Assembly (NCBI GenBank): GCA_035691485.1
Contig: DASSIZ010000069.1
Location: forward strand, 186,001 to 250,000
DNA: 64,000 nucleotides
Direction of reading: 5' to 3'
DNA from: Terriglobales bacterium
GTDB taxonomy: Bacteria > Acidobacteriota > Terriglobia > Terriglobales > Acidobacteriaceae
The notes under the pieces were generated by a model. That model was not told the DNA's origin and made no database searches. It saw only the letters and a list, made by a program, of their open reading frames with translations. The translations under genes and the position numbers were made by a program. This document shows positions 1 to 64,000 of the stretch, piece after piece (the first letter of the stretch is position 1; each line of letters starts with the position of its first letter).

Positions 1-128
1 CCGCTGATCCACTTGGCCCTTCCGACAACGCGGTTCCACCACGGCCACTCTTCCAGCTTCTGAAACTTTTGCCAGACGTGTTCCGGCTTACACTTCGCGG
101 TCACGGCGTATTCCAACCTGGTTGCCAT
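1..128 (-). CDS. SRPBCC/START-family protein, N-terminal fragment (cut by window edge)
   Basis: An ATG at 126-128 on the minus strand opens a frame that stays open to the window edge, giving the first 42 residues. The peptide runs MATRLEYAV, then a segment with KPEHVWQKF and a tryptophan-rich EEWPWWNRVV. This pattern (a first beta strand, then xxVWxxFxxxExWPxW) is typical of the first strand and helix of polyketide-cyclase/START-like (SRPBCC) proteins, which bind small hydrophobic ligands in a helix-grip cavity. A GGGGG stretch lies about 12 bases upstream of the ATG. The C-terminus lies outside the window, so ligand and role cannot be judged. Confidence 0.6.
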   Translation of the reverse strand, partial: MATRLEYAVTAKCKPEHVWQKFQKLEEWPWWNRVVGRAKWIS

Positions 129-183
129 CGCTCGGAGTTCCCCCACCGTACTTGTTCAGAAGCCGAGACCTGACCGCTGACTC

Positions 184-1275
184 CTACCGACTCCCGACCA
201 CTTCTTGTACCGCTTGCACCGCCCGCTCGCAGGCCGCCCGGTCCACGTCCATGTGAGTGACAAACCGCACCAGTTCATTGTTCACCGAACCGCACAGGAC
301 ATTCTTCTCGGCCAGCCGCCGCGCGAACTCGCCGGACGTCATTCCGGTCCTGCTGATGTCGCAAACCAGAATGTTGGTCATGACCTTGGCGGGATCAATC
401 TTGATGCCCGGCAAACGCGCCAGGCCTTCCGCCAGAAATTTCGCATTCTCATGATCGACGTGCAGCCGCTTCGGCATCTCCTCCAACGCAATGAGTCCAG
501 CCGCGGCCAGCACGCCCGCCTGCCGCATCCCGCCCCCGAGGGCCTTGCGATACACCCGCGCCTGCGTAATGAACTGCTTGCTTCCCACCAGGAGCGACCC
601 CACCGGCGCACCCAGCCCCTTGGACAGGCAGAACATCACCGAATCAAATTTGCGAGTGATATCCGCCACCGGCCGGCGCAGCGCCACCGACGCGTTGAAC
701 ACGCGCGCGCCGTCCAGGTGCACCGGCAAGCCGGCGGCATGCGCGCCTTCGCAAATCTCGTCCGCAATGACCTGCGGATACACCGTGCCGCCTCCCATGT
801 TGTGCGTGTTTTCCAGCGCCACGAGCCCGGTCTGCGCGTAGTAGTAAGTTTTGGGCGAAATCTTGCGCTCGATCTGTGGCCAGCGCAGGATGCCATCCTC
901 ACCGTAAATCGGCCGCGCCAGGCAGCCGGAAAAATGCGCCATCATCGCCATCTCGTAATTGAAGACGTGGCCGCGCTCGTCGCAAATCACTTCCTGCCCC
1001 GGCCGCGTGTGAATCTTGATCGCGATCGTGTTGCCCATGCTCCCACTGGGAACGAAGATCGCGGCTTCGCGTTCGAAAACTTCTGCGGCGCGTCGCTCCA
1101 GGCGATTGATGGTCGGATCCTCGCCGTACACGTCGTCTCCGACCTCCGCCTCCGCCATGGCGCGGCGCATCTCCGGCGTCGGCTTGGTTACGGTATCGCT
1201 GCGCAGGTCAACCGTGGTTATGCGTGCGCGCTGGTCGGCGTTTTCCTTTGCTGTCGTCGAGGTGATGCTGCTCAT
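184..1275 (-). CDS. ltaE: Low-specificity L-threonine aldolase
   Basis: This is a cytosolic PLP enzyme that splits L-threonine or L-allo-threonine into glycine and acetaldehyde. The 363 residues match the usual family length with an N-terminal extension of about 20. Residues 22-31 carry the family opening [10 protein letters not shown], followed by [10 protein letters not shown] (about 46-55). The substrate/PLP loop FVPSGSMGN is at about 74-82. The lysine that forms the Schiff base is in [12 protein letters not shown] (Lys219). The ATG at 1275 follows a GGGAAA stretch. The gene stands alone, head to tail with the START-like fragment at the window edge. No regulatory sign is visible. Confidence 0.93.
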
Positions 1276-1344
1276 GGGATTTCCCGTTGGTGATCAGACA
1301 TCAAAGGGGCCAGTCTAATGAATCCGCATGGGCGGATGCAAAGT

Positions 1345-1713
1345 TCACCGTGGTTTGCTTGCGGCCTGGATCAGAATGACATTGTGACCTTCAGGATCGT
1401 GCAGTACAGCCCAAGTGGGTGGGCCTCCTGTTGTGCGGGAAACGCTTTCCAGAATTCGATCTCCAAGCTTTCCGAGCATTGCGCCCAGATCTGCCACCTC
1501 AATAAACACCACCGCTTTGTCGGCCGACGGATACGTTTCCACGCCCTTTCGTTCCAGGCACAAAAACGCTTGCAAGCCGTCGAACTTTGCATGATGCGCG
1601 GGGACATGTTCTGTGAGCGGCGAGCCGAGAACGTCGCGATAGAACTCTTTCGCCGCTTGCAGCCGCTCGAAGTAGATTTCGAAACCCATGATGCGCGGCG
1701 TATCGCTGCTCAT
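1345..1713 (-). CDS. Glyoxalase/VOC-superfamily protein
   Basis: A 122-residue single-module vicinal-oxygen-chelate protein. It shows the two beta-alpha-beta-beta-beta halves of the fold: a first strand GFEIYFERLQAAKEFYRDVLG at residues 10-30, and a last strand with HDPEGHNVILIQ at about 104-115, where VOC proteins often carry metal ligands. It may be a lyase, dioxygenase or small-molecule resistance protein; substrate cannot be told from sequence. Its ATG overlaps the stop codon of hemW by four bases (ATGA), so the two genes are translationally coupled on the minus strand. Confidence 0.8.
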   Translation of the reverse strand: MSSDTPRIMGFEIYFERLQAAKEFYRDVLGSPLTEHVPAHHAKFDGLQAFLCLERKGVETYPSADKAVVFIEVADLGAMLGKLGDRILESVSRTTGGPPTWAVLHDPEGHNVILIQAASKPR

Positions 1714-3020
1714 GTTTTCCTCGCGACGCGCGTTTCCGGCTGTTCCGTCGTCACAAATTCCTGAAATACCTCATTCGACAGCAAGCGCCCGCGCGCCGTC
1801 AGACGCGTAACGCCATCGCTGACCTCAAGCAGCCCCAACGACCTCAGCTCCGCGATCTGCTCGCGAAACATCGTCGCCGCCTCCGGACCGTACCGCTCCG
1901 CCAATTCATTGGCATGCAATCCGCGGTTCAAACGCAAGCCCAGGAAATATGCCTCTTCCAGCGCTGCCGCATACCCCACTTCTTTGCGCTCGTGCGGCGT
2001 TCCGCTCAGGTACGGTTCCAGGGTGTCTGCAGTGGCCAGCCGCACCGACTCCACCCCCATGCGCGCATAGAAACAGGAATCGTGAGACTCCCGCGCTCCG
2101 CCGAAATTCGGCGCGTGCTCCAGGTAATTACTGATCTCGCTCTCCATGGCGGCGCGCGCCTGCCGCAAATCCGATCCCAGCATGGAATGCGCGTCCACAC
2201 CGAAGCCAAAATAGGGCTGGCGAGTCCAGTACTTCAGGTTGTGCCGCGATTGCCGGCCGTCGCGAGCGAAATTCGAAATTTCATACTGCTGGACGCCGGC
2301 TGCGTTCAGCCGCTCGCACGCCTGCAGGTACAAGTCCGCGGTGACGTCGTCGTCCGGCACGAAGTGCGCGTGGTATCGCTGTCCGCCGGCAATCAGTTCC
2401 CTTCCCAGCCGGGAGTCCTCGTCTACCTCCAGCATGTACACGCTGACGTGAGGCACGCCGCTGGCAATCGTCTCCGACAGCGAAGACTCCCAGCTTTGGC
2501 GCGTCTGATGTGGAAGTCCGGCAATCAGGTCGATGCTGATGTTGGCGATCCCCGCCGCCCGCAGCCGCGCCAGGTCGTCCAACACGATCGCACGCGTGTG
2601 CAACCGCCCGACGCTCGCCGATTCTTCGTCCACGAACGACTGCACCCCCAGGCTGACGCGGTTCACGCCGCAGCGCACCAGGCCCTGAAGCATCTCCCCC
2701 GTTATTGTGCCGGGCGCGCACTCGACGGTGACCTCGGCGCCTTCACGCACGCGGAATTTGTCGCGCACGCAGGCAAACATGCGCTCCAGGCCGCTGGGTT
2801 CGAGGACTGTTGGCGTTCCTCCCCCCAGGTAAATGGAATCAACATCGCGCTCAAACCTCCCGCCGACTTCCGCCGCCAGTTGCTCCGCTGCTGCGATATC
2901 GGCGCACACCCGTTCTACGTAACGTGCAAACACCGCGCGCGACACCACTCCCGAAGCGAAGTTGCAGAACGAGCACTTGGTCCGGCAAAAGGGGACGGAG
3001 ATGTAGATGCCGAGGGCCAC
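1710..3020 (-). CDS. hemW: HemW-type radical SAM protein (coproporphyrinogen-oxidase-like heme chaperone)
   Basis: A 436-residue radical SAM protein of the HemN/HemW family. The 4Fe-4S motif CxxxCxxC is at Cys12, Cys16 and Cys19 inside the opening YISVPFCRTKCSFCNF, and a GGGTP motif follows at about residues 67-71. The C-terminal half carries the HemN-C winged-helix-like region (GLRLNRGLHANELAERYG). In experimentally studied relatives, short HemN-like proteins with this opening are heme chaperones, not true coproporphyrinogen dehydrogenases, so heme insertion is the likelier role. It is the first gene of a two-gene unit with the VOC protein. Its ATG is at 3018-3020, about 50 bases beyond the end of the TonB receptor gene. 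Confidence 0.85.
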   Translation of the reverse strand: MALGIYISVPFCRTKCSFCNFASGVVSRAVFARYVERVCADIAAAEQLAAEVGGRFERDVDSIYLGGGTPTVLEPSGLERMFACVRDKFRVREGAEVTVECAPGTITGEMLQGLVRCGVNRVSLGVQSFVDEESASVGRLHTRAIVLDDLARLRAAGIANISIDLIAGLPHQTRQSWESSLSETIASGVPHVSVYMLEVDEDSRLGRELIAGGQRYHAHFVPDDDVTADLYLQACERLNAAGVQQYEISNFARDGRQSRHNLKYWTRQPYFGFGVDAHSMLGSDLRQARAAMESEISNYLEHAPNFGGARESHDSCFYARMGVESVRLATADTLEPYLSGTPHERKEVGYAAALEEAYFLGLRLNRGLHANELAERYGPEAATMFREQIAELRSLGLLEVSDGVTRLTARGRLLSNEVFQEFVTTEQPETRVARKT

Positions 3021-3068
3021 TACCTCAATTATCCCAGACGCGATGATGGTTGGGCAGGCTGCTGACCG

Positions 3069-6000
3069 TTAGAAGCTCGCGCGCACGGCGAATTGAATCT
3101 GTCGCGGCGCGTAGGCGCTGGTGGGCGACAGGAAGCCTCTGCTCGCCCGAAATGAGGCTGGATACTGCTTTCCGGCCGCGGTTACGTCTCCCTGCACGAA
3201 AGTCGCTGCCGTATTCAGGAAGCCGTCGTCGGAAATGTCCACTCGCCGGTTGGCGCGGTTCATGAGATTGAAGCTTTCCGCCAGGAACTCCAGCTTCCAT
3301 CGGTCGCGAACCAGCAACCGCCGGGAAATCCGCAAGTTCGTCGTAGCGTAATCCGGCCCGGTAAACGCGTTGCGCCGATATCCCGGCAGGCGATCGTTGT
3401 AAGTGTTGCTATCCCCGTTCGCATCGCCGATGATCCGCGCGCTCACCGGCCTGCCACTGCCGACCGTCACCACGCCGGCGATTTTCCAATCGTTGAACAG
3501 CCATCGCAGCGTTGGCCGGTCCTGATGAAAGGGCTGCGGTTCCAGCGTCCACGCCGCCGGAAGCGGTGCCGCTGGTCGCTTGTGCCCGGCCCCCACTCGC
3601 TGTTGGGGGAATAAGAGTTCTGCACCGTTGCCGGCCTGCCGACCACGAGCGCGTCCTGGCCATCGTCCATGGCGCGCGACCACGTGTATGCCAGGCGCAT
3701 TCCGAAGCCGTGGTGCATGCGCCGGCGCAACGAAACGGTTAACCCGTGATACGTGCTGGTGGCTGCGCTTTCAAATACGTTGACCGAACCGAGCTGCGGC
3801 ATCGGGCGCAGCACCTCACCGACGCACGGCGGGAACGGACAGCTCAACGAGCGCACAGTTTCCAGCGGCGCGAAAGAATCAATCGTGTAGTAGCCGAGCA
3901 GGTTCGCTCCCGATTCGTCGTATACCGGGTAGGTCACCGGCTCGGGCGGGGGCAGGTTTACGTCGCGCGCGCGAATCAGGTGCATGCCCCGCACATACAA
4001 GTAATTCACGCCGACCGCGGTGCGAGTGCCGATCTCCTTCTCGACGCTGAGACTGCTCTGCTGTACCACCGGGATTTGGAAGTTATGCGCGAACGCCGAT
4101 ATTTCGGTCGTCGTGTGGCTCAGCAGCGCCGCCGGTGGGGTACAACTCGTCGCCGAGGTCGCGCACGAGACCAGCGGGTAGGGGTAGGTTGGGAACAGCG
4201 GCCGGTCTGCCTGCTGTGCGGTGCTGAGCATCAGGTGCATCTGCTGCGCGCCATTTTGGGTTTCGATCGACGAGGTGTACATCGAAGGGATGCGCGTATA
4301 GAAAAGCCCGTAGCCGCCTCGAACGATGATGGGCCTGCGATCCCCGATGGAGTAAGCGAAGCCGAGGCGGGGCGCGACATTGTTGCGGTCCACCGGGACC
4401 CTTCCCGAGTCGGGATAGTAAGAGTTCGATACCAGCTCGTCGGTGCGAAAGCCCTGGAAGTCGTAGCGGACGCCCAGGGTCACGCCCAAGTGGTCGGTGA
4501 CGCGAATCGTGTCCTGCGCGAAGGCGGCGTACTCGGTAGTGTCCGGATGCGACACCGCGGTCCCAAAATTCTGGATGTAGTAATGCGGCACCATGTGCGC
4601 GTATGCCCGAAGTGGCGTGATCCGCATGCCGTACGTGACCGGCTCGAACGTCCAGGGGTCCACGGTCACGTCGTCGAAGATGTACTCGCCGCCGAACAGC
4701 GATGGGAAGAAATTGTAGATCCAGGTTTTGAGCAGGTCGCCGCCGATTTTGATGGAGTGCCGCCGCCCCCCGAAGGCAAGGGTCTCGGCGGCGTGCAGGC
4801 GGTGCTCGCGCGTCGTGCGCGGCAGGATCGAGGAACGGCCGAAGCCGTCCATGACGTCGTAAATCCGCGTCAGCGGAAAAGCGGAATTCGGATACGACTG
4901 CTGCAGGTCGCGCGAGAACTGCACGCGAAGATTGCTGGTCAAGCTGCTGGTAAGCGCGCTGGCCAAGGTTACGGAAGCGGTCTCGGTCGCCACGTCTTCT
5001 TCGCCGTTCTCGTTCACCGCGTAGGTCGTAATCGGGCTGGCAGGGTCGAAGAAGACATTATTCGCGCCGTAATATCGCGACGTGTTTACCCGGGAGCTCA
5101 GGTGATGCCGCGGCGTGATGGCTACATCCACCTTGGCAAAGCCCGCATTGCCCAGCAGTCGCGAACGGAACTGCCCGCCCATCTGCGACAGGGCTGCCGC
5201 CGTCGACATCACCAGGCCGTAATCGCTGGACTCGTAGTCATTCACCGACGGCACCAGCGTCGACGAACCGTTCAGGAAATGAACGATGGTTGGCACCTGA
5301 AAAATGTGCTGGTCGAAGCCGGCAAAGAAAAACGCACGGTTCTTCTTGATCGGACCGCTCAAAGTCGCACCGAATTGGTGTTGCCGGTCGAGTGGTTTGA
5401 AACCGACATATGCCGGGGTCGCGTTGAAGCCGCTGTCGCGCAGGTAATAGAAGCCCGTGCCGTGCAGGTAGTTGGAGCCGCTGCGGGTCACCACGTTGAT
5501 GACCGCCCCGCCGGCGCGCCCCAGTTCCGCACCGTAGGTATTGGAAGACACCCGGAACTCCTGGATCACCTCATTGCTGAACTGGTAGGGAGCGCGGTAG
5601 CGCCCCCGCGCCTGTGCGAAAAAGGCGTTGTTATTGTCTGCGCCGTCCACCATGTAACTGGAGTACACGCCGCGAGTGCCGCCGTAGGCCAGGTCGCCGT
5701 TAGTCGCTGAGGTCAGCGATCTTGGATCGGTGGTCAGGTTCGGCGTCAGCAGCGCCAGGTCGGCGAAGCGGCGGCCATTCAGCGGCAGGTCGGATATGTC
5801 TTCTTCATTCAGCACCGTGGAAATAGGGCTGGTTTCGGTGGCGACAACCGTGCTCATTTCGCCCGTGACTTCCACCGTCTGCTGTTGGATAGCCAGGCGC
5901 AACTTCACTGTGAGTTCGATCACCCCGCCGACTTCGACCTTCACCGCCTGTTCCGCCGGCGCCATGCCTGCGGCTTCCACGCGGACCAGGTACTCACCGG

Positions 6001-6280
6001 GCTCGAGTAAGGGAACGGAAAAGCTCCCCTCGTCGTTCGTCGCCGTCCGGCGCGTCCATCCTTTAGCGATGACCCTGACGACTACACTCGCGCCTGCCAC
6101 GCGCGCCCCGGCAGCGTCGTCCACCACGCCGCGAATCGTGCCGGTGGCCGAATCCTGGGCAATCGACACGGCGGGCAGGCAAACGCACAGGACGATTGAC
6201 GCCAGGCACGCTATGAACCATCGGCAACGAGGGATGCCCGAGGTCCCTGGTCGGCGGCCCGCTTGTCTTAGGCCTTGCAC
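3069..6280 (-). CDS. Oar-like TonB-dependent outer-membrane receptor, interrupted by a one-base frameshift
   Basis: The gene encodes about 1070 residues once a single-base frameshift near 3552-3562 is corrected. A GTG at 6278-6280 preceded by AGGAG at five bases is preferred over the further-upstream in-frame GTG at 6313. A signal peptide follows, with a hydrophobic core and cleavage after VSIA. Then come a CarboxypepD_reg-like beta-sandwich (TGTIRGVVDD onward), a plug with DLPLNGRRFADL and VDGADNNNAFF, and a long 22-strand type beta-barrel. Upstream of the break the frame ends with TSDQRHRF; the expected continuation WTLEPQPFHQD and the barrel end (IQFAVRASF) sit in the next frame. Such receptors import large substrates, often glycans, in Acidobacteriota. 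A sequencing error or a real mutation are both possible. Confidence 0.85.
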
Positions 6281-6384
6281 CTGTTCTCCTAAAGGAACAG
6301 GAAGCAATAGCACCGGGACCGCGCCTCATTGTTGCGATAACGCAACTTCGGAAAACTTTGCCACGCCGGCCTCCCAAACTGGGA

Positions 6385-6417
6385 TAAAAAAAGGCGGGCA
6401 GCTCACCACCGCCCACC
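6385..6417 (-). terminator. Rho-independent terminator after the 76-residue ORF
   Basis: Read on the minus strand, a 7-bp stem (GGTGGGC at 6411-6417 with GCCCGCC at 6393-6399, one G-T pair) is followed directly by a run of seven T. It lies 35 bases beyond the stop of the small gene that ends at 6452. Confidence 0.75.
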
Positions 6418-6451
6418 TCTTCCCCCGGCTGGCCTCCATATCAACTTGCTG

Positions 6452-6682
6452 CTACGACGTATTCTTCTCCTCGATCTCTACCACCTTGGCGCGCAGCAAG
6501 CGCGCGCGTTCTGCCGCTTCCTCCGTGGGACCGGCGGCGACCTGCTCCTGCTGGGCCCACGACAACTGCCGCACCAGGTCTGAGTACAGATGCAACAGCC
6601 GCCGGTCTTTCAGGTAACTTAGGGCAGCTCCACCGCCGGCGCCCACGAGGAAGACCCCCAATTCAACGAACGTTTCATCCAC
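6452..6682 (-). CDS. Small membrane-anchored protein of unknown function
   Basis: A 76-residue ORF starting with GTG at 6680-6682. Residues 5-25 form a short hydrophobic, glycine-rich helix (VELGVFLVGAGGGAALSYL) and the rest is a charged amphipathic helix (roughly 30-72), as in small single-span proteins with a coiled-coil tail. No family is recognised. Support comes from the clear intrinsic terminator just downstream; there is no strong ribosome-binding site. It is transcribed away from the hairpin-rich spacer at 6.7-6.84 kb. Confidence 0.5.
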   Translation of the reverse strand: MDETFVELGVFLVGAGGGAALSYLKDRRLLHLYSDLVRQLSWAQQEQVAAGPTEEAAERARLLRAKVVEIEEKNTS

Positions 6683-6714
6683 GCATGTGTTGTAACTCGC
6701 CGCAAGCTCACACC

Positions 6715-6841
6715 CAAGATTTTTTCATCTTGTTTCGAGGTGCCCGCGCCTGTTTTGGCGCCGGTTCCGAAGCGGAACCGTTCTCGCTGCTGAGGCCACC
6801 GAGGAAAACTCTCCTCTAACATCCCCGTGCCCTCGGTGGCC
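6715..6841. other. Cluster of four stem-loops in the spacer between divergent genes
   Basis: Four perfect inverted repeats follow each other: CAAGAT/ATCTTG (6715-6732), GCGCC/GGCGC (6746-6761), CGGTTCCG/CGGAACCG with a 3-base loop (6762-6780), and an 11-bp pair GGCCACCGAGG/CCTCGGTGGCC (6794-6804 and 6831-6841). They lie upstream of both the carbonic-anhydrase-like gene (plus) and the 76-residue ORF (minus). They could be a structured leader or a small RNA. The 4.5S RNA consensus loop is absent and no known RNA family was recognised. Confidence 0.4.
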
Positions 6842-6899
6842 GGCCCCGGCGCAAATCCCGTTTCACGAGTGGGTATGCTATGTTCTTTTCTTTTGCGCC

Positions 6900-7418
6900 A
6901 TGATCCGAAGCTACAAAGGCATCCACCCGCGGGTACCGGCCACGGCGTTCGTGGACGACTCCGCGCAAGTCATTGGCGATGTCACCTTGGGCGAGCACGC
7001 CTCGATCTGGATGAATGCCGTGCTGCGCGGAGACGTGCACTACATCAAAATCGGCGCCCACTCCAACATCCAGGACAACAGCGTCCTGCACGGAATGAAG
7101 GAACAGTGGCCGGTCGAACTGGGCGAATGGGTCACCGTCGGCCACTCGGTCACGCTGCACGGCTGCGTGATCGAGGACAAGTGCCTGATCGGCATGGGCT
7201 CTATCATCCTGAACGGCGCGCGCATCGGAAAGGGCTCGATCATTGCCGCCGGTACGGTGATCCCCGAGGGCACTCATGTCGAGCCTGGCACGCTGTGGAT
7301 GGGCGTCCCCGGCCGCTTCCGCAAGAAACTGGGCCCGGAGGACCAGGAAAACATCATGGCCTACGCCAAACGCTACCTGGAATACAAGGAGTCATATCTG
7401 CGGGAACGAGGCGGGTGA
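6900..7418 (+). CDS. Gamma-carbonic-anhydrase-like hexapeptide-repeat protein
   Basis: A 172-residue left-handed beta-helix protein of the YrdA/PaaY/gamma-CA family. Hexapeptide repeats run from about residue 12 to 135 (VIGDVTLGEHASIW, IGAHSNIQDNSVLHG, VTVGHSVTLHGCVI, IGMGSIILNG, IAAGTVIPEG). The three zinc-binding histidines of the family are present at His64, His82 and His87, so a trimeric metal-bound enzyme is likely. Whether it hydrates CO2 is not certain, because many close relatives are inactive or act on CoA-linked substrates. A C-terminal helix (about 145-170) closes the trimer. The ATG at 6900 lacks a strong ribosome-binding site. It is followed after 141 bases by hisS. Confidence 0.88.
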   Translation: MIRSYKGIHPRVPATAFVDDSAQVIGDVTLGEHASIWMNAVLRGDVHYIKIGAHSNIQDNSVLHGMKEQWPVELGEWVTVGHSVTLHGCVIEDKCLIGMGSIILNGARIGKGSIIAAGTVIPEGTHVEPGTLWMGVPGRFRKKLGPEDQENIMAYAKRYLEYKESYLRERGG

Positions 7419-7559
7419 CTTTGTTGATAACTTCTCCGCATCGAAACTCCTACGAAGCTCAAGCTGTACTTTGCTATAGGACCGGGCCTGAGTCGCAGCC
7501 GTGGCCGACACGATTTGCGCGACGCCGTCAGCCCGAGTTCACTCGAAACTGAACCGAGA

Positions 7560-8840
7560 ATGATCAAGTCCGTCCGAGGAACCCGCGACCTGCTTCCGCC
7601 GGAAACGGCGCTGTGGAACTTTGTCGAGGCCGCCGCGCGTGACGTCTTCCGCGATTACAACTTCCAGGAAATTCGCACGCCCATCCTCGAAGATCTCTCC
7701 TTATTCCAGCGCTCTGTCGGCGAAGAAACCGACATTGTCAGCAAGGAAATGTTTGCCTGGCAGGACCGAGGACGCGCCGAGAGCGACAAAGGCCATTGGC
7801 TCGCTCTGCGCCCCGAAAACACTGCCGGCGTCGTGCGTGCCTTCATCGAGCACAAGCTTTGGGAGCGGCCCGGCGTGCAGAAGCTCTTCTACATCGGCCC
7901 GCAATTCCGCCGCGAGCGCCCGCAGAAGGGCCGCTACCGCCAGTTCTACCAGATCGGCGCCGAGGCCATCGGGCCGCCCGCCGCCGGCACCGAATCGCCC
8001 GCTCGCGATGCCGAAATCCTGGAAATGCTCGCCACCCTGCTCGATCGTCTCGGTATCCAGGGTTGGACGCTGCAGCTCAACTCCGTCGGCTGCGTGCACG
8101 ACCGTCCGCGTTACCATGAAGCCCTGCGCGCCGCCCTCGCGCCCGTGGTCGCCAACATGTGCGCCGACTGCCAGCGTCGGGCCGTCACCAACCCGTTGCG
8201 CGTCTTTGATTGCAAAGTCCTGGAAGACCAGCCTGTCATTGCCACGCTTCCCACCATCGGCCAGTTTCTTGACGAATCCTGCCGCACCCATTTTGCGGAA
8301 GTCCAACGCATCCTTACAGCTCTGGATATCCCTTTCACCCTCAACGAACGCCTCGTCAGGGGCCTCGACTATTACGAAAAGACCGCCTTTGAATTCACCC
8401 ACGGATCGCTGGGCGCGCAAAATGCGATCCTCGGCGGGGGAAGATATGACGGCCTATCCGAGACGCTGGGAGGACCGCGGGCGCCGGGGATCGGGTTTGC
8501 AATCGGCGAGGATCGCCTGATCTTGTCGCTGAAAGAAACGGCGGAGGCGCTGGCCAAGAAGCCGGATGCGTACATCGCGCCGCTGGGATCCGGGATGAAT
8601 GCCGAAGCGGCCAGGCTGGCGCGCCAATTGCGACGTCATGACCTCGTCATCGAGGTTGGCGACGAAACTTTCCGGCTGAAGAAGTCGCTGGAGACGGCGA
8701 GCAAGATCGGCGCGCGATACGTCTTGATCGTCGGCGAAAATGAGGTCAAGGCCGATGCCTTCGCCCTGAAGAATCTGTCCACCGGAGAGCAGGTGACGGT
8801 TCCGCGGGCGCAACTGGCCGCGAGAATTCAAAACCGATAA
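7560..8840 (+). CDS. hisS: Histidyl-tRNA synthetase
   Basis: A class II aminoacyl-tRNA synthetase of 426 residues that charges tRNA-His in the cytosol. The ATG at 7560 is preferred over an in-frame ATG 45 bases earlier because the family starts with KSVRGTRDLLPPE. Motif 2 is visible in FYIGPQFRRERPQKGRYRQF. The two HisRS signatures are RGLDYYEKTAFEF and LGGGRYDGL, and motif 3 is GIGFAIGEDRL. The C-terminal anticodon-binding domain starts near AYIAPLGSGM. All active-site motifs are intact. It is followed by aspS on the same strand, 137 bases on, a common pairing. Confidence 0.97.
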   Translation: MIKSVRGTRDLLPPETALWNFVEAAARDVFRDYNFQEIRTPILEDLSLFQRSVGEETDIVSKEMFAWQDRGRAESDKGHWLALRPENTAGVVRAFIEHKLWERPGVQKLFYIGPQFRRERPQKGRYRQFYQIGAEAIGPPAAGTESPARDAEILEMLATLLDRLGIQGWTLQLNSVGCVHDRPRYHEALRAALAPVVANMCADCQRRAVTNPLRVFDCKVLEDQPVIATLPTIGQFLDESCRTHFAEVQRILTALDIPFTLNERLVRGLDYYEKTAFEFTHGSLGAQNAILGGGRYDGLSETLGGPRAPGIGFAIGEDRLILSLKETAEALAKKPDAYIAPLGSGMNAEAARLARQLRRHDLVIEVGDETFRLKKSLETASKIGARYVLIVGENEVKADAFALKNLSTGEQVTVPRAQLAARIQNR

Positions 8841-8977
8841 TTTTTCCGCCCACTTCGGAACGAGCCGAACGATGTGGACACATCGCAGCCCTGCGGACTG
8901 ACTTCCTCAACATGCTCGCGTGTAGAATTGTTCATTCGCTGGCGAATTGTGAACCGGTTCGCTGGCGCGCAATCATC

Positions 8978-10825
8978 ATGCTCGATTTCCTGGGAGACCT
9001 TCGACGCACCCACACCTGCGGCGCTCTGCGCGCCAGCGAGGCCGGAACGCGCGTTGTGCTGATGGGGTGGGTGAACCGCCGGCGCGACTTCGGCAACCTG
9101 ATTTTTATCGACATTCGCGACCGCACCGGCATTACGCAGGTCGTTTTCGACCGCGAGCGCAGCCCCCGCTTGCACGACAAGGCCGCCGCTCTGCGCTCCG
9201 AGTACGTGATCGGGGTTGTCGGCGAGGTCAAGCAGCGCGACGCCGACACGGTGAACCGCAACATCCCAACCGGCGAAATCGAGGTCGTCGCCGAAGACCT
9301 GCTTCTGCTGAACGAGTCGAAGACCCCCCCGTTCTTGCCGGGGGAGACGACCCTGCCCAACGAGGAAGTGCGCCTGAAGTACCGCTATATCGACCTGCGG
9401 CGCACCGCCATGCAGGCCAACATCGAACTGCGGCACAAAGTCGCCATGGCGATCCGCGAATACCTGGCGGCACGGGGTTTCTTCGAGATCGAGACCCCGT
9501 TTCTCACCCGCTCCACGCCCGAGGGCGCGCGCGATTTCCTGGTCCCCAGCCGCGTCCATCCGGGCGAATTCTACGCCCTGCCGCAATCGCCGCAACTGTT
9601 CAAGCAGATCCTGATGATCTCCGGCTTCGACAAGTATTTTCAAATTGTCCGCTGCTTCCGCGACGAGGACTTGCGCGCCGATCGGCAACTCGAGTTCACA
9701 CAGATTGATTTGGAAATGAGCTTTCCCCAGCAGGAGCGCGTTTTCGAGGTCACCGAGGGCTTCCTGAAGGCGGGATTTGCGGCGGCGGGCGTCAACATCC
9801 CGACTCCGTTTCCGCAGATGACGTATGACCAGGCCATCCGCTTTTACGGCAGCGACAAGCCCGACCTGCGCCTGCCCGCCATGACCGACGTCCGCGCGGC
9901 GCTGCCGGCGGAAATGGCGTCGCAGTTGAAAGTCTCGCCTGACGCGCCGGTCGTGGCCATCCGCATTCCCAAGGTCGGGGAGCTTTCGCGCAAGGAGCGC
10001 GACGACATCAAGCCGCTGTTCGGCGCCCGTCCGGGCGCGCGGCTCTTCGAAGACTTCCATCGCCTGGAAAAGTCGTGGCCGCAAGCGATGGCCGAGGTCC
10101 GCCACCTGGCCGAGGCCGCGCCCGACGATTTGATCGTGCTGGTGGCGGGGCCGGAACGTCCTGGGGAACGCAAGTCGGAAGGCGGCGTCAAGCCGGAGGT
10201 CAAGCAGCACGACATGCCGGTATATACCGCTGCGGGCGCGCTGCGCGTGGCGCTGGGGCAGAAATACGCCGATAGGCACCATGCTTTTGCAGGTGCGCGC
10301 AACGATGCGGCGTCGTACCAATTTCTCTGGGTAACCGACTTCCCGATGTTCGAGTGGGACGAAGAAGGCCAGCGCTGGGCCGCGGCCCATCATCCGTTCA
10401 CTTCGCCGCACGAGCAGGACATGGACAAACTGGAGAGCGATCCGGCCTCGGTGCGCGCGCTGGCCTACGACGTGGTGCTGAACGGCACGGAGCTGGGCAG
10501 CGGCTCGATTCGTATTCACCGCCAGGATATCCAACAGACAATCTTCAAGGCCCTGGGCATGACACCCGACGAGGCGCAGGCGCGCTTTGGATTTTTCCTG
10601 GAAGCGCTCACCTACGGCACACCCCCGCACGGCGGGATCGCGCTCGGTCTCGACCGCATTGTCATGCTCCTGGCGGGCGTGGATTCTCTGCGCGAAGTCA
10701 TCCCCTTCCCCAAGACGGCCAAAGCTGTGGACCTCATGATGGATGCGCCCACTCCAGTGAGCAGCCAGCAATTACGCGAATTGAGCCTCGAGGTAAAAGC
10801 GAAGAAAGAGGGCGCGGGAGATTAG
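8978..10825 (+). CDS. aspS: Aspartyl-tRNA synthetase (bacterial type)
   Basis: A class IIb synthetase of 615 residues. The ATG at 8978 (MLDFLGDLRRTHTCG) was chosen because it matches the bacterial AspRS N-terminus; the open frame extends 66 bases further upstream without homology. It has an OB-fold anticodon domain (GWVNRRRDFGNLIFID, about 25-42) and motif 2 with FRDEDLRADRQLEFTQID. The bacterial GAD insertion spans about 290-420, and motif 3 is in GIALGLDRIVMLL. All catalytic motifs are intact. The residue after RRRD, implicated in discriminating from non-discriminating AspRS, is Phe, so it is unclear whether the enzyme also charges tRNA-Asn. Confidence 0.97.
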   Translation: MLDFLGDLRRTHTCGALRASEAGTRVVLMGWVNRRRDFGNLIFIDIRDRTGITQVVFDRERSPRLHDKAAALRSEYVIGVVGEVKQRDADTVNRNIPTGEIEVVAEDLLLLNESKTPPFLPGETTLPNEEVRLKYRYIDLRRTAMQANIELRHKVAMAIREYLAARGFFEIETPFLTRSTPEGARDFLVPSRVHPGEFYALPQSPQLFKQILMISGFDKYFQIVRCFRDEDLRADRQLEFTQIDLEMSFPQQERVFEVTEGFLKAGFAAAGVNIPTPFPQMTYDQAIRFYGSDKPDLRLPAMTDVRAALPAEMASQLKVSPDAPVVAIRIPKVGELSRKERDDIKPLFGARPGARLFEDFHRLEKSWPQAMAEVRHLAEAAPDDLIVLVAGPERPGERKSEGGVKPEVKQHDMPVYTAAGALRVALGQKYADRHHAFAGARNDAASYQFLWVTDFPMFEWDEEGQRWAAAHHPFTSPHEQDMDKLESDPASVRALAYDVVLNGTELGSGSIRIHRQDIQQTIFKALGMTPDEAQARFGFFLEALTYGTPPHGGIALGLDRIVMLLAGVDSLREVIPFPKTAKAVDLMMDAPTPVSSQQLRELSLEVKAKKEGAGD

Positions 10826-10850
10826 CTGCATCCTGCCCGCTTTTGCCAAT

Positions 10851-10866
10851 TACTACAGTAGTAGTA
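10851..10866. promoter_or_regulatory. BlaI/MecI/CopY-like operator 1
   Basis: The 16-mer TACTACAGTAGTAGTA differs at one position from the consensus TACTACAnnTGTAGTA bound by penicillinase-repressor (BlaI/MecI/CopY) family proteins. It lies between the convergent aspS and multicopper-oxidase genes, 26 bases after the aspS stop, where no start codon needs a promoter. Confidence 0.5.
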
Positions 10867-10937
10867 AAAACTATTTTCCGGCTTGGGCAATAAGACGCCG
10901 CGGATGGCGAGGCGGGTGGCGCGCCTTGAGGACATTT

Positions 10938-10953
10938 AACTACATAAGTAGTT
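10938..10953. promoter_or_regulatory. BlaI/MecI/CopY-like operator 2
   Basis: AACTACATAAGTAGTT has the core ACTACAnn-x-GTAGT of the same operator type and sits 71 bases after operator 1. Paired sites are usual at BlaI-regulated promoters. No BlaI or M56 peptidase gene is in the window. Confidence 0.45.
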
Positions 10954-10966
10954 TACGCCGCGGACG

Positions 10967-12877
10967 TCACCGCACAACGATGGCGGTCATCAGCTTCGCC
11001 TTGGTAACGGCATTTTCGACTTCTAGTGGGATTTCGCCCGACGCATCGCTTCGGAAAGTGAAATCGTAAGTCTCGCCCGAGGCAATGTGCAGTGTCGCGT
11101 CGCCGCTCTTGGCCAAACGAGCGGGAACAATGGCGCCGTCCTTGGCGAGAGGAGTCCAAGTCGCGGGCTTGTCCTTGGCGCCGAGGCGGAAGTTCGCCGG
11201 AAGATTCGGCGCCATGTTGATCAAGCGCAGCCGGTAGGACACGCCGCGGGTGAGCGCCAGCGGCTGCGGCTTTTCCATGCCGTTGATGGTAATGCGCTTG
11301 GCATCGAAGAACGGATCGCGCGAACCGATGACCAGCAGCTTGTCATGCTCGGCATCAAAGGTCTGCCCTGGCTCCAGCACGATAAGCGCTCCATAGATGC
11401 CGCCGGTAAGCTGGCCCGGGTCGGCCGCGTGGGTGTGATAAATGAAGGTTCCGGCCCGTGTGGGAGTGAAGCGAGCGACAAAGCTGCCGCCCGGCGGAAT
11501 GGCGGGCGTAACCTGGTCGCCGATGCCGCCGCCTATCACGCCGTCGTAATAGCTCTCCAGTTCGAGCCCGTGCCAATGAATAGCGGTGGCTGACTTGAGA
11601 CGGTTGAGAACGGTAATCTCGGTCAATTCGCCACGCGTGACCACGATCGGTGGCCCAACAGCCCCATCCGCGGAAACCGTCAACTTGTTTTTCTCGCGCA
11701 CGGAACAACTGAATCTGTTTTCGGCGGCTGCGGCCTCAGCGTTAGGTTCGACGATAAGGTCGAGTTTCCGAGCGGGCCGGTTCGAGACCGCCGGTGTTGC
11801 ACCCGGCCGCGACTTGATGTTGATTGCCAGAACCAGTCCAGCCATGTCGTGCATGCCTTCCATGGCGCCGGCATGGTTCGGGTGAGCGCCAGGGGCTGGC
11901 GGCTGCGGGTCGTACTGGCTGGGTATGGCGCGCGCGAATACGGGCAGGCGCTCGTCAGTCGACATGTGGAATTGGAAGTGACAATGAAACAGCCAGCGGC
12001 CGGCATTCTCAGGCGACCATTCCAGCATCATTGTGCCGCCTCCCTTGAGGTCCTGGGTAACCACGGATTGACGGTCGTCGCCCTCGAACTGCGTGTCCGA
12101 CTCCTCATTTCCCAGGCTTAGCAGCTTGTAGAAAGCGCCGTGCAGGTGCATGGGATGCTCGCCGAAGGCCGGATTGATGACGCGCCAGCGGATGGTGTCG
12201 CCTACCGTGTAATCCAGCGGTTCAGTAAAGGGAAATGACTTGCCATTGATGCTGACGACTTCGAAATCATCGTGCGTCACATCGGGCTTGACAAACATTG
12301 CGTTGAGGACGAACACGCGGTCAGAGACGACGGCGCCAAGCGGATCCACGATGAAGGCGCCGTTCAGTTGGGCGTCTTCAAAAATCGGCCGCGGCAGCGG
12401 CGGAAGTATCCCGTAAGCCACAGGAACCGTGGTGCGCGCCCAGTAAAAATACGTTCCGGGAACGCCGGCGGGAAAAGTACGCTCGCGAGTTTCGCCGGCG
12501 GGAACCTCGATTACATCTTTTGTGTCGCCCGGGTGAGTATGGAAACCGTGCACTGCTGCCGCGACCTTCAGCTTGTTGGTGAGAATCACGTGGACCGTGG
12601 TGCCTTGCGCGACGCGCAGCAGGGGCCCCGGAATCTGCGCCGGCTTGCCCGCCTCGCCGAAAGCCTGCACGTACAGCTTTGGGCCATCGTCAGCTTCGGG
12701 GTGCCAAGCGCCGCTGACAATCTGAAGATGAACGGTGAGGATGCCCGCTTCCATTGTGCCGGCGGACGTGCGGTTCTGGTTGGCGACAATGGGTAGCGGA
12801 CCATCGGACTGCGCCAGTGACGGCAGGGCGCACAGGCAAACGAGCACCGCGCAAAAGCGCAGGCGGATATTTTTCAA
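10967..12877 (-). CDS. Secreted multicopper oxidase with permuted copper-site order
   Basis: About 636 residues from a TTG at 12875-12877 preceded by GGGGTGAT; a TTG 57 bases upstream is less likely because it leaves the signal peptide internal. Residues 1-24 are a signal peptide ending in SLAQ. Copper ligands appear in an unusual order. First comes a weak HGFHTH site (about 110-115). Then come HPMHLHG (241-247) and HCHFQFHM (298-305), which normally close a multicopper oxidase. After a Met/His-rich linker (about 332-348) come HWHG (434-437) and HTH (481-483), which normally open one. A ligand-free cupredoxin domain ends the protein. It is a periplasmic oxidase, of metal ions or phenols; the substrate is not determinable. 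Confidence 0.85.
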   Translation of the reverse strand: MKNIRLRFCAVLVCLCALPSLAQSDGPLPIVANQNRTSAGTMEAGILTVHLQIVSGAWHPEADDGPKLYVQAFGEAGKPAQIPGPLLRVAQGTTVHVILTNKLKVAAAVHGFHTHPGDTKDVIEVPAGETRERTFPAGVPGTYFYWARTTVPVAYGILPPLPRPIFEDAQLNGAFIVDPLGAVVSDRVFVLNAMFVKPDVTHDDFEVVSINGKSFPFTEPLDYTVGDTIRWRVINPAFGEHPMHLHGAFYKLLSLGNEESDTQFEGDDRQSVVTQDLKGGGTMMLEWSPENAGRWLFHCHFQFHMSTDERLPVFARAIPSQYDPQPPAPGAHPNHAGAMEGMHDMAGLVLAINIKSRPGATPAVSNRPARKLDLIVEPNAEAAAAENRFSCSVREKNKLTVSADGAVGPPIVVTRGELTEITVLNRLKSATAIHWHGLELESYYDGVIGGGIGDQVTPAIPPGGSFVARFTPTRAGTFIYHTHAADPGQLTGGIYGALIVLEPGQTFDAEHDKLLVIGSRDPFFDAKRITINGMEKPQPLALTRGVSYRLRLINMAPNLPANFRLGAKDKPATWTPLAKDGAIVPARLAKSGDATLHIASGETYDFTFRSDASGEIPLEVENAVTKAKLMTAIVVR

Positions 12878-12957
12878 AGCGATCACCCCGGAAGTTGTTG
12901 GGCAATTATCACCGTTCCACAGAAGCAAAGGCAAGGCCCAAAGAGCCCGCCGGCGGC

Positions 12958-13467
12958 CTATTTCGAGTTAGCCAGGATACGCTCGATCTGTTGCAGGTGA
13001 TTCAGGTCGTGCCCGGCAAACATGCGAACGATGTGTTCCACCGTCTCTTTGCCGCGCTCCGAGTGGATTCCGTACTGTTGCCACTGGTCGGGAGTGAGCG
13101 TCTTCAGCAGCGCAAGGTTGGTTTCACGGAGAATGCGGAACTGCTCCACGCACTGGCGCGGATTGCGCTTGTCATAGTGGCCGCTGGTGACCCAGGAGTC
13201 CTGGTCGAACGCGACGATCGGGGTGCCCGGGGCGCCCAGGATCATGCGGATGCGAAACCCGCCGACGATTTCCGCGTCGGCCAAGTGGGCGACGATCTCT
13301 GCAACCGACCACTTGCCCGGAGCAGGACGCTTCCGCAATCGCGGCACGGAAATTCCCTTGATCAGGCGCGCCAGCTTGCGAGGCGTTGTTGCCTGCACGG
13401 TGAGAGGGTCTTTGCCCTCGACATTGCCGACAATACGGGCCGTATATTGCTGCGGCGTCTCGTTCAT
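12958..13467 (-). CDS. DinB-like four-helix metal-binding protein
   Basis: A 169-residue DinB/YfiT-like protein with the pattern KWSVAEIVAHLADAE (about 51-65) and HDLNHLQQIERI near the C-terminus. These supply the three histidines that hold a divalent metal in this helical-bundle superfamily. Relatives serve as thiol-dependent S-transferases or have no known role. The gene stands alone, downstream of the gas-vesicle cluster in the same direction and 36 bases past the stop of gvpG, so it may be carried on the same transcript. Nothing suggests a gas-vesicle function. Confidence 0.82.
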   Translation of the reverse strand: MNETPQQYTARIVGNVEGKDPLTVQATTPRKLARLIKGISVPRLRKRPAPGKWSVAEIVAHLADAEIVGGFRIRMILGAPGTPIVAFDQDSWVTSGHYDKRNPRQCVEQFRILRETNLALLKTLTPDQWQQYGIHSERGKETVEHIVRMFAGHDLNHLQQIERILANSK

Positions 13468-13503
13468 CGTGTCAGAGATTCCCAGGAATGACTGTAAGCC
13501 ATT

Positions 13504-13839
13504 CTATTTCTGCTGCTGGCCATACGTAAGGTTGACCGAGGCCCCCGAGCCTTCGGCGACCTTGCCGCTCAGCGGACCGCGCCCCTCTTCCGGAGCAACG
13601 CCCGCGAGTTCGCGCTTGCGGTTTTCGATGGCCCGCAACTCGCGCAAGATCTCGCCCTCGCGCTCGACGTATTCATCCTCCGCGATCTCGCCGGAATCGA
13701 GCAGCACCTGGAGTTCAAGCAGGCGCTCCTTCACCGGCGCGTCATCGGTGTATTGCTCCTCGGCAATGCGCTGCACGGTGCGCAGGATGAACTTGAACCC
13801 GGTGATCGGCGCGAGCAGAAGATCGTCAATGAAGAGCAT
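13504..13839 (-). CDS. gvpG: Gas vesicle protein GvpG
   Basis: A 111-residue GvpG homologue: a hydrophobic start (MLFIDDLLLAPITGFKFILRTV) followed by a charged helix rich in Glu and Arg (about 25-80). The protein then ends in a low-complexity tail. GvpG is an accessory protein thought to act with GvpF/L in loading or nucleating the GvpA shell and is not an abundant shell component. It is the last gene of the cluster, 99 bases after gvpL. The spacer before it holds short inverted words of the type TTGCCGAA, not a promoter. No strong ribosome-binding site precedes the ATG. Confidence 0.88.
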   Translation of the reverse strand: MLFIDDLLLAPITGFKFILRTVQRIAEEQYTDDAPVKERLLELQVLLDSGEIAEDEYVEREGEILRELRAIENRKRELAGVAPEEGRGPLSGKVAEGSGASVNLTYGQQQK

Positions 13840-13863
13840 GTTTGATCCAGCGGCATTACGTTA

Positions 13864-13935
13864 GGTTGCCGAATTGCCGAATTTGAGAATTGCCAAAATT
13901 GAATTCTGCATTGCGGCAGTTCGGCAATCCTGCAA
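13864..13935. repeat. Low-complexity inverted-word repeat between gvpL and gvpG
   Basis: The spacer is built from repeats of TTGCCGAA (13866-13873 and again ending at 13881) and its complement TTCGGCAA (13920-13927), with extra GAATT and TGCAAT words. It is AT-richer than its surroundings. The spacing is irregular, so it is not a CRISPR array. Confidence 0.55.
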
Positions 13936-13938
13936 TCC

Positions 13939-14862
13939 TCACGATCCCGTTCCTCTCTCCAGTTTCAAGCGGATGTTGACGAAGTTGTACGGCGGCCAAG
14001 GGCCAGTGTACTTGAAGTTCAAACGGTCGCCGAACTTGCGTGCAATTTTGTTCACCGCCTCGTCGAAGTCGGTTTCTTTCTCGCGGTCGATCAGGAAGGC
14101 GGCGTTCATGATCATCTTGTCGCCAATCGGCTTGTTGTCGCGCGAAGCGACGCACACGCTGCGCAGGGTGTCGTAAATCTCGCGGACGTACTGCGCCGAG
14201 CGCTCCACCATCGCCTTGTCAATCATGCGCCCCAGTTGCATGCGGGCGAGGTAGGTGGATTGCAGGTGTTTGCGCGTGATCTCATGATTGAAGCGGTGAA
14301 TTTCCTCGTCCTCGCGCTTCAGTTCCTCGATCACCTGGTCGCGGTCCCAGTTGACCTTCAATCCGAATTCCACCTTGCCGGCCATCTGCTTGAGCACATC
14401 TTTCAGGGAAACGTAAATGCTGCGCAGGACCTCGCGAATATCGTCGTCGGTGCGGAACACGGTGCCGAAACTCATGGGGATAATGGTGAACGCCTTCATC
14501 ACCGTCTCGATCACATGCTCGTGGGCGAGAGCGTTTTCCCGGGTCGGATCGAAAATGTAAACGTCGGTCTTGCTGACGACGGCAGCGATGTCGTTGTAGT
14601 GGATCGTGTACACCATCTCGCCGGTGCCGCCAATGCCCATTTTGCCGAAGTTGACCGCGTCGCGCGCTTCGATAATTCCGTAAACGTAGCGCCCGCCGAG
14701 ACCCGGCGCGGGCGCAGCTGCCGCCACTTCCGGACCACCGCGTTCTACCATGCGAGGCAGAGGCATCTCCGATATCTTGACGTGCACATCCTCGGTCGTG
14801 ACTTTCTCCGCCTTACGAGGCTTGGGAGCGGTGCGCACGCTTCCCGTCTTCTGTCTGTTCAT
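13939..14862 (-). CDS. gvpL: Gas vesicle protein GvpL/GvpF (copy with basic N-terminal extension)
   Basis: A 307-residue GvpL/GvpF protein. Residues 1-55 are a basic, proline-rich extension. The family domain starts at GRYVYGIIEARDAV and includes HEHVIETVMKAFTIIPMSFGTVF, a long charged helix region (about 150-215), and the closing hallmark FKYTGPWPPYNFVNIRL. This family is a minor gas-vesicle constituent needed for assembly, possibly as a GvpA chaperone. The ATG at 14862 follows GGAG by four bases. Its first 50 bases overlap the end of the response-regulator gene, a long overlap that suggests translational coupling. It is one of three divergent GvpF/L copies in the cluster. Confidence 0.9.
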   Translation of the reverse strand: MNRQKTGSVRTAPKPRKAEKVTTEDVHVKISEMPLPRMVERGGPEVAAAAPAPGLGGRYVYGIIEARDAVNFGKMGIGGTGEMVYTIHYNDIAAVVSKTDVYIFDPTRENALAHEHVIETVMKAFTIIPMSFGTVFRTDDDIREVLRSIYVSLKDVLKQMAGKVEFGLKVNWDRDQVIEELKREDEEIHRFNHEITRKHLQSTYLARMQLGRMIDKAMVERSAQYVREIYDTLRSVCVASRDNKPIGDKMIMNAAFLIDREKETDFDEAVNKIARKFGDRLNFKYTGPWPPYNFVNIRLKLERGTGS

Positions 14863-15235
14863 AGTTCTCCTTCAAGACCGTTGAAATCGTTTCCAGGAAC
14901 TGCTGAATCTCAATCGGCTTGTACAGAACATCGATGCCAAGCTGCTCTGCCTTCTGCGCGGCTTCTGAACTGGCGTAGCCGGTCAGCAGCACGCAGGGAA
15001 TCTCGGGGTTGGTCTGGCGAGCAAATTCCAGCACCTCGAACCCTGTATGCCCTTCTTCCAGCGACAAGTCGCAGAGCAGGAGATCGAATGCCGTCTTTTC
15101 GATCGCGGCAATCGCCTCCTTCGACGAAAGCACGGCGGTCGCCGCGTATCCGTGCTGCTCGAGCAAAACACGATAGGTGAATAGCACCGAGGCTTCGTCG
15201 TCCACCACCAGCACGGAATGTTTCCGCTTCTTCAT
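14813..15235 (-). CDS. Single-domain (CheY-like) response regulator
   Basis: A 140-residue receiver domain without an output domain. The ATG at 15235 follows AAGG; the open frame extends further upstream but overlaps the kinase gene and has no homology. The acidic pocket is Asp12/Asp13 (VLVVDDE), the phospho-acceptor is Asp56 (LCDLSL), and the conserved LTGY and KPI elements are present. With no DNA-binding part, it must act by protein contact or phosphotransfer. It lies 43 bases after the sensor kinase and overlaps gvpL, so a role in controlling gas-vesicle formation is inferred from position. Confidence 0.9.
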   Translation of the reverse strand: MKKRKHSVLVVDDEASVLFTYRVLLEQHGYAATAVLSSKEAIAAIEKTAFDLLLCDLSLEEGHTGFEVLEFARQTNPEIPCVLLTGYASSEAAQKAEQLGIDVLYKPIEIQQFLETISTVLKENYEQTEDGKRAHRSQAS

Positions 15236-15278
15236 ACCTTGGAACACCCACTGTGGCCGGTGAACAACCGGGTCCAGA

Positions 15279-17405
15279 TCAGCGTACGACCGGCAGTTCA
15301 AGCTTGAACGCGGTTCCCTTGCCTTCGCGACTGCGAACGCGGAGTTTGCCGCCATGATTCTCGATGATGCCTTTGACAATCCACAACCCGAGCCCGGTGC
15401 CCTTTTCGCCCTTGGTGCTGACGAAAGGTTCGAACATGGTCTGCAACAGATCGCGCGAGATGCCGCTACCGGTGTCGGCCACAAGAATGCGCACCCAGCC
15501 GTGAACGCCGTCGGGCACGGAAACATGACGGGTGCGGATTACCAGGTGGCCGCCCTTCGGCATGCTGTCCTTGGCATTGACCACCAGGTTCGAGAGCACC
15601 TGGCGGAACTGGTCGGCGGAGCCCACGATCGGCGGCAGCTTGCCCAGATCCACGCGCGCACGGATGCCGCTGCGCTCCAACTGGCGCGCGAACAAGGCAA
15701 TGGTGTCCTCGATCACGTTGTTGACGTCCATCGTGCCGACCTGGTCGGTGTTGCGATACAGGCCGAGCATTTGCCGGACGATGCGCGCCACCCGCTCGGT
15801 TTCGCTCTTCAGCACGGTGTAGATCGGCTGCGCCTTGGGTTTGACTTGCCCGTCGAGCAGGTAAATGGAATTCTTGATCGCTTCCATGGGGTTATTGATT
15901 TCATGGGCGATGGTGCCGGCCAGCCGGCCGGTAGCCGCAAACTTCTCGATTTCGAGCATGCGGCGCTCCACCTTCAGCTGTTCCAGCTTTTTCCAGGTGG
16001 AGAAGTCGCGCAGCACGGTGACGGTGTAGGAAACTTGGCCGCGCGCATCGTAGATCTTCCCTGAGCGCGCCTCGAAATCGACTTCCGTCTTCGTACTCGG
16101 GTTGTAGAGACGCAGTGGCTCTGTTCCCTTGTCGTCGAAGGAGAAGGTGAAGCGCGTGAGATAGGCATCGAGCTTGGCGTAATTCTTGAACTGGATCGGC
16201 TCGCGCGGAGCTTCGCCCACTCCGAACAGCTCCTTGGCGAGGGGATCGTAGAGCACGATCTTGGCGGCGCTATCGGCCACGACGATCGGGTCGCCAACGT
16301 TTTCGATGACCAAGTTCAGCCGGTCGCGGTCCTGGCGCACGACTTCTTCGGCCTGCATCAGCTTGTCGAGATTGGCGCGCACTTCCTGGTCGGCGCGACG
16401 CAAGTCCGTGACGTCGCGCATCACCGTGACCATGCCGGTGCGAATGCCTTCGCGGCTGTACGTTGGCGCGCATACCGCCTCGAACAGCACTTCTTCGCCC
16501 TCGCTCACGTCCACCAGCGTCAGGTCGCGGGAAGTATCGGTGCCGCTCACCGCCATCGAAGACAGCGCCGCCGAAAACAGCATGTTGTTTAATTCCACGG
16601 CCCGCATGCCGCCTTCGCTCACCTCTTCCGGGATCCGGAAGAAGCGCTCCGCCGCCTTGTTCTGCGTGACGACGCGGTGGTGCGTGTCGGTCAAGATCAC
16701 CGGGTCGGCCATGCTCTCCATTACCGTCTGCATCTGCGAGATGGTGGTATCCATGTCGCGCATCCGGTTGTAGTAGTGCTCGACCTTGAACAGGCGGGCC
16801 AGGTAGCGGTTGCCCAGTTCAATCAGCGCCTCGGCGTCCTTGAGCTGGCGCTCTGGCGTTTTCGACTTCAGCCCGACAATCACCATCGCGGCGTAGGCCC
16901 GCATGTCGCACGCGGAGCACACCTGCTCCTGCAACTGAAGCTTGCGCGGGTGGCGGAAATTTGCCACCGCCAGGCAATCGTGGCGGCGCTCTCGCTCTGC
17001 CTCCCAGCACAGGTTCTGGTTGCGATAGATCAGCGGATGGCAGTACAGGGCGGAGCCGCCGTTGACGTTGGTCAGCACCGCCGGCTTCATGCTGTGCAAC
17101 ACGGAAACCAGCGGGTTTTCACTGGCCCAAAGCGACGTCTCCAGCCCTTGGAGAAAAGCGGAAGAGCAGTTCAGAGCGGCGCCAGCGCGGACCTCACCAC
17201 TTTCGAAATCCACCGTCAGGCTGGCCGCACGCGGAAATCCGAGGGTAACGATTTCTTCCAGGAGGACGGGAAAGATTTCGTCAGCCCGTTCCGCGGCGAG
17301 CAGCCGCTGTGCGGCGCGGCTCCGGACCATCCGAGGCGCACGCGTCGACGGCTCCTGCTCCGCGGGCGCGGTGACAATGCGCATTTCCGGCGTGGCCATC
17401 CCCAT
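15279..17405 (-). CDS. Cys-rich GAF/PAS sensor histidine kinase in the gas-vesicle operon
   Basis: A soluble 708-residue kinase with no membrane span. The N-terminal region (about 30-200) looks GAF-like and holds six cysteines: Cys80, then Cys122, Cys133, Cys144 and the pair Cys163/Cys166 (CSAC). Two PAS domains follow (about 225-340 and 362-470), then the HisKA box with His501 (AHEINNPMEAIKNS). The ATPase domain has the N box around Asn610, a DTGSGI G1 box and a GTGLGLWIVKG G2 box. The cysteine pattern could bind an iron-sulfur cluster, heme or zinc and so sense oxygen or redox state; that is inference. It lies between gvpA and the response regulator on the same strand, so it is probably co-expressed with gvp genes. 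Confidence 0.92.
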   Translation of the reverse strand: MGMATPEMRIVTAPAEQEPSTRAPRMVRSRAAQRLLAAERADEIFPVLLEEIVTLGFPRAASLTVDFESGEVRAGAALNCSSAFLQGLETSLWASENPLVSVLHSMKPAVLTNVNGGSALYCHPLIYRNQNLCWEAERERRHDCLAVANFRHPRKLQLQEQVCSACDMRAYAAMVIVGLKSKTPERQLKDAEALIELGNRYLARLFKVEHYYNRMRDMDTTISQMQTVMESMADPVILTDTHHRVVTQNKAAERFFRIPEEVSEGGMRAVELNNMLFSAALSSMAVSGTDTSRDLTLVDVSEGEEVLFEAVCAPTYSREGIRTGMVTVMRDVTDLRRADQEVRANLDKLMQAEEVVRQDRDRLNLVIENVGDPIVVADSAAKIVLYDPLAKELFGVGEAPREPIQFKNYAKLDAYLTRFTFSFDDKGTEPLRLYNPSTKTEVDFEARSGKIYDARGQVSYTVTVLRDFSTWKKLEQLKVERRMLEIEKFAATGRLAGTIAHEINNPMEAIKNSIYLLDGQVKPKAQPIYTVLKSETERVARIVRQMLGLYRNTDQVGTMDVNNVIEDTIALFARQLERSGIRARVDLGKLPPIVGSADQFRQVLSNLVVNAKDSMPKGGHLVIRTRHVSVPDGVHGWVRILVADTGSGISRDLLQTMFEPFVSTKGEKGTGLGLWIVKGIIENHGGKLRVRSREGKGTAFKLELPVVR

Positions 17406-17426
17406 GGGTCCCCGACGTCAGGTTAG

Positions 17427-17726
17427 CTACCGGCGAGCCGCTCCGGCACGGGCCGGTACGCGGCTGACGCGGCGCGTAGTTTCCACCACGGCGGGCGCGG
17501 TCTCCTCCGCCAGTTGCGGACGCGAAACCAAGCCGGTCAAGCCTACCGCGTCGGCGTACTTTAAATAGGTATCGATCGACGCCACGACTACGCGCGCCTC
17601 GACCGTGATCAGGTCGATGCCGACCAGCGAGATGCGCACCCATGCGTCAATGACAATGCCCTTGTCCAATACGCGATCAAGAACATCGATTAGGCTCGAC
17701 CCACCCGATACACGTTCAACAGCCAT
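17427..17726 (-). CDS. gvpA: Gas vesicle structural protein GvpA
   Basis: The main shell protein: [23 protein letters not shown], then [41 protein letters not shown], matching the classic GvpA fold of helix, two beta strands and helix that forms the ribs of the gas vesicle. At 99 residues it is longer than the usual 70-80, because of an Ala/Arg/Pro-rich C-terminal tail from about residue 66. A strong AGGAGG lies eight bases before the ATG, the best ribosome-binding site in the cluster, as expected for an abundant protein. It follows gvpJ by 18 bases and precedes the kinase by 21. Confidence 0.95.
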
Positions 17727-17744
17727 GTAGAGTCCTCCTGCTTA

Positions 17745-18065
17745 CTACTTCTTGCGTCGACCGCTGCGCGCCCGCTTGGCCGGGGCCGGGGGCGCCAGAA
17801 TTTCTGCTTGCGGCGGCAAGGGCCGGCGCGTCCGCGGCGCCGGTACTGCCTGCTGCGTCAGGTTGGGATCGTACTTCCACCAGTTCAAGCCGATCTGCTC
17901 CGCCTTGTCCACCGAACATACCAGCAGGCGAATGCGGATGGTGAGCAATTCCACGTTGGCAAGGGAAACCCGGACATCGCCGGCGATCACGAGCCCTTTA
18001 TCGAGCACGCGGTCCAGGATGTCGATCAGATTGGTGGTGCCTGAAACAGTCGGTATTCGTTCCAT
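17745..18065 (-). CDS. gvpJ: Gas vesicle protein GvpJ (GvpA-family minor protein)
   Basis: A 106-residue GvpA paralogue. Its core [52 protein letters not shown] ends in the NWW element characteristic of GvpJ, which separates it from the structural GvpA next door. A Pro/Arg-rich basic tail (about 70-106) follows. GvpJ is a minor component thought to shape the conical ends or nucleate vesicles. The ATG at 18065 opens the second half of the cluster after a 268-base spacer, so a promoter for gvpJ-gvpA-kinase-regulator-gvpL-gvpG may lie in that spacer. Confidence 0.88.
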   Translation of the reverse strand: MERIPTVSGTTNLIDILDRVLDKGLVIAGDVRVSLANVELLTIRIRLLVCSVDKAEQIGLNWWKYDPNLTQQAVPAPRTRRPLPPQAEILAPPAPAKRARSGRRKK

Positions 18066-18233
18066 CGCTGTCTGCGCCGCTTTTTCCCTTGGGAACTCAG
18101 CGCTCCCAACTCCGAACCAGAACTAACGCTTGCCGGCACCACGATTTCACTCGCCCACTGTCCGGCGCGACAATTCAACCACCGATGAGTGAGTAAAGTG
18201 GGTAGCTCCCCCGAATCGCCACCGCCCAGAACC

Positions 18234-18248
18234 AGCAGCACTGCTGCT
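18234..18248. promoter_or_regulatory. 15-bp palindrome in the gvpK-gvpJ spacer
   Basis: AGCAGCA-C-TGCTGCT is a perfect inverted repeat in the middle of the 268-base spacer upstream of gvpJ, 169 bases before its ATG. It could be an operator or a short hairpin. No clear -35/-10 pair was found beside it. Confidence 0.3.
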
Positions 18249-18333
18249 CTCTGATTCAAAACTGCCCGCGGGGGTTGCCTTTTTACATAGGGCCCACAAA
18301 CCCCTAACGGAAGCCACTTTCAACCAAATTTTG

Positions 18334-18690
18334 CTATTCCAACAAGTTGCCCAGAGGGCCCAACGCCAGGTTCAAGTCCTCTGGTTTCAGGCCGAACTGC
18401 CCGGCCATTTCGTGCACTTTCTCTTCCAGCTTCATCAGCGCCTGTCCCATCTCTTCCACTTGCTGATCGCTAAGCGACCCGCCTTCCATCCGCCGGATGG
18501 CCTGTCGTTCCAGTAACCGCCGGAGCAACTCGATCAAGCTCAGAACCAGCTTGGCAAGGCCCTGCTCGATGCTCTCGGCAGAACAGTCGATGCGCTGGGC
18601 GGCATCGGCGGCATGGGAATCCAGTTGTCGGCGGACCCCGTCCACGGCCGCCGCAATTTGCTCCGGAGAAACCTGTAACGTCTCGCTCAT
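18334..18690 (-). CDS. gvpK: Gas vesicle protein GvpK
   Basis: A 118-residue GvpK homologue. The ATG at 18688-18690 is chosen because it overlaps the stop of gvpF as ATGA and matches the family start; the longer open frame begins 33 bases earlier inside gvpF. The sequence has SPEQIAAAVDGVRRQLD, the central helix LAKLVLSLIELLRRLLERQAIRRMEGGSLSDQQVEEMG, and a C-terminal LNLALGPLGNLL motif. GvpK is required for gas-vesicle formation in studied clusters; its biochemical role is unsettled. The spacer of 268 bases that follows separates the two halves of the cluster. Confidence 0.9.
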   Translation of the reverse strand: MSETLQVSPEQIAAAVDGVRRQLDSHAADAAQRIDCSAESIEQGLAKLVLSLIELLRRLLERQAIRRMEGGSLSDQQVEEMGQALMKLEEKVHEMAGQFGLKPEDLNLALGPLGNLLE

Positions 18691-19331
18691 GCAAAATCCG
18701 GAAAAAACTCGGTGGGCGGCCAAGGCCCGCTTACCGCGGCCTTTGTCGACCGCTCCAGTCGTATTTGCTTGATCTGATCTCGGAACTGCTGCACTGCTTC
18801 CCGTTTGATAAGAACGAAGCAGCGTACCCCGTACGAAAATTCCCGTTGTTGGAAGTCTATCACTAGTTCGTTAATCGTGGCGCGGCAAGTAGCGACCGCA
18901 TTTTCCATACAGCGGGAATTGTGCGCAAGATTTTTCAGATACTGGGTACCGCTGCTTGCGACTGGCGTTTCTCGATCCACCAATTCGATCCGGATTTCCA
19001 TCTGGACCATGTTCCGCAATTGATGCAGCGCGGCATTGTAAGCCTGCCCGCGTGCCTCCAGGTGTGCCCCAATCTCCGTCAATCCGGGCAGCACTGTGGG
19101 AAAACGGAAAGGAATGATCGTGCCTTGGGCGAGTAACGAGCGCGTTACCTGGTGAAATTCCAGGGCTTCGCGCTTCTGGGTCTCCAGGCCCGCGCCGACA
19201 GCGTCCAGGGCGGAGTAGAAGCAGCGCAGCTTGGCGTGAACCATGCTTTCCACCGCCTCACCCTGCACACCCCTGACCGCCGGGTCGAGTTCCGCGGTGT
19301 CATCGGTGACGCAGTAGAGCAGATACGGCAG
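18687..19331 (-). CDS. gvpF: Gas vesicle protein GvpF/GvpL, probable CTG start
   Basis: A GvpF/L protein of about 214 residues. A GTG at 19268 would give only 193 and would cut off the N-terminal strand. Reading upstream in frame gives PYLLYCVTDDTAELDPAVRG before that GTG, which aligns with the LYLYGIT start of the paralogue at 20.4 kb. An in-frame TGA blocks the frame at 19335-19337. The only candidate start is a CTG at 19329-19331, with GGAG seven bases before it. The C-terminus has the family mark SGPWPPTEFFPDF. It overlaps gvpK by four bases. Assembly role as for other GvpF/L proteins. Confidence 0.82.
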   Translation of the reverse strand: MPYLLYCVTDDTAELDPAVRGVQGEAVESMVHAKLRCFYSALDAVGAGLETQKREALEFHQVTRSLLAQGTIIPFRFPTVLPGLTEIGAHLEARGQAYNAALHQLRNMVQMEIRIELVDRETPVASSGTQYLKNLAHNSRCMENAVATCRATINELVIDFQQREFSYGVRCFVLIKREAVQQFRDQIKQIRLERSTKAAVSGPWPPTEFFPDFA

Positions 19332-19423
19332 GGGTCAGCTCCAAGAAATTGAGGATTTCAGACGCAGCCGGAATGAAACGCAAAATCGACGCCCTGCAAT
19401 CGCAGTTCCCGCGGGCACCGGCT

Positions 19424-19636
19424 CTAGCCGTTCTTCTTCAACTGTCGCAATGCGGTTTCGACCGAGGTCAGCACGACATTCACGCCCACGTAAATCAGAT
19501 CCACGCCGGCCAACGAAATGACGACGGTGCCGTGGATGACGACACCGGCGTTGAGCACGTGGTCCAGGACATCCAGCAGCGAGACATCATCCTGCGCATC
19601 GCTGCCGATCATGACGACTTCGCCGGGGCTGGCCAT
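19424..19636 (-). CDS. Short GvpA-family protein (GvpM/GvpS-like)
   Basis: A 70-residue GvpA paralogue. The core SLLDVLDHVLNAGVVIHGTVVISLAGVDLIYVGVNVVLTSVETAL has the DLIYVGxNVxLTSVET pattern of the minor GvpM/GvpS branch and lacks the GvpA tail. The true start is the ATG at 19634-19636, which overlaps the stop of the upstream GvpL gene as TGATG; a much longer open frame in the same register covers gvpL antiparallel codons and is not coding. It is probably a minor shell or nucleation protein. A 92-base spacer precedes gvpF. Confidence 0.85.
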   Translation of the reverse strand: MASPGEVVMIGSDAQDDVSLLDVLDHVLNAGVVIHGTVVISLAGVDLIYVGVNVVLTSVETALRQLKKNG

Positions 19637-20448
19637 CAGCGCGCCATTCCAGGGGCGCGACTGCCGCTCACCTTCCCCTTCTTCACTTGCTGACGGCTTT
19701 GCGACTTGACGACGACGAACGAATACGGTGGCCAGGGCCCGGTACCCTCGACGCGGAAGCGATCGGCGAAATTGTGCGCAAAACGATTCAAGAGGCTGTC
19801 GAATTTTGAGCGCCGGGAACGCGGCAGCAGGATCGAAGTTTGCCACCGAAGATTCGGCTGTCCCGATCCAACCTTGCCCCCTTCGGCCGAATCCGCCGCC
19901 AGTTTCACGATCTCTGCGGCAAATTGCTGGATCTCGGGTTCCAACGCGCGCGGAGGCTTCGCTTGCAACTGCGTCGCCTTTCGCTGCAGATACTCCTTGC
20001 CGGTACGCGCAGGGGAAGCCGCCGGCGCCGGACGCGGCTGGGCGAACACCCGAATGCCCCACTCGTCGGCGTCGGCGATTCGCTGGAAACCAGCTAGCAG
20101 AGCGGCTTTTCGGCCAGCAATATCTTCGGACAGCGATTCTTCGTTCAAGAAGATGGTGCCGAATCGCGTCGGCAGGATCGGCTGGCGTTCGTGGATGGCG
20201 CCCACCACGCGCTGGTGACGTACGCTGGCGTCGGCAAGCCACTCCAGGTTTTCCATGTTGCGGGCAAGCTGGTCGCTGAACTCGCCGGCGTCCACCCGGC
20301 TGATCCAGCAGGTAAAGCCGGACGCTTCGAGCGGCTCCACCGTCGAAACTCCGTCCACTCCGCGCAGAGATGCGGCCAGGCGCTCGGCTTGGCGGGTGAT
20401 GCCGTACAGATATAACACCGTGTTTGGCCGGTTCAGACGATCTGCCAT
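19636..20448 (-). CDS. Gas vesicle protein GvpL/GvpF (third copy)
   Basis: A 270-residue GvpF/L protein. The start is set at the ATG at 20446-20448 (MADRLNRPNTVLYLYGITR), since residues further upstream lie inside the ATPase gene and have no homology. Family marks are LYLYGITR, the central RQPILPTRFGTIF and the closing GTGPWPPYSFVVV. A Pro/Ala linker lies at about 155-175. The first 16 bases overlap the end of the ArsA-like ATPase gene and the last base pairs with the next gene as TGATG, so ATPase, this protein and the small GvpA-like protein are tightly coupled in translation. Confidence 0.9.
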   Translation of the reverse strand: MADRLNRPNTVLYLYGITRQAERLAASLRGVDGVSTVEPLEASGFTCWISRVDAGEFSDQLARNMENLEWLADASVRHQRVVGAIHERQPILPTRFGTIFLNEESLSEDIAGRKAALLAGFQRIADADEWGIRVFAQPRPAPAASPARTGKEYLQRKATQLQAKPPRALEPEIQQFAAEIVKLAADSAEGGKVGSGQPNLRWQTSILLPRSRRSKFDSLLNRFAHNFADRFRVEGTGPWPPYSFVVVKSQSRQQVKKGKVSGSRAPGMAR

Positions 20449-22361
20449 AGTTCGCCAATCAACGACTTCAGCGCCGCCGTGCCGGCTATTTCCCGTGCCC
20501 GGTTTCGTACTACGTAAATATTCTTGCCGCGATGACGGCGACGAAGCTTGGACAAGGTCTCCATCTGCCATTCCCGCGCCGCCTGGCACCGGTGACAGTG
20601 GTTCACATCCTCTGCGAACAGCACGCGGTTGACGAACAACTCGCTAGTGGAAATCCCCAGGTCATCCAAGGCGCCCAGCAGGCGCGTGGTTTCGCGGTCG
20701 GGCAGCGGTTCGGCAAGCATCACCGGGACCACTCGAGAGCTTCGGCCGTCCTTGAGCATGTTTGCCAGCTCTCGGACGCGATGCGAAAGCGTCGCGATCT
20801 GGACCGCCACGTCGCGGGCGAGAGACATTCTACGGTGCGGTGCCAGGCTTTTCAATAAAAGCCGCGACCACAGCAGGATTCGGCCGGGCATTCGCAGCAA
20901 CTCCAGCGCGTGACCGGTCGGCGCCATGTCCACGAGCAGCGTTTGTTTCTCGCCGGCCAGGTCAAGAATCCGAAATATCGCGGCAATCTCGTCCACGCCG
21001 GGCGGCACCATGTCCAGGAGCGCGGTCAGAACGCGACGCTCGAAGGAGAGATCGACATGGAGCCCGCGGACGTCCGAGCTGAAGGCATCGTTGATCTTCG
21101 CTTTCATTTCACCAGCCCAGGCGCGGAACTCGGCGGCGGCGTCCAACTCTGCGGCGCGCAGCTTGGCATCGCCGGCTACGCTGACCGGCCGATTGCCGAT
21201 TCTTTTCTGAAAAACGTCGTCGAGCGAGGGTGCCGGGTCCGTCGAGCAAATGACCACCGGCCGCGCCGGCGCGTGCTTGCGCTGGTTGACCGCGAGCGCA
21301 GCGGATAGGGTCGTTTTGCCTACGCCGCCTTTGCCCGTCGTCCATGTGATTGGCGTCTTGAGCGCAGGCCATTGGGTCGGCTGCAGCTTCACGTCATCTT
21401 TTTTCGCCGGCGTTCTTGCGATCGGACGCAGCTTCTTGCCGGCAAACACGTGCCGGCCAAATTCCAGCAGGGTGCGGGCACCCAGTGCGGGGCCACCGAG
21501 ATCTTCCGCGACATGCATTGGAATGCCGCGAAAATTGCGTTGCACGAATTGCGCGGCGGCTTTGGTGCGGGCTTTACTTTGTTTACATATCAGGCAATGG
21601 CCGTCGCTTCGGACTGCCCGATTGAGGATGACGTCGGTCACATGTAGCGGGTCGGGCGCGCTGAGCATCGCTTTTGCGGTGCGCACCGATTCCTGCAGAG
21701 CGAATTCCTCCGGCGTGGTGACCATGACAATGCGTGATTCGCGCTGGTGCAATGCCGCCTGCACCGCCCCCACCATGGCGCGCCATTCGGCGATGAACGG
21801 ATTGCTTGCCGCAACCGAGCCGCCAAAGTGCTCCGCCAGTACCTGGTCGCGACTGCCGGCCAAGTCCAAAAGATCGAGAAAGCGCGCGAAATATTCCGGC
21901 ATTTCGAAGAGCCGCAGCGTGTGGCCAATGGGCGCGGTGTCGACCACGATTTCGGCATAGCGGCCGCGCTCCAGAGTTTCGTGAATGGCCAGCAGCGCCG
22001 CCATTTCCGCCATTCCCGGCAACGTGGTATCCAGCAGCGGTTCGATCTCTTCGCGCGAGAACAGCGTGCCGCTTTCCAGCAATGACACGATCGCTACCCG
22101 ATATCTATCGAGGAACTTGCGAAACTGCAGCTCGGCATTCACCTGCCATACCGTGAGCTTCGCCGAACCGCCAAGCGGTAGCAGTCGCAGCTTCGACCCG
22201 AGCCGGACCTGGAAAACGTCGGCCAAGGAATGCGCCGGATCGGTGGAGAGCAGCAGCACCGGCCTTCGCGGCTTGGAATTCGCGCGGTACACCGCGTACG
22301 CCGACGCTACCGTCGTCTTTCCGACTCCGCCTTTGCCGACAAAAAAACTGAGGGCCGACAC
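20433..22361 (-). CDS. Tandem ArsA/Get3-like ATPase heading the gas-vesicle cluster
   Basis: A 642-residue two-half ATPase. Each half has a deviant Walker A with signature lysine (GKGGVGKTT at 9-17 and 343-351), a switch I-like STDPAxSL, and a switch II DTAPIGHTLRL or DMAPTGHALEL. Each half also carries a CxxC pair (CLIC at 256-259 and CHRC in the second half), as in Get3-type proteins that bind zinc and hydrophobic helices. ArsA proteins drive arsenite pumps, but no arsenic gene is near. Its overlap with a gvpL gene argues for a gas-vesicle role, perhaps handling the insoluble GvpA family; that is inference. The start is a GTG at 22361 with a weak ribosome-binding site. Confidence 0.9.
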   Translation of the reverse strand: MSALSFFVGKGGVGKTTVASAYAVYRANSKPRRPVLLLSTDPAHSLADVFQVRLGSKLRLLPLGGSAKLTVWQVNAELQFRKFLDRYRVAIVSLLESGTLFSREEIEPLLDTTLPGMAEMAALLAIHETLERGRYAEIVVDTAPIGHTLRLFEMPEYFARFLDLLDLAGSRDQVLAEHFGGSVAASNPFIAEWRAMVGAVQAALHQRESRIVMVTTPEEFALQESVRTAKAMLSAPDPLHVTDVILNRAVRSDGHCLICKQSKARTKAAAQFVQRNFRGIPMHVAEDLGGPALGARTLLEFGRHVFAGKKLRPIARTPAKKDDVKLQPTQWPALKTPITWTTGKGGVGKTTLSAALAVNQRKHAPARPVVICSTDPAPSLDDVFQKRIGNRPVSVAGDAKLRAAELDAAAEFRAWAGEMKAKINDAFSSDVRGLHVDLSFERRVLTALLDMVPPGVDEIAAIFRILDLAGEKQTLLVDMAPTGHALELLRMPGRILLWSRLLLKSLAPHRRMSLARDVAVQIATLSHRVRELANMLKDGRSSRVVPVMLAEPLPDRETTRLLGALDDLGISTSELFVNRVLFAEDVNHCHRCQAAREWQMETLSKLRRRHRGKNIYVVRNRAREIAGTAALKSLIGELWQIV

Positions 22362-22498
22362 GCTGGGTATTGTCTCAAATCGGCTTCTCGGTTTAGGGTG
22401 GTGGGAATCGGAACCGATAACTTCGGGAACAAATACAACGAACCGGGTTCGGTGTCGCTCTAAATAAACGTCCCAGGAACTCGCCGACGGAGGATCGC

Positions 22499-22792
22499 AT
22501 GCCCAACTGGAGAAAAGCTCTTGTCATTGGATCGCTCAGCGCAGGCGCTTTGATGTTCATCAAAGGCCATCGACCGGCGGGAGTCGCGCTGGCGAGCGTC
22601 GGGCTGGCGGTGCTCGCTGCCGAGTACCCCGAGAAGTTCGAATCGGTGTGGGAGAACGCGCCCGACTACATTTATCGCGGCACGCAGATCTTTTCCACGC
22701 TGTCACGCATTGCCGAACGGTTTGCTGACGAGGCCGGCCGACGCGGCGCCATCGAAGCCTTCCGCGACATCAGCGCCGAGTACGCTCGATAA
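22499..22792 (+). CDS. Small membrane-associated protein, divergent from the gas-vesicle cluster
   Basis: A 97-residue protein of no recognised family. A strong GGAGG lies six bases before the ATG. Residues 6-42 are hydrophobic and could form one or two membrane helices (ALVIGSLSAGALMFIKGHRPAGVALASVGLAVLAAEY). The rest is an amphipathic helix with Asp, Glu, Arg and Ala (about 60-95). It is transcribed away from the ATPase gene across a 137-base shared spacer, so it may be co-regulated with the gas-vesicle genes. No functional claim can be made beyond that. Confidence 0.7.
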   Translation: MPNWRKALVIGSLSAGALMFIKGHRPAGVALASVGLAVLAAEYPEKFESVWENAPDYIYRGTQIFSTLSRIAERFADEAGRRGAIEAFRDISAEYAR

Positions 22793-22850
22793 GTCGCCGT
22801 GGTTGTGAGCTGAGGTCGGGCACGTCTCACTCCGAACGCGGAGTCGCCAC

Positions 22851-25800
22851 CTAATTCTTTTGCAGCGTGATCCTTTGCCGCTCTACCTCCTCGATTTTCG
22901 AGGCGAAGCTGCTGAATTCCGCGTAGCGCTCCGGTCCCACTACCTGCACGGGGATGGAGAACGACCGCTGAATGTAGAGCACCTCGGGCGAAGGCTGGCG
23001 CACCACCAGCGAATAGCGTCCGAAGGCCCCGCTCACGTTCAACTCGGGCGTGTCGCGGACGACCGTCATCCCGGTCGGCAGGTGCACGCGGAAGTTGGCG
23101 CTCTCCACCAGGGGCGTGTCGATGTACAGCGGATATTTTCGTGGCGCGCCACCGTACATCTTTTTCAGCCCCAGTGCGGGAACCAGTTGGTCGATTTCCA
23201 TTGTGCTTTGCCCCGGGTTGACGTAGCGCGGGGCGCGGCAGCGAAGCGCGAGTTCCAGCTTGCGGTCGGGGTCGTGTTCGTTGCGCGCGGAGGCCGTCAC
23301 TTCGTCGACCCCAGGGAAAATGCGGGTCGCGAGTTGCTGGTAGAAGCGCGCTCGCTGTTGCGGTGCAATGCCGGCCAGGATTGACCGCATCTGCGCAGCC
23401 CGCCACGGGCCCATGCGGATGGTTACATCGGCTCTGAGACTGCCGTCACTTTCGAGGGTGACGTCAGCGTCGGCTACGCTTTGCTCCTCGGCGTTGGCCG
23501 GCAGCGGCACCATCGCGGGCGCGATCGCGGCAACCTGCACCGGGATCGGCTCACGTAGGACCGGAACTAACAGCGCATCGTGACGCTCGATGGACGGCGG
23601 GATGGCGCCGAAGGCCAGGCCGTCGGTTTCGGCATCGGCGAAAATCTCACGGCCGTCCGCGAAATGGAACCTCAGCAGCGGCCGGTTATAAAACTCCGGG
23701 AAAACGCTGCGGTCACGAACCACCTGGCCCGCGTTGCGCGCCAAGACCAGGTCGGCTTCGAGCCCGGCGGCGCGAGCGATTGCCAGCACGACGAAGGTTC
23801 GGCATCCCGAGCCGCTCGCCAGAGTTTCTTCCGCCGGCTTCATGTCCTCCGGATTGAACCCTCCTCCGGCATGGATCAGGCTCGTGACGGTGCGAAAAAT
23901 TTCGTGCGCTTTCGCCTGCGGCTCTTGTGCACGCACCTGCACCGCACGTTGAGCCACCCGCGGCCCGACCCGCAGCGCATCCACTAACCCATTGCGAAAC
24001 TTATCTCGAATGCCGTCCCATCCCGCCGCGAGTTGGAGACCGGCGCTGGCTATCACATCGCCGCGCGCAGTCGCCGCTTCTTCCACCGATTGTGGAATGT
24101 CGTTCTTCTCCCAGACGCGCACCCGCGTGTTGCCGGTAATCTCGATGCGCGGAGGCAGAATTCCCGGTGAGGCTTCAGCGCGCAACACCGCATCGGTCGG
24201 AGGCGTGATGGTTACAAAGCGCGAATAAAGGATCGGCGCCGCGAATGACCCGAACGTGTGCCGAAAAGCCTCCCCATGCGCTTCGATCCCGCCGCCGTCG
24301 CGATAGTGCACGACGTACTCCTCCTCGATCGAATCGCCCACCGCCAGCGCCGGCATCGAGACGGTCGTCTTTTGCGGAGTCAGTTCTGGCTCTGCAACGC
24401 TGCCGTTGGCCTTGACGGTACGCAACTCCAGAATCTCGGCGCCGGCGGGTACCGCCGCTTCGCCGTACTGATCGATGCCGTCGCGGCCTAGCATGCGCGT
24501 GAGTTTGTGAACGTAGAGCGACACGCTACCGTCTTCCCACAGTCGCACGACTCGATCGTTGAGCAGCACGAGCGCCGGCCCGCCTGAAAACTTGCGTTCG
24601 TTCGTTTTGCGCACCATTTGCACGCCATCGCGCCGGTACTTGGCATAGAACGGCTCGCCGGCAAGCTCCCTGCTGCGCGCACCGTTTTCATCGAGCAGCG
24701 CGTCAACATTTGTAGTCGCGATCTGCGCCATTCGGCGGTAACGAGCAGAATTGGGCGCCAGCGTTGCAAGTTCCTGCGCCGCTACGCGAGCCTTCTCCGG
24801 TTCATCCGCCATGGCAAGCTCGTGCACCAGCAACTCGCGCGCGCTGCGATCCAGCGGACGCCGCTTCACCGCCGCCTCGATCGCAGCGGCGGCCTGTGCA
24901 TGCTCCCCCGAGTCGCTGAGGCTGCGCTCGTAAGCCAATGAATCGGGCGCACAATCGGCAAGCCGGCGTTGCAACTCCTGGGCGCGCTCGTAGCGCGCAT
25001 GTCCGGCAAAAAACTTGTAGCCCTGGAGCAGCACGTCACATGACGGATGCACTCGCAACTGTATCTCCAGCGCCTTTTCGCTGAGCGCCGGCCAATTCAG
25101 GCTGATGGCAATTTCCGTGAGCAATTGTTGCGCCGGAGCGAAGTTTTCGCGCGCGCTGAGCACTCGCCGCAGCCGCGAAAGCGCCTCGTCGGTGCGGTCG
25201 GCCGAGAACGCTCGCGCCGCCTTTGCGTATTCCGCCGCCAGCGCCTCCGGCGCAGCTTCCAAAGTTGCATTGAGCATCGCCGCGATTTCCGGGGAGTCTC
25301 CGGCGAGGTGCGCCCATGCCTGGAACAACAGAAAATTCACGGCGGCAGTTCCGGGTGGCTTCGCGCCCAGACTGGTGATCACGCCGCCGTAATCGCCGGC
25401 CCAGTACTTCTGCGCCAACGCGATGTAGGTGCTCTCCGGCGCGTAATCGGGGGCCGTGGCGCGCGCCTTGGGCGGAGCGTCAGCCATAGCCGGAACCAAT
25501 GCCACTCGGAACGGCGCCGCGGAGGCGAGAAACTTCACCAGCACCCGATGTGCTCCGGGCCGCAATTCAACCGTGCGCCAGGCGATTTCCGGCGATACGC
25601 GGAAGCGGTCGTCCTTACGCACTACGACGGCTCCGTCGATCAGAACTTCCAGCGTGCCCGCGCTCTCCACCCGCACCACCAGTTCGCGCGCAGCGGTCAC
25701 GTTTGCGTCGGCGGCGGCATAGAAAACGCCGCTGCGTGAAAAATAAGACGGCAGGCGGAACATGCCGTCGTCGAAATGTAGGCGCTCCACGGCATGACCT

Positions 25801-26444
25801 TCAGAAACCGCCGGCCGCAGCGAATCGCGCTCCGGCGACCAGTGCTGGTCGAATTCCAGGTTAGGATAGTTGCCGAACGGACCAGCGACCCGCCACTCGG
25901 TCATCAGCCCCGCTTCGCGTGCCATCTTCTCCAGGTTGATCCCCGGTGCGCCGTCGGCCGCGGCTACCACCAGTGCCGCGCGCAAGTAGCTCGCCTGCGG
26001 ATGCGCCTGGCCACGCCGAACACCGGGTGCCAGCATGGCCTGGATGCGCGGGGTAGCGGCAACAAAATCCTGGGTGTTCGCGGCCAGGTCGAGAACACGC
26101 GCCGCCGCAATGTTGACGCGTGGATCGCGCTGCATCGTCGCGCGGGATTCGCAGAGCTTGAGCGCCGCATTCAGTTCGGCGGTGGTGTCAACTTCCAGCG
26201 CCGCCGCCTCCATTTCGACGAACAGCCCTTCGACATCGCCTGGGTTTTGCCTCAGTTCTTCCTGGGCCCGTTGTCGCGCGCGGTCAAGCTGCGAATCTTC
26301 GAACAGCGCCTTGCGCGCCTGCGTGAGCAGCGGATTTACTACGCCAGCCTCGACGTGAGGGCTTGGCCGGTGCGCCGGCAGATCGCCTGCCGCCAAGGCC
26401 ACGGCCGAGGCCAACAGGGTCGGCAGTGCAAGACCCCGCCTCAT
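22851..26444 (-). CDS. Secreted DUF3857/transglutaminase-like protein with a degenerate active site
   Basis: A 1197-residue exported protein. It has a signal peptide (1-19), a helical TPR-like region interrupted by a beta-rich PA14-like segment (about 175-320), and more TPR-like helices to about 600. A DUF3857 domain follows, then a transglutaminase-like domain and a beta-rich end. The transglutaminase cysteine is kept (GSGCRTFVVLAIARAAG), but the expected histidine context NHA reads NRP and the aspartate element is FADAETDG, so catalysis is doubtful. Its ATG overlaps the stop of the 1040-residue paralogue by four bases (ATGA). The pair probably work together at the cell surface or periplasm; substrate unknown. 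Confidence 0.8.
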   Translation of the reverse strand: MRRGLALPTLLASAVALAAGDLPAHRPSPHVEAGVVNPLLTQARKALFEDSQLDRARQRAQEELRQNPGDVEGLFVEMEAAALEVDTTAELNAALKLCESRATMQRDPRVNIAAARVLDLAANTQDFVAATPRIQAMLAPGVRRGQAHPQASYLRAALVVAAADGAPGINLEKMAREAGLMTEWRVAGPFGNYPNLEFDQHWSPERDSLRPAVSEGHAVERLHFDDGMFRLPSYFSRSGVFYAAADANVTAARELVVRVESAGTLEVLIDGAVVVRKDDRFRVSPEIAWRTVELRPGAHRVLVKFLASAAPFRVALVPAMADAPPKARATAPDYAPESTYIALAQKYWAGDYGGVITSLGAKPPGTAAVNFLLFQAWAHLAGDSPEIAAMLNATLEAAPEALAAEYAKAARAFSADRTDEALSRLRRVLSARENFAPAQQLLTEIAISLNWPALSEKALEIQLRVHPSCDVLLQGYKFFAGHARYERAQELQRRLADCAPDSLAYERSLSDSGEHAQAAAAIEAAVKRRPLDRSARELLVHELAMADEPEKARVAAQELATLAPNSARYRRMAQIATTNVDALLDENGARSRELAGEPFYAKYRRDGVQMVRKTNERKFSGGPALVLLNDRVVRLWEDGSVSLYVHKLTRMLGRDGIDQYGEAAVPAGAEILELRTVKANGSVAEPELTPQKTTVSMPALAVGDSIEEEYVVHYRDGGGIEAHGEAFRHTFGSFAAPILYSRFVTITPPTDAVLRAEASPGILPPRIEITGNTRVRVWEKNDIPQSVEEAATARGDVIASAGLQLAAGWDGIRDKFRNGLVDALRVGPRVAQRAVQVRAQEPQAKAHEIFRTVTSLIHAGGGFNPEDMKPAEETLASGSGCRTFVVLAIARAAGLEADLVLARNAGQVVRDRSVFPEFYNRPLLRFHFADGREIFADAETDGLAFGAIPPSIERHDALLVPVLREPIPVQVAAIAPAMVPLPANAEEQSVADADVTLESDGSLRADVTIRMGPWRAAQMRSILAGIAPQQRARFYQQLATRIFPGVDEVTASARNEHDPDRKLELALRCRAPRYVNPGQSTMEIDQLVPALGLKKMYGGAPRKYPLYIDTPLVESANFRVHLPTGMTVVRDTPELNVSGAFGRYSLVVRQPSPEVLYIQRSFSIPVQVVGPERYAEFSSFASKIEEVERQRITLQKN

Positions 26445-29400
26445 CCCTTCAGGCCCACCTTAATTTCCGCGCGGAAGGCGCTCTCCAGCTTCGCGCAGAA
26501 ATCGCGGAATGCTGCGTATTCCGAAGGAGTGATGCGCAGCTTCCGAAATTGCACCGAGGTGGTCACGATCAGTTCGCTCTCCTGGCGCTGGTAACGCAGG
26601 ATGGCGGTGCCGAACGGCGTCTCCAGCGTCTTGTCCTGCGGCACAGAATCCAGTCGCGCACCCGCGGGAAGCGCAAAATGCAGTTCTTCTTCCGTGGTCC
26701 AAGGCGCCGGCAGCAGCAGGTCCTGCGCGCGCCACGGCAGCGATGCCAGCTTCTGCACGTACGAGCGCTGCATCCACGATGTCTGCAGCGTCAGCGATGG
26801 CCGCCCGGCAAACATTTCCACTTCCCCGCTGAACTTCACCGTGACGTCGTGCTCCAGGTCATTGGCGCCGTACACCTGCACCGCATCCACTCGCACGCGG
26901 GGAAGCACCTCGGCCAGCCGATTGCGCACCGAATCGCGCTGCCGTTCTGTCACCTCGTACTCCCGGCGCAGCCCGGGCGCGTCTTCGCCCCGCACGTACG
27001 CGGAACCGCTGAATTCCACCCTGCCATCGGGCAGGATCTTCGCCTGTACTTGGCGGTGCGTGTAGTTTTCCATCGGCAGCGCCACAGGAATTCGCCGCAG
27101 TTGCGCGTTACCGTCCAGAGAAACTGTCAATGCCATCGCGCCCTGGTCTTCCAGCGGCAACTCGCGCGATCCCGCGTATTCGGCGGTGCCGTCGAGCCAC
27201 AGGTCGTACTTGGGGACGTACACCACGGCGTGGTTGAACACGGAGATTGAAGTCGCTTGCTCGCCGATATCCCCCAATCGTCGCGTGCGTACCAGCGCAA
27301 TGTCGGCTGCAATGCCGGCAGCGCTCAGCAGCGCCACCATCAAGCTGGCCTTGTCCTTGCAATCCCCAAAACGCCGCTCGAATACCTGGCTCACCGGGTA
27401 GGGCTTGTAACCATAAACACCAAACTCGAGCGCGACGTAATGCGTGTTACGCAGCACGAACTGGTGGATGGCGTGAATTTTCTCCTGGTCAGTCGCCTTG
27501 TCCGACACCACTTCGTCGAGTGCCTCGCGCAGCGCATGATCCAGCGCGAATTGCGGCGCAATCAGTTGTGCATACCATCTTCCCAGCTCCTGCCACGTCG
27601 CAAAACTGGAGACGTGAACATACGGAGCGGTTTCGCTGGCCGGTGGTCCTTTGGGCTCGTTCGGCAAAGCTGCCACGTCGCGGATTTCCCATTCGTAAAG
27701 CCGGTGGCCATCCTGTTCGCGAACTTCAGCGGCCGGCATCCTCGCCGCCACGATATTGAAGTTCTGCGCTGCCGGTGTCACCAGGACATACCGCTGCAGC
27801 CGCTGCGGCAGCGACGAGCGAAACATCACCAGGCTCCCCAGGTAGCGCCCGTACGGGTTCGTCTTTGATTCCGGCGTGAGCCGGTAATCCAACTCGAGGA
27901 CGTCGCCGATCTCAACGCCGGGAAACCGCAGCATGCGCGAGCGCGCGTCGTAGTACATCCCGGCCGTGCCCTCTTCCGCGGTATCGCCCGAATCCTCGGC
28001 GTCGATCACGCGGCCATCTCTCTTGAACAGCCGCGCGGCCAGAACTCGCAATGCTTGTGTTCCCGCGGCGTACTGCACCGCGCGCCTCGCATAGTCGCGG
28101 GCGCCCTGCTGGGTGTTGATCTGAAAAATCTGCTGCACGCGTACCGATGCCAGGCCGTCTTCCAGCACGCGTTCGACGCGGACCTCGGCGAGCACGGTGG
28201 CATGCGAATTTTCGTCCAACTTCGCCCGCTGTGCCACGCGGGCCAGTTCCCCCGCGTCAACCAGGTAGGCTGCGTCGACATCCCGGGTGACCCCGACGCC
28301 GCGTTCGTAGGCCAGCCGCCGCCGCACCTCTTCATCGTTCGGATTCGTCTGCAGCGCCTTCGCCAATTGCTCGCGCGCTTGTACTTGCTTCCCCTCTGCC
28401 GCCAGCATGTTGGCGAACTGCTGTCGCAGCACAGCGTCGTTAGGGGATAAGGCGATGGCGCGGCGCATCAGCGACTCGCCGGTGCGCAAATCTCCCTGCC
28501 CCGCGTCCAATTCCGCGATGCGCGCCATTGCCTGCGTATCGTTGGGGTCGAGCCGCATCCACTCCGCATAGAGCGCGCGCAGGCTGCTGGCATCACCGCG
28601 CGCGCGATAAATGCGGATCAGGATGTCGCGCGCAACGCGATCATCAAAATTCTGCGTCAGGTCCGATTTCGCCAGCGCCATTGCGCGACCGAGGAAGCCG
28701 AGCCTCTCGTAGGACAAGGCCAGTTCCCGCCGCAGCCATAGCGGAGCCGGAAATGCCTTTCCCAGGTCGCGATATTCCGCCAGCGCCTCGGCAACCATGC
28801 CCGCCGAAGCGTAGAGATCGCCCAGCCGCTTGCGAGACACGTAATCGCCGGGTTCGCTTTGCGCCGCTTCGCGCAACAGGTCCCGCGCTTTCGCATCCTG
28901 TTTTCGCCCAACGTAATACTCCGCGAGCGCAATCTTCGCCTCCGGATTGGTAGCGTCTGCCTGCAACGCGGCGCTCAGCGCGGCGAAGGTGCATGTGCTG
29001 TCGCCACAGCCCTCCGCAACTTCCATCCAGCGCTCGGCCGTCGGCGCCAGTTGCGCCGCCCGCTCCAGGTGCTCGCCGGCTGCTCCCAGCCCGCGTTCGC
29101 GTTCGATCAGCCCCAGGGCCTCGTTCCATTCGGCCGAATCAGGTTCCTGTGCCGCCGCACCCCGGGCTTCCGTGAGCAACTCCGCGGGCAGAGCGGGCAC
29201 ATCCGTGATGCGGCCCTCTTGGATGCGGCCCCCTTGCCGTTCCATCAGCGCGCGATAGTGCTGCGCCTCGTCACGCACGGAACGGCTTTCCGACAAATCT
29301 TGAGCCACACCCGCAATCCAGCTCTTCACCGCATCCGTTGAGCTGACGAATTCCCGGAGACCGTAGATTCGCCGCACGGCGACTGCGCGTTGGATCGAAG

Positions 29401-29563
29401 TTTGCGTCTTCCACTTCGCTTGCAATACGCTCAGCCGCGTATCGTACGGATTTTGCACAGCGCCCGAAGGTTCGTGCGCCGATGGATTTTGAGAAAAACA
29501 GGTACTGATTCCCAGCAGGATGGCCAGGACCGCGAGGCCGGACGTTGTTCCGCGACGCTGCAA
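26441..29563 (-). CDS. Secreted TPR-DUF3857-transglutaminase protein (intact triad)
   Basis: A 1040-residue exported protein starting with TTG at 29561-29563 after a GGGGG run; a signal peptide ends near CFSQ. Residues about 130-430 form TPR repeats (for example NPEAKIALAEYYVGRKQDAKARDLLREAAQSEP). A DUF3857 domain follows (about 455-640), then a transglutaminase-like domain with the full triad: Cys in GDCKDKASLMVALL, His in FNHAVVYV and Asp in LWLDGTAEY. A C-terminal beta domain ends the protein. Such proteins are typical of Acidobacteriota and Bacteroidota and are poorly characterised. It is the promoter-proximal member of a two-gene operon and has a long structured 5' region. Confidence 0.85.
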   Translation of the reverse strand: MQRRGTTSGLAVLAILLGISTCFSQNPSAHEPSGAVQNPYDTRLSVLQAKWKTQTSIQRAVAVRRIYGLREFVSSTDAVKSWIAGVAQDLSESRSVRDEAQHYRALMERQGGRIQEGRITDVPALPAELLTEARGAAAQEPDSAEWNEALGLIERERGLGAAGEHLERAAQLAPTAERWMEVAEGCGDSTCTFAALSAALQADATNPEAKIALAEYYVGRKQDAKARDLLREAAQSEPGDYVSRKRLGDLYASAGMVAEALAEYRDLGKAFPAPLWLRRELALSYERLGFLGRAMALAKSDLTQNFDDRVARDILIRIYRARGDASSLRALYAEWMRLDPNDTQAMARIAELDAGQGDLRTGESLMRRAIALSPNDAVLRQQFANMLAAEGKQVQAREQLAKALQTNPNDEEVRRRLAYERGVGVTRDVDAAYLVDAGELARVAQRAKLDENSHATVLAEVRVERVLEDGLASVRVQQIFQINTQQGARDYARRAVQYAAGTQALRVLAARLFKRDGRVIDAEDSGDTAEEGTAGMYYDARSRMLRFPGVEIGDVLELDYRLTPESKTNPYGRYLGSLVMFRSSLPQRLQRYVLVTPAAQNFNIVAARMPAAEVREQDGHRLYEWEIRDVAALPNEPKGPPASETAPYVHVSSFATWQELGRWYAQLIAPQFALDHALREALDEVVSDKATDQEKIHAIHQFVLRNTHYVALEFGVYGYKPYPVSQVFERRFGDCKDKASLMVALLSAAGIAADIALVRTRRLGDIGEQATSISVFNHAVVYVPKYDLWLDGTAEYAGSRELPLEDQGAMALTVSLDGNAQLRRIPVALPMENYTHRQVQAKILPDGRVEFSGSAYVRGEDAPGLRREYEVTERQRDSVRNRLAEVLPRVRVDAVQVYGANDLEHDVTVKFSGEVEMFAGRPSLTLQTSWMQRSYVQKLASLPWRAQDLLLPAPWTTEEELHFALPAGARLDSVPQDKTLETPFGTAILRYQRQESELIVTTSVQFRKLRITPSEYAAFRDFCAKLESAFRAEIKVGLKG

Positions 29564-29603
29564 TTTCCCCCGCAGCTTCTACAAAGCAGCTCTTAATACG
29601 AAT

Positions 29604-29689
29604 CCCCGGCAACCCGTAAGTCGCCGGGGAAGCCCCCATCTGATTCCGCTTTCCCCTGCACCGTTTCCCCCAGGTTTTTTTAGTGCAGG
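29604..29689 (-). promoter_or_regulatory. Two-hairpin 5' leader of the TPR-DUF3857 operon
   Basis: Within the 327-base gap 29564-29890, two strong inverted repeats precede the TTG start on the minus strand: CCCCGGC/GCCGGGG (29604-29610 with 29623-29629) and CCTGCAC/GTGCAGG (29655-29661 with 29683-29689), the latter around an A- and G-rich loop. No T-run follows either, so they are not intrinsic terminators. They could be a riboswitch-like or mRNA-stability leader; no known RNA family was recognised. Farther upstream lies a 6-bp inverted repeat around TATT (29721-29736); the rest of the gap shows nothing clear. Confidence 0.35.
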
Positions 29690-29890
29690 AGCCTTCGCGA
29701 ACTCTTACCGGGGTCGATGACGGGAGTATTCTCCCGATCCTCGGCATTCGAGAATTGAGCTAATGTCTTAGGCCATTTCAAATAACACCTTAGCCCGCCC
29801 GAAGCTAGGAACGTCGGTACAATGGCCCCTTGGGTGGGCTTGGAAGCAGCCCCACTTGAAGGCCTGCAGCCCCGGGGGAGCCTCACTTTC

Positions 29891-30631
29891 ATGGCACGAC
29901 GAAGCAAGCGCGGCACGTCAGCCGGAGTACGCATCCTGCAAATCATTTTTCTCGTGGCCTTGGCGTTCGCCGCGGTGCGGCTCTATTTCGTCTTCCGCGC
30001 GCGCGAGAAGCCGGCCGCCCAGAAAATATCCAGGTCCGCCGCGCGCCCGTTGAACCGCGAAGCGTACGTAGTGCCCCGCAAGCTGCACGCCTACGATTTG
30101 GCTTCGGCGCGCGAGTTGACGAAGCAGCCGGTGTGGGTTCAGGAGGGCTACCGCTACACCTACTATCCGTTCGACCCCACACGCCGGCGCGTCGATTTTT
30201 CGCGTGAGGTCGGCGTGCTCGGACCGATCGAGGAAGTGCGCATCAAGAGCGTGCTGGCTCAGCCCACGCCGAATAAGCCTAACTATCACCAGATCGTCGC
30301 CGTCTTCGATCATGATGGCCGTAGCTATGCTGTGCCGGTCGGCACTGAATCCGGTGGCTCATTCCAGATCTATGCCGACCAGATGTTCTTCTATGAAGAT
30401 CCGCACCAGCTCTACAATTTCTGGCCGGCTGAAATCTGGGACGCAATTCGTAACCACGAGGTTAAGCCTGGGATGAATGAAATCCAGGCCGACTTCGCTG
30501 TTGGCATGGGCGTGCCGCAGCCGGAACAGAGCGTCCCGGAAGAAAAGGTCGTGAAGTACGCCAATGGCGGCCACCCTCTCACGGTCACGTTTCGCAAGGG
30601 ACGAGCGGTCACCATCACGCAAAAGGATTAA
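29891..30631 (+). CDS. Membrane-anchored protein of unknown function
   Basis: A 246-residue protein. The ATG at 29891 (MARRSKRG) follows GGGGGAG by ten bases and gives a standard N-in anchor: basic start, then one membrane helix at about 13-33 (RILQIIFLVALAFAAVRLYFVF). An in-frame ATG at 29822 is less likely, since it overlaps a possible -10 box TACAAT. The rest is a soluble domain with no cysteines and many aromatic residues (YRYTYYPFDP, FFYEDPHQLYNFWP). No family is recognised. It is followed after 79 bases by a secreted repeat protein on the same strand. Confidence 0.7.
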   Translation: MARRSKRGTSAGVRILQIIFLVALAFAAVRLYFVFRAREKPAAQKISRSAARPLNREAYVVPRKLHAYDLASARELTKQPVWVQEGYRYTYYPFDPTRRRVDFSREVGVLGPIEEVRIKSVLAQPTPNKPNYHQIVAVFDHDGRSYAVPVGTESGGSFQIYADQMFFYEDPHQLYNFWPAEIWDAIRNHEVKPGMNEIQADFAVGMGVPQPEQSVPEEKVVKYANGGHPLTVTFRKGRAVTITQKD

Positions 30632-30710
30632 CTTTCAAATCGGCTGCTGGGCTGACATCCGTTTTCCCCGCCGCCATCATCTATTGCTTGCAGTCGAGGT
30701 TCGATCGCGC

Positions 30711-31352
30711 ATGCTACGCTCCGCGCTCCTCGTTACTGCACTCCTGGCAGCAGGTCTCGCCACCGCCGCCGAATCGGCCGACCCCCACTACGCTTGTCCT
30801 CGTACCGGCGCCATCGTGCGCAGGTCGGCATTCATCCACGGTTATCTACACGGCTACGAACAGGGCTTCCATCTCGCCGATGTGGATATCCAACTCGGCC
30901 GCTCCGCTCGCGACATCCGCCGAGCCAAAGAAGCGAAGGAATCGGAAGGCTACCGCCACGTGTTCGGCGACAAGCATTCTTTCCAAGCCGGATTCCGCGA
31001 AGGCCTGCGCGTCGGATACGCAGATGGTTTTGCCGGACGCGCATTTCGCGCCGTTGACCAGGTCGAATCGCTACCCTTAGCCGATACCGGCAATCCGTCC
31101 GCCGACCCGGTTTTCGACCGTGGCTTTTCGATGGGTTACTTTTCCGGGCAACATCGGGGATTGGAGGACGGACGCAGCGACGTCAGTTTCTCTGCGCTGC
31201 TTCCGGAATGCCCGCCGGCGCCCAGCCGTGGCATCGACCAGCAGAGTTTTTGTGCTGCTTATGTAGGGGGTTACCGCGTCGGGTATTCCGACGGCTTCAC
31301 CAACGTCGCCAGGCCGGTGGCGGCCCAGGTGGAAGAGCGAGTCGGCAAGTAG
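30711..31352 (+). CDS. Secreted protein with four Gly/aromatic G-Y-x-x-G repeats
   Basis: A 213-residue exported protein; the ATG at 30711 opens directly into a signal peptide (MLRSALLVTALLAAGLATAAE). Four related segments follow: HGYLHGYEQGF (43-53), AGFREGLRVGYADGF (93-107), RGFSMGYFSGQHRGLEDG (138-154) and GGYRVGYSDGF (within 184-196). The GYxxGYxxGF spacing puts glycine every four residues on a helix face beside aromatic residues, as in glycine-zipper packing motifs. Three cysteines (near residues 29, 167 and 181) could form a disulfide. No family is recognised. The last 82 bases overlap the LysM gene on the other strand. Confidence 0.7.
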   Translation: MLRSALLVTALLAAGLATAAESADPHYACPRTGAIVRRSAFIHGYLHGYEQGFHLADVDIQLGRSARDIRRAKEAKESEGYRHVFGDKHSFQAGFREGLRVGYADGFAGRAFRAVDQVESLPLADTGNPSADPVFDRGFSMGYFSGQHRGLEDGRSDVSFSALLPECPPAPSRGIDQQSFCAAYVGGYRVGYSDGFTNVARPVAAQVEERVGK

Positions 31353-32263
31353 CCGTATTCTTCCAAGCCTGCCAAGGGAGATGTTGATGTTCTGGCGTTG
31401 ACTCGTTGCGCGAGTGCGACTTGAATGACGCCTGCCCGACGGACCAGTTCGCGCCTGCTGGCCGCCGCCAGCTTTTTGCCGCCCTGCAGCTTGGCGAAGT
31501 TCAATTGGCGAGCCGGGATGCGCAGCAGTTGTCCGATCATCAATCGGCCCGGGTTTCGGATTTCAGGATTCGATTCCCACAACATCGGCCACAGTCTGCC
31601 ATCGCCCAGATGCACTCGCGCCAGGCGCCACAGTGAATCCCCCCGCGCGGCGCGAACCAGCGGCGGACCGGGATCAATCTCCAGCGGGTGCGTCACGATC
31701 TTCGAACCATCTGCACTCATCCCAGCCGCTGCGTGATTGCGGATGACCCGCACCGAAAGTTCCGCCGAATTCCACTTTTCACTCTGGCTGTTCGTGACGA
31801 CCGGCGAGCCTGCTTCATTGTTTGAACGAATGCTGGCACTGAAAGATTTCGCCGGCTCGGATCCAGGTTGCTGAACCGCGGCGTTCTGCTGTTCACGCTG
31901 GCTTCGTTGCTGACGCAGCGCTCTCGCGTACGCGCCAAGTGAGAACCCGGGTTGCTCCGCAACTCCCCACAAAGGAACATTCGCGCCCACCGACGTTGCC
32001 GAACGAAGGGCGCTCACAGCCGTCGGTGTCGCAACATCCTGCGTTGCGAGGTCCTCCGCTGCGGAAGAAGTTTGATGGTGGGCTGCGTCCAGAATATGTT
32101 CTTGCTTCAAATCATCATTGCTGATGACGCGGGCATGTTGCGGCAGTTGCGACCTGCGCTCCCGGTCTTGTCGCGCTACGTCTCCCAGGCTTTGCGCCAG
32201 CGACACTCCGGCACTCAGCACCACGCACAGCGTGATCGCGACCTTTGGCCCTGAGGTTTGCAT
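31271..32263 (-). CDS. Exported LysM-domain protein
   Basis: A 330-residue protein with a signal peptide (MQTSGPKVAITLCVVLSAGVSLAQ) and a long Ser/Gln/Ala-rich low-complexity region (about 25-200). One LysM motif at about 204-253 follows (RAARGDSLWRLARVHLGDGRLWPMLWESNP, then GQLLRIP). LysM binds peptidoglycan or related glycans, so a cell-wall-attached or outer-membrane-adjacent protein is likely. No catalytic domain is visible. The C-terminal 77 residues are disordered and the 3' end overlaps the converging repeat-protein gene by 82 bases. The ATG lies about 170 bases from the tRNA genes. Confidence 0.83.
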   Translation of the reverse strand: MQTSGPKVAITLCVVLSAGVSLAQSLGDVARQDRERRSQLPQHARVISNDDLKQEHILDAAHHQTSSAAEDLATQDVATPTAVSALRSATSVGANVPLWGVAEQPGFSLGAYARALRQQRSQREQQNAAVQQPGSEPAKSFSASIRSNNEAGSPVVTNSQSEKWNSAELSVRVIRNHAAAGMSADGSKIVTHPLEIDPGPPLVRAARGDSLWRLARVHLGDGRLWPMLWESNPEIRNPGRLMIGQLLRIPARQLNFAKLQGGKKLAAASRRELVRRAGVIQVALAQRVNARTSTSPLAGLEEYGYLPTRSSTWAATGLATLVKPSEYPTR

Positions 32264-32430
32264 TCGTCGAAGGGCCCGCTTGACCTTGCTGCTCTTCCCT
32301 AACTTCTTGAATTCTATCGCTGAATTGCCGCTTAGGGGTTGCGGCTCTTGATTCCCTTCGGGTTAGCCTTCCGGTGGAGAACCGGGGGGCTGTACGCGGG
32401 CTGCGGATGGAAAGCAAAGAAGTATACTGG

Positions 32431-32504
32431 CGCGCCCCGAGGGACTCGAACCCCCAACCCTCAGTTCCGAAGACTGATGCTCTATCCAGTTGAGCTAGGG
32501 GCGC
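32431..32504 (-). tRNA. tRNA-Arg (anticodon TCG)
   Basis: The minus strand folds as a full cloverleaf of 74 bases: acceptor GCGCCCC/GGGGCGC, D arm TAGCTCAACTGGATAGAGCA, anticodon stem TCAGT/ACTGA with loop CTTCGGA (anticodon TCG), and T arm GGGTTCGAGTCCC. The CCA end is not encoded. It lies 26 bases after the tRNA-Arg(CCG) gene, so both are probably one transcript. Confidence 0.95.
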
Positions 32505-32530
32505 AAAGAGAGTTCACAGGCAAGGAATGG

Positions 32531-32604
32531 CGCGCCCGGAGAGATTCGAACTCCCGACCTATTGCTCCGGAGGCAATCGCTCTATCCAGCTGAGCTACGG
32601 GCGC
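32531..32604 (-). tRNA. tRNA-Arg (anticodon CCG)
   Basis: The minus strand folds as a 74-base cloverleaf: acceptor GCGCCCG/CGGGCGC, D arm TAGCTCAGCTGGATAGAGCG, anticodon stem ATTGC/GCAAT with loop CTCCGGA (anticodon CCG), and T arm GGAGTTCGAATCTCC. CCA is not encoded. It reads rare CGG codons and precedes the second tRNA-Arg gene. Confidence 0.95.
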
Positions 32605-32646
32605 GCTTCTTCAATTATACCGTGCGGCTCACCGCACCTGTCTCGC

Positions 32647-33480
32647 TTACTCGCTGCTCGGCACTTCTTTTTCCCGCGCTCGTTCCAACTTCTTGCGCGC
32701 CACCGCGGTCTCGCAATTCCGCCGGAACGCGATTAACTCCGCCACAATCGCCACCGCGATTTCTTCCGGCGTTACTGCCCCAATTTCCAGTCCAACCGGG
32801 GCATTCACGCGTTCGAACAAGGCCGCGTCCATGCCCTGGCTTTCCAGTTCTTTGTAGATCGCAATCGTCTTGCGCCGCGACCCGATCATCCCGACATAGC
32901 GCGCCGGCGTCGTGACCGCCCAACGCAGCACGCGCATGTCGTCCCGATGTCCGCGGGTGACGATCACCACGTAGGAGTTTTCATTCGGCGTCAATCGCGC
33001 GCAAGCCTGGTCGAAGTCGTCGGCAATCACCTCGCGCGCCTCGGGAAAGCGCTCGCGGTTGGCATAGCTCTCGCGGTCATCGACGATCACTACTTCAAAC
33101 CCCGCCCCGCGCGCCACTTTGAACGTGTTGTACGCCACGTGTCCGGCGCCGAACAGGTACAGCACGGGAATAGGCAGCACCGGTTCGATGAACACCTCCA
33201 GCGTTCCGCCGCAGACCAGCCCGGTATCGTACTTCGGATTCTGGTTCAGGTTGAAGGTCAGGGTGCGCGGTTTTTCTTCTTCCATTACCTCGCGTGCCGC
33301 CTGCCAGACTTCGGCCTCCACGCATCCCCCGCCAATCGTGCCCACGATGGAGCCGTCATCGCGCACCAGCATCTTCGAGGTCTGGAACGACGGAATCGAG
33401 CCGCGGACATTGGTGATCGTGGCCAGCGCCCCGCGCCGGCCCGCCTGCCGCAATCCCACGATCTCCTGGTAAATATCCAT
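32647..33480 (-). CDS. xdhC: XdhC/CoxI-family molybdenum-cofactor insertion protein
   Basis: A 277-residue XdhC/CoxI protein starting at the ATG at 33478-33480 (MDIYQEIVGLRQAGRRGALATIT). The N-terminal CoxI domain has GSIPSFQTSKMLVRDDGSIVGTIGGGCVE with the conserved GGGC, and a second conserved cysteine occurs in LVCGGTLEVFIEP. The C-terminal Rossmann-like XdhC_C domain has FGAGHVA and DDRESYANRERFP. Such proteins help sulfurate and insert the molybdenum cofactor into xanthine dehydrogenase or CO dehydrogenase. No molybdoenzyme is in the window. It is divergent from the MocA-CofG gene across 132 bases; the divergent MocA-like domain is its usual functional partner. Confidence 0.9.
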   Translation of the reverse strand: MDIYQEIVGLRQAGRRGALATITNVRGSIPSFQTSKMLVRDDGSIVGTIGGGCVEAEVWQAAREVMEEEKPRTLTFNLNQNPKYDTGLVCGGTLEVFIEPVLPIPVLYLFGAGHVAYNTFKVARGAGFEVVIVDDRESYANRERFPEAREVIADDFDQACARLTPNENSYVVIVTRGHRDDMRVLRWAVTTPARYVGMIGSRRKTIAIYKELESQGMDAALFERVNAPVGLEIGAVTPEEIAVAIVAELIAFRRNCETAVARKKLERAREKEVPSSE

Positions 33481-33612
33481 CGTGCACCGATTATGTTGGA
33501 TGATGTATTGCAAGTCAAAGACGCGTTTCACGGGCGCCTGGAACCCGCCCCCAGTCGCCATCCCATTCCCCTGGCCTTGCGCCTTGTGCCTTGCCCCTTT
33601 AACCTGACTCTC

Positions 33613-35457
33613 ATGCCCGGCGCTTCCAGAATCGTCCCGGTCATCCTCGCCGCTGGACCCTCAAGCCTGGGATTTCCCACGGCGCTCGCCAGGTTCGGGG
33701 AAAGCACCGCGCTCGACATTGCCCTCCGAAACTGCGCCGGATTGGGACCGCCGATCGTCGTTCTCGGCTGTGAGGCCAAGCGCATCCGCGAACACGTGCC
33801 CGCCGGCATCACAGTGGTTGTGAACCCGGCTTGGCGTTCCGGGCAGATGTCGTCGCTCCAGTCCGCGCTCGCCCAAATCCCGCCCGCCGCGGATTTCATG
33901 CTCTACCCGGTGGACTACCCGCTGCTCACGCGCAAGATCATTCAAAAGCTGGTTACCGGCTTCCGCGCACGCTCGGCCCGACAGGCCATCGCCATCCCAA
34001 GATTCCATGACCGCAGCGGCCACCCGGTGATTTTTTCCGCGAGCCTGCGCGCCGAATTCGAGTCGGCCGCCACCGCGCGCGACATCGTTTATCGGAACTC
34101 CAGGCGGGTGAAGTTTGTGGGCGTCTCCACCGATGCCATCTGGCGCGACCTCGACAGCCCCAGCGCGTATCGCGCCCGAGTTCGCGAATACGAGCCGAGT
34201 GTGTGGCGCGGGTCCCCAACCCGCGGTCGCAAGGGTCGGAGAGCCGTGGCACGCTCCGGTGGTACTGGCTCCGGGCATTTTGGTTCCTATCTCGACGAAC
34301 TCCGTTCCGGTCTTCCCATCACGCGCGACATGGCATTGCGCCTCATCGCGTGCGACGACCGCGACCTGCCCCAACTGCTCGCCACCGCCGTTCATGTCAA
34401 AGAACAATTCCACCCTGGCGTCATTACTTACTCGCGCAAGGTGTTTCTCCCGCTCACCAACCTCTGCCGCGACTATTGCGGATACTGCATCTTCCGCCGC
34501 GACCCCGGCCAGACCGGCGCCCACACCATGGCGCCTGAGGAAGTCTTGCGCGTCTGCCGCGCCGGCGAACGCCTGGGCTGCCGTGAAGCGCTGTTCAGCC
34601 TTGGCGACAAGCCGGAGCTTCTCTTCTCCCAGATGCGCGCAGCCCTGCGCCATCTCGGCTACAAGTCCACCCTGCATTACCTGGAAGCGATGTGCGAACT
34701 GGTGCTGCGTGAGACCAGTCTCATACCTCACGCCAATCCGGGCTTGATGAGCCCCCAGTGGCTGCGACGCCTGCGCGCCGTCTCCCCCAGCCTTGGCCTG
34801 ATGCTCGAGAGCACCAGCAACAAACTGATGCGCGGGGCAGCGCATCGCGGGGCACCCGACAAGGTTCCGGCGCTGCGGCTTGGGGTCATCGAGGCCGCGG
34901 GCAGGCAGGCAATTCCCTTCACCACCGGAATCCTGGTCGGCATCGGCGAAACCAGGCGCGACCGCGTGAATTCTCTGTTCGCCATCGCTGAGCTGCACCG
35001 CCGTTACGGTCACATCCAGGAGGTAATCGTGCAGAACTTCCGGGTGAAACCGGAGATTCCCATGTCGCGACAACCGGAGCCCACCACCGGCGAGATGTTG
35101 CGCACCGTGGCCGTGGCGCGGCTCATCCTACGCAACATGAACCTGCAGGCGCCGCCAAACCTCTCCGCGCCCGATTACCACCAACTGCTCTCGGCCGGAA
35201 TCAACGACTGGGGCGGAGTTTCGCCGCTGACACCCGATTTCATCAATCCCGAGCGCCCTTGGCCTCATCTGCATGAACTCGAAGAACGTACCCGTGCCGC
35301 CGGTTTTGTCTTGCGACAGCGCCTTCCTGTCTATCCGGAGTTCTTGCCGCATGTCGCGACCGCCGGTGGTCTTGCGGCGGACAAGACTCGCGCTGCTGCT
35401 GATAGCGAAGGCTACGCAATCACACCATCTGTCGCGACGCGGCTCGCGAGTGCGTAA
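33613..35457 (+). CDS. cofG: MocA-like nucleotidyltransferase fused to FO synthase subunit CofG
   Basis: A 614-residue two-part protein starting at the ATG at 33613. Residues 5-195 resemble MocA-type molybdopterin cytidylyltransferases, but the nucleotide-binding signature reads LAAGPSSLGFPTAL and lacks the usual Arg and Lys. A Gly/Arg linker (about 197-230) follows. The CofG domain has the radical SAM motif at Cys285, Cys289 and Cys292 (CRDYCGYC) and ends with NDWGGVSPLTPDFINPE. CofG with CofH makes the F420 chromophore FO from tyrosine and a flavin precursor. Within the linker a GTG at 34246 preceded by GGAG could start CofG separately. It heads the F420 operon. Confidence 0.88.
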   Translation: MPGASRIVPVILAAGPSSLGFPTALARFGESTALDIALRNCAGLGPPIVVLGCEAKRIREHVPAGITVVVNPAWRSGQMSSLQSALAQIPPAADFMLYPVDYPLLTRKIIQKLVTGFRARSARQAIAIPRFHDRSGHPVIFSASLRAEFESAATARDIVYRNSRRVKFVGVSTDAIWRDLDSPSAYRARVREYEPSVWRGSPTRGRKGRRAVARSGGTGSGHFGSYLDELRSGLPITRDMALRLIACDDRDLPQLLATAVHVKEQFHPGVITYSRKVFLPLTNLCRDYCGYCIFRRDPGQTGAHTMAPEEVLRVCRAGERLGCREALFSLGDKPELLFSQMRAALRHLGYKSTLHYLEAMCELVLRETSLIPHANPGLMSPQWLRRLRAVSPSLGLMLESTSNKLMRGAAHRGAPDKVPALRLGVIEAAGRQAIPFTTGILVGIGETRRDRVNSLFAIAELHRRYGHIQEVIVQNFRVKPEIPMSRQPEPTTGEMLRTVAVARLILRNMNLQAPPNLSAPDYHQLLSAGINDWGGVSPLTPDFINPERPWPHLHELEERTRAAGFVLRQRLPVYPEFLPHVATAGGLAADKTRAAADSEGYAITPSVATRLASA

Positions 35458-35517
35458 AACATTTGTAGTTGCTACGAGCCACCAGCCGCTAGCTACTCGG
35501 CTGAAGCTGAAAATGAA

Positions 35518-36459
35518 ATGATTACCGTCCTGACTGGCGGAACCGGCGGCGCAAAATTCGTGCAGGGTTTGGTGCGCGTCATCGCGCCGGAGGAACTCAC
35601 GGTCATCGTCAACACTGGCGACGACCTTACCTGGTGGGGACTTCATGTCTCCCCAGATGTCGATTCCATTCTGTACGCGCTTGCCGGCCTGCTGAGCCGC
35701 GAGCGCGGATGGGGCGTCGAGGGCGATACCTTCACCTGCATGGAGCGCATGCGGCGACTCGGTGCGCCGTCGTGGTTCCAACTTGGCGACCGCGACCTGG
35801 CCACTCATCTTCGCCGCACCGAGCTGCTGGCCTCCCATACTCTCGCCGAAGCCACCGCGGAACTCGCGTCGGAAATGGGCCTGCACACGTGCATTCTGCC
35901 TATGTCCAACGATCGCGTGGAAACCTGTGTGCTCACGCCCGGCGGCGAATTGACCTTCCAGCAATACTTCGTTCGCGAGCGCTATCGCGTGCCCGCCACC
36001 GGGGTGAGATTCTCCGGCGCCGAACGGGCGCAGCCCGCGCCGGGAGTGATCGCGGCCATTCGCGATGCCGATGCGGTGCTGATCGCGCCCAGCAATCCGG
36101 TCACCAGCATCGGCCCCATCCTGAGCGTTCCCGGAATTCGCGACGCACTTCGTGAGACCACGGCGCAGATTGCCGCGGTCAGCCCCATCGTCGGCGGCGC
36201 TGCCGTCTCCGGTCCCGCGGGTGAACTGATGAAGGCGCAGCATCTTCCGGTTTCCATGGCGGGCGTGGCGGAAGCCTATGCGGATTTCCTCGACATTTTG
36301 ATCGCCGACACCGCCGATCGTTTGGCACCGGTCTCTGACCCCTGTGACGTCAGGACCGTGTTCACGAACACGATCATGTCCACCGACGACGCCAAGGCCG
36401 AACTGGCGCGCGTGGCGATCGCCTCAGTCATGCCCGCAGGAGCGCTCAAGCCGCAATGA
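35518..36459 (+). CDS. cofD: CofD/FbiA 2-phospho-L-lactate transferase
   Basis: A 313-residue enzyme that joins an activated lactyl-phosphate (or phosphoenolpyruvyl) group to FO, giving F420-0 or its dehydro form. It opens with the nucleotide-binding MITVLTGGTGGAKFVQGL, then VNTGDDLTWWGLHVSPDVDSILYALAG, and later IAPSNPVTSIGPILSVPGIR, SPIVGGAAVSGPAGELM and a C-terminal FTNTIMSTDDAKAELA; all are CofD landmarks. The length is normal for the family. It follows CofG by 60 bases and overlaps cofC by four bases (ATGA), so the two activating and transfer steps are encoded as a coupled pair. Confidence 0.95.
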   Translation: MITVLTGGTGGAKFVQGLVRVIAPEELTVIVNTGDDLTWWGLHVSPDVDSILYALAGLLSRERGWGVEGDTFTCMERMRRLGAPSWFQLGDRDLATHLRRTELLASHTLAEATAELASEMGLHTCILPMSNDRVETCVLTPGGELTFQQYFVRERYRVPATGVRFSGAERAQPAPGVIAAIRDADAVLIAPSNPVTSIGPILSVPGIRDALRETTAQIAAVSPIVGGAAVSGPAGELMKAQHLPVSMAGVAEAYADFLDILIADTADRLAPVSDPCDVRTVFTNTIMSTDDAKAELARVAIASVMPAGALKPQ

Positions 36460-37121
36460 TCCTGGTCCCAGTCAAAGAAATGTCCACTGCCAAGCAGCGC
36501 CTGGCCTCGGTGCTGACGCAGGAGCAGCGCACCGCGCTGGCCCGTACCATGCTGAAGGACATCTGCGCGGCACTGGCGGAGGTGAAGCCACGGCCCGTAA
36601 TTGCGCTCGTCAGCAACGACGCATTCGCCGCTGGCCTGGCGCGCCATTACGGTTTCGACATCATCGTGGACAATGACAATCTCGGCGAGAGCGAGGCCAT
36701 CGCCATGGCTACTGCCGAAGCGCAGAGACGCGGCGCCGAGTTCACCCTGGTGCTGCCCGGCGACATCCCGCTGCTCCGCTCATCCGAGGTCGAAGCGGTG
36801 CTGGCCAAAATGCCAGAACAAGGTTCGGTGTTGGTGCCCGCCGCCGATGGCCGCGGCACCAACGCGGTCCTGCGCCGTCCCGCCGCCCTGTTCCCGCTGC
36901 GCTTCGGCAACGACAGCTTCCAGCCGCATCATGCTGCGGCGCTTGCCACCGGCAAAGCGTGTGTTGTGCTCGACAACGCGGATTTGCCGGGAATTGCGCT
37001 TGATATCGATCGCCCCGCCGATCTTGCCCAATTGCTCGGTTTTCCCATGCGGACCCGAACCCAAAAACTGCTCTGCGAGTGGAAACTCCCGGAGCGTTGG
37101 CGCGGCAAAGCAAGTGCGTGA
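36456..37121 (+). CDS. cofC: CofC/FbiD phospholactate (phosphoenolpyruvate) guanylyltransferase
   Basis: A 221-residue MobA-like nucleotidyltransferase that makes the GDP-activated lactyl or pyruvyl donor used by CofD. The opening MILVPVKEMSTAKQRLASVLTQEQR contains the family VPVKxxxxAKxRL. Further marks are DNDNLGESEAIAMATAEA, the metal-binding LPGDIPLL and RGTNAVLRRPAALFPLRFGNDSF. All are intact, in contrast to the degenerate MocA-like domain fused to CofG. Its start overlaps cofD. After it the operon has a 148-base gap before a small membrane ORF. Confidence 0.94.
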   Translation: MILVPVKEMSTAKQRLASVLTQEQRTALARTMLKDICAALAEVKPRPVIALVSNDAFAAGLARHYGFDIIVDNDNLGESEAIAMATAEAQRRGAEFTLVLPGDIPLLRSSEVEAVLAKMPEQGSVLVPAADGRGTNAVLRRPAALFPLRFGNDSFQPHHAAALATGKACVVLDNADLPGIALDIDRPADLAQLLGFPMRTRTQKLLCEWKLPERWRGKASA

Positions 37122-37269
37122 AAAGACAAGTCCCGGGCCGTGAGCCCGGATCCGCGCTGAACCCACCTGTTACCTCTGTCATGCTGCGTTACCCGCGTCA
37201 CGTATTCTTCACCCCTGTGCCGCGATATCGTGGGCGCGTTCGATTCGCGGTTCTTCCCTGGAGGGGGAC

Positions 37270-37413
37270 ATGGCTTCTGTCGTGGCAGTGACCTTTCTTT
37301 CCGCCTTTACGCTGTATCTCGGTACCTACATCGCCGACCGCGTGGAAAACTTCAAGTGCACCGCCTGTGGTCTGCCACGGCAAGAGCCCATCCGTCGGCG
37401 CGCCAATTCCTAG
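37270..37413 (+). CDS. 47-residue membrane micro-protein with CxxC inside the F420 operon
   Basis: A short ORF with a very strong ribosome-binding site (GGAGGGGGAC directly before the ATG). It encodes MASVVAVTFLSAFTLYLGTY, a single membrane helix, followed by IADRVENFKC and a CTACG element with the last cysteine pair spaced as CxxC (Cys30 and Cys33), and a basic tail ending RRRANS. The stop is TAG at 37411. It lies between cofC and cofE, with 148 and 73 bases on either side. The function is unknown; a metal-binding or membrane-tethering role is only a guess. The strong start context makes translation likely. Confidence 0.6.
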   Translation: MASVVAVTFLSAFTLYLGTYIADRVENFKCTACGLPRQEPIRRRANS

Positions 37414-37486
37414 CCAACTGCCGGCGGCGGCAAGCTGCCGCGCCACAACCATCGGCGGCTTCTCCTGATACATTGATCGGGCGCTT

Positions 37487-38239
37487 ATGCCCGTCGTTTC
37501 CGCCATTCCGATTCCCGGCATCGGCGACATTCTGCCGGGAGATTCCATACCTGACATCATTCGCGACGCCGTGAAGCGTTCGCGGCTGCGCTTCCGCCGC
37601 GGCGACATCCTGGTCATCACCCACAAGATAGTTTCCAAGGCGGAGCGTCAGATCATTGCCCTCGACAAGGTTCGTCCGCGGCCGGCGGCGGTGCGCCGCG
37701 CGCAGCAGCACAAGCTCGACGCGCGCGTGGTCGAACTGGGGCTGGCGGAAGCGACCAGGATCGTTCGCCGGCGCCGCAACGTGCTCATCACCGAGACCGC
37801 GCACGGCTTGGTGTGCGCCAATAGCGGCGTGGACGTGTCCAATGTCGATGGCGGACGCAGCGCCGTGCTGCTGCCGCGCGATCCCGACAAATCCGCTCGA
37901 CAAATTCATGACGCACTGCGACGCCGCCTCGGGTTCGCCGTTCCGGTTATCATTACCGATACTTTCGGCCGTCCTTGGCGCGAAGGTCTGGCAGAGGTGG
38001 CGATCGGCGTTGCCGGAATGAAGCCGTTCCGCGACTTCCGCGCGCAGCGCGATCCCTACGGCTATGCGCTGCGCGTCAGCCTGGAAGCCGCGGCCGACGA
38101 ACTGGCCGGAATGGCAGGACTGGCGTGCGGCAAACTGTCGCGCATGCCTGCATGTATCATTCGGGGCTTCGAGTACGAACCGGGAAGGGGCAGCGGAAGG
38201 GACTTGATCCGCGCACGGGAACGCGACCTGTTCCGGTAA
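37487..38239 (+). CDS. cofE: CofE/FbiB-N coenzyme F420-0:L-glutamate ligase
   Basis: A 250-residue GTP-dependent ligase that adds glutamate to F420-0. It has the family segments IPGIGDILPGDSIPDII, RRGDILVITHKIVSKAERQI, the LITETAHGLVCANSGVDVSNVDGG core, PVIITDTFGRPWREGLAEVAIGVAG and the DPYGYALRVSLEAAADELAGMAGL end. It is the single-domain form; the C-terminal reductase domain found fused in actinobacterial FbiB is missing, so the final reduction step, if needed, must be done elsewhere. The ATG at 37487 lacks a strong ribosome-binding site. It is followed by cofH after 50 bases. Confidence 0.94.
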   Translation: MPVVSAIPIPGIGDILPGDSIPDIIRDAVKRSRLRFRRGDILVITHKIVSKAERQIIALDKVRPRPAAVRRAQQHKLDARVVELGLAEATRIVRRRRNVLITETAHGLVCANSGVDVSNVDGGRSAVLLPRDPDKSARQIHDALRRRLGFAVPVIITDTFGRPWREGLAEVAIGVAGMKPFRDFRAQRDPYGYALRVSLEAAADELAGMAGLACGKLSRMPACIIRGFEYEPGRGSGRDLIRARERDLFR

Positions 38240-38289
38240 ATAGCCGGCATTACAATCTTCAGACGACGTCACGCATCGAATGTGATCGA

Positions 38290-39507
38290 ATGACGAATTT
38301 CGAACCAATCGTCGCAGCGAAATGGGAAGAGGTAGCCAAGGATACGTGCGCCGAAGTTCGCGCGTCCTTGGAAACCGTTCTCGCGTCGCACGACGGCGGC
38401 CGCCTCACGCGCGAGCAGTGCCTGCGCCTCGCTTCCGCCGAAGGCACCGACCTGATCGCCCTGGTCGTTGCGGCGGACGAGGTGCGGCGCGCGATCGCCG
38501 GTGACGTGGTCACCTACGTCGTCAATCGCAACATCAATTTCACGAATGTGTGTTTCGTCGGCTGCAAGTTTTGTGCCTTCAGCCGCGGCCCGCGCGAGGA
38601 CGACGCCTACTTTCTTACGCTCGAAGACGTAGGCCGTCGCACGCGCGAAGCCCGCGACCGCGGTGCCACGGAAGTTTGCATCCAGGGGGGCCTGCCGCGA
38701 GACCTGTCTCCTTTTTATTACCGCGACATTCTGCGCGCCGTGAAAACCGCTGTTCCCGACATGCACACGCACGCGTTTTCGCCGATGGAAGTTGCTTACG
38801 GTATTGAACTCACCGGCATGAGCACGCGTGATTACCTGTGCATGCTTCGCGATAACGGCCTCAACACGCTGCCCGGCACGGCGGCGGAAATTCTCGACGA
38901 CGACGTTCGCACCCTGATCTCGCGCAACAAACTTTCCACCGCGCGCTGGCGCGAGATCATCACCACCGCGCACCAGTGCGGCATTCGCAGCACGTCGACG
39001 CTGATGTACGGGCACATCGAGACAACCGGCCACTGGGTCAACCAACTGCTGCTGCTGCGCGAGATTCAGGCCCAGACTGGCGGTTTCACCGAGTTCGTGC
39101 CGCTGGGCTTCGTGCACCAGAACACGCTGCTGTTCCAGGAAGGGATGGCGCGACCGGGACCAACCATGGCGGAGCACTTGAAAATTCACGCGCTCGCACG
39201 GGTAATGCTGGCCGGTTCCATCCGCAACGTGCAGGTCTCGTGGGTCAAGCTCAGCCGGGAGACTGCGCAGCTTTGCCTGCGCGCCGGCGCCAACGATTAC
39301 GGCGGCACACTCATGGACGAGAACATCTCGCGACTGGCGGGAGCGACCTCGGGCGAGTATCTCAGCCCGGAGCAGTTCCACCGGCGTATCCGTGAGTTGG
39401 GGCGCGTGCCGGCGGAAAGAAACACCACGTACAGCAAACTGAAATTATTCGACCAAGTTAATCCGTCAGGCAATACAACGGGTACCTTTGTCGCTCGTTT
39501 CCGATGA
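38290..39507 (+). CDS. cofH: FO synthase subunit CofH (radical SAM)
   Basis: A 405-residue radical SAM enzyme that acts with CofG to make the 5-deazaflavin FO, adding the tyrosine-derived part. The motif CxxxCxxC is at Cys88, Cys92 and Cys95 (CFVGCKFC), preceded by NRNINFTNV. Later marks are EVCIQGGLPRDL, HAFSPMEVAYG, the GTAAEILDDDVR element and SWVKLSRETAQLCLRAGANDYGGTLMDENISRLAG. The start at 38290 (MTNFEPIVAAKW) is supported by family alignment; the frame is open further upstream inside cofE without homology. The start of the reductase gene overlaps its stop by four bases. Confidence 0.93.
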   Translation: MTNFEPIVAAKWEEVAKDTCAEVRASLETVLASHDGGRLTREQCLRLASAEGTDLIALVVAADEVRRAIAGDVVTYVVNRNINFTNVCFVGCKFCAFSRGPREDDAYFLTLEDVGRRTREARDRGATEVCIQGGLPRDLSPFYYRDILRAVKTAVPDMHTHAFSPMEVAYGIELTGMSTRDYLCMLRDNGLNTLPGTAAEILDDDVRTLISRNKLSTARWREIITTAHQCGIRSTSTLMYGHIETTGHWVNQLLLLREIQAQTGGFTEFVPLGFVHQNTLLFQEGMARPGPTMAEHLKIHALARVMLAGSIRNVQVSWVKLSRETAQLCLRAGANDYGGTLMDENISRLAGATSGEYLSPEQFHRRIRELGRVPAERNTTYSKLKLFDQVNPSGNTTGTFVARFR

Positions 39508-40214
39508 TGAACTGGACGACGGTACTGGGCTCGAACATGATCACTACCGTGGCAATTGTCGGGGGAACGGGACCGGAGGGGCGCGGGCTGGCGACGCGCT
39601 GGGCGCGAGCGGGGCTGCACGTCATTATCGGCTCGCGAGACGAGAACCGGGCGCGCTTGACGGCGCAGGAGATTGGCAGGCTTTCGGAAACTGAAACTGC
39701 GGTGGAAGGCATGGAGAATTCCGCCGCGGTGGGCGCCAGCGACGTGGTGGTGCTCACGGTCCCGTTTGAAGGCCAAGCCGCGACGCTGAAGCAGTTGCGC
39801 AGCCACTTCCGTCTGGGCGCGGTGCTGGTATGCGCAACAGTGCCGCTGGCTAGCGGCGTGGGCGACAAAGGCTCGCGCGTGCTCGGGGTCTGGCAGGGGT
39901 CGGCAGCGCAGCAGGCGGCCGAGATGGCGCCGCCGGGCGTCACCGTCGTAGGCGCCTTTCAGAACATTTCGGCAAGCCTGCTGGAGACCGCGGTGCCGGT
40001 CGAATGCGACGTGATCGTATGTACGGACAGCGACAATGCAAAGGAAGTGGCGTACGAACTGGCACGGAAAATTCCGGGGGTACGCCCTATCGATGGCGGC
40101 AAGCTGGAGAATTCGCGCATCGTGGAACAAATCACGGCGCTGCTCATTACCCTCAACATCCGGCACAAAGCGCACTCGGCGGGACTGAGGATTACCGGAA
40201 TTGAGGAAATTTGA
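39504..40214 (+). CDS. npdG: NADPH-dependent F420 reductase
   Basis: A 236-residue Rossmann enzyme that moves hydride between NADPH and coenzyme F420. The dinucleotide-binding start is TTVAIVGGTGPEGRGLATRWARAG, followed by IIGSRDENRA, VLTVPFEG, and VVGAFQNISASLL, all typical of F420:NADPH oxidoreductases. The first ATG overlaps the cofH stop as ATGA; an inner ATG at 39537 would remove 11 residues with no homology, so either start is possible. Its place at the end of the F420 biosynthesis operon suggests that the cell both makes and recycles the cofactor. Confidence 0.92.
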   Translation: MMNWTTVLGSNMITTVAIVGGTGPEGRGLATRWARAGLHVIIGSRDENRARLTAQEIGRLSETETAVEGMENSAAVGASDVVVLTVPFEGQAATLKQLRSHFRLGAVLVCATVPLASGVGDKGSRVLGVWQGSAAQQAAEMAPPGVTVVGAFQNISASLLETAVPVECDVIVCTDSDNAKEVAYELARKIPGVRPIDGGKLENSRIVEQITALLITLNIRHKAHSAGLRITGIEEI

Positions 40215-40294
40215 GAATTTCAAATTGCGGCTTGGGTTCGGCGAAATTGATTGCCTGTGGATGGTCGCGTATAGCGAAAGCAGGTCTTTCGACT

Positions 40295-40322
40295 CGGTGG
40301 CGCGCATCGGTGGCGCGCATCG
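40295..40322. repeat. Two-copy 13-bp tandem repeat
   Basis: CGGTGGCGCGCAT is repeated exactly at 40295-40307 and 40308-40320, with two more bases of a third copy. It lies in the 148-base gap between convergent npdG and ppk2. No stem-loop followed by a T-run is evident beside it. Confidence 0.8.
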
Positions 40323-40362
40323 TCAAACCGGGCATCTTCGCTCAGGACACTTCATTGAGTAG

Positions 40363-41250
40363 CTAGATCTTCCCTTGTTCCAGGAGCTGGCGCGCGTGTT
40401 TTAGTTCCTTGCGCTCCTTCGGAGTAGGCTTAGGGTAGGACAGGTGCAGGGATTCCAGGGTCTCGACCACGGCGGCTGCAACCACGGTTCGCGCGTACCA
40501 CTTGTGGTCTGCCGGAACAACGTACCATGGCGCATCCGCGGTGGCGGTGTTGCGGACCATGTCCTCGTAGGCCTGCATGTAGTCCTTCCAGTATTTGCGC
40601 TCGTGGACGTCCCCGGCAGAAAATTTCCAGTTTTTCTCCGGCTCCTCCAAGCGCGCCATGAACCGCCTGGCTTGTTCCTTGTGGGAGATGTTCAGGAAAA
40701 ACTTGCGCACCACGATCCCGTTAGCGGCCAGATACTGTTCAAACGAACGAATGTGCTCGAAACGCTGTTCCCATATGTCCTTGGTGATCAGGGAAAAAGG
40801 GATTTTTTTCCGCTTGAGCAGTTCGGGGTGGACACGCACCACCAGCACTTCCTCGTAGTAAGAACGGTTGAAGATGCCGATGCGGCGGCGTTCGGGAAGG
40901 CACAGGGAGGTGCGCCACAGGTAATCGTGGTTCAACTCCTCCTCTGATGGCTGCTTGAAGGAGTAGACCTGGACAGCCTGGGGATTGACTCCTGATATGA
41001 CGTGCCTGATGGTGCTGTCTTTTCCGGCGGCGTCCATGCCCTGAAAAATAAGCAGAACGGCCCACTGGTCCTGGGCGTAGAGCTTGTCCTGCAACTCGGT
41101 GAGCCGCTCGATCCCTTGCTGGAGAGCGGCAGCGGCGTGCTCCTTGGAACGGAGCCCGCCGGTGTGGGCGGGATCGTAATCCTTGAGACGGAAATCTGCA
41201 CCCCTGGCAATGCGATAGGGCGCCGCGAGTTGTCCCAGCTTCCTTGCCAT
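40363..41250 (-). CDS. ppk2: Polyphosphate kinase 2 (PPK2) family protein
   Basis: A 295-residue PPK2 enzyme that transfers phosphate between polyphosphate and nucleoside mono- or diphosphates. The start at the ATG 41248-41250 (MARKLGQL) is preferred; a GTG 42 bases upstream is possible. The Walker A loop is FQGMDAAGKDSTIRH, and the lid motif is NRSYYEEVLVVRVHPELL. The second acidic region is in NISHKEQARRFMARL and the C-terminal WYVVPADHKWYARTVVA is conserved. The DAAGKD loop with this length suits the short, single-domain PPK2 classes. It is a single gene, convergent with npdG and divergent from ppiD. Confidence 0.93.
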   Translation of the reverse strand: MARKLGQLAAPYRIARGADFRLKDYDPAHTGGLRSKEHAAAALQQGIERLTELQDKLYAQDQWAVLLIFQGMDAAGKDSTIRHVISGVNPQAVQVYSFKQPSEEELNHDYLWRTSLCLPERRRIGIFNRSYYEEVLVVRVHPELLKRKKIPFSLITKDIWEQRFEHIRSFEQYLAANGIVVRKFFLNISHKEQARRFMARLEEPEKNWKFSAGDVHERKYWKDYMQAYEDMVRNTATADAPWYVVPADHKWYARTVVAAAVVETLESLHLSYPKPTPKERKELKHARQLLEQGKI

Positions 41251-41326
41251 GCGCGGGTGGGGATCGTACCGCGTTTGGGAGCGGCAAGTCACGCCGCCGT
41301 AAACATCCGCCGCTGCGGCTCTCGTT

Positions 41327-41332
41327 TATAAT
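41327..41332 (+). promoter_or_regulatory. Likely -10 box of ppiD
   Basis: A perfect TATAAT lies 38 bases before the ppiD ATG. The -35 position (around 41304-41310) has no close TTGACA match, so the sigma-70 assignment rests on the -10 box. CTGGAG and AGAG upstream of the ATG could serve as ribosome-binding sites. Confidence 0.5.
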
Positions 41333-41370
41333 GAAAAAATTACGCGTACCTATCTGGAGTTACTAGAGAC

Positions 41371-43362
41371 ATGATTCGATTTCTGCAAACTCCCGGCAAG
41401 ACGAAGAAGATCGTGCTTGGCGGGCTGCTCGTTATCATCTGCGGGGCCATGGTCATCACGCTGGTGCCGGGCGGAATCCTGGGCGACGCATTCGGCTTCG
41501 GCAGTCCGCAGGGCAACGTGATTGCCAAGGTGGGCGATCAGCAGGTCACCGTCAACGAAGTACAGGACACAGCGCGACAAATGGGTAAGCAGCAGTTTCC
41601 GCGCGGTTTCCCTTCGCAGTTCATGCCCTTCCTGATGCAGCGAGCGGCACAACAGCTGATTATCCAGAAGGCAATGATCGATGAAGCGCATCGCATGGGC
41701 TTCAGCGTCAGCGATGCCGAGCTGCGCGACGAATTGCAGCATGGCGCGTTCGGACCGTCGTTGTTTCCGGGCGGCAATTTCGTCGGGCAGGACGGGTACG
41801 AGAACTTCGTGCAGCAGAATTTCCAGATGGGAGTACAGAATTTCGAGTCGCTGCTCAAGGCCGACCTGCTGATCCGCAAGCTGCGGGCGGCGGTCGAAGG
41901 CGGCGTCACAGTTTCGGACCAGGAGCTCCAGGACCAGTACCGCCGCGAAAACACGAAGGTGAAGTTCGACTACGCAGTGCTCACCCTGGAGGACCTCAGC
42001 AAGCAGGTGCATCCGAGCGAGGCCGAGCTGAAGACGTATTTTGAGCAGCACAAGCAGCAGTATGCGAACGCAATTCCGGAAAAGCGGCAAGCACGCTACG
42101 TCGTAATCGACAGCAACAAAGTTCAGCAACAGGTGCAAGTCACGCCGCAGGAGCTGCAGACGTACTACAACTCGCATCGCGACCAGTACCGGGTACCCGA
42201 GCAGGTGAACGTGCGGCACATACTGATCAAGATCCCCACCCCGGGTGCCGACGGCAAGGTGGACGAGGCGGCGGTCAAGGCGGCGCGGGAAAAGGCGGAG
42301 GGCATCCTCAAGCAAGTGCAGAGCGGCGGTAACTTCGCCGAGATCGCGAAGAAGAACTCGGAAGATCCCGGCAGCAAGGACAACGGCGGATCGCTGGGGT
42401 GGATCCAGCGCGGGCAGACGGTGCCGGAGTTCGAGCAGTCGGCATTTTCGCTGGGGAAAGGGCAGACCAGCGGCATTGTGCGCTCGACCTTCGGATTCCA
42501 CATTATTCACGTGGACGACAAACAGGACGCGCACGTGAAGCCGCTGGATGAGGTCAAACCCCAGATCGAACAGCAGCTAGCCTCCGACAAGGCCGCCACC
42601 CGCACCGACTCGCTGGCGAACAAGGTGGAGACCGAGGCCAAGACTGGCAGCTTGGAAAAGGCGGCCAAGGATAACGGGCTGGAGGTGGTGGAGACCGGGC
42701 TGGTGACGCGCAACGATTCCCTGCCCGGAGTGGGCAATGCGCCGGAGCTGATGTCGGCGCTTTTTGGGGCACGCGACAAAAGCACGCCCGACAGAGTTCA
42801 CGTCCCGCAAGGATACGTCGTCTACCAGGTGACGAAGGTGGAAGCGGCACGGGCGCCGTCGTTCGAGGAGATTCGGACAAGGGTGGAGCAGGAGTACAAG
42901 TCTGACAAAGCGCAGCAGATGCTGCAGCAAAAGACCACCGACCTTTCCGAGAAAGCAAAATCGCTGCACGACTTGAAGAAGGCCGCCAAAGAAACCGGGG
43001 CGGAGGTGAAGACCAGCGACCTTGTAGGAACGACCAGCCAGGTGCCGGACATCGGGGCGCTGACCGGGCCGGCTCAGGTGGTGTTTGAAATGAAGCCGGG
43101 TGACATCAGCGGGCCGATCAGCACCGGGCGCAGTGGCGCGGTGGTCATGCTGCTGGACAAGCAAGAGCCTCCGGCAGCGCAATTTGCCGCTTCCAAGGAC
43201 CGCCTGCGAGAGCAGTTGCTGCAGAAAAAACGCGACGAGTTCCTGGAAGTTTTCGCCACCAACCTGCAAAAGCAGATGGAGAAAAGCGGCAAGATCAAGA
43301 TCAACCAGCAGGAAATGAAGCGGATCACGACGCCGGCGCAGGGAACGGAAAGCGGGTTCTAG
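41371..43362 (+). CDS. ppiD: PpiD/SurA-type peptidyl-prolyl isomerase
   Basis: A 663-residue membrane-anchored periplasmic chaperone. Residues 13-35 form the single membrane helix (KIVLGGLLVIICGAMVITLVPGG). A SurA_N/PpiD chaperone region follows (about 50-265), with DTARQMGKQQFPRGFPSQFMPFLMQRAAQQLIIQKAM. The parvulin PPIC domain is at about 278-380: VNVRHILIKI, GGSLGWIQRGQTVPEFEQSAFSLGKG and FGFHIIHV. C-terminal helices end the protein. PpiD helps fold outer-membrane and secreted proteins. The promoter has a clear TATAAT. It is separated from malQ by a short repeat-containing spacer. Confidence 0.9.
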   Translation: MIRFLQTPGKTKKIVLGGLLVIICGAMVITLVPGGILGDAFGFGSPQGNVIAKVGDQQVTVNEVQDTARQMGKQQFPRGFPSQFMPFLMQRAAQQLIIQKAMIDEAHRMGFSVSDAELRDELQHGAFGPSLFPGGNFVGQDGYENFVQQNFQMGVQNFESLLKADLLIRKLRAAVEGGVTVSDQELQDQYRRENTKVKFDYAVLTLEDLSKQVHPSEAELKTYFEQHKQQYANAIPEKRQARYVVIDSNKVQQQVQVTPQELQTYYNSHRDQYRVPEQVNVRHILIKIPTPGADGKVDEAAVKAAREKAEGILKQVQSGGNFAEIAKKNSEDPGSKDNGGSLGWIQRGQTVPEFEQSAFSLGKGQTSGIVRSTFGFHIIHVDDKQDAHVKPLDEVKPQIEQQLASDKAATRTDSLANKVETEAKTGSLEKAAKDNGLEVVETGLVTRNDSLPGVGNAPELMSALFGARDKSTPDRVHVPQGYVVYQVTKVEAARAPSFEEIRTRVEQEYKSDKAQQMLQQKTTDLSEKAKSLHDLKKAAKETGAEVKTSDLVGTTSQVPDIGALTGPAQVVFEMKPGDISGPISTGRSGAVVMLLDKQEPPAAQFAASKDRLREQLLQKKRDEFLEVFATNLQKQMEKSGKIKINQQEMKRITTPAQGTESGF

Positions 43363-43372
43363 CTTTTGGCTC

Positions 43373-43480
43373 TTAGCTTTTGGCAGCTCTTAGCTCCCTC
43401 GCGCCTGCGTTAAGCGCTTCCTTGATTTGCAGCTTGCGAGCCGCTGTGAAGTGGCCGTGTCTTTCGTTGGTATTCGTCAT
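43373..43480 (-). CDS. Possible 35-residue micro-protein
   Basis: A short minus-strand ORF with a strong ribosome-binding site, GGAGGAG, four bases before the ATG at 43478-43480. It encodes MTNTNERHGHFTAARKLQIK followed by an Ala/Glu/Leu-rich helix ending RELRAAKS. The end of the ORF is made of the repeat word AGCTAAGAGCT, so it may be spurious sequence. No family is recognised. Confidence 0.25.
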   Translation of the reverse strand: MTNTNERHGHFTAARKLQIKEALNAGARELRAAKS

Positions 43481-43509
43481 CTAACTCCTCCGTTAACGAG
43501 CTAAGAGCT
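43385..43509. repeat. 12-bp inverted repeat in the ppiD-malQ spacer
   Basis: AGCTCTTAGCTC at 43385-43396 and its exact complement GAGCTAAGAGCT at 43498-43509 bracket about 100 bases. A tandem of the same word family (AGCTTTTGGCTCTTAGCTTTTGG) starts at 43361. Such AGCT-type word clusters could be a miniature repeat unit, and the IR could form a large hairpin. It encloses most of the 35-residue ORF. Confidence 0.6.
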
Positions 43510-43521
43510 TAAGGTCTTCCG

Positions 43522-45066
43522 ATGAACGAACGCGCGTCAGGAATTCTGCTGCACCCCTCATCGCTACCCTCGCGTGGCGGCATCGGCGACCTGGGTCCGG
43601 CTGCCTACGAGTTCCTGGATTTCCTGTCGGCGGGACGACAGACGCTGTGGCAAATTCTGCCGCTCGGCCCGGTGGGGCTGGGAAATTCTCCGTACTCGTC
43701 GATCTCGGCATTCGCGGGAAATCCCCTGCTCGTAAGCCTGGAACGCCTGGCGGATGCAGGGTGGATCGATCGTGGGCGCCTGGCAGTACTGCCCACCGAC
43801 GAGGGAGCGGTTGACTACGACCGGGTGCGCGCCATCAAGATGCCGCTGCTGCGGGAAGCGGCGACAAATTTCCTGAACAGCGCGTCCGGAGCAGCCCGCA
43901 GCCGCTACGAGAAATTTTGCTCCGAAAATGCCGGGTGGCTGGATGACTACGTTGTGTTCGTCCGCTTGCGCGATCGGTTTCCGAATGGGACGTGGAACCA
44001 GTGGCCGCGCGAACTTGCGCGCCGCGAACCGGGGGCGGTGGCGCGGGTGCGCGAGGAACTCGGCCAGGCGCTTGACGTTTCGCGGGTGACGCAATTCGCG
44101 TTTTTCGAGCAATGGCGCGCACTGCACCAGGCGGCACGGCAGCGCGGGATACGGGTGATCGGCGACGTCGCCATTTTCGTGGATTATGACAGCGCCGATG
44201 TGTGGACCCATCCCGACATTTTTCAACTCGACGATAACCTGAATCCGACGGTCGTGTCCGGGGTGCCTCCGGACGCGTTCAGCGCCACCGGACAGCGCTG
44301 GGGAAATCCGCTGTATCGCTGGGACGCGCTGAAGGCGCGGGGCTATGACTGGTGGGTGCAGCGGATGCGGTGGGCGCTGCAATTGTGCGACATCGTTCGA
44401 CTGGACCACTTCCGCGGCTTCGAGTCGTACTGGGAAATCCCGGCGCAGGAACCGACGGCGGTGCACGGCCGCTGGGTACATGGTCCGAACGACGACCTGT
44501 TTCACGTGCTGCGAAACGCGCTGGGCGGCTTTCCATTTATCGCGGAAGACCTGGGGATGATTACCCCCGAGGTGCATGCGTTCCGCGAGCGCTTGGCCGT
44601 GCCGGGCATGAAGGTCCTGCAATTCGGCTTCAGCAACCCCGGGGCGCACATTTACCTGCCGCATCGATACGAAGAAAACAGCGTGGTGTACACCGGGACG
44701 CACGACAACGACACGACGCTGGGCTGGTTCAACTCGACGCAGGGCGAGGAACGCCGGCTCGCGGAAGCTTACGTGGGCACCGATCCGGCTGGGATGCCGT
44801 GGGCGTTCATACGCGCGGCCATCACCTCGCCGGCGCGTCTGGCGGTGATCCCGCTGCAGGATGTGCTCGGGCTGGGAAGCGAAGCGCGCATGAACGTGCC
44901 GAGCAGCAGTGACTGCAATTGGACGTGGCGTTATCGTGCCGGTGACTTGAAGCAGGAACATGCGGAACGGCTGGCGCGGTTGTCACAGATCAGCGACCGG
45001 AATTGTGCCGCCTCAGCCGCCGATCAACAGCGCGACCGGGAAGTGAGCGAAGATTTCGCGGCATGA
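43522..45066 (+). CDS. malQ: 4-alpha-glucanotransferase (amylomaltase)
   Basis: A 514-residue GH77 enzyme that moves glucan segments between maltooligosaccharides. Family marks are GILLHPSSLPSRGGIGDLG, LPLGPVGLGNSPYSSISAFAGNPLL, GDVAIFVDYDSADVW, the nucleophile aspartate in VRLDHFRGFESYWE, the acid/base glutamate in IAEDLGMITPEV and GTHDNDTTLGWF. The length is that of the compact bacterial type. It is convergent with the trehalose gene treY, with a 54-base 3' overlap, and together they suggest turnover of alpha-glucan to trehalose. No branching enzyme or treZ is in the window. Confidence 0.95.
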   Translation: MNERASGILLHPSSLPSRGGIGDLGPAAYEFLDFLSAGRQTLWQILPLGPVGLGNSPYSSISAFAGNPLLVSLERLADAGWIDRGRLAVLPTDEGAVDYDRVRAIKMPLLREAATNFLNSASGAARSRYEKFCSENAGWLDDYVVFVRLRDRFPNGTWNQWPRELARREPGAVARVREELGQALDVSRVTQFAFFEQWRALHQAARQRGIRVIGDVAIFVDYDSADVWTHPDIFQLDDNLNPTVVSGVPPDAFSATGQRWGNPLYRWDALKARGYDWWVQRMRWALQLCDIVRLDHFRGFESYWEIPAQEPTAVHGRWVHGPNDDLFHVLRNALGGFPFIAEDLGMITPEVHAFRERLAVPGMKVLQFGFSNPGAHIYLPHRYEENSVVYTGTHDNDTTLGWFNSTQGEERRLAEAYVGTDPAGMPWAFIRAAITSPARLAVIPLQDVLGLGSEARMNVPSSSDCNWTWRYRAGDLKQEHAERLARLSQISDRNCAASAADQQRDREVSEDFAA

Positions 45067-48048
45067 CAGCGCGCGGCTCGACGGCTGCACGGTCTCGCCG
45101 GTAAGCACATTCACAAAAGATGCGGGCGCATGGGACGGCAGCGGGATCTGCGTGTCGCCCCAGACTTCCTTGGCCGACACGTCCCCGCCGGACAAGGTGT
45201 AAGGCAGCCTGGGCACGGCAGTAACCGACATGCGCCAGTCATGCTCGCGGGCGAAAGCGACCAGGTGTTCGGACTTGGCGCCGCTTCCGCGCAGGGGCGA
45301 ATAGCTTCCCAGTTGAAACAGCCGGCCATGTTCGCGGCGCAGGTTCAAGGCGCGCAGGGTGGTCCACATCTTGACCCGGCCATCCTTGTAGTTGTGCCAG
45401 AGCTCGTCGCATAGAGCGGCCAAGTCGCCAGCCTGGGCGGCCAGCAGATCGCCGAGAAGACGCTGGCGAAGATCGTAGTTCACTGGACGGCGGTTGTCGG
45501 GATCGACCAGGGAAAAATCCCACAACTCGGTTCCCTGGTAAATGTCGGGTAGACCGGGACAGGTGAACTTGAGCAGCGTCTGAGCGAGAGAATTGATGCA
45601 GCCGAAGAAAGCGACCTCAGAGACAAAGCTCTCGATGTTTTCCAGGAAGAGATTAGGCCGGCTAGAGGTGCCGGGCTGGAAAATGCGCGCGAGGAACTGC
45701 TCGAGGGCGACGACGTAGTCGGGATTCTGGTTGATCCAACTGAGATTGACCTTCGCCTCGTGCACGGCCTTGACCATGTACTGCTGAATGCGGTGGAGGA
45801 AGTCCTGACGCGCGGCGTCATCCGGCATTTCCAAAGGCCAGGCGCCGACTAGGGTCTGATAGAGCAAATACTCTTCGTTGTGGTCGGGAACGGCGCGACC
45901 GTCCGCAAAAGGACGCCGCTTGCCGCGATTGAGCCGCCGCCAGCGCATCACCTGCGCCGCCCAGGCACGCGGCATTTCTGAAAGAACGTCCAATCGCGCA
46001 CGGACGTCCTCGCTGCGCTTGCTGTCATGGGTGGAGGTGCTGAGCATGGAATTGGGCCAGCGATGGGCGCGCTGCTGGTTGCCGGCATGAAACTCATCCG
46101 GCGAGATTCCGAACTCGTTGGGCGAGCCACCGACCTCATTGACCGAAACAAAGCGGTTGTACACGTAGCAGGCAGTGTCTTCCAGTCCCTTGGCCATCAC
46201 CGGCCCGGTGAGCTGCTGGAACTTGAGCGTGAAGCGCAGCCGCTTACGGTAACTTTCCGCGGAGACAGCAGTGTCCCCGCTGCGAAGCAGCAGGATATTG
46301 GAGATGAAGTCGAAGACCGCGGCGGACATGTTTTCATTGCGGCGCTTGGCACGTGCGATGGCGTTTTCAATGTAAGCGCGATCGGCATCGCTGATATTGC
46401 CGCGCTCGTCGATGTAGGTGCGGTAGACCGGGAAGCAGGCAATGGTTTCGCGGATGGCTTCCAGGAGGCTGTGACGGGTGAAATCGCGAGCGTGGCGGTC
46501 GGTGGAGGAGATCTCGTCGAGCATGTGCGTGAGCACGGTAACTTCGCTGGCGAGCGAGACCTTCATGATGAGCATCTTGGCACGGTAAATGATGTTATCG
46601 ATATCAACGGGGCCGCCCAGGAAGCGGTGATACAGGGTGGTGAAAGCGCGCTTGTTGCGTTGGTCGATGAGCACGCCGTTGACGAGGTTGCCGAAATCGT
46701 ACCCGACAGTGCCGTCCACCGGCCACTGCTGGGGTAGCTCTTCGCCGGGCTCGAGAATCTTTTCGACCAGAACGAACAGGGGCGGTTGCTGGTTGATCCA
46801 GTCGTGCTCGCCGAAGATGATCTGGACCTCGGCCTCGATGCCGTTTTCGGCCAGCGGCACGGTCGCGGGTTGCGCGCCGCAACACTGGCTGGCGGCATAG
46901 AGAATCTGCAGCCGCGAGAAGTATTGGATCGGATTGTAAAGGCCGTCGGGGTGATCGAGGCGGATGCCGTCGAGGCTGCCCTCGGCGAGCAGGCGGCGCA
47001 CCACGCGGTGAGTGGCAGAAAACACTTCCGGGTTTTCCATGCGCAGCCCGATCAGCTCGTTGATGTCGAAGAAGCGGCGGTAGTTGATTTCCTCGGCGGA
47101 AACGCGCCAGTGCGCGAGCCGGTAAGCCTGCGCGTCCAGCAGGCGATGGATCGAATCGAAGCTGTGGTGGTCTCCGGGCTGTCCGTTGCTGCGCTGAACC
47201 GCTTCTTCGATGCTGCGACGGACCTGCGGTGCACGTTCCACCAGCTTTTTCAGCCGGTGCTGGATTCGCGGAATGGCCGCCTGGCGCTGGTGGATAAGTT
47301 CCGTGTCATCGCAGGTGTGCGGGCAGAGATCGCGAAGTTCTCCGAGGATCTCCTCCAGTTCCGACATGCCGGAGGATTGCCAGTCTGACTCGGACTGCCC
47401 GATGCGAAGGTCGCCCAGGGGCTCGAGGATGAGCGGCGTGGTTTGCGGATCTAGAGGCAGGTGGTTGTCGTAATACGTGCAGAAGAAAACTCCATCCTGG
47501 AAATGCAGGACGATGTGCCCGCGCTCCAACTCTTCACCGTATTGCCCGCCCAGAATAGGCAGCAGCACTTTGCCGTGGAGTTCGCTCTTGAGCGGACGCC
47601 AGTCGATGTCGAAGAACTCCGCGTAACGGGATGCCTGGCCATTTTCCAGGACATCCTGCCACCAAGGGTTGCTGCCGTGGCCGACCCCCATGTGGTTGGG
47701 AACGATATCGAGGACCAAGCCCATCCCCGCTGACTTCATCTCGGCGATAAATGCCTGGAATTCCTCCTCGTTGCCGATTTCCGGGTTGAGGCGATTGTGG
47801 TCAGTGATGTCGTAGCCGTGCATGCTGCCGGGACGCGATTGCAGGATGGGTGAGGAATAAAAGTGCGTGATGCCAAGCGCGTGCAGGTAAGGGACGAGGC
47901 GGCGCGCGTCCTCGAAGCGGAAGCCACGATGAAATTGAAGCCGGTACGTAGAAAGCGGGCGGTTGCGGCCCTTGTTCGCCGCCAGCCGGTCGAGACATTC
48001 CGACAGGCCAACGGCCTCTACCATGGGCTGCCCGGAAACAGTATGCAT
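45013..48048 (-). CDS. treY: Maltooligosyl-trehalose synthase
   Basis: A 1011-residue GH13 enzyme that turns the reducing end of maltooligosaccharides into a trehalose unit. The opening STYRLQFHRGFRFEDARRLVPYLHALGITHFYSSPIL is diagnostic of TreY. Later marks are YDITDHNRLNPEIGNEEEF, VLDIVPNHMGVG, DGIRLDHPDGLYNP with the nucleophile aspartate, the VEKILEPGEELPQQWPVDGTVGYDF acid region, and PDIYQGTELWDFSLVDPDNRRPV. At about 1000 residues it is longer than many bacterial TreY proteins because of inserts. The ATG at 48048 is seven bases after the cmk stop, with no evident ribosome-binding site. TreZ must be encoded elsewhere. Confidence 0.94.
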   Translation of the reverse strand: MHTVSGQPMVEAVGLSECLDRLAANKGRNRPLSTYRLQFHRGFRFEDARRLVPYLHALGITHFYSSPILQSRPGSMHGYDITDHNRLNPEIGNEEEFQAFIAEMKSAGMGLVLDIVPNHMGVGHGSNPWWQDVLENGQASRYAEFFDIDWRPLKSELHGKVLLPILGGQYGEELERGHIVLHFQDGVFFCTYYDNHLPLDPQTTPLILEPLGDLRIGQSESDWQSSGMSELEEILGELRDLCPHTCDDTELIHQRQAAIPRIQHRLKKLVERAPQVRRSIEEAVQRSNGQPGDHHSFDSIHRLLDAQAYRLAHWRVSAEEINYRRFFDINELIGLRMENPEVFSATHRVVRRLLAEGSLDGIRLDHPDGLYNPIQYFSRLQILYAASQCCGAQPATVPLAENGIEAEVQIIFGEHDWINQQPPLFVLVEKILEPGEELPQQWPVDGTVGYDFGNLVNGVLIDQRNKRAFTTLYHRFLGGPVDIDNIIYRAKMLIMKVSLASEVTVLTHMLDEISSTDRHARDFTRHSLLEAIRETIACFPVYRTYIDERGNISDADRAYIENAIARAKRRNENMSAAVFDFISNILLLRSGDTAVSAESYRKRLRFTLKFQQLTGPVMAKGLEDTACYVYNRFVSVNEVGGSPNEFGISPDEFHAGNQQRAHRWPNSMLSTSTHDSKRSEDVRARLDVLSEMPRAWAAQVMRWRRLNRGKRRPFADGRAVPDHNEEYLLYQTLVGAWPLEMPDDAARQDFLHRIQQYMVKAVHEAKVNLSWINQNPDYVVALEQFLARIFQPGTSSRPNLFLENIESFVSEVAFFGCINSLAQTLLKFTCPGLPDIYQGTELWDFSLVDPDNRRPVNYDLRQRLLGDLLAAQAGDLAALCDELWHNYKDGRVKMWTTLRALNLRREHGRLFQLGSYSPLRGSGAKSEHLVAFAREHDWRMSVTAVPRLPYTLSGGDVSAKEVWGDTQIPLPSHAPASFVNVLTGETVQPSSRALSCREIFAHFPVALLIGG

Positions 48049-48055
48049 CAGGAAC

Positions 48056-48778
48056 TTAGATGCTGGTTTTGGGGGTGGATGAGAAGGACCCGGGGACCGA
48101 TTCGGTCAGTTTTTTCCTGACCAGTTGTTCGGCGCGATCAACCACCTGGTCGATGGAGAGGTGGGTGGAATCGAGAATCACCGCGTCGGCAGCCGGTACC
48201 AGCGGAGATGCGGTCCGCGTACGGTCGCGCTGATCGCGCTTCTGCAACTCGGCGGCGACCGAACTGGCTTTACCGGGATCGGCGCCCCGCTGCCTGATGC
48301 GGCGTTCGACGCGCACCTCGGGGGTGGCCTCGAGGAAGATTTTGACGTCGGCATTGGGGAAGACTACGGTGCCAATGTCGCGGCCTTCCATGACCACGCC
48401 GCCGTTTTCGCCCATCTCCTGCTGGCGCGCAACCATATAGGAACGGACTGCGGGGTGGACGGAAACGCGCGAGGCCGCCTCGGTGACATCGCGCTCACGG
48501 ATCCGTTGGCTGACATCGCGTCTATCCAGCAGCACCCGGTTGCCGTCTACCTGCGGCTGCAAGACAATGTTCGAGTTCCGCGCCAATTCCAGCAGCGCAT
48601 CTTCGTCGTCGAAGGAGATATCGTTCTCAATTGCCTTCAAGGCCAGGGCACGGTACATGGCGCCGCTCTCCAGGTTCACGTAACCGAGCTTCCGCGCCAG
48701 GCGCGAGGCAATGGTGCTCTTGCCGGCGCCAGCGGGGCCATCGATGGCGATGACAAGCTTCTTGGAGGAATCGGCCAT
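48056..48778 (-). CDS. cmk: Cytidylate kinase
   Basis: A 240-residue CMP/dCMP kinase. The P-loop is IDGPAGAGKSTIASRLA (about 12-28), followed by LGYVNLESGAMYRALAL, the CMP-binding EGRDIGTVVFPNADVKIFLEATPEVR and the lid RRIRQR. A final DSTHLSIDQVVDRAEQLV is typical. The ATG at 48778 is chosen by family alignment; the frame is open 108 bases further upstream through an AT-rich spacer. It is followed closely by treY and preceded, after a 111-base AT-rich spacer, by the AlkZ-like gene on the same strand. Confidence 0.95.
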   Translation of the reverse strand: MADSSKKLVIAIDGPAGAGKSTIASRLARKLGYVNLESGAMYRALALKAIENDISFDDEDALLELARNSNIVLQPQVDGNRVLLDRRDVSQRIRERDVTEAASRVSVHPAVRSYMVARQQEMGENGGVVMEGRDIGTVVFPNADVKIFLEATPEVRVERRIRQRGADPGKASSVAAELQKRDQRDRTRTASPLVPAADAVILDSTHLSIDQVVDRAEQLVRKKLTESVPGSFSSTPKTSI

Positions 48779-48889
48779 TGGCTCCAGAAATTTTGGAATT
48801 GGAACTGGAGATTTGAAATTTAAGCTGAACCGAAGAATTTTCCAATACTCAATTAGTGATTTCAAATCCCCCCAACAAGAAACCAAGCC

Positions 48890-49762
48890 TCAGCCGCCGA
48901 CCCTGCGCCGCGGTCTTGCGACGTAGGGCTCGCGCTTGACGGCGACCTGTACCATCGACTTTCTTCCAATGGTCGTCAAGCTCAGCTCGCGGGCGGCCAA
49001 GAGGGCATTCAGAGCTTCTTTGACACGAGACTTCGGCACCAGGCGTCCAAAAAACTCTTCCAACTCGGCTGGCTCCGCCGCCACTACGACTTCCAGATAC
49101 TTGGAGAGCAATGCCGTCAATGCCTGCGGCTGCGACAAATGCAGGCCGCGCTGGACGCGATCGGGCGCCCAGCGGTAGAGCGCGTCCCAGCTGGCGCCCT
49201 CCTCCGGCGTGTAGTCGACACGGGTGATGCGGAGGCGTGACCACAATTCATTCAGCGAACGATCCAGCGCCGAAGCGGAGAGCGAGCCTCCGAGCACCTG
49301 TTGCAATCGTTTTTTCGACATCGCGCCGTGAGTGCGAATCGCCTCGAACACATCGCGCGACAGTGGCGTGTATTCCGACTTGGCTCCCGGTTGCGGGGCC
49401 TGGCGCGGGTTCTTGTCACCGACGAGGCCATACAGATAGGGAAAAACCTCAGCGGAAACCAGGAATCCAGCATCGCCGTAAATATTCGCTTCAAATGCGG
49501 TTTTCTCACGCAGCAGCCGGATGATCAGCTGGGTGGCTTCATGGACTTGCGGATCGGCAAAGGCATGCCTGGCGTCGGGAAGGCGCTCGTCATTTCCCGC
49601 GTAGGCGCCGAGGAAGGTGGGCGCGACCACAGAGGCGGCGGGAAAGATCAGGCACATGCCGCAGTTCTCGATGAACTCGCGCGCTTCTTCCAGAGTGCGG
49701 ATGGGACGCCCGTCGAGGCGCCATCGTTCGCGGCGTGCCAGCTGTAGCTCCTGCTCGGTCAT
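48890..49762 (-). CDS. AlkZ/YcaQ-related winged-helix protein
   Basis: A 290-residue protein that resembles the winged-helix DNA glycosylase-like AlkZ/YcaQ superfamily. It shows ARRERWRLDGRPIRTLEEAREFI near the start and a helix-turn-helix region (LSRDVFEAIRTHGAMSKKRLQQVLGG, about 135-160). A LYRWAPDRV segment and a C-terminal helix-rich region with FFGRLVPKSRVKEALNALLAARELS follow. AlkZ enzymes excise bulky or cross-linked bases, but the catalytic QxQ element is not obvious here, so the enzyme may be inactive on DNA or have another role. It starts 15 bases after the mutL stop, on the same strand, which supports a DNA-repair setting. Confidence 0.55.
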   Translation of the reverse strand: MTEQELQLARRERWRLDGRPIRTLEEAREFIENCGMCLIFPAASVVAPTFLGAYAGNDERLPDARHAFADPQVHEATQLIIRLLREKTAFEANIYGDAGFLVSAEVFPYLYGLVGDKNPRQAPQPGAKSEYTPLSRDVFEAIRTHGAMSKKRLQQVLGGSLSASALDRSLNELWSRLRITRVDYTPEEGASWDALYRWAPDRVQRGLHLSQPQALTALLSKYLEVVVAAEPAELEEFFGRLVPKSRVKEALNALLAARELSLTTIGRKSMVQVAVKREPYVARPRRRVGG

Positions 49763-49777
49763 GAAAAAGACTTTCCG

Positions 49778-51730
49778 CTAAATACGTTTGAACGCCTTTT
49801 GGATGTCGCGAACAGAATACCGCAACACGACCGGCCGTCCGTGCGGGCACGACATAGGGCATTCGGTCTTGGCGAGCTCTCGCAGCAGCCACTCCATTTT
49901 GTCCGCTGTAAGCGGGGTATTAATTTTGATGGCGGCGTGACACGCAATGGAAGCGGCAATTCGCGTGCGGGCGATCTCGAGATTGAGTGCCTGCTTCTCG
50001 CGCTCGAACTGGGTTAGCAATTCGTGCAGCATGCGCTCGACATCGGCGGCATCGACGCCGGCGGGCGCAGTCTTCACCGCAACCGTGCGCGAGCCGAACA
50101 GTTCCGCGTCGAAGCCATTGTGGTGAAGCTCGTCGCAGATCTCGGCAAAGATGGCCTGCTGCTGCGGCGTGAGCTCGATGATGAGAGGCATGAGAAGCCG
50201 CTGCGACTCGACGCGCTCGGCGGCACGCTGCCGCACGACCTTCTCAAACAAGACGCGCTCGTGCGCCACGTGCTGATCGATGATCCACAAACCTTCCTCG
50301 TTGACGGCAAGGATGAAGGAGTCTCGCACCTGGCCGAGCGGCCGGAGGGATCCCAGAGGAGAAGTATCGCTGGGGGGCAACTCGGGAAGCTCGCGCTCGC
50401 AATCGCCGTCGGGCACGACGGACTGCATTCCAAAGCGCGGGACCGGAACGGCAGCGTTGGCGTCGACCGCGATGGAACCCCGGAACTCAAGGCGCTGGGA
50501 ATCGGAAGTCAGCGCGGGTGCGCTCAGCGCGAAATTAGCATCCGCCTCGGTGATGCCGAGTACCCCCACCGGCACCGCGTCAGGGCCGCGAGCGCCGGGC
50601 GACAGCGAAGGAGAAGCGGTCGGCTGGGCGGAGATTTCCCGGGTGAACTGCGGGATGGGACGCGCCTTCATGAGCGCAGCGCGAACCGAATCGCGCACGA
50701 AATCGTGGACCACCGACTGCTGGCGGAACCGCACTTCCACCTTCGACGGGTGGACGTTGACGTCAACCTCGGTGGCCGGCATTTCCAGGAACAACAGCAC
50801 GACCGGGTAGACAGTCGGGGGCAGGATGTTGCGATACGATTCGGTGAGCGCGTGCTGGACGAGTTTGTCGCGAATCAGCCTGCCATTGACAAACACAAAC
50901 ATCGAGTTGCGGTTGAGCTTCTGGATTTCAGGCTTAGAGACGAAGCCATGCAGTCGCAGGTCGCCGGGAACAGATTTCTCTGGCTCTCCTTCCTCGTCGC
51001 GCCTGGCCCACGGCGGCGCTTGCGGAAGCCCGACGCGCGACAGGGGCAGCATGGCGGCGACGGAGAGCAACTGCTCCAGCGTTTCCCGGCCGAAAACCTG
51101 GTAGATGCGCTCCTGGTGAGAAGCCACCGGGGGCGCGACCAGCATGGCGTTCAGGGAGGAATGCAATTCAAAATGCTTGTCGGGGTGGGCGAGCGCGTAA
51201 TGCGTCACCAGCGACGCGATGTGCGCCAGTTCGGTGGACTCCGAACGCAGGAATTTTCGTCGCGCCGGCACATTGAAGAACAGGTCGCGGACGGCGATCG
51301 AGGTCCCGGCGGGAAGGCCGGCCTCTTCGACTTTGAGGATCTTGCCGCCGGCAATTTCGACGATGTTGCCACCGGGTTCGTCGGCTGCGCGGGTTTCCAG
51401 CCTGAGGCGGGCCACGGAGGCAATGGAGGGCAGCGCCTCGCCGCGGAAGCCCAGCGTCGCGACCGTCAGTAGGTCGTCGGCATTGCGGATTTTGGAGGTT
51501 GCGTGACGCTCGAAGGCAAGCAGAGCGTCGTCGCGCACCATGCCACAGCCGTCGTCGGTAATCTGGATCAGCTTCTTGCCGCCGCCTTCAACTTGGAGAC
51601 GGATACGCCGAGCTCCGGCATCGAGCGCATTCTCGAGTAATTCCTTGACCACCGAAGCCGGGCGCTCCACTACCTCGCCGGCGGCGATCTTGTTGGCAAC
51701 GTGCTCGGGAAGGACGTGAATGCGGCCCAT
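49778..51730 (-). CDS. mutL: DNA mismatch repair protein MutL
   Basis: A 650-residue MutL. The N-terminal GHKL ATPase has IAAGEVVERPASVVKELLENALDAG, the DDGCGM and ATSKI motifs and GFRGEALPSIASVA. The transducer domain contains VNGRLIRDKLVQHAL and VDVNVHPSKVEVRF. A Pro/Ser linker spans roughly 385-470. The C-terminal domain carries DQHVAHERVLFE, a variant of the endonuclease motif DQHAxxExxxxE, and CPHGRP near the end, so this is likely the nicking type that works without MutH. It heads the mutL-AlkZ-like unit. The ATG is 200 bases from the divergent GAF gene. Confidence 0.96.
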   Translation of the reverse strand: MGRIHVLPEHVANKIAAGEVVERPASVVKELLENALDAGARRIRLQVEGGGKKLIQITDDGCGMVRDDALLAFERHATSKIRNADDLLTVATLGFRGEALPSIASVARLRLETRAADEPGGNIVEIAGGKILKVEEAGLPAGTSIAVRDLFFNVPARRKFLRSESTELAHIASLVTHYALAHPDKHFELHSSLNAMLVAPPVASHQERIYQVFGRETLEQLLSVAAMLPLSRVGLPQAPPWARRDEEGEPEKSVPGDLRLHGFVSKPEIQKLNRNSMFVFVNGRLIRDKLVQHALTESYRNILPPTVYPVVLLFLEMPATEVDVNVHPSKVEVRFRQQSVVHDFVRDSVRAALMKARPIPQFTREISAQPTASPSLSPGARGPDAVPVGVLGITEADANFALSAPALTSDSQRLEFRGSIAVDANAAVPVPRFGMQSVVPDGDCERELPELPPSDTSPLGSLRPLGQVRDSFILAVNEEGLWIIDQHVAHERVLFEKVVRQRAAERVESQRLLMPLIIELTPQQQAIFAEICDELHHNGFDAELFGSRTVAVKTAPAGVDAADVERMLHELLTQFEREKQALNLEIARTRIAASIACHAAIKINTPLTADKMEWLLRELAKTECPMSCPHGRPVVLRYSVRDIQKAFKRI

Positions 51731-51791
51731 GGAAGAAAGAGCCAGATTAAACGAAAAAACGAATTTTCGGTCATCGCTTTTCCGCGAATTT

Positions 51792-51808
51792 GGGAAAACT
51801 AGTTTCCC
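51792..51808. promoter_or_regulatory. Near-palindrome in the mutL/GAF divergent spacer
   Basis: GGGAAAACTAGTTTCCC has 6-bp arms GGGAAA/TTTCCC around ACTAG and sits about 60 bases upstream of mutL and 122 bases upstream of the GAF gene. It may be an operator for either gene. No regulator is linked to it. Confidence 0.3.
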
Positions 51809-51929
51809 TTCCCGAGAGAACTGCCCAAGAGAACCTGCCTCGCCACTCTGACGTTCGGGACAGGTGAACTATGTTGCTAAAGCTGTTTGCTTCAAGAATA
51901 AATTTTGCGGTCCAGGGAAAAAAGCGGAA

Positions 51930-52712
51930 ATGCCGGCCACCAAGCTTCGGGATGTTACCTTCCTGCAGCTGCGCGATTCTATTCTGTGCAGCGATTGCGA
52001 ACTTATCAGCTATAACAACACCGCGCAGTGTCTTGCCTGCGGCAGCACTGCAGTACTGAGCCTGTCGCGGGTGCTCGGAGGATCGTTGCGGGGAGAACAG
52101 TGCGCCCGCGTGGTCAAACAGCGGCCCGCCAATGTAATAGAAATGGCGCATCGTCCGGCAGTCAACGACGGCCTGGTGCAGCCGGCTTCCGGTTTTGCCG
52201 GCAAGTCAGCTTTGGCCGCAGAAGTTGCCGGGACTGCGCCCTTTGACTCCGCCATGAAAATGGTCGTCGAGCGCGGGTACCTCCTCAGCCGATCCGGTGG
52301 CGCCGCCATTGCCGCGAACCGCCGTGGACGCATGGTCTGCGAAGCGCGTATGGGTGCCCGATCGCCGGCGATCGGGACAGAAGTGCGCGGGGGGTTGTCG
52401 TCGCTGGCGGTGCAAAGCGCCCGTACGCTGCGCTGCGACCTCGCGGCGGACGATACTCGCGTTGATCCGGACACATGCCGGGAGCTGGGAATCCAGTCGA
52501 TGGTCGCCGCTCCCGTCACCAACATGGACCGGGTACTCGGGCTGATTACGGTAGTATCGCCGCAGCCCTACGCGTTCGACGATCGCGATGTCGCGGTGGC
52601 GCAGTGGCTGGCAGGCTTGATGACGGTGGTCTTTACCGGCGTCGCGGCGGACCCGGACCTGTCTTTCATAGCCCAGTCCACCACCCGGGCTGAGCTGGCC
52701 GGAAACATGTAG
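51930..52712 (+). CDS. Zinc-ribbon/GAF-domain sensory protein
   Basis: A 260-residue soluble protein. The ATG at 51930 (MPATKLRDVTFLQLRDS) follows AGGGAA; an upstream in-frame ATG at 51864 is less likely. Near the N-terminus two CxxC pairs (CSDC and CLAC, about 20-37) suggest a small zinc ribbon. The C-terminal two-thirds is a GAF domain: ASGFAGKSALAAE leads into VVERGYLLSRSGGAAIA, SLAVQSARTLRCDLAADDTRVDPDTCRELGIQSMVAAPV and TVVSPQPYAFDDRDVAVAQWLAGLM. There is no output domain, so it must act by binding another protein. It converges on the MEDS-domain gene. Confidence 0.82.
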   Translation: MPATKLRDVTFLQLRDSILCSDCELISYNNTAQCLACGSTAVLSLSRVLGGSLRGEQCARVVKQRPANVIEMAHRPAVNDGLVQPASGFAGKSALAAEVAGTAPFDSAMKMVVERGYLLSRSGGAAIAANRRGRMVCEARMGARSPAIGTEVRGGLSSLAVQSARTLRCDLAADDTRVDPDTCRELGIQSMVAAPVTNMDRVLGLITVVSPQPYAFDDRDVAVAQWLAGLMTVVFTGVAADPDLSFIAQSTTRAELAGNM

Positions 52713-52730
52713 ACCCGGGTTATGCAGGTA

Positions 52731-53315
52731 TCAGGCGGCGTATTTCGATACTTCAGGACGTACCGGCAAAGCCCGATCTTGCAGAATGTGAGAATGGGCG
52801 CTGCACACCGCTGCAACATCGGAGTCGTCGGTAAAGAGCGAGCGAGGATAGGCGCAGTGCAGGTGGAAAGTGCGGTCGTTCAGGGTGGCGTTCCAGAGAT
52901 CTTCCAACTGTAGAGCAGCTTGCTTGTTTCCCTGCTCCCACAGGACCGCGACCATCTCGCCAAAGACCGTCAGGCCATGCGACTTGCTGCGAGCGCGCCC
53001 GCGGGAATCGGCCAGCAACTGGCCGATCGAGAGAGTGAACAATCCAGAATCCGGCAAGCCTTTGACCATGAACGAGGAAAGAGCCTCGCGGGCGTCGACC
53101 ATGCTGAAACGGCGTTCGCGCGCGTGGAGCCGCACGTCGACCTCGCTTTTGCGAAGTTCAGTGATGAGCTGATTGCGGGTCTCGGCGGTAGCGACGATCA
53201 AGACAGCATCGCCGACGCGAAGACTGGAAGACACGATCCCGCACAACCGGGAAATCAGTGCAGACTGTTCGTTATAAATATGAACCGAATGAACGGCTGG
53301 CGCGCGCGCCGACAT
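52731..53315 (-). CDS. MEDS-domain (DcmR-like) sensory protein
   Basis: A 194-residue protein made of a single MEDS domain, related to the RecA-like/KaiC-derived sensor part of methanogen and methylotroph regulators. It has HSVHIYNEQSALISRLCGIVSSSLRVGDAVLIVATAETRNQLITEL, MVDAREALSSFMVKGLPD and GEMVAVLWEQGNKQAALQLEDLWN. In bacteria such proteins often act as anti-sigma or anti-anti-sigma partners or as sensors next to two-component genes; binding of a ligand is presumed. It lies between the GAF protein (convergent) and the ECF sigma/anti-sigma operon on the same strand. Confidence 0.85.
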   Translation of the reverse strand: MSARAPAVHSVHIYNEQSALISRLCGIVSSSLRVGDAVLIVATAETRNQLITELRKSEVDVRLHARERRFSMVDAREALSSFMVKGLPDSGLFTLSIGQLLADSRGRARSKSHGLTVFGEMVAVLWEQGNKQAALQLEDLWNATLNDRTFHLHCAYPRSLFTDDSDVAAVCSAHSHILQDRALPVRPEVSKYAA

Positions 53316-53388
53316 TAGGACACCCCAATAAGCTAGAGGTTGGATAACAAATTAAACTAAGGAGATGCTTGGGGTGTAGCGGAATTAT

Positions 53389-53631
53389 TTAGCGGCTGGA
53401 GGCAAGGTGGGCGGCCAGCTTTCCGTAGAGGCGCTTGCCGAAATCGGCCGGGATGGCGAAGGCGCGGTTGTCACCGATGAGGACCAACATGTTGTGGGTG
53501 CTGTCAATGAGAGCGGCGCAATGGCGGCAGCTGGCGAAGTGCCGCTCCATGCGCTCGCGGAGGCGCGGGTCGACGTCATTGTCCAAATAGTTCGAGATCT
53601 CGCGCCAGATCTCGTGGCAGCTTACTTCCAC
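53389..53631 (-). CDS. Zinc-finger (zf-HC2) anti-sigma factor-like protein
   Basis: An 80-residue protein with the ASD-type zinc site: CHEIW near the start (Cys5/His6) and HFASCRHC (His31, Cys35 and Cys38). The C-terminal half is a helix with no membrane span, so it is a soluble member. The GTG at 53629-53631 is chosen because AGGAG lies just before it within the end of the sigma gene; an earlier GTG at 53664 lies inside that gene. It overlaps the sigma gene region by position, one base after its stop, so it likely binds and restrains that sigma factor, releasing it on zinc loss or thiol oxidation. Confidence 0.8.
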   Translation of the reverse strand: MEVSCHEIWREISNYLDNDVDPRLRERMERHFASCRHCAALIDSTHNMLVLIGDNRAFAIPADFGKRLYGKLAAHLASSR

Positions 53632-53632
53632 C

Positions 53633-54250
53633 TTATTTCTCCTTCCGTTTGAGATGCCAGCCACTCAGTTCGGTAACAAGACGGTCGCGCATCTGCAGCC
53701 TGGCGCGCAGCAGGCGAACCTTCACATTGCCGGGTGTTATTCCGAGGACCTCCGCGGTTTCAGCGACGTTGAGAAGCTGGACGTCGCGCAGCACCAGCAC
53801 TTCACGATATTTTTCATCGAGCGCGGCCAGGGACCGGGCAAGGGCGACGCGGAGTTCCTGCCGTTCCAGGGCCTGGGACGGAATTTCACGCCAATCGCGC
53901 AATTGCAGCGGGACGTAATCGGGATCATCCGGCGCGGTCGCGTCCAGCGATTCGAAGCGGGCGCGCTGGCGGGAGCGCAGCCGCATGCGCGCCTCGTTCA
54001 TGGCAATGGTGATCAGCCACGTGCCGAAGCGGGCGTCGCCGCGGAACTGATGCAGGCTGCGAAACGCCTTAAGCACCGTTTCCTGGGCAACGTCCTCAGC
54101 CTCGGATGGCTCCTGCAGGATGGAATACGCCGTAACGTAGATAGCGCGCTCGTGGGGGCGAACCAGATCGTAGAAAGCATTGGAATCCCCGGCACGGACA
54201 CGATTGATCAGCGCCTGCTCATCGGACCCGGGTTGAGGCTGGGCGGCCAC
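53633..54250 (-). CDS. ECF-type RNA polymerase sigma factor
   Basis: A 205-residue sigma-70 group IV factor. Region 2 is at about 14-80 (DSNAFYDLVRPHERAIYVTAYSILQEPSEAEDVAQETVLKAFRSLHQFRGDARFGTWLITIAMNEARMRLR), and region 4 at about 143-193 (LDEKYREVLVLRDVQLLNVAETAEVLGITPGNVKVRLLRARLQM). It is followed by a zinc anti-sigma protein one base later and preceded by a small membrane protein. The GTG start has AGGA immediately before it, a poor spacing, so the true start could be another nearby codon. Targets cannot be read from the sequence. Confidence 0.93.
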   Translation of the reverse strand: MAAQPQPGSDEQALINRVRAGDSNAFYDLVRPHERAIYVTAYSILQEPSEAEDVAQETVLKAFRSLHQFRGDARFGTWLITIAMNEARMRLRSRQRARFESLDATAPDDPDYVPLQLRDWREIPSQALERQELRVALARSLAALDEKYREVLVLRDVQLLNVAETAEVLGITPGNVKVRLLRARLQMRDRLVTELSGWHLKRKEK

Positions 54251-54256
54251 TCCTAA

Positions 54257-54709
54257 TTAATGATGCCAACCCGGATAAACGCTGGGATGGAAGATCAGTT
54301 CGACGATCACCATGAACAGCGTGAGCACGGAGAAGACCACGACGACGTGGTTGCGCAGCTTGTCGCGGAAGCGAAGTGGCCGCATCCGCCATTGCGCTTC
54401 GGGCTTATTGCGAAGGCGGTAGGCGTTCCGGATCACCACCAGGTTGAAGATGGAACCAAGGGTAGCAAGGGCGAGCAGCGGCAGGCGCACAGGTTCGGAA
54501 TGCAACCAGGATGCTCCCAAGACCATGCCGGTCGCCGCACCTGTCGTCAGAATCGAAATGCGGTTGGCGATAACGAAGATGGCGCAGCCGGTTTCGAACA
54601 ACAACACAGGCAACGAACCGAGGACAATGGAAAGGCGCGGGACTTTGGTTTCCACATCCGGCTCAGAGACAGGCATGGCAGAAGCCGCTGGCGGAACAGT
54701 CGCTGACAC
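54257..54709 (-). CDS. Multi-span membrane protein of unknown function
   Basis: A 150-residue protein with a soluble start (1-25) and three likely membrane helices: RLSIVLGSLPVLLFETGCAIFVIANRI (about 25-50), LLALATLGSIFNLVVIRNAY (about 77-97) and VVVVFSVLTLFMVIVELIF (about 122-140). A shorter hydrophobic stretch around 53-67 may add a fourth. A basic loop with RLRNKPEAQWRMRPLRFRDKLRN separates the last two. No family is recognised. It is six bases before the sigma gene and nine bases after the LytTR regulator, so it is part of that regulatory operon and may be a sensor or target of the system. Confidence 0.72.
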   Translation of the reverse strand: MSATVPPAASAMPVSEPDVETKVPRLSIVLGSLPVLLFETGCAIFVIANRISILTTGAATGMVLGASWLHSEPVRLPLLALATLGSIFNLVVIRNAYRLRNKPEAQWRMRPLRFRDKLRNHVVVVFSVLTLFMVIVELIFHPSVYPGWHH

Positions 54710-54718
54710 GAGAATACC

Positions 54719-55183
54719 TCAACTTATCGGATGGTCAGGGGAAACAGAGGTCGCGAAAGTATTTCCGGAGCGGCTGCCCGGCTCCAACAGCAGTTTGCGA
54801 ACGGCGGGCTGATAGCCGCGGCTCAAGGGTACTCGCGAACCATCGCGCAGCAGGACGCTCATGCTGCCGCGCGCCGGCATATGGAACTCCTGCACCCGCG
54901 CGAGGTTGACGATGGCGTTGCGGTGCACGCGCAGGAAGTGCCGCGGATCGAGCGACGATTCCACGTTCGACATGGTGGCCCGGACCAGGTGCGTGCCGGC
55001 GCCGACGTGGAGGCGAACGTAGTTGGCGGCCGATTCGATCCAGTCAACCTGGTCGGCCGGCACGGCAAAAACGCGCGCGTCAAGCTTGACGACAAATCTT
55101 TGCAGGTACTTTGGCTGAGCATCAGCGGGCGGAACATTGGGCTGATTCATGGAGGACCTCAGCGCGGAGTCAAGATGGTTCAT
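54719..55183 (-). CDS. LytTR-type DNA-binding regulator
   Basis: A 154-residue protein with a LytTR DNA-binding domain at about 28-130: FVVKLDARVFAVPADQVDWIESAANYVRLHVGAGTHLVRATMSNVESSLDPRHFLRVHRNAIVNLARVQEF, then LLRDGSRVPLSRGY. There is no receiver domain, so it is a stand-alone member. The ATG at 55181-55183 follows GAGG; the frame is open far upstream through an AT-rich, non-coding spacer. It heads the operon LytTR-membrane protein-ECF sigma-anti-sigma. An inverted repeat TTGTAAA/TTTACAA about 95 bases upstream could be its own binding site. Confidence 0.88.
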   Translation of the reverse strand: MNHLDSALRSSMNQPNVPPADAQPKYLQRFVVKLDARVFAVPADQVDWIESAANYVRLHVGAGTHLVRATMSNVESSLDPRHFLRVHRNAIVNLARVQEFHMPARGSMSVLLRDGSRVPLSRGYQPAVRKLLLEPGSRSGNTFATSVSPDHPIS

Positions 55184-55277
55184 GGCAATACCTCGTCCGC
55201 GGCGCCATCCTCGCAACCGCGGAAAGCTATCCTGTTCTAGTAGACCGCAAAAAAGAAAAAAGGTTACAGGGACGAGT

Positions 55278-55298
55278 TTGTAAAATCTTTTTTTACAA
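55278..55298. promoter_or_regulatory. Inverted repeat upstream of the LytTR gene
   Basis: TTGTAAA (55278-55284) and TTTACAA (55292-55298) form a 7-bp inverted repeat with a 7-base gap, in the 304-base gap 55184-55487. It is a candidate operator, possibly for autoregulation by the LytTR protein. The AT-rich context may also hold the operon promoter. Apart from the terminator near 55427, the gap shows nothing else clear. Confidence 0.4.
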
Positions 55299-55426
55299 TC
55301 GGATGGAAGGAATTTCGCCTTCCAATTCTTGAATTCTGCAACTTCGCAAGGCGCTCGAAAAAATGAAAATCGGAAGGTTGCCGGGCTGGGGTAAAGACGC
55401 CTCTTAGCCCGCAAACGACAGAACCA

Positions 55427-55466
55427 AGAAAAAGCCCACATTGGCCAACGAAGGTCAAATGTGGGC
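55427..55466 (-). terminator. Rho-independent terminator after the aminotransferase gene
   Basis: Read on the minus strand, a 9-bp stem (GCCCACATT with AATGTGGGC at 55434-55442 and 55458-55466) is followed by TTTTTCTT. It lies 22 bases past the stop of the serine-glyoxylate aminotransferase gene and ends that operon. Confidence 0.85.
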
Positions 55467-55487
55467 CATGGAAACGAGCGCTGGTTC

Positions 55488-56687
55488 TTACCTGGCGAGG
55501 GCGCCTTCTGCGGCTGGAACCGCCGGCTGGCTGAGCGCGTTCATCGCGGCTTGGACGCCGCCCGACTTATGCGGTACACCGGCGACACGCAAACCCATTT
55601 CGACGCCGGCCAGGGTGCCCATCAGCATCAGGTCGTTGAAGTCGCCAAGGTGCCCGATGCGAAAGACCTTGCCTTTCACCTTGCCGAGGCCGGTGCCCAG
55701 CGACATGTCGTACTTCTCCAGCGTCACTTTGCGGAAGTGGTCGGCGTCGTGGCCTTGCGGCATCAGGACAGCGGTGACCGAACTCGAATATTCGCGGGGA
55801 TCAAAGGCGAGGTTCTCGAGTCCCCAGGCTTCGACGGCGGCGCGCGTCGCCGCGCCATGACGGTTGTGGCGCGCAAACACGTTGTCGAGACCTTCCTCGT
55901 GCAGCATGGCCATGGCTTCCTTCAAACCGTAGAGCAGCGTGGTCGCCGGGGTGTAGGGGAAGTAGCCGATGGCGTTGTCCTTGAGCATCTGCTGCCAGTC
56001 CCAATAAGAGCGGCTGAGGCGAGCGGTCCGGTTTGCGGCCAGGGCTTTTTCCGAAACCGAGTTGAATGCGAGACCTGGAGGAAGCATCAGGCCCTTTTGC
56101 GATCCGGCGACGACGACATCCACTTGCCAGGCATCTTGGTTGAGTTCACAAGACGCGAGCGAGGAGACGGCGTCGATCATGAACAGTGCCGGATGTTTTG
56201 CCGCGTCCATCGCCTTGCGAATTTCGGAAATGCGGTTGGTAACGCCGGTGGAGGTTTCATTGTGCACGACCATCACCGCCTTGAAGGCGTGGTTGCGGTC
56301 TTCGCGGAGGCGGCGCTCCATGTCCGCGGGGTCGACGCCGTGGCGCCAGTCACCGGGTACGAACTCGACTTCCAGCCCGTGGCGACGCGCGACCTGCTGC
56401 CACAGGGTGGCGAACTGCCCGGTTTCGTACATCAAAACCTTGTCGCCGGGAGAAAGGGTGTTAACAATGGCGGCTTCCCACCCGCCGCTGCCGGAAGACG
56501 GGAAGATGAAGACTTGGCCTGAAGTGCGGAAGATGGATTTCATGCCTTCCAGCACATCATGGCCGAGGCGGGCGAAGTCGGGACCGCGGTGATCCATGAC
56601 GGCGGCGTGCATGGCGCGCTGGATGCGATCGGGCACGTTGGTGGGACCAGGAATTTGCAGAAAATGACGGCCGGGGCGATACGTCAT
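55488..56687 (-). CDS. sgaA: Serine-glyoxylate aminotransferase family protein
   Basis: A 399-residue fold-type I class V aminotransferase that turns glyoxylate and serine (or alanine) into glycine and hydroxypyruvate (or pyruvate). The opening GRHFLQIPGPTNVPDRIQRAM is typical, with HRGPDF next. The phosphate-binding PSSGSGGWEAAIVNTLSPGDKVL follows, then FMIDAVSSLA with the PLP aspartate, and the Schiff-base lysine in AGSQKGLMLPPGLAF. A C-terminal LGKVKGKVFRIGHLGDFNDLMLMG closes the fold. It is the last gene of a unit with an FAD/Fe-S 2-hydroxyacid dehydrogenase, which could supply glyoxylate from glycolate. Confidence 0.92.
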   Translation of the reverse strand: MTYRPGRHFLQIPGPTNVPDRIQRAMHAAVMDHRGPDFARLGHDVLEGMKSIFRTSGQVFIFPSSGSGGWEAAIVNTLSPGDKVLMYETGQFATLWQQVARRHGLEVEFVPGDWRHGVDPADMERRLREDRNHAFKAVMVVHNETSTGVTNRISEIRKAMDAAKHPALFMIDAVSSLASCELNQDAWQVDVVVAGSQKGLMLPPGLAFNSVSEKALAANRTARLSRSYWDWQQMLKDNAIGYFPYTPATTLLYGLKEAMAMLHEEGLDNVFARHNRHGAATRAAVEAWGLENLAFDPREYSSSVTAVLMPQGHDADHFRKVTLEKYDMSLGTGLGKVKGKVFRIGHLGDFNDLMLMGTLAGVEMGLRVAGVPHKSGGVQAAMNALSQPAVPAAEGALAR

Positions 56688-56793
56688 GACCAGTGCCTCA
56701 CGAGCAATGATTTGATGATGGCGAATCTCCTATTGCTGACATAGGAAGACAGAAAAAGCAAGGCATTTGGGGTTCTGCCTTCTGTTGCCGGGT

Positions 56794-57078
56794 TCACGGA
56801 CAGGCGCGAATGTCATGTTTGCAGGCGACAGAGATCAGGACAAAAGCGCCGGGCCAATACAAGGCAAGCGGCGCACCGATCAGCAACCACAAGCCGCCTG
56901 CCCGGTACCGTATAACCGCGGCGACGACCAGCGCCAGCCACAGGGCCGCAAACCAGACGGAGTATCTCTCCGCGAAATTGAAGCCAAGAACCCACGGACC
57001 CGCGAATCCAACGCCTGCGGCCGCCAGGGAGGCAATCAGCAGGGGCCGGAGGTTGGCACTGGACCCGTCGTTGCTCAT
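56794..57078 (-). CDS. Small three-span membrane protein
   Basis: A 94-residue protein with three hydrophobic helices at about 10-32 (LRPLLIASLAAAGVGFAGPWVLGF), 38-57 (SVWFAALWLALVVAAVIRY) and 60-83 (GGLWLLIGAPLALYWPGAFVLISVA). A good AGGAG precedes the ATG at a spacing of about ten bases. No family is recognised. It lies between the FAD/Fe-S dehydrogenase (28 bases) and the aminotransferase (106 bases), all on the minus strand, so it is likely part of that operon; it may be a membrane tether or have no link to the reaction. Confidence 0.68.
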   Translation of the reverse strand: MSNDGSSANLRPLLIASLAAAGVGFAGPWVLGFNFAERYSVWFAALWLALVVAAVIRYRAGGLWLLIGAPLALYWPGAFVLISVACKHDIRACP

Positions 57079-57106
57079 ACGCTTTTTTCTCCTGCGGCAG
57101 TAGGGC

Positions 57107-60004
57107 TCAGACTATCAGCGCGGATTCCAGCACGCGGGCGACGTGGATGGCCGGACGGAGCGCCCCGGCTTCAATCTGGTGGCGGCAACTGGTGCCGTCA
57201 GCAACGATGAGCGCATTGGCAGGCGCTTTGCGAACGGCGGGAAGCAGGCTGCGCTCGGCCATTTTCATGGACACTTCGTAGTGCTCTTTCTCGTAGCCGA
57301 AGGCGCCGGCCATGCCGCAGCAGCTTGAATCGATCGTTCTCACCTCCAAGTTGGGAACAAGCCGAAGCGCGCTGACGACGGCGGGCATGGCGCCGAATGC
57401 CTTCTGGTGACAATGTCCGTGCAGGAAGGCGGTCTTAGGACCGTCGTCGCAAAACGCCAGGTTCAGTTTGTCTTTCACTTGGGCGAGGAATTCTTCCAAG
57501 AGGAGCGACTGCGCAGCGATGGCATCCACGGCTTTGCTTTTGAGCAACGCTTTCAGCTCGTCGCGAAAAGTGAGCAGGCAGGAGGGCTCGATGCCGATGA
57601 TCGGCGTGCCGCGCTCCGCAAATGGCCCCAGCGTGGCGACCACCCGTGCCAGTTCTTCGCGCGCGGGATCGACCAGCCCGGCGCTGAGGAAGGTGCGGCC
57701 GCAACACAGCGGCCGGCCGGCGTCAGGCTCAATGACGTCGTAGCCGGCGGCCTCCAGGACGGCGCGAGCAGCGCGGGCGTTTTCGGGTTCGAAGTAGCGT
57801 GAGAAGCAATCGACGAAGAGCAGGGCTTCCCCGCTCTGCTTACGATTGTCGGCCCTAACCTGGGCAACAGCGCCACGACGGTAACCGTCGCTGCGCCAGG
57901 CAGGCAGCTTGCGGCGGGCGCTCAGGCCGGTGAACTTTTCCGTCATCGCGGCCAGTGCAGGGATTGAGTTGCGCAAATTCATCAAGGGAGCGAACCGGCT
58001 GACGACTGGCGCGTATCGCGGCAGATAGGCGGTCAGCTTGCTCCGCAGCGACACGCCTTTACGTTTGTGCCACTGTTGGAGGAACTCGATCTTCATGCGC
58101 GCCATGTCCACGCCGGTGGGACACTCGCGGCGGCAGGCCTTGCAGCCGACGCACAGATCCATGGTGTCCTTCATGGCATCAGCGAACAGCGCGTCTGGGC
58201 CGAGTTGACCGCTCAGAGCGAGACGCAAGGTGTTAGCGCGGCCGCGGGTCACGTCTTTTTCGTCGCGGGTCGCCATGTACGACGGACACATGACGCCATC
58301 CGCCTTGCGGCAGGTTCCGTTGTTGTTGCACATTTCGGCCGCGCCCAACAGGCCGCCCCACTCGGTCCAATCCAGTGCGGGTTCGATCGGCAGTGCCGCA
58401 TAATCGGGCTTGAAGCGAAACAGACTGCGGTCGTCAAAGCGAGGTGCGCGGACAATCCGGCCGGGATTGAACATCCCGCCAGGATCAAAAGTGTCCTTGA
58501 CGGTTTCGAAGGCGCGCACCAGGCGCTCCCCGAACATGACATTGTGGAATTCGGAGCGCGAGATGCCATCCCCGTGCTCGCCCGAGTGCGAACCTTTGTA
58601 ATCGCGCACGATGGCAAACGCTTCTTCCGCGATCTGGCGCATCTTCCTGATGTCGGCCGGGTCCTTCATGCTGAGCACCGGGCGGATATGCAGGCAGCCC
58701 ACCGAGGCGTGCGCGTACATGATTCCGTCGGTCGCGTGGCGGGCAAAAAGACTGCGCAGGCGATCGGTATATTCGGCAAGGTCCTCGAGAGGGACGGCAC
58801 AGTCTTCCATGAACGACACCGGCTTACCGTCGCCCTTCATGGACATCATGATGGCAAACCCCGCCTTGCGCATGGCGCCGGTTTCGGCCTGGGTGGCCGC
58901 ATCGGCAGCACGCACCACAGAATTCGAGAAGCCATGGTCGGCAAGCAACTGTTCCAGCCGGTCGATTGATTCCAGCAGCGGCGCCTGTTCCTCGCCCGAG
59001 AACTCTACGAAGAGCAGCGCGTCGGGGTCACCCTGGGCAATGCGATCAATGATGGAGCGGAAGGTCGCGATGGGACGCGCCAGGTCCAGCATGGCGCGAT
59101 CGATCAGTTCCACCGCCGACGGATTCAAGGTGACGATGCGCCGGACCATGTCCATCGAGTCGTGAAAACGCTGAAAGCGGCATATCGCCTGGACGCGGTG
59201 CTTCGGAATGCGGTGCAACTGGAGCTTGATCCTGGTGAAAAATCCGAGCGTGCCTTCGGAACCGACGAGAATCTTCGCCAGGTTCAGGCGCTCGTCGCCC
59301 ATCATGTGCAGGTTGTACCCGCCAACTTTACGCAGCACCTTGGGGACGCGCGCAGCGATGTCGGCCGCGTAATTTGAGTACAGCGCTCGCAGGCTGCGAG
59401 CGATTTCGGCAGCCCGCGCGGGAGTGCCGTTGAAGGGCTCCGGAATTTCGCCGAACAGCACGCGCGATCCGTCGGCCAGCACGGTCTCAATCTCCAAAAC
59501 ATTGTGCACCATGATGCCGTATTGGATGGACCGCGTACCGGCGGAATTATTGCCGGTCATGCCGCCGATGGTGGCGCAGTTCGAGGTGGAAGGGTCAACG
59601 GCAAAATACCATCCGGTCGGTTTCAGCTTGGCGTTGAGGTGATCCAGGACAATGCCCGGCTGGACGACGGCGGTGCCGCGTTCGGTGTCGAGTTCAAGCA
59701 CCTGGTTCATGCAGCGGGTCGTATCGAGGACCAGCGCCTGGTTAACGGTCTGGCCGTTTTGCGAGCTGCCGGCGCCGCGGGGGAGGACGGGAATTTTTTC
59801 CTCCCGGGCGATGCCGATGGCAGCTTCGACGTCGGCGGTGTCGCGCGGCAGGGCGACGCCGATGGGCTCGATCTGGTAGATGGAAGCGTCGGTGGAATAG
59901 CGCCCGCGGGTAAAGGGGTCGAACAGGACTTCCCCGCGCAGCGCCTGGCGCAAGCGCGCCTCAAGAGCGGGATCGCCGATTCTGTTGCCGACGGGACTGC
60001 TCAC
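57107..60004 (-). CDS. FAD and Fe-S 2-hydroxyacid dehydrogenase (glycolate/D-lactate/D-2-hydroxyglutarate type)
   Basis: About 965 residues from a GTG at 60002-60004 preceded by AGGCGG; a GTG 78 bases upstream is possible but without a ribosome-binding site. The N-terminal FAD-binding_4 domain (VLPRGAGSSQNGQTVNQALVLD, TIGGMTGNNSAGTRSIQYG) is followed by an FAD-oxidase C domain. Then come a cysteine-rich MCNNNGTCRKADGVMC region, the ferredoxin motif CVGCKACRRECPTG, and two CCG-type cysteine sets (CCGRTFLS and SCCGMAGAFG). This fused layout is that of YdiJ-like dehydrogenases that pass electrons to quinone. It probably oxidises a 2-hydroxyacid such as glycolate or D-2-hydroxyglutarate. Confidence 0.9.
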   Translation of the reverse strand: MSSPVGNRIGDPALEARLRQALRGEVLFDPFTRGRYSTDASIYQIEPIGVALPRDTADVEAAIGIAREEKIPVLPRGAGSSQNGQTVNQALVLDTTRCMNQVLELDTERGTAVVQPGIVLDHLNAKLKPTGWYFAVDPSTSNCATIGGMTGNNSAGTRSIQYGIMVHNVLEIETVLADGSRVLFGEIPEPFNGTPARAAEIARSLRALYSNYAADIAARVPKVLRKVGGYNLHMMGDERLNLAKILVGSEGTLGFFTRIKLQLHRIPKHRVQAICRFQRFHDSMDMVRRIVTLNPSAVELIDRAMLDLARPIATFRSIIDRIAQGDPDALLFVEFSGEEQAPLLESIDRLEQLLADHGFSNSVVRAADAATQAETGAMRKAGFAIMMSMKGDGKPVSFMEDCAVPLEDLAEYTDRLRSLFARHATDGIMYAHASVGCLHIRPVLSMKDPADIRKMRQIAEEAFAIVRDYKGSHSGEHGDGISRSEFHNVMFGERLVRAFETVKDTFDPGGMFNPGRIVRAPRFDDRSLFRFKPDYAALPIEPALDWTEWGGLLGAAEMCNNNGTCRKADGVMCPSYMATRDEKDVTRGRANTLRLALSGQLGPDALFADAMKDTMDLCVGCKACRRECPTGVDMARMKIEFLQQWHKRKGVSLRSKLTAYLPRYAPVVSRFAPLMNLRNSIPALAAMTEKFTGLSARRKLPAWRSDGYRRGAVAQVRADNRKQSGEALLFVDCFSRYFEPENARAARAVLEAAGYDVIEPDAGRPLCCGRTFLSAGLVDPAREELARVVATLGPFAERGTPIIGIEPSCLLTFRDELKALLKSKAVDAIAAQSLLLEEFLAQVKDKLNLAFCDDGPKTAFLHGHCHQKAFGAMPAVVSALRLVPNLEVRTIDSSCCGMAGAFGYEKEHYEVSMKMAERSLLPAVRKAPANALIVADGTSCRHQIEAGALRPAIHVARVLESALIV

Positions 60005-60104
60005 ATCCGCCTGCCGATTCTGGGATCGCAACAAGATCGCAGCATAGCAAAAAACCGCTTGCCTGCTCTGGAAAAGAGGCACATCATACTCAGCCCGTCA
60101 GACC

Positions 60105-60115
60105 GTGTGATACAC
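60105..60115. promoter_or_regulatory. Palindrome in the divergent dehydrogenase/transporter promoter
   Basis: GTGTGATACAC is a perfect inverted repeat (GTGT-GAT-ACAC) in the 141-base gap between the dehydrogenase and MFS genes, followed at once by a second inverted repeat ATATT-CGCA-AATAT (60117-60130). GntR-type regulators bind sites of this size. An AGGAG ribosome-binding site for the MFS gene follows. No regulator gene is adjacent. Confidence 0.4.
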
Positions 60116-60145
60116 GATATTCGCAAATATTAGGAGAAACCCATC

Positions 60146-61429
60146 ATGCGTCCACGCGTCTTCCGCGCCAGCAACGTGGTGCTAGGACTGCTTTGCCTGA
60201 TGTATTTCCTGACCTACGTTGACCGGGTCAATATCAGTACCGTGGTTGCGTCCAGCCAGTTCCTGAAAGAAATTCCGCTCACCAAGGTGCAGATCGGGCT
60301 GGTGTTCTCGGCGTTTGCCTATCCGTATCTGTTGTTCCAGATCATCGGCGGATGGGTCGCCGATAAGTTTGGACCGCGAAAAGCGCTGACCATCTGCGGA
60401 TTGATCTGGGCGGGCGCCACCATCGTCACCGGACTTGTCCACGGACTGGTGGCCCTGTTTGTCGCCAGAGTCATTCTGGGATTTGGCGAGGGCGCAACAT
60501 TCCCGACCGCGACGCGAGCCATGTCGTACTGGGTCTCGAAGGAGCGTCGCGGGTTTGCGCAGGGATTCACGCACGCCTTTTCGCGCTTGGGCAATTCCCT
60601 GACGCCATGGGTGGTGGCGACGCTGATCGCGGCCATTTCGTGGCGCGCTTCTTTCTTAATCATCGGCGGCATCAGCACGTTCTGGGCGCTGGCATGGGGA
60701 CTGTATTTCCGCGACAAGCCCGGCGATCACCCCGGCATCACCCAGGAAGAATTGGCGACGCTGCCCACGCCGGCGACCAAGGCCAAGGTACAGGTGCCTT
60801 GGGGACCGCTGATCAAGCGCATGGCGCCCGTCACGGTGGTGTACTTCTGCTACGGCTGGATCTTGTGGCTGTTCCTGAGCTGGATTCCTTCCTTCTTCAA
60901 AGGGCAGTTCCACCTCGATCTCAAGAAAACCGCCATCTTCGCCTCCGGCGTGTTCTTCGCCGGCGTGGTGGGCGACACGCTGGGCGGAATTGTCAGCGAC
61001 AAGCTGTTCGAGAAGACCAAAAGCCCCCGGTTCGCGCGCTGCAACATGGTGGCCGTGATGATGTTCCTGTGCGGGGTGGCGATGGTGCCGCTCATGTACA
61101 CGCGCAACATCAACTTCGTGGCGTGGGCTCTGACCTTCGGCTTCTTCTTCGCCGAGATGACGATCGGGCCGATGTGGGCGATCCCCATGGACATCGCGCC
61201 GAAATTCGCGGGCACGGCCAGCGGCTTGATGAACACTGGATCAGCGCTGGCGGCGATCGTTTCGCCGGTGGTCGGCGGTTACCTCATCCAGCGGACGGGC
61301 AACTGGACGCTGCCATTCAAAGTGTCGATCGTCGTGATCCTGGTGGGAGCGGCGCTGTCGTTCACCATGCATCCGGAGCGCCAGTTCACGGAGGAAGCCT
61401 CGCCGGTCGCCGTACCGGCCGGGAGATGA
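60146..61429 (+). CDS. MFS transporter, anion:cation symporter-like
   Basis: A 427-residue carrier with about 12 membrane helices. The first helix region VVLGLLCLMYFLTYVDRVNIS and the loop motif GGWVADKFGPRKALTI (loop 2-3) are typical of MFS proteins. The long family motif GEGATFPTATRAMSYWVSKERRGFAQG matches the anion:cation symporter (ACS) branch that takes up sugar acids, phthalate and similar organic anions. The ATG at 60146 has AGGAG nine bases upstream. It diverges from the 2-hydroxyacid dehydrogenase, so it may import that enzyme's substrate. It is followed after four bases by the PstS-like gene. Confidence 0.9.
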   Translation: MRPRVFRASNVVLGLLCLMYFLTYVDRVNISTVVASSQFLKEIPLTKVQIGLVFSAFAYPYLLFQIIGGWVADKFGPRKALTICGLIWAGATIVTGLVHGLVALFVARVILGFGEGATFPTATRAMSYWVSKERRGFAQGFTHAFSRLGNSLTPWVVATLIAAISWRASFLIIGGISTFWALAWGLYFRDKPGDHPGITQEELATLPTPATKAKVQVPWGPLIKRMAPVTVVYFCYGWILWLFLSWIPSFFKGQFHLDLKKTAIFASGVFFAGVVGDTLGGIVSDKLFEKTKSPRFARCNMVAVMMFLCGVAMVPLMYTRNINFVAWALTFGFFFAEMTIGPMWAIPMDIAPKFAGTASGLMNTGSALAAIVSPVVGGYLIQRTGNWTLPFKVSIVVILVGAALSFTMHPERQFTEEASPVAVPAGR

Positions 61430-61433
61430 TCCG

Positions 61434-62297
61434 GTGTGGCATAGGAGAAGTTTGCGAGATCCGCTACTACTGGGGGTGCTGACGGGATCGCTGATCACGG
61501 CGGCTATGGGCGGAACCATGCAACAGACAATGTCGGAGACGAGAAGCGACGCGGACAAAGCGGGTACGCGCACCCTGAGCTACGAGGGCGCAACCACCAT
61601 CGGAACCAAGATCATGCCGGAAGCAGCAAAGCTGTTCGCGGCGCGCACCGGCGTGACCTTCAGCCAGATCGGAGGTGCGGGCGCGGATGCGGGGTTCAAG
61701 GCGGCCGAGGAGCGCCGGGTGAACTTCGGTGGCGTGGCACGCGAACTGACGCCCGAGGAAAAAGCCAAAGTTGCCGGCACAGCGGTCATCGGGTACGACG
61801 CCATGGGAGTGTTCGTCAACGACAAGAATCCGGTCAAGGCATTGACCCGCGCGCAACTGAAGGAGATCTTCACCGGGCGGACCACGAACTGGAAGACGTT
61901 CGGCGGAGCCGACGCGCCGATTACCGTGTATAGCGAAAAACTCTCGGGCGGCCGCGCGACCGTAAAGGCGTTCAAAGACATGGTGCTCGGAAGCGATAAG
62001 TACGGCCCGGTCAAGGAACTGGAAGACGCGACCGACTGCGTCAAGGACGTGGCCGCGGATGCGAACGGGATTGCCGCATCGTCCATGTCTTTCGCAATGG
62101 CCGGAGTGAGGGCGCTGGCATTGGATGGGGCGCCTCCGACGACGGCGGCGGTGCAGAATGGAACCTACCCGCTGAAGCGCCCGCTGATCCTGGTCACGAA
62201 AGATCCGCCGGCTGGGGAGGTGAAAGCATTCCTGGATTTCATGCTCACCCCGGAAGCGCAGGCGATCGTGGCGAAAAACTTTGTCGCGGCCAAGTAA
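61434..62297 (+). CDS. PstS-like periplasmic substrate-binding protein
   Basis: A 287-residue exported binding protein of the phosphate-binding PBP2 type. The GTG at 61434 follows GGGAG at the end of the MFS gene. A signal peptide (about 1-27) is followed by a hydrophilic stretch. The binding core has YEGATTIGTKIMPEAAKLFAARTG, the loop GGAGADAGFKAAEERRVNFGGVARELTPEEK, and VFVNDKNPVKALTRAQLKEIFTGRTTNWKTFGG, a hallmark of PstS-type proteins. The end PPAGEVKAFLDFMLTPEAQAIVAKNF is also typical. No PstABC genes are near, so it may serve a sensing or scavenging role or pair with a distant transporter. Confidence 0.88.
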   Translation: MWHRRSLRDPLLLGVLTGSLITAAMGGTMQQTMSETRSDADKAGTRTLSYEGATTIGTKIMPEAAKLFAARTGVTFSQIGGAGADAGFKAAEERRVNFGGVARELTPEEKAKVAGTAVIGYDAMGVFVNDKNPVKALTRAQLKEIFTGRTTNWKTFGGADAPITVYSEKLSGGRATVKAFKDMVLGSDKYGPVKELEDATDCVKDVAADANGIAASSMSFAMAGVRALALDGAPPTTAAVQNGTYPLKRPLILVTKDPPAGEVKAFLDFMLTPEAQAIVAKNFVAAK

Positions 62298-62318
62298 GAC
62301 GTCGCAACCTTGGCAAGA

Positions 62319-62351
62319 AAAAAGCGGCACGAGGTTCGCTCGCGCCGCTTG
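62319..62351 (-). terminator. Rho-independent terminator after the Crp/Fnr gene
   Basis: Read on the minus strand, a stem of AAGCGGC/GCCGCTT (62345-62351 with 62323-62329), extended by CGAG/CTCG across one mismatch, is followed by a T-run. It lies 28 bases past the stop of the Crp/Fnr gene and ends its transcript. Confidence 0.9.
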
Positions 62352-62378
62352 AATCAGGAGGATCGACGATGATCAGTA

Positions 62379-63077
62379 TTAGGCCGGGACCATGGACTCG
62401 AGAGCCGAACGGTCGTGAATAATAAAGGTGGCGCCATTTTGTTCGATCAAGTGGCGCTTCTTGAATGCCGCCAGGGTCCGGGTAACGGTTTCGCGAGATG
62501 ACCCAATCATCTGCGCCATCTCTTCGTGGGTGAGACCCAGTTTCATGCGGCCCGGTTGCCGGGGAGTGCTGTTCTTATCGAGGTTATCCACCAGGAATTT
62601 TGCCAGCTTGCCGCTGGCAGATTCCGCCAGCATCAGGTTGCGGACTTCGCGGCAGGTAAAGCTGTATTCTTTGCTCAGGCTCTCCGCCAGCCATAGCGCC
62701 AGGTCATTGTGGTTCTGCATGAGTCTTAACACGTCGGCGCGCTTGAGAAAGGCGATCTCGGATCCTTCCAGGGTTTCCGCCGTGGCTTCGTAGGCGTTGC
62801 CGGAAACGCATGCGCTGACGCCCAGCACGTCTCCCGCTTCCGCGATGCGCAGGATCAGGGTGCGCCCATCGCGCGAACTGACGGAAAGCTTCACCCGCCC
62901 GCGCAGGACGACGAACACGCCACGCGGCGCCTGTCCTTCAACAAAGAGAACGGCGTCGCTGGGATAGCTGGTCGTGAATTCCAGAGCTTCCAATTCCCGG
63001 ACCAGCGCGGGAGACATGTCTTCGAAAACATCACCGAAGGTCGTGTTGCTGTGAACGGTTGCGATTGCGGTTGCCAT
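62379..63077 (-). CDS. Crp/Fnr-family transcription regulator
   Basis: About 232 residues from the ATG at 63075-63077, which has AGAGGG nine bases upstream; other in-frame ATGs at 63086, 63098 and 63122 are possible. The cNMP-binding beta-roll is at about 20-125 (FVEGQAPRGVFVVLRGRVKLSVSSRDGRTLILRIAEAGDVLGVSACVSG). A long dimer helix follows, and the HTH_Crp helix-turn-helix is near the end (LGLTHEEMAQMIGSSRETVTRTLAAFKKRHLI). The N-terminal cysteines that hold the Fnr iron-sulfur cluster are absent, so it is not an Fnr-type oxygen sensor. It ends with a strong terminator. Ligand and targets are unknown. Confidence 0.92.
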   Translation of the reverse strand: MATAIATVHSNTTFGDVFEDMSPALVRELEALEFTTSYPSDAVLFVEGQAPRGVFVVLRGRVKLSVSSRDGRTLILRIAEAGDVLGVSACVSGNAYEATAETLEGSEIAFLKRADVLRLMQNHNDLALWLAESLSKEYSFTCREVRNLMLAESASGKLAKFLVDNLDKNSTPRQPGRMKLGLTHEEMAQMIGSSRETVTRTLAAFKKRHLIEQNGATFIIHDRSALESMVPA

Positions 63078-63287
63078 GGTTGCCATCCCTCTCGCCATGG
63101 GATAGGGCAATCCGGCGGCCATTTCATTGGGCGCGGGACCGAATTGTGGAAGTCGCCATTAACCAGCTGAAAATACTGGGCCTTAGCGAATCCTGGGCGG
63201 AGTATTTGCCGGAACCGGACATCACAACCGGGTGGGTTATTTCGCACAGTGCTGTGTGATCTGGAGCACCGGGGGATGTAACAGGAT

Positions 63288-64000
63288 TTATTTCTCGTCC
63301 AGCAGAGACCGCATCTTCGCGCCCAGGGCTTCGGCGGTGAAAGGTTTCGCCAGCAACGCCGTGCCGGCGCCAATTTCGCCGTATTGGGAGATCACGTCGC
63401 CGGAATAGCCTGACATGAGCAGCGTTCTCATCTTGGGTCGCAAGGCGACGACATGGTCCCGCAACGTCAACCCATTCATCTCGGGCATGACAACGTCGGT
63501 CACTAGCAGATGAATTTCGCGGTTGCTTCGCGCTATCTCGAGAGCGGCTTCCGCCGTGTCGGCGACCTGGACGGTGTAGCCCATGTCGCGCATCATCTCC
63601 GTTGTTACCTTCCGCAGCAGGGCGTGGTCCTCCACCAGCAGAACGGTTTCGCTGCCGCGGGACTTGGCGGCCGGGCGGCGCGTCGTGGCGGTTTCGGTAC
63701 GATCGTAAACCCGCGGAAAGTAGATCTTAAAAGTCGTCCCCGTTCCCGGTTCGCTGTACAGCCAGATGTGACCGCCGCTCTGTTGGACGATGCCGTAGAC
63801 GCTGGCCAGGCCTAGGCCGGTTCCCTTCTCCGGGGCCTTGGTGGTGAAGAACGGCTCGAAGACGCGGGCCTGGGTCGCTGCATCCATGCCCTTGCCGGTG
63901 TCAATCACGCTGAGGACGACATATTCTCCTGGCTGCACGCCGGCGTGGGTTTTGCCGTAGTTCTCATCCAGGTGTGCATTGGCCGACGCGATCCGAATCT
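63288..64000 (-). CDS. Hybrid sensor histidine kinase/response regulator, C-terminal part (cut by window edge)
   Basis: The frame runs past a possible GTG start at 63938 to the window edge, giving at least 237 residues, with ANAHLDENYGKTHAGV in the extra stretch, which matches the usual sequence before the G1 box. The visible part holds the ATPase end (SVIDTGKGMDAATQARVFEPFFTTK and KGTGLGLASVYGIVQQSGGHIW). It then holds a receiver domain (ETVLLVEDHALLRKVTTEMMRDMGY, the phospho-acceptor Asp in LLVTDVVMPEMNG, then the AKPF lysine near the end). It is a hybrid kinase that would phosphorylate its own receiver. The sensor and dimerisation domains lie outside the window. Confidence 0.9.
   Translation of the reverse strand, partial: IRIASANAHLDENYGKTHAGVQPGEYVVLSVIDTGKGMDAATQARVFEPFFTTKAPEKGTGLGLASVYGIVQQSGGHIWLYSEPGTGTTFKIYFPRVYDRTETATTRRPAAKSRGSETVLLVEDHALLRKVTTEMMRDMGYTVQVADTAEAALEIARSNREIHLLVTDVVMPEMNGLTLRDHVVALRPKMRTLLMSGYSGDVISQYGEIGAGTALLAKPFTAEALGAKMRSLLDEK

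Follow-up and report, generated by a model that had tools for sequence, protein, structure and literature searches.

A tandem ArsA/Get3-type ATPase encoded with gas-vesicle genes in a Terriglobales genome: recurrence, separate origin and a possible role in shell-protein delivery

Gene content of the locus

The window, by which we mean the whole 64,000-nucleotide stretch analyzed here, carries on its minus strand a run of gas-vesicle (gvp) genes whose first member (20433..22361) encodes a tandem ArsA/Get3-type ATPase of 642 aa, hereafter gvp-ArsA, with two matches to PF02374 (ArsA_ATPase; 9.9e-86). The gene is a single open frame with a GTG start and a TGA stop, and an open frame on the opposite strand begins beyond its start, at 22499. 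The first gene downstream encodes a GvpL/F-family protein of 270 aa (19636..20448; PF06386, 1.5e-38; start read from the sequence), whose ATG at 20448 places 16 nt (20433–20448) in common with the gvp-ArsA gene. It is followed, all on the minus strand, by a small third GvpA-family paralogue of about 70 aa (19424..19636; PF00741, 3.5e-14), whose inferred ATG start overlaps the stop of the preceding gene, a second GvpL/F-family protein (18687..19268; PF06386, 3.4e-19), GvpK (18334..18723; PF05121, 9.1e-34), a GvpJ-like GvpA-family protein (17745..18065; PF00741, 4.5e-17), and the main shell protein GvpA of 99 aa (17427..17726; NF006874, 115 bits against a cut-off of 100). The distal part of the run, also on the minus strand, comprises a PAS-containing sensor histidine kinase (15279..17405; HATPase_c, HisKA, and PAS), a response regulator receiver protein (14813..15235; PF00072, 3.8e-19), the frame of which is open from 15526 and the start of which, near 15235, was inferred from the domain, a third GvpF/L-family protein (13939..14862; PF06386, 2e-77), and GvpG (13504..13839; PF05120, 3.2e-17), the last gene. 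Roughly half of the clusters without GvpN described below likewise contain a kinase and a response regulator, and sensor control of buoyancy by this pair is possible. Scan scores for promoters and terminators of the operon did not exceed those of shuffled sequences.

The two halves of gvp-ArsA span residues ~1–311 and ~335–642. Both P-loops (residues 9–17 and 343–351) read GKGGVGKTT, and the switch II segments are DTAPIGHTLRL in the N half and DMAPTGHALEL in the C half. As its CxxC pair, the N half has CLIC (residues about 256–259) and the C half CHRC (about 589–592). An earlier note, made from the sequence alone, had described two ArsA/Get3 halves, each with GKGGVGKTT, a switch II GHxLxL and a CxxC pair, in the first gene of a gas-vesicle operon that overlaps a gvpL gene by 16 bases. 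The twofold Pfam match and the motif reading bear out the domain description, the overlap is exact, and the minus-strand run to gvpG at 13504 confirms the position of the ATPase, while the kinase, the response regulator, and the terminal gvpG are additions to that description.

The window genome (3.84 Mb, 98.5% complete) contains no second ArsA/Get3 protein, the next PF02374 matches being short P-loop matches of 22 bits. Neither of the arsenite pumps Acr3 and ArsB was found genome-wide, so that the earlier statement that no arsenic genes are present extends, for these pumps, to the entire genome. GvpN was not detected above the cut-off in this genome, and the gvp-ArsA protein itself did not match the AAA+ GvpN model TIGR02640. 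Positions 10967–32263 of the window form a variable region downstream of HisS-AspS, with a multicopper oxidase, DinB, the gvp operon, and two DUF3857 proteins. The stretch holding the operon is absent from the corresponding site in the two other genomes assigned to the window's genus (G073 and G121; AspRS 87–88% identical), which means that gvp clusters vary in type and position inside one genus.

Association of the ATPase with gas-vesicle genes

Among 396 genomes of the same phylum, 23 carried GvpK. A profile of gvp-linked ATPases yielded 14 full-length, single-frame matches above 690 bits, and all 14 were located in gvp loci of GvpK-bearing genomes; the next full-length match scored 339 bits, approximately half as much. 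The gvp locus was split in two of these genomes (G067 and G254), where the ATPase adjoins GvpG and GvpF/L. Because the profile had been built from gvp-linked proteins, the search was repeated with the window ATPase as the sole query, and the best 11 other genomes were again all GvpK-bearing, the first genome without GvpK ranking twelfth. Of 15 clusters, 11 kept the order GvpF/L–GvpG–ATPase, and the genes frequently overlapped. ATPase and GvpK distances were correlated across 14 clusters (Mantel r = 0.82, p = 1e-4), a value that still includes species relatedness. Taken from sequence and gene order, a functional link between gvp-ArsA and the gvp genes is strongly supported. Chance adjacency, which the earlier note had set against its own reading, is ruled out by the confinement of the 14 full-length relatives and by the single-query search, and the linkage is recurrent. 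The ATPase is not universally required, since gvpK occurs without it in two GvpN-less clusters (G293 and G325) and in five genomes with GvpN.

From the plasmid searches, the gvp-linked relative taken further was the Nostoc p4 protein. A peptide-pattern scan of genome contigs for named relatives retrieved only a Verrucomicrobia arsA-acr3 operon (Akkermansiaceae, L007:2426-5402), which encodes a true pump ArsA and was used as the pump control.

The association itself is not new. Castillo and Saier reported in 2010 (PMC2963123) that the gvp operons of members of four phyla contain tandem, two-domain arsA homologues of ~640 aa; one of these, acidobacterial, is listed with two L/F, J, K, and M and without gvpN. 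In their proposal, the ATPase provides the energy for a step of biogenesis other than the one served by GvpN. The window protein resembles the members of their clusters 4 and 6 in having two ArsA domains, a gvp operon, and no ars genes. The separate duplication, the CxxC/PGxxE contrast, and the GvpN-less operon type, all three of which are presented here, do not appear in the passages of their paper that were consulted, and these, together with the fixed gene order of GvpF/L, GvpG, and the ATPase, are what is new. No later experimental work on the function of gvp-linked ArsA was found in the literature searched.

Sequence motifs, predicted structure, and descent

At the positions of the pump residues Cys113 and Cys422, all 31 gvp halves carry a Get3-like PGxxE motif. 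Arsenite-binding Cys172 occurs in none of the 31, whereas all three cysteines (113/172/422) were present in 8 of 8 pumps; the window protein has G, R/P, and G at the Cys113, Cys172, and Cys422 sites, respectively. CxxC, which within the set is confined to gvp halves, was found in 21 of the 31 and is missing from the other 10. Both window halves retain intact switch motifs and a P-loop with its signature lysine, with the variants DPAPS and DMAP in the C half. Large hydrophobic residues make up a greater share of the helix after switch II in the gvp halves (41 and 53%) than in the pumps (30–31%; Mann–Whitney p = 1.4e-6, not corrected for descent). Unlinked single-domain Get3-like proteins have a helix similar to that of the gvp N halves; the hydrophobicity thus marks Get3-likeness and not a Gvp client. 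Adjacent pairs of ~330-aa Get3-like genes were also observed (L067, L068, L072, L075-L079, and L091), in which the first gene carries GKGGLGKTT/DLVPLGHA and the second DTAPTANA without GH, and the loci read had no gvp link.

The AlphaFold model of gvp-ArsA (pLDDT 82, pTM 0.85) matched two-domain ArsA, the algal tandem protein Cr-ArsA1, and Get3 in Foldseek. Arsenite ATPases ranked above Get3, because both they and gvp-ArsA are two-domain chains; bacterial ArsA (R773, 1f48; L. ferriphilum, 9nbl) shares this layout and the fold, but gvp-ArsA differs from it in lacking Cys113/172/422, in its separate duplication, and in having no partner pump in the genome. With the NCBIfam ArsA equivalog, the score was 170 bits, below the cut-off of 650. 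The best PDB sequence match was Cr-ArsA1 of Chlamydomonas (5zme and 5zmf; 1.3e-39), likewise a single-chain tandem Get3-like pseudodimer, but a eukaryotic one that carries hydrophobic tail-anchored proteins of the chloroplast and has no CxxC. Yeast and archaeal Get3 (TRC40) shares the CxxC zinc motif and the hydrophobic helical subdomain, and one half of the predicted gvp-ArsA model superposes on it with a TM score of about 0.7–0.8, depending on the target; Get3, however, is a homodimer of single-domain chains whose delivery target is the ER or another membrane, while gvp-ArsA is one fused chain linked to gas vesicles.

In a tree of 80 half-domains that included gvp, pump, and Nostoc plasmid halves, the gvp N halves were sister to the gvp C halves in a joint clade (100/98) that includes the Nostoc plasmid protein. 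Both window halves grouped with the gvp-linked halves of Nostoc, a member of another phylum (100/98), although their long branches leave their exact place within the gvp clade unsure. The pump N and C halves were placed elsewhere, and a single duplication common to gvp and pump proteins was rejected (AU p = 4.7e-5 and 2.8e-5). The half-domain sequences thus indicate that the gvp-ArsA tandem arose by a duplication separate from that of the arsenite pump, and the clustering with pumps that the earlier note had considered as a counter-argument was not found. Three further tandem ArsA proteins (L073:8816-10960, L074:9094-11016, and L087:7961-9811), which keep the Cys113/422 positions and have no Cys172, branch beside the pumps.

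A putative delivery factor for GvpA-family proteins

GvpA is thought to require chaperoning; for the gas vesicles of Bacillus, this role has been proposed for GvpF and GvpG, and that of an elongation factor for GvpN (PMC11445434). The most likely reading, to which we give about an even chance, is that gvp-ArsA uses ATP to chaperone or deliver the hydrophobic proteins of the GvpA family. It draws on ATP sites that are intact in sequence, the lost arsenite site, the Get3-type motifs, and co-inheritance with the gvp genes. With two Get3-like halves in one chain, the protein would form a pseudodimer that needs no partner. In the ATP-bound closed state, both halves would shape one hydrophobic groove, which could take up an amphipathic or hydrophobic segment of GvpA, GvpJ, or the small third paralogue; the client would be received from, or jointly with, GvpF/L and GvpG, the fixed neighborhood of which suggests that gvp-ArsA works with both. 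ATP hydrolysis would then open the groove and let the client go at the growing shell, so that Get3-like chaperoning would have the gas-vesicle shell, and not a membrane, as its destination. Cr-ArsA1, an ~80-kDa monomeric pseudodimer that carries tail-anchored proteins, provides a precedent (PMC11170914).

The energy-driven chaperone suggested in the earlier note is compatible with the Get3-like motifs and hydrophobic helices, but a second chaperone may be unnecessary given the role already proposed for GvpF and GvpG (PMC11445434). One GvpN-less genome (G170) encodes a fusion of two GvpF/L domains (L043:4732-6489, minus strand) that adjoins a truncated gvp-ArsA. A J-domain match, weak and under the cut-off, separates the two domains; this is only a hint of chaperone coupling.

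Relation to GvpN and alternative roles

GvpN was found in 9 of the 23 GvpK-bearing genomes and was absent from 14. The gvp-ArsA gene occurred in 11 of these 14 (including the truncated copy in G170, where GvpK lies at a contig edge and GvpN may therefore be unassembled) and in 4 of the 9 GvpN-bearing genomes. A profile of 12 GvpN proteins gave only weak P-loop matches in the GvpN-less clusters. The GvpN-less operon with gvp-ArsA as its only Get3- or GvpN/AAA-type ATPase is thus a recurrent type. A CDC48-like AAA ATPase of ~700 aa (CDC48_N and two AAA modules) was observed in most GvpN-bearing clusters (L033, L034, L040, L041, L044, L050, L060, and Nostoc L032:11743-13584) and in no GvpN-less one.

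This distribution bears on the proposal, made in the earlier note, that the ATPase may replace GvpN, that is, that it supplies energy for shell elongation by acting on the growing shell and not as a carrier of soluble clients. The loss of GvpN halts elongation in model species (PMC11445434), GvpN is missing from the whole window genome, 11 of the 14 genomes without GvpN have gvp-ArsA, and GvpN-less clusters are also devoid of the CDC48-like ATPase. Strict replacement is contradicted by the co-occurrence of both ATPases among the gvp genes of four genomes (G073, G121, G266, and G290) and of Nostoc, with G073 and G121, from the window's own genus, having a GvpN-type cluster together with gvp-ArsA. 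Moreover, G293 and G325 have neither ATPase, the negative association was not significant (Fisher p = 0.18, for clusters that are not independent), and an AAA+ ring differs in fold and oligomer from a Get3 pseudodimer, the homology between the two gvp-cluster ATPases being limited to the P-loop. Replacement is therefore weakly supported, and we regard a substitute role as unlikely.

Somewhat less probable still is a nucleotide-dependent switch that acts on GvpF/L–GvpG or on the operon's kinase and regulator and times the start of assembly, holding no hydrophobic clients. Deviant-P-loop ATPases such as ParA/MinD often act as switches, and the overlapping genes, the fixed order next to GvpF/L and GvpG, and the shared operon with the kinase and regulator would fit such a role, but several gvp-ArsA genes (f26 family) have no adjoining kinase or regulator genes, and a Get3-type function is what the conserved hydrophobic helices and the CxxC pairs suggest. 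Targeting of tail-anchored proteins to the membrane, with the gvp operon as a mere address, could account for the Get3-like motifs in the sole Get3-family protein of the window genome; it is improbable given the strict confinement of gvp-ArsA to gvp loci and the presence of other Get3-like genes elsewhere in the relatives' genomes, such as the pairs in G073 and G121. An arsenite efflux ATPase placed beside gvp genes by chance, despite the shared Pfam family, two-domain layout, and top Foldseek match, is rejected, as far as sequence can show, as extremely improbable on the missing cysteines, the genome without Acr3 and ArsB, the AU test, and the low equivalog score.

Significance

The window ATPase is a genuine new member of a known, unexplained, and non-random association. 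With a separate tandem origin, a Get3-like signature, and a GvpN-less operon type, the 2010 proposal becomes directly testable, 16 years on. We tentatively suggest that some gas-vesicle operons make up a second class, devoid of both GvpN and the CDC48-like ATPase, where the delivery of shell subunits is driven by a pseudodimer of Get3 descent as the sole Get3- or AAA-type ATPase; if so, Get3-type chaperoning would have been recruited for a gas-filled protein shell and not for membrane insertion.

The question bears on how insoluble GvpA stays soluble and enters a gas-filled shell. Gas vesicles serve as ultrasound reporters, and a factor of the Get3 type found exclusively in gvp operons would be a defined and testable candidate for energy-driven delivery that might improve heterologous gas-vesicle expression. 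The work of the Get3 family would then extend past membranes and arsenite.
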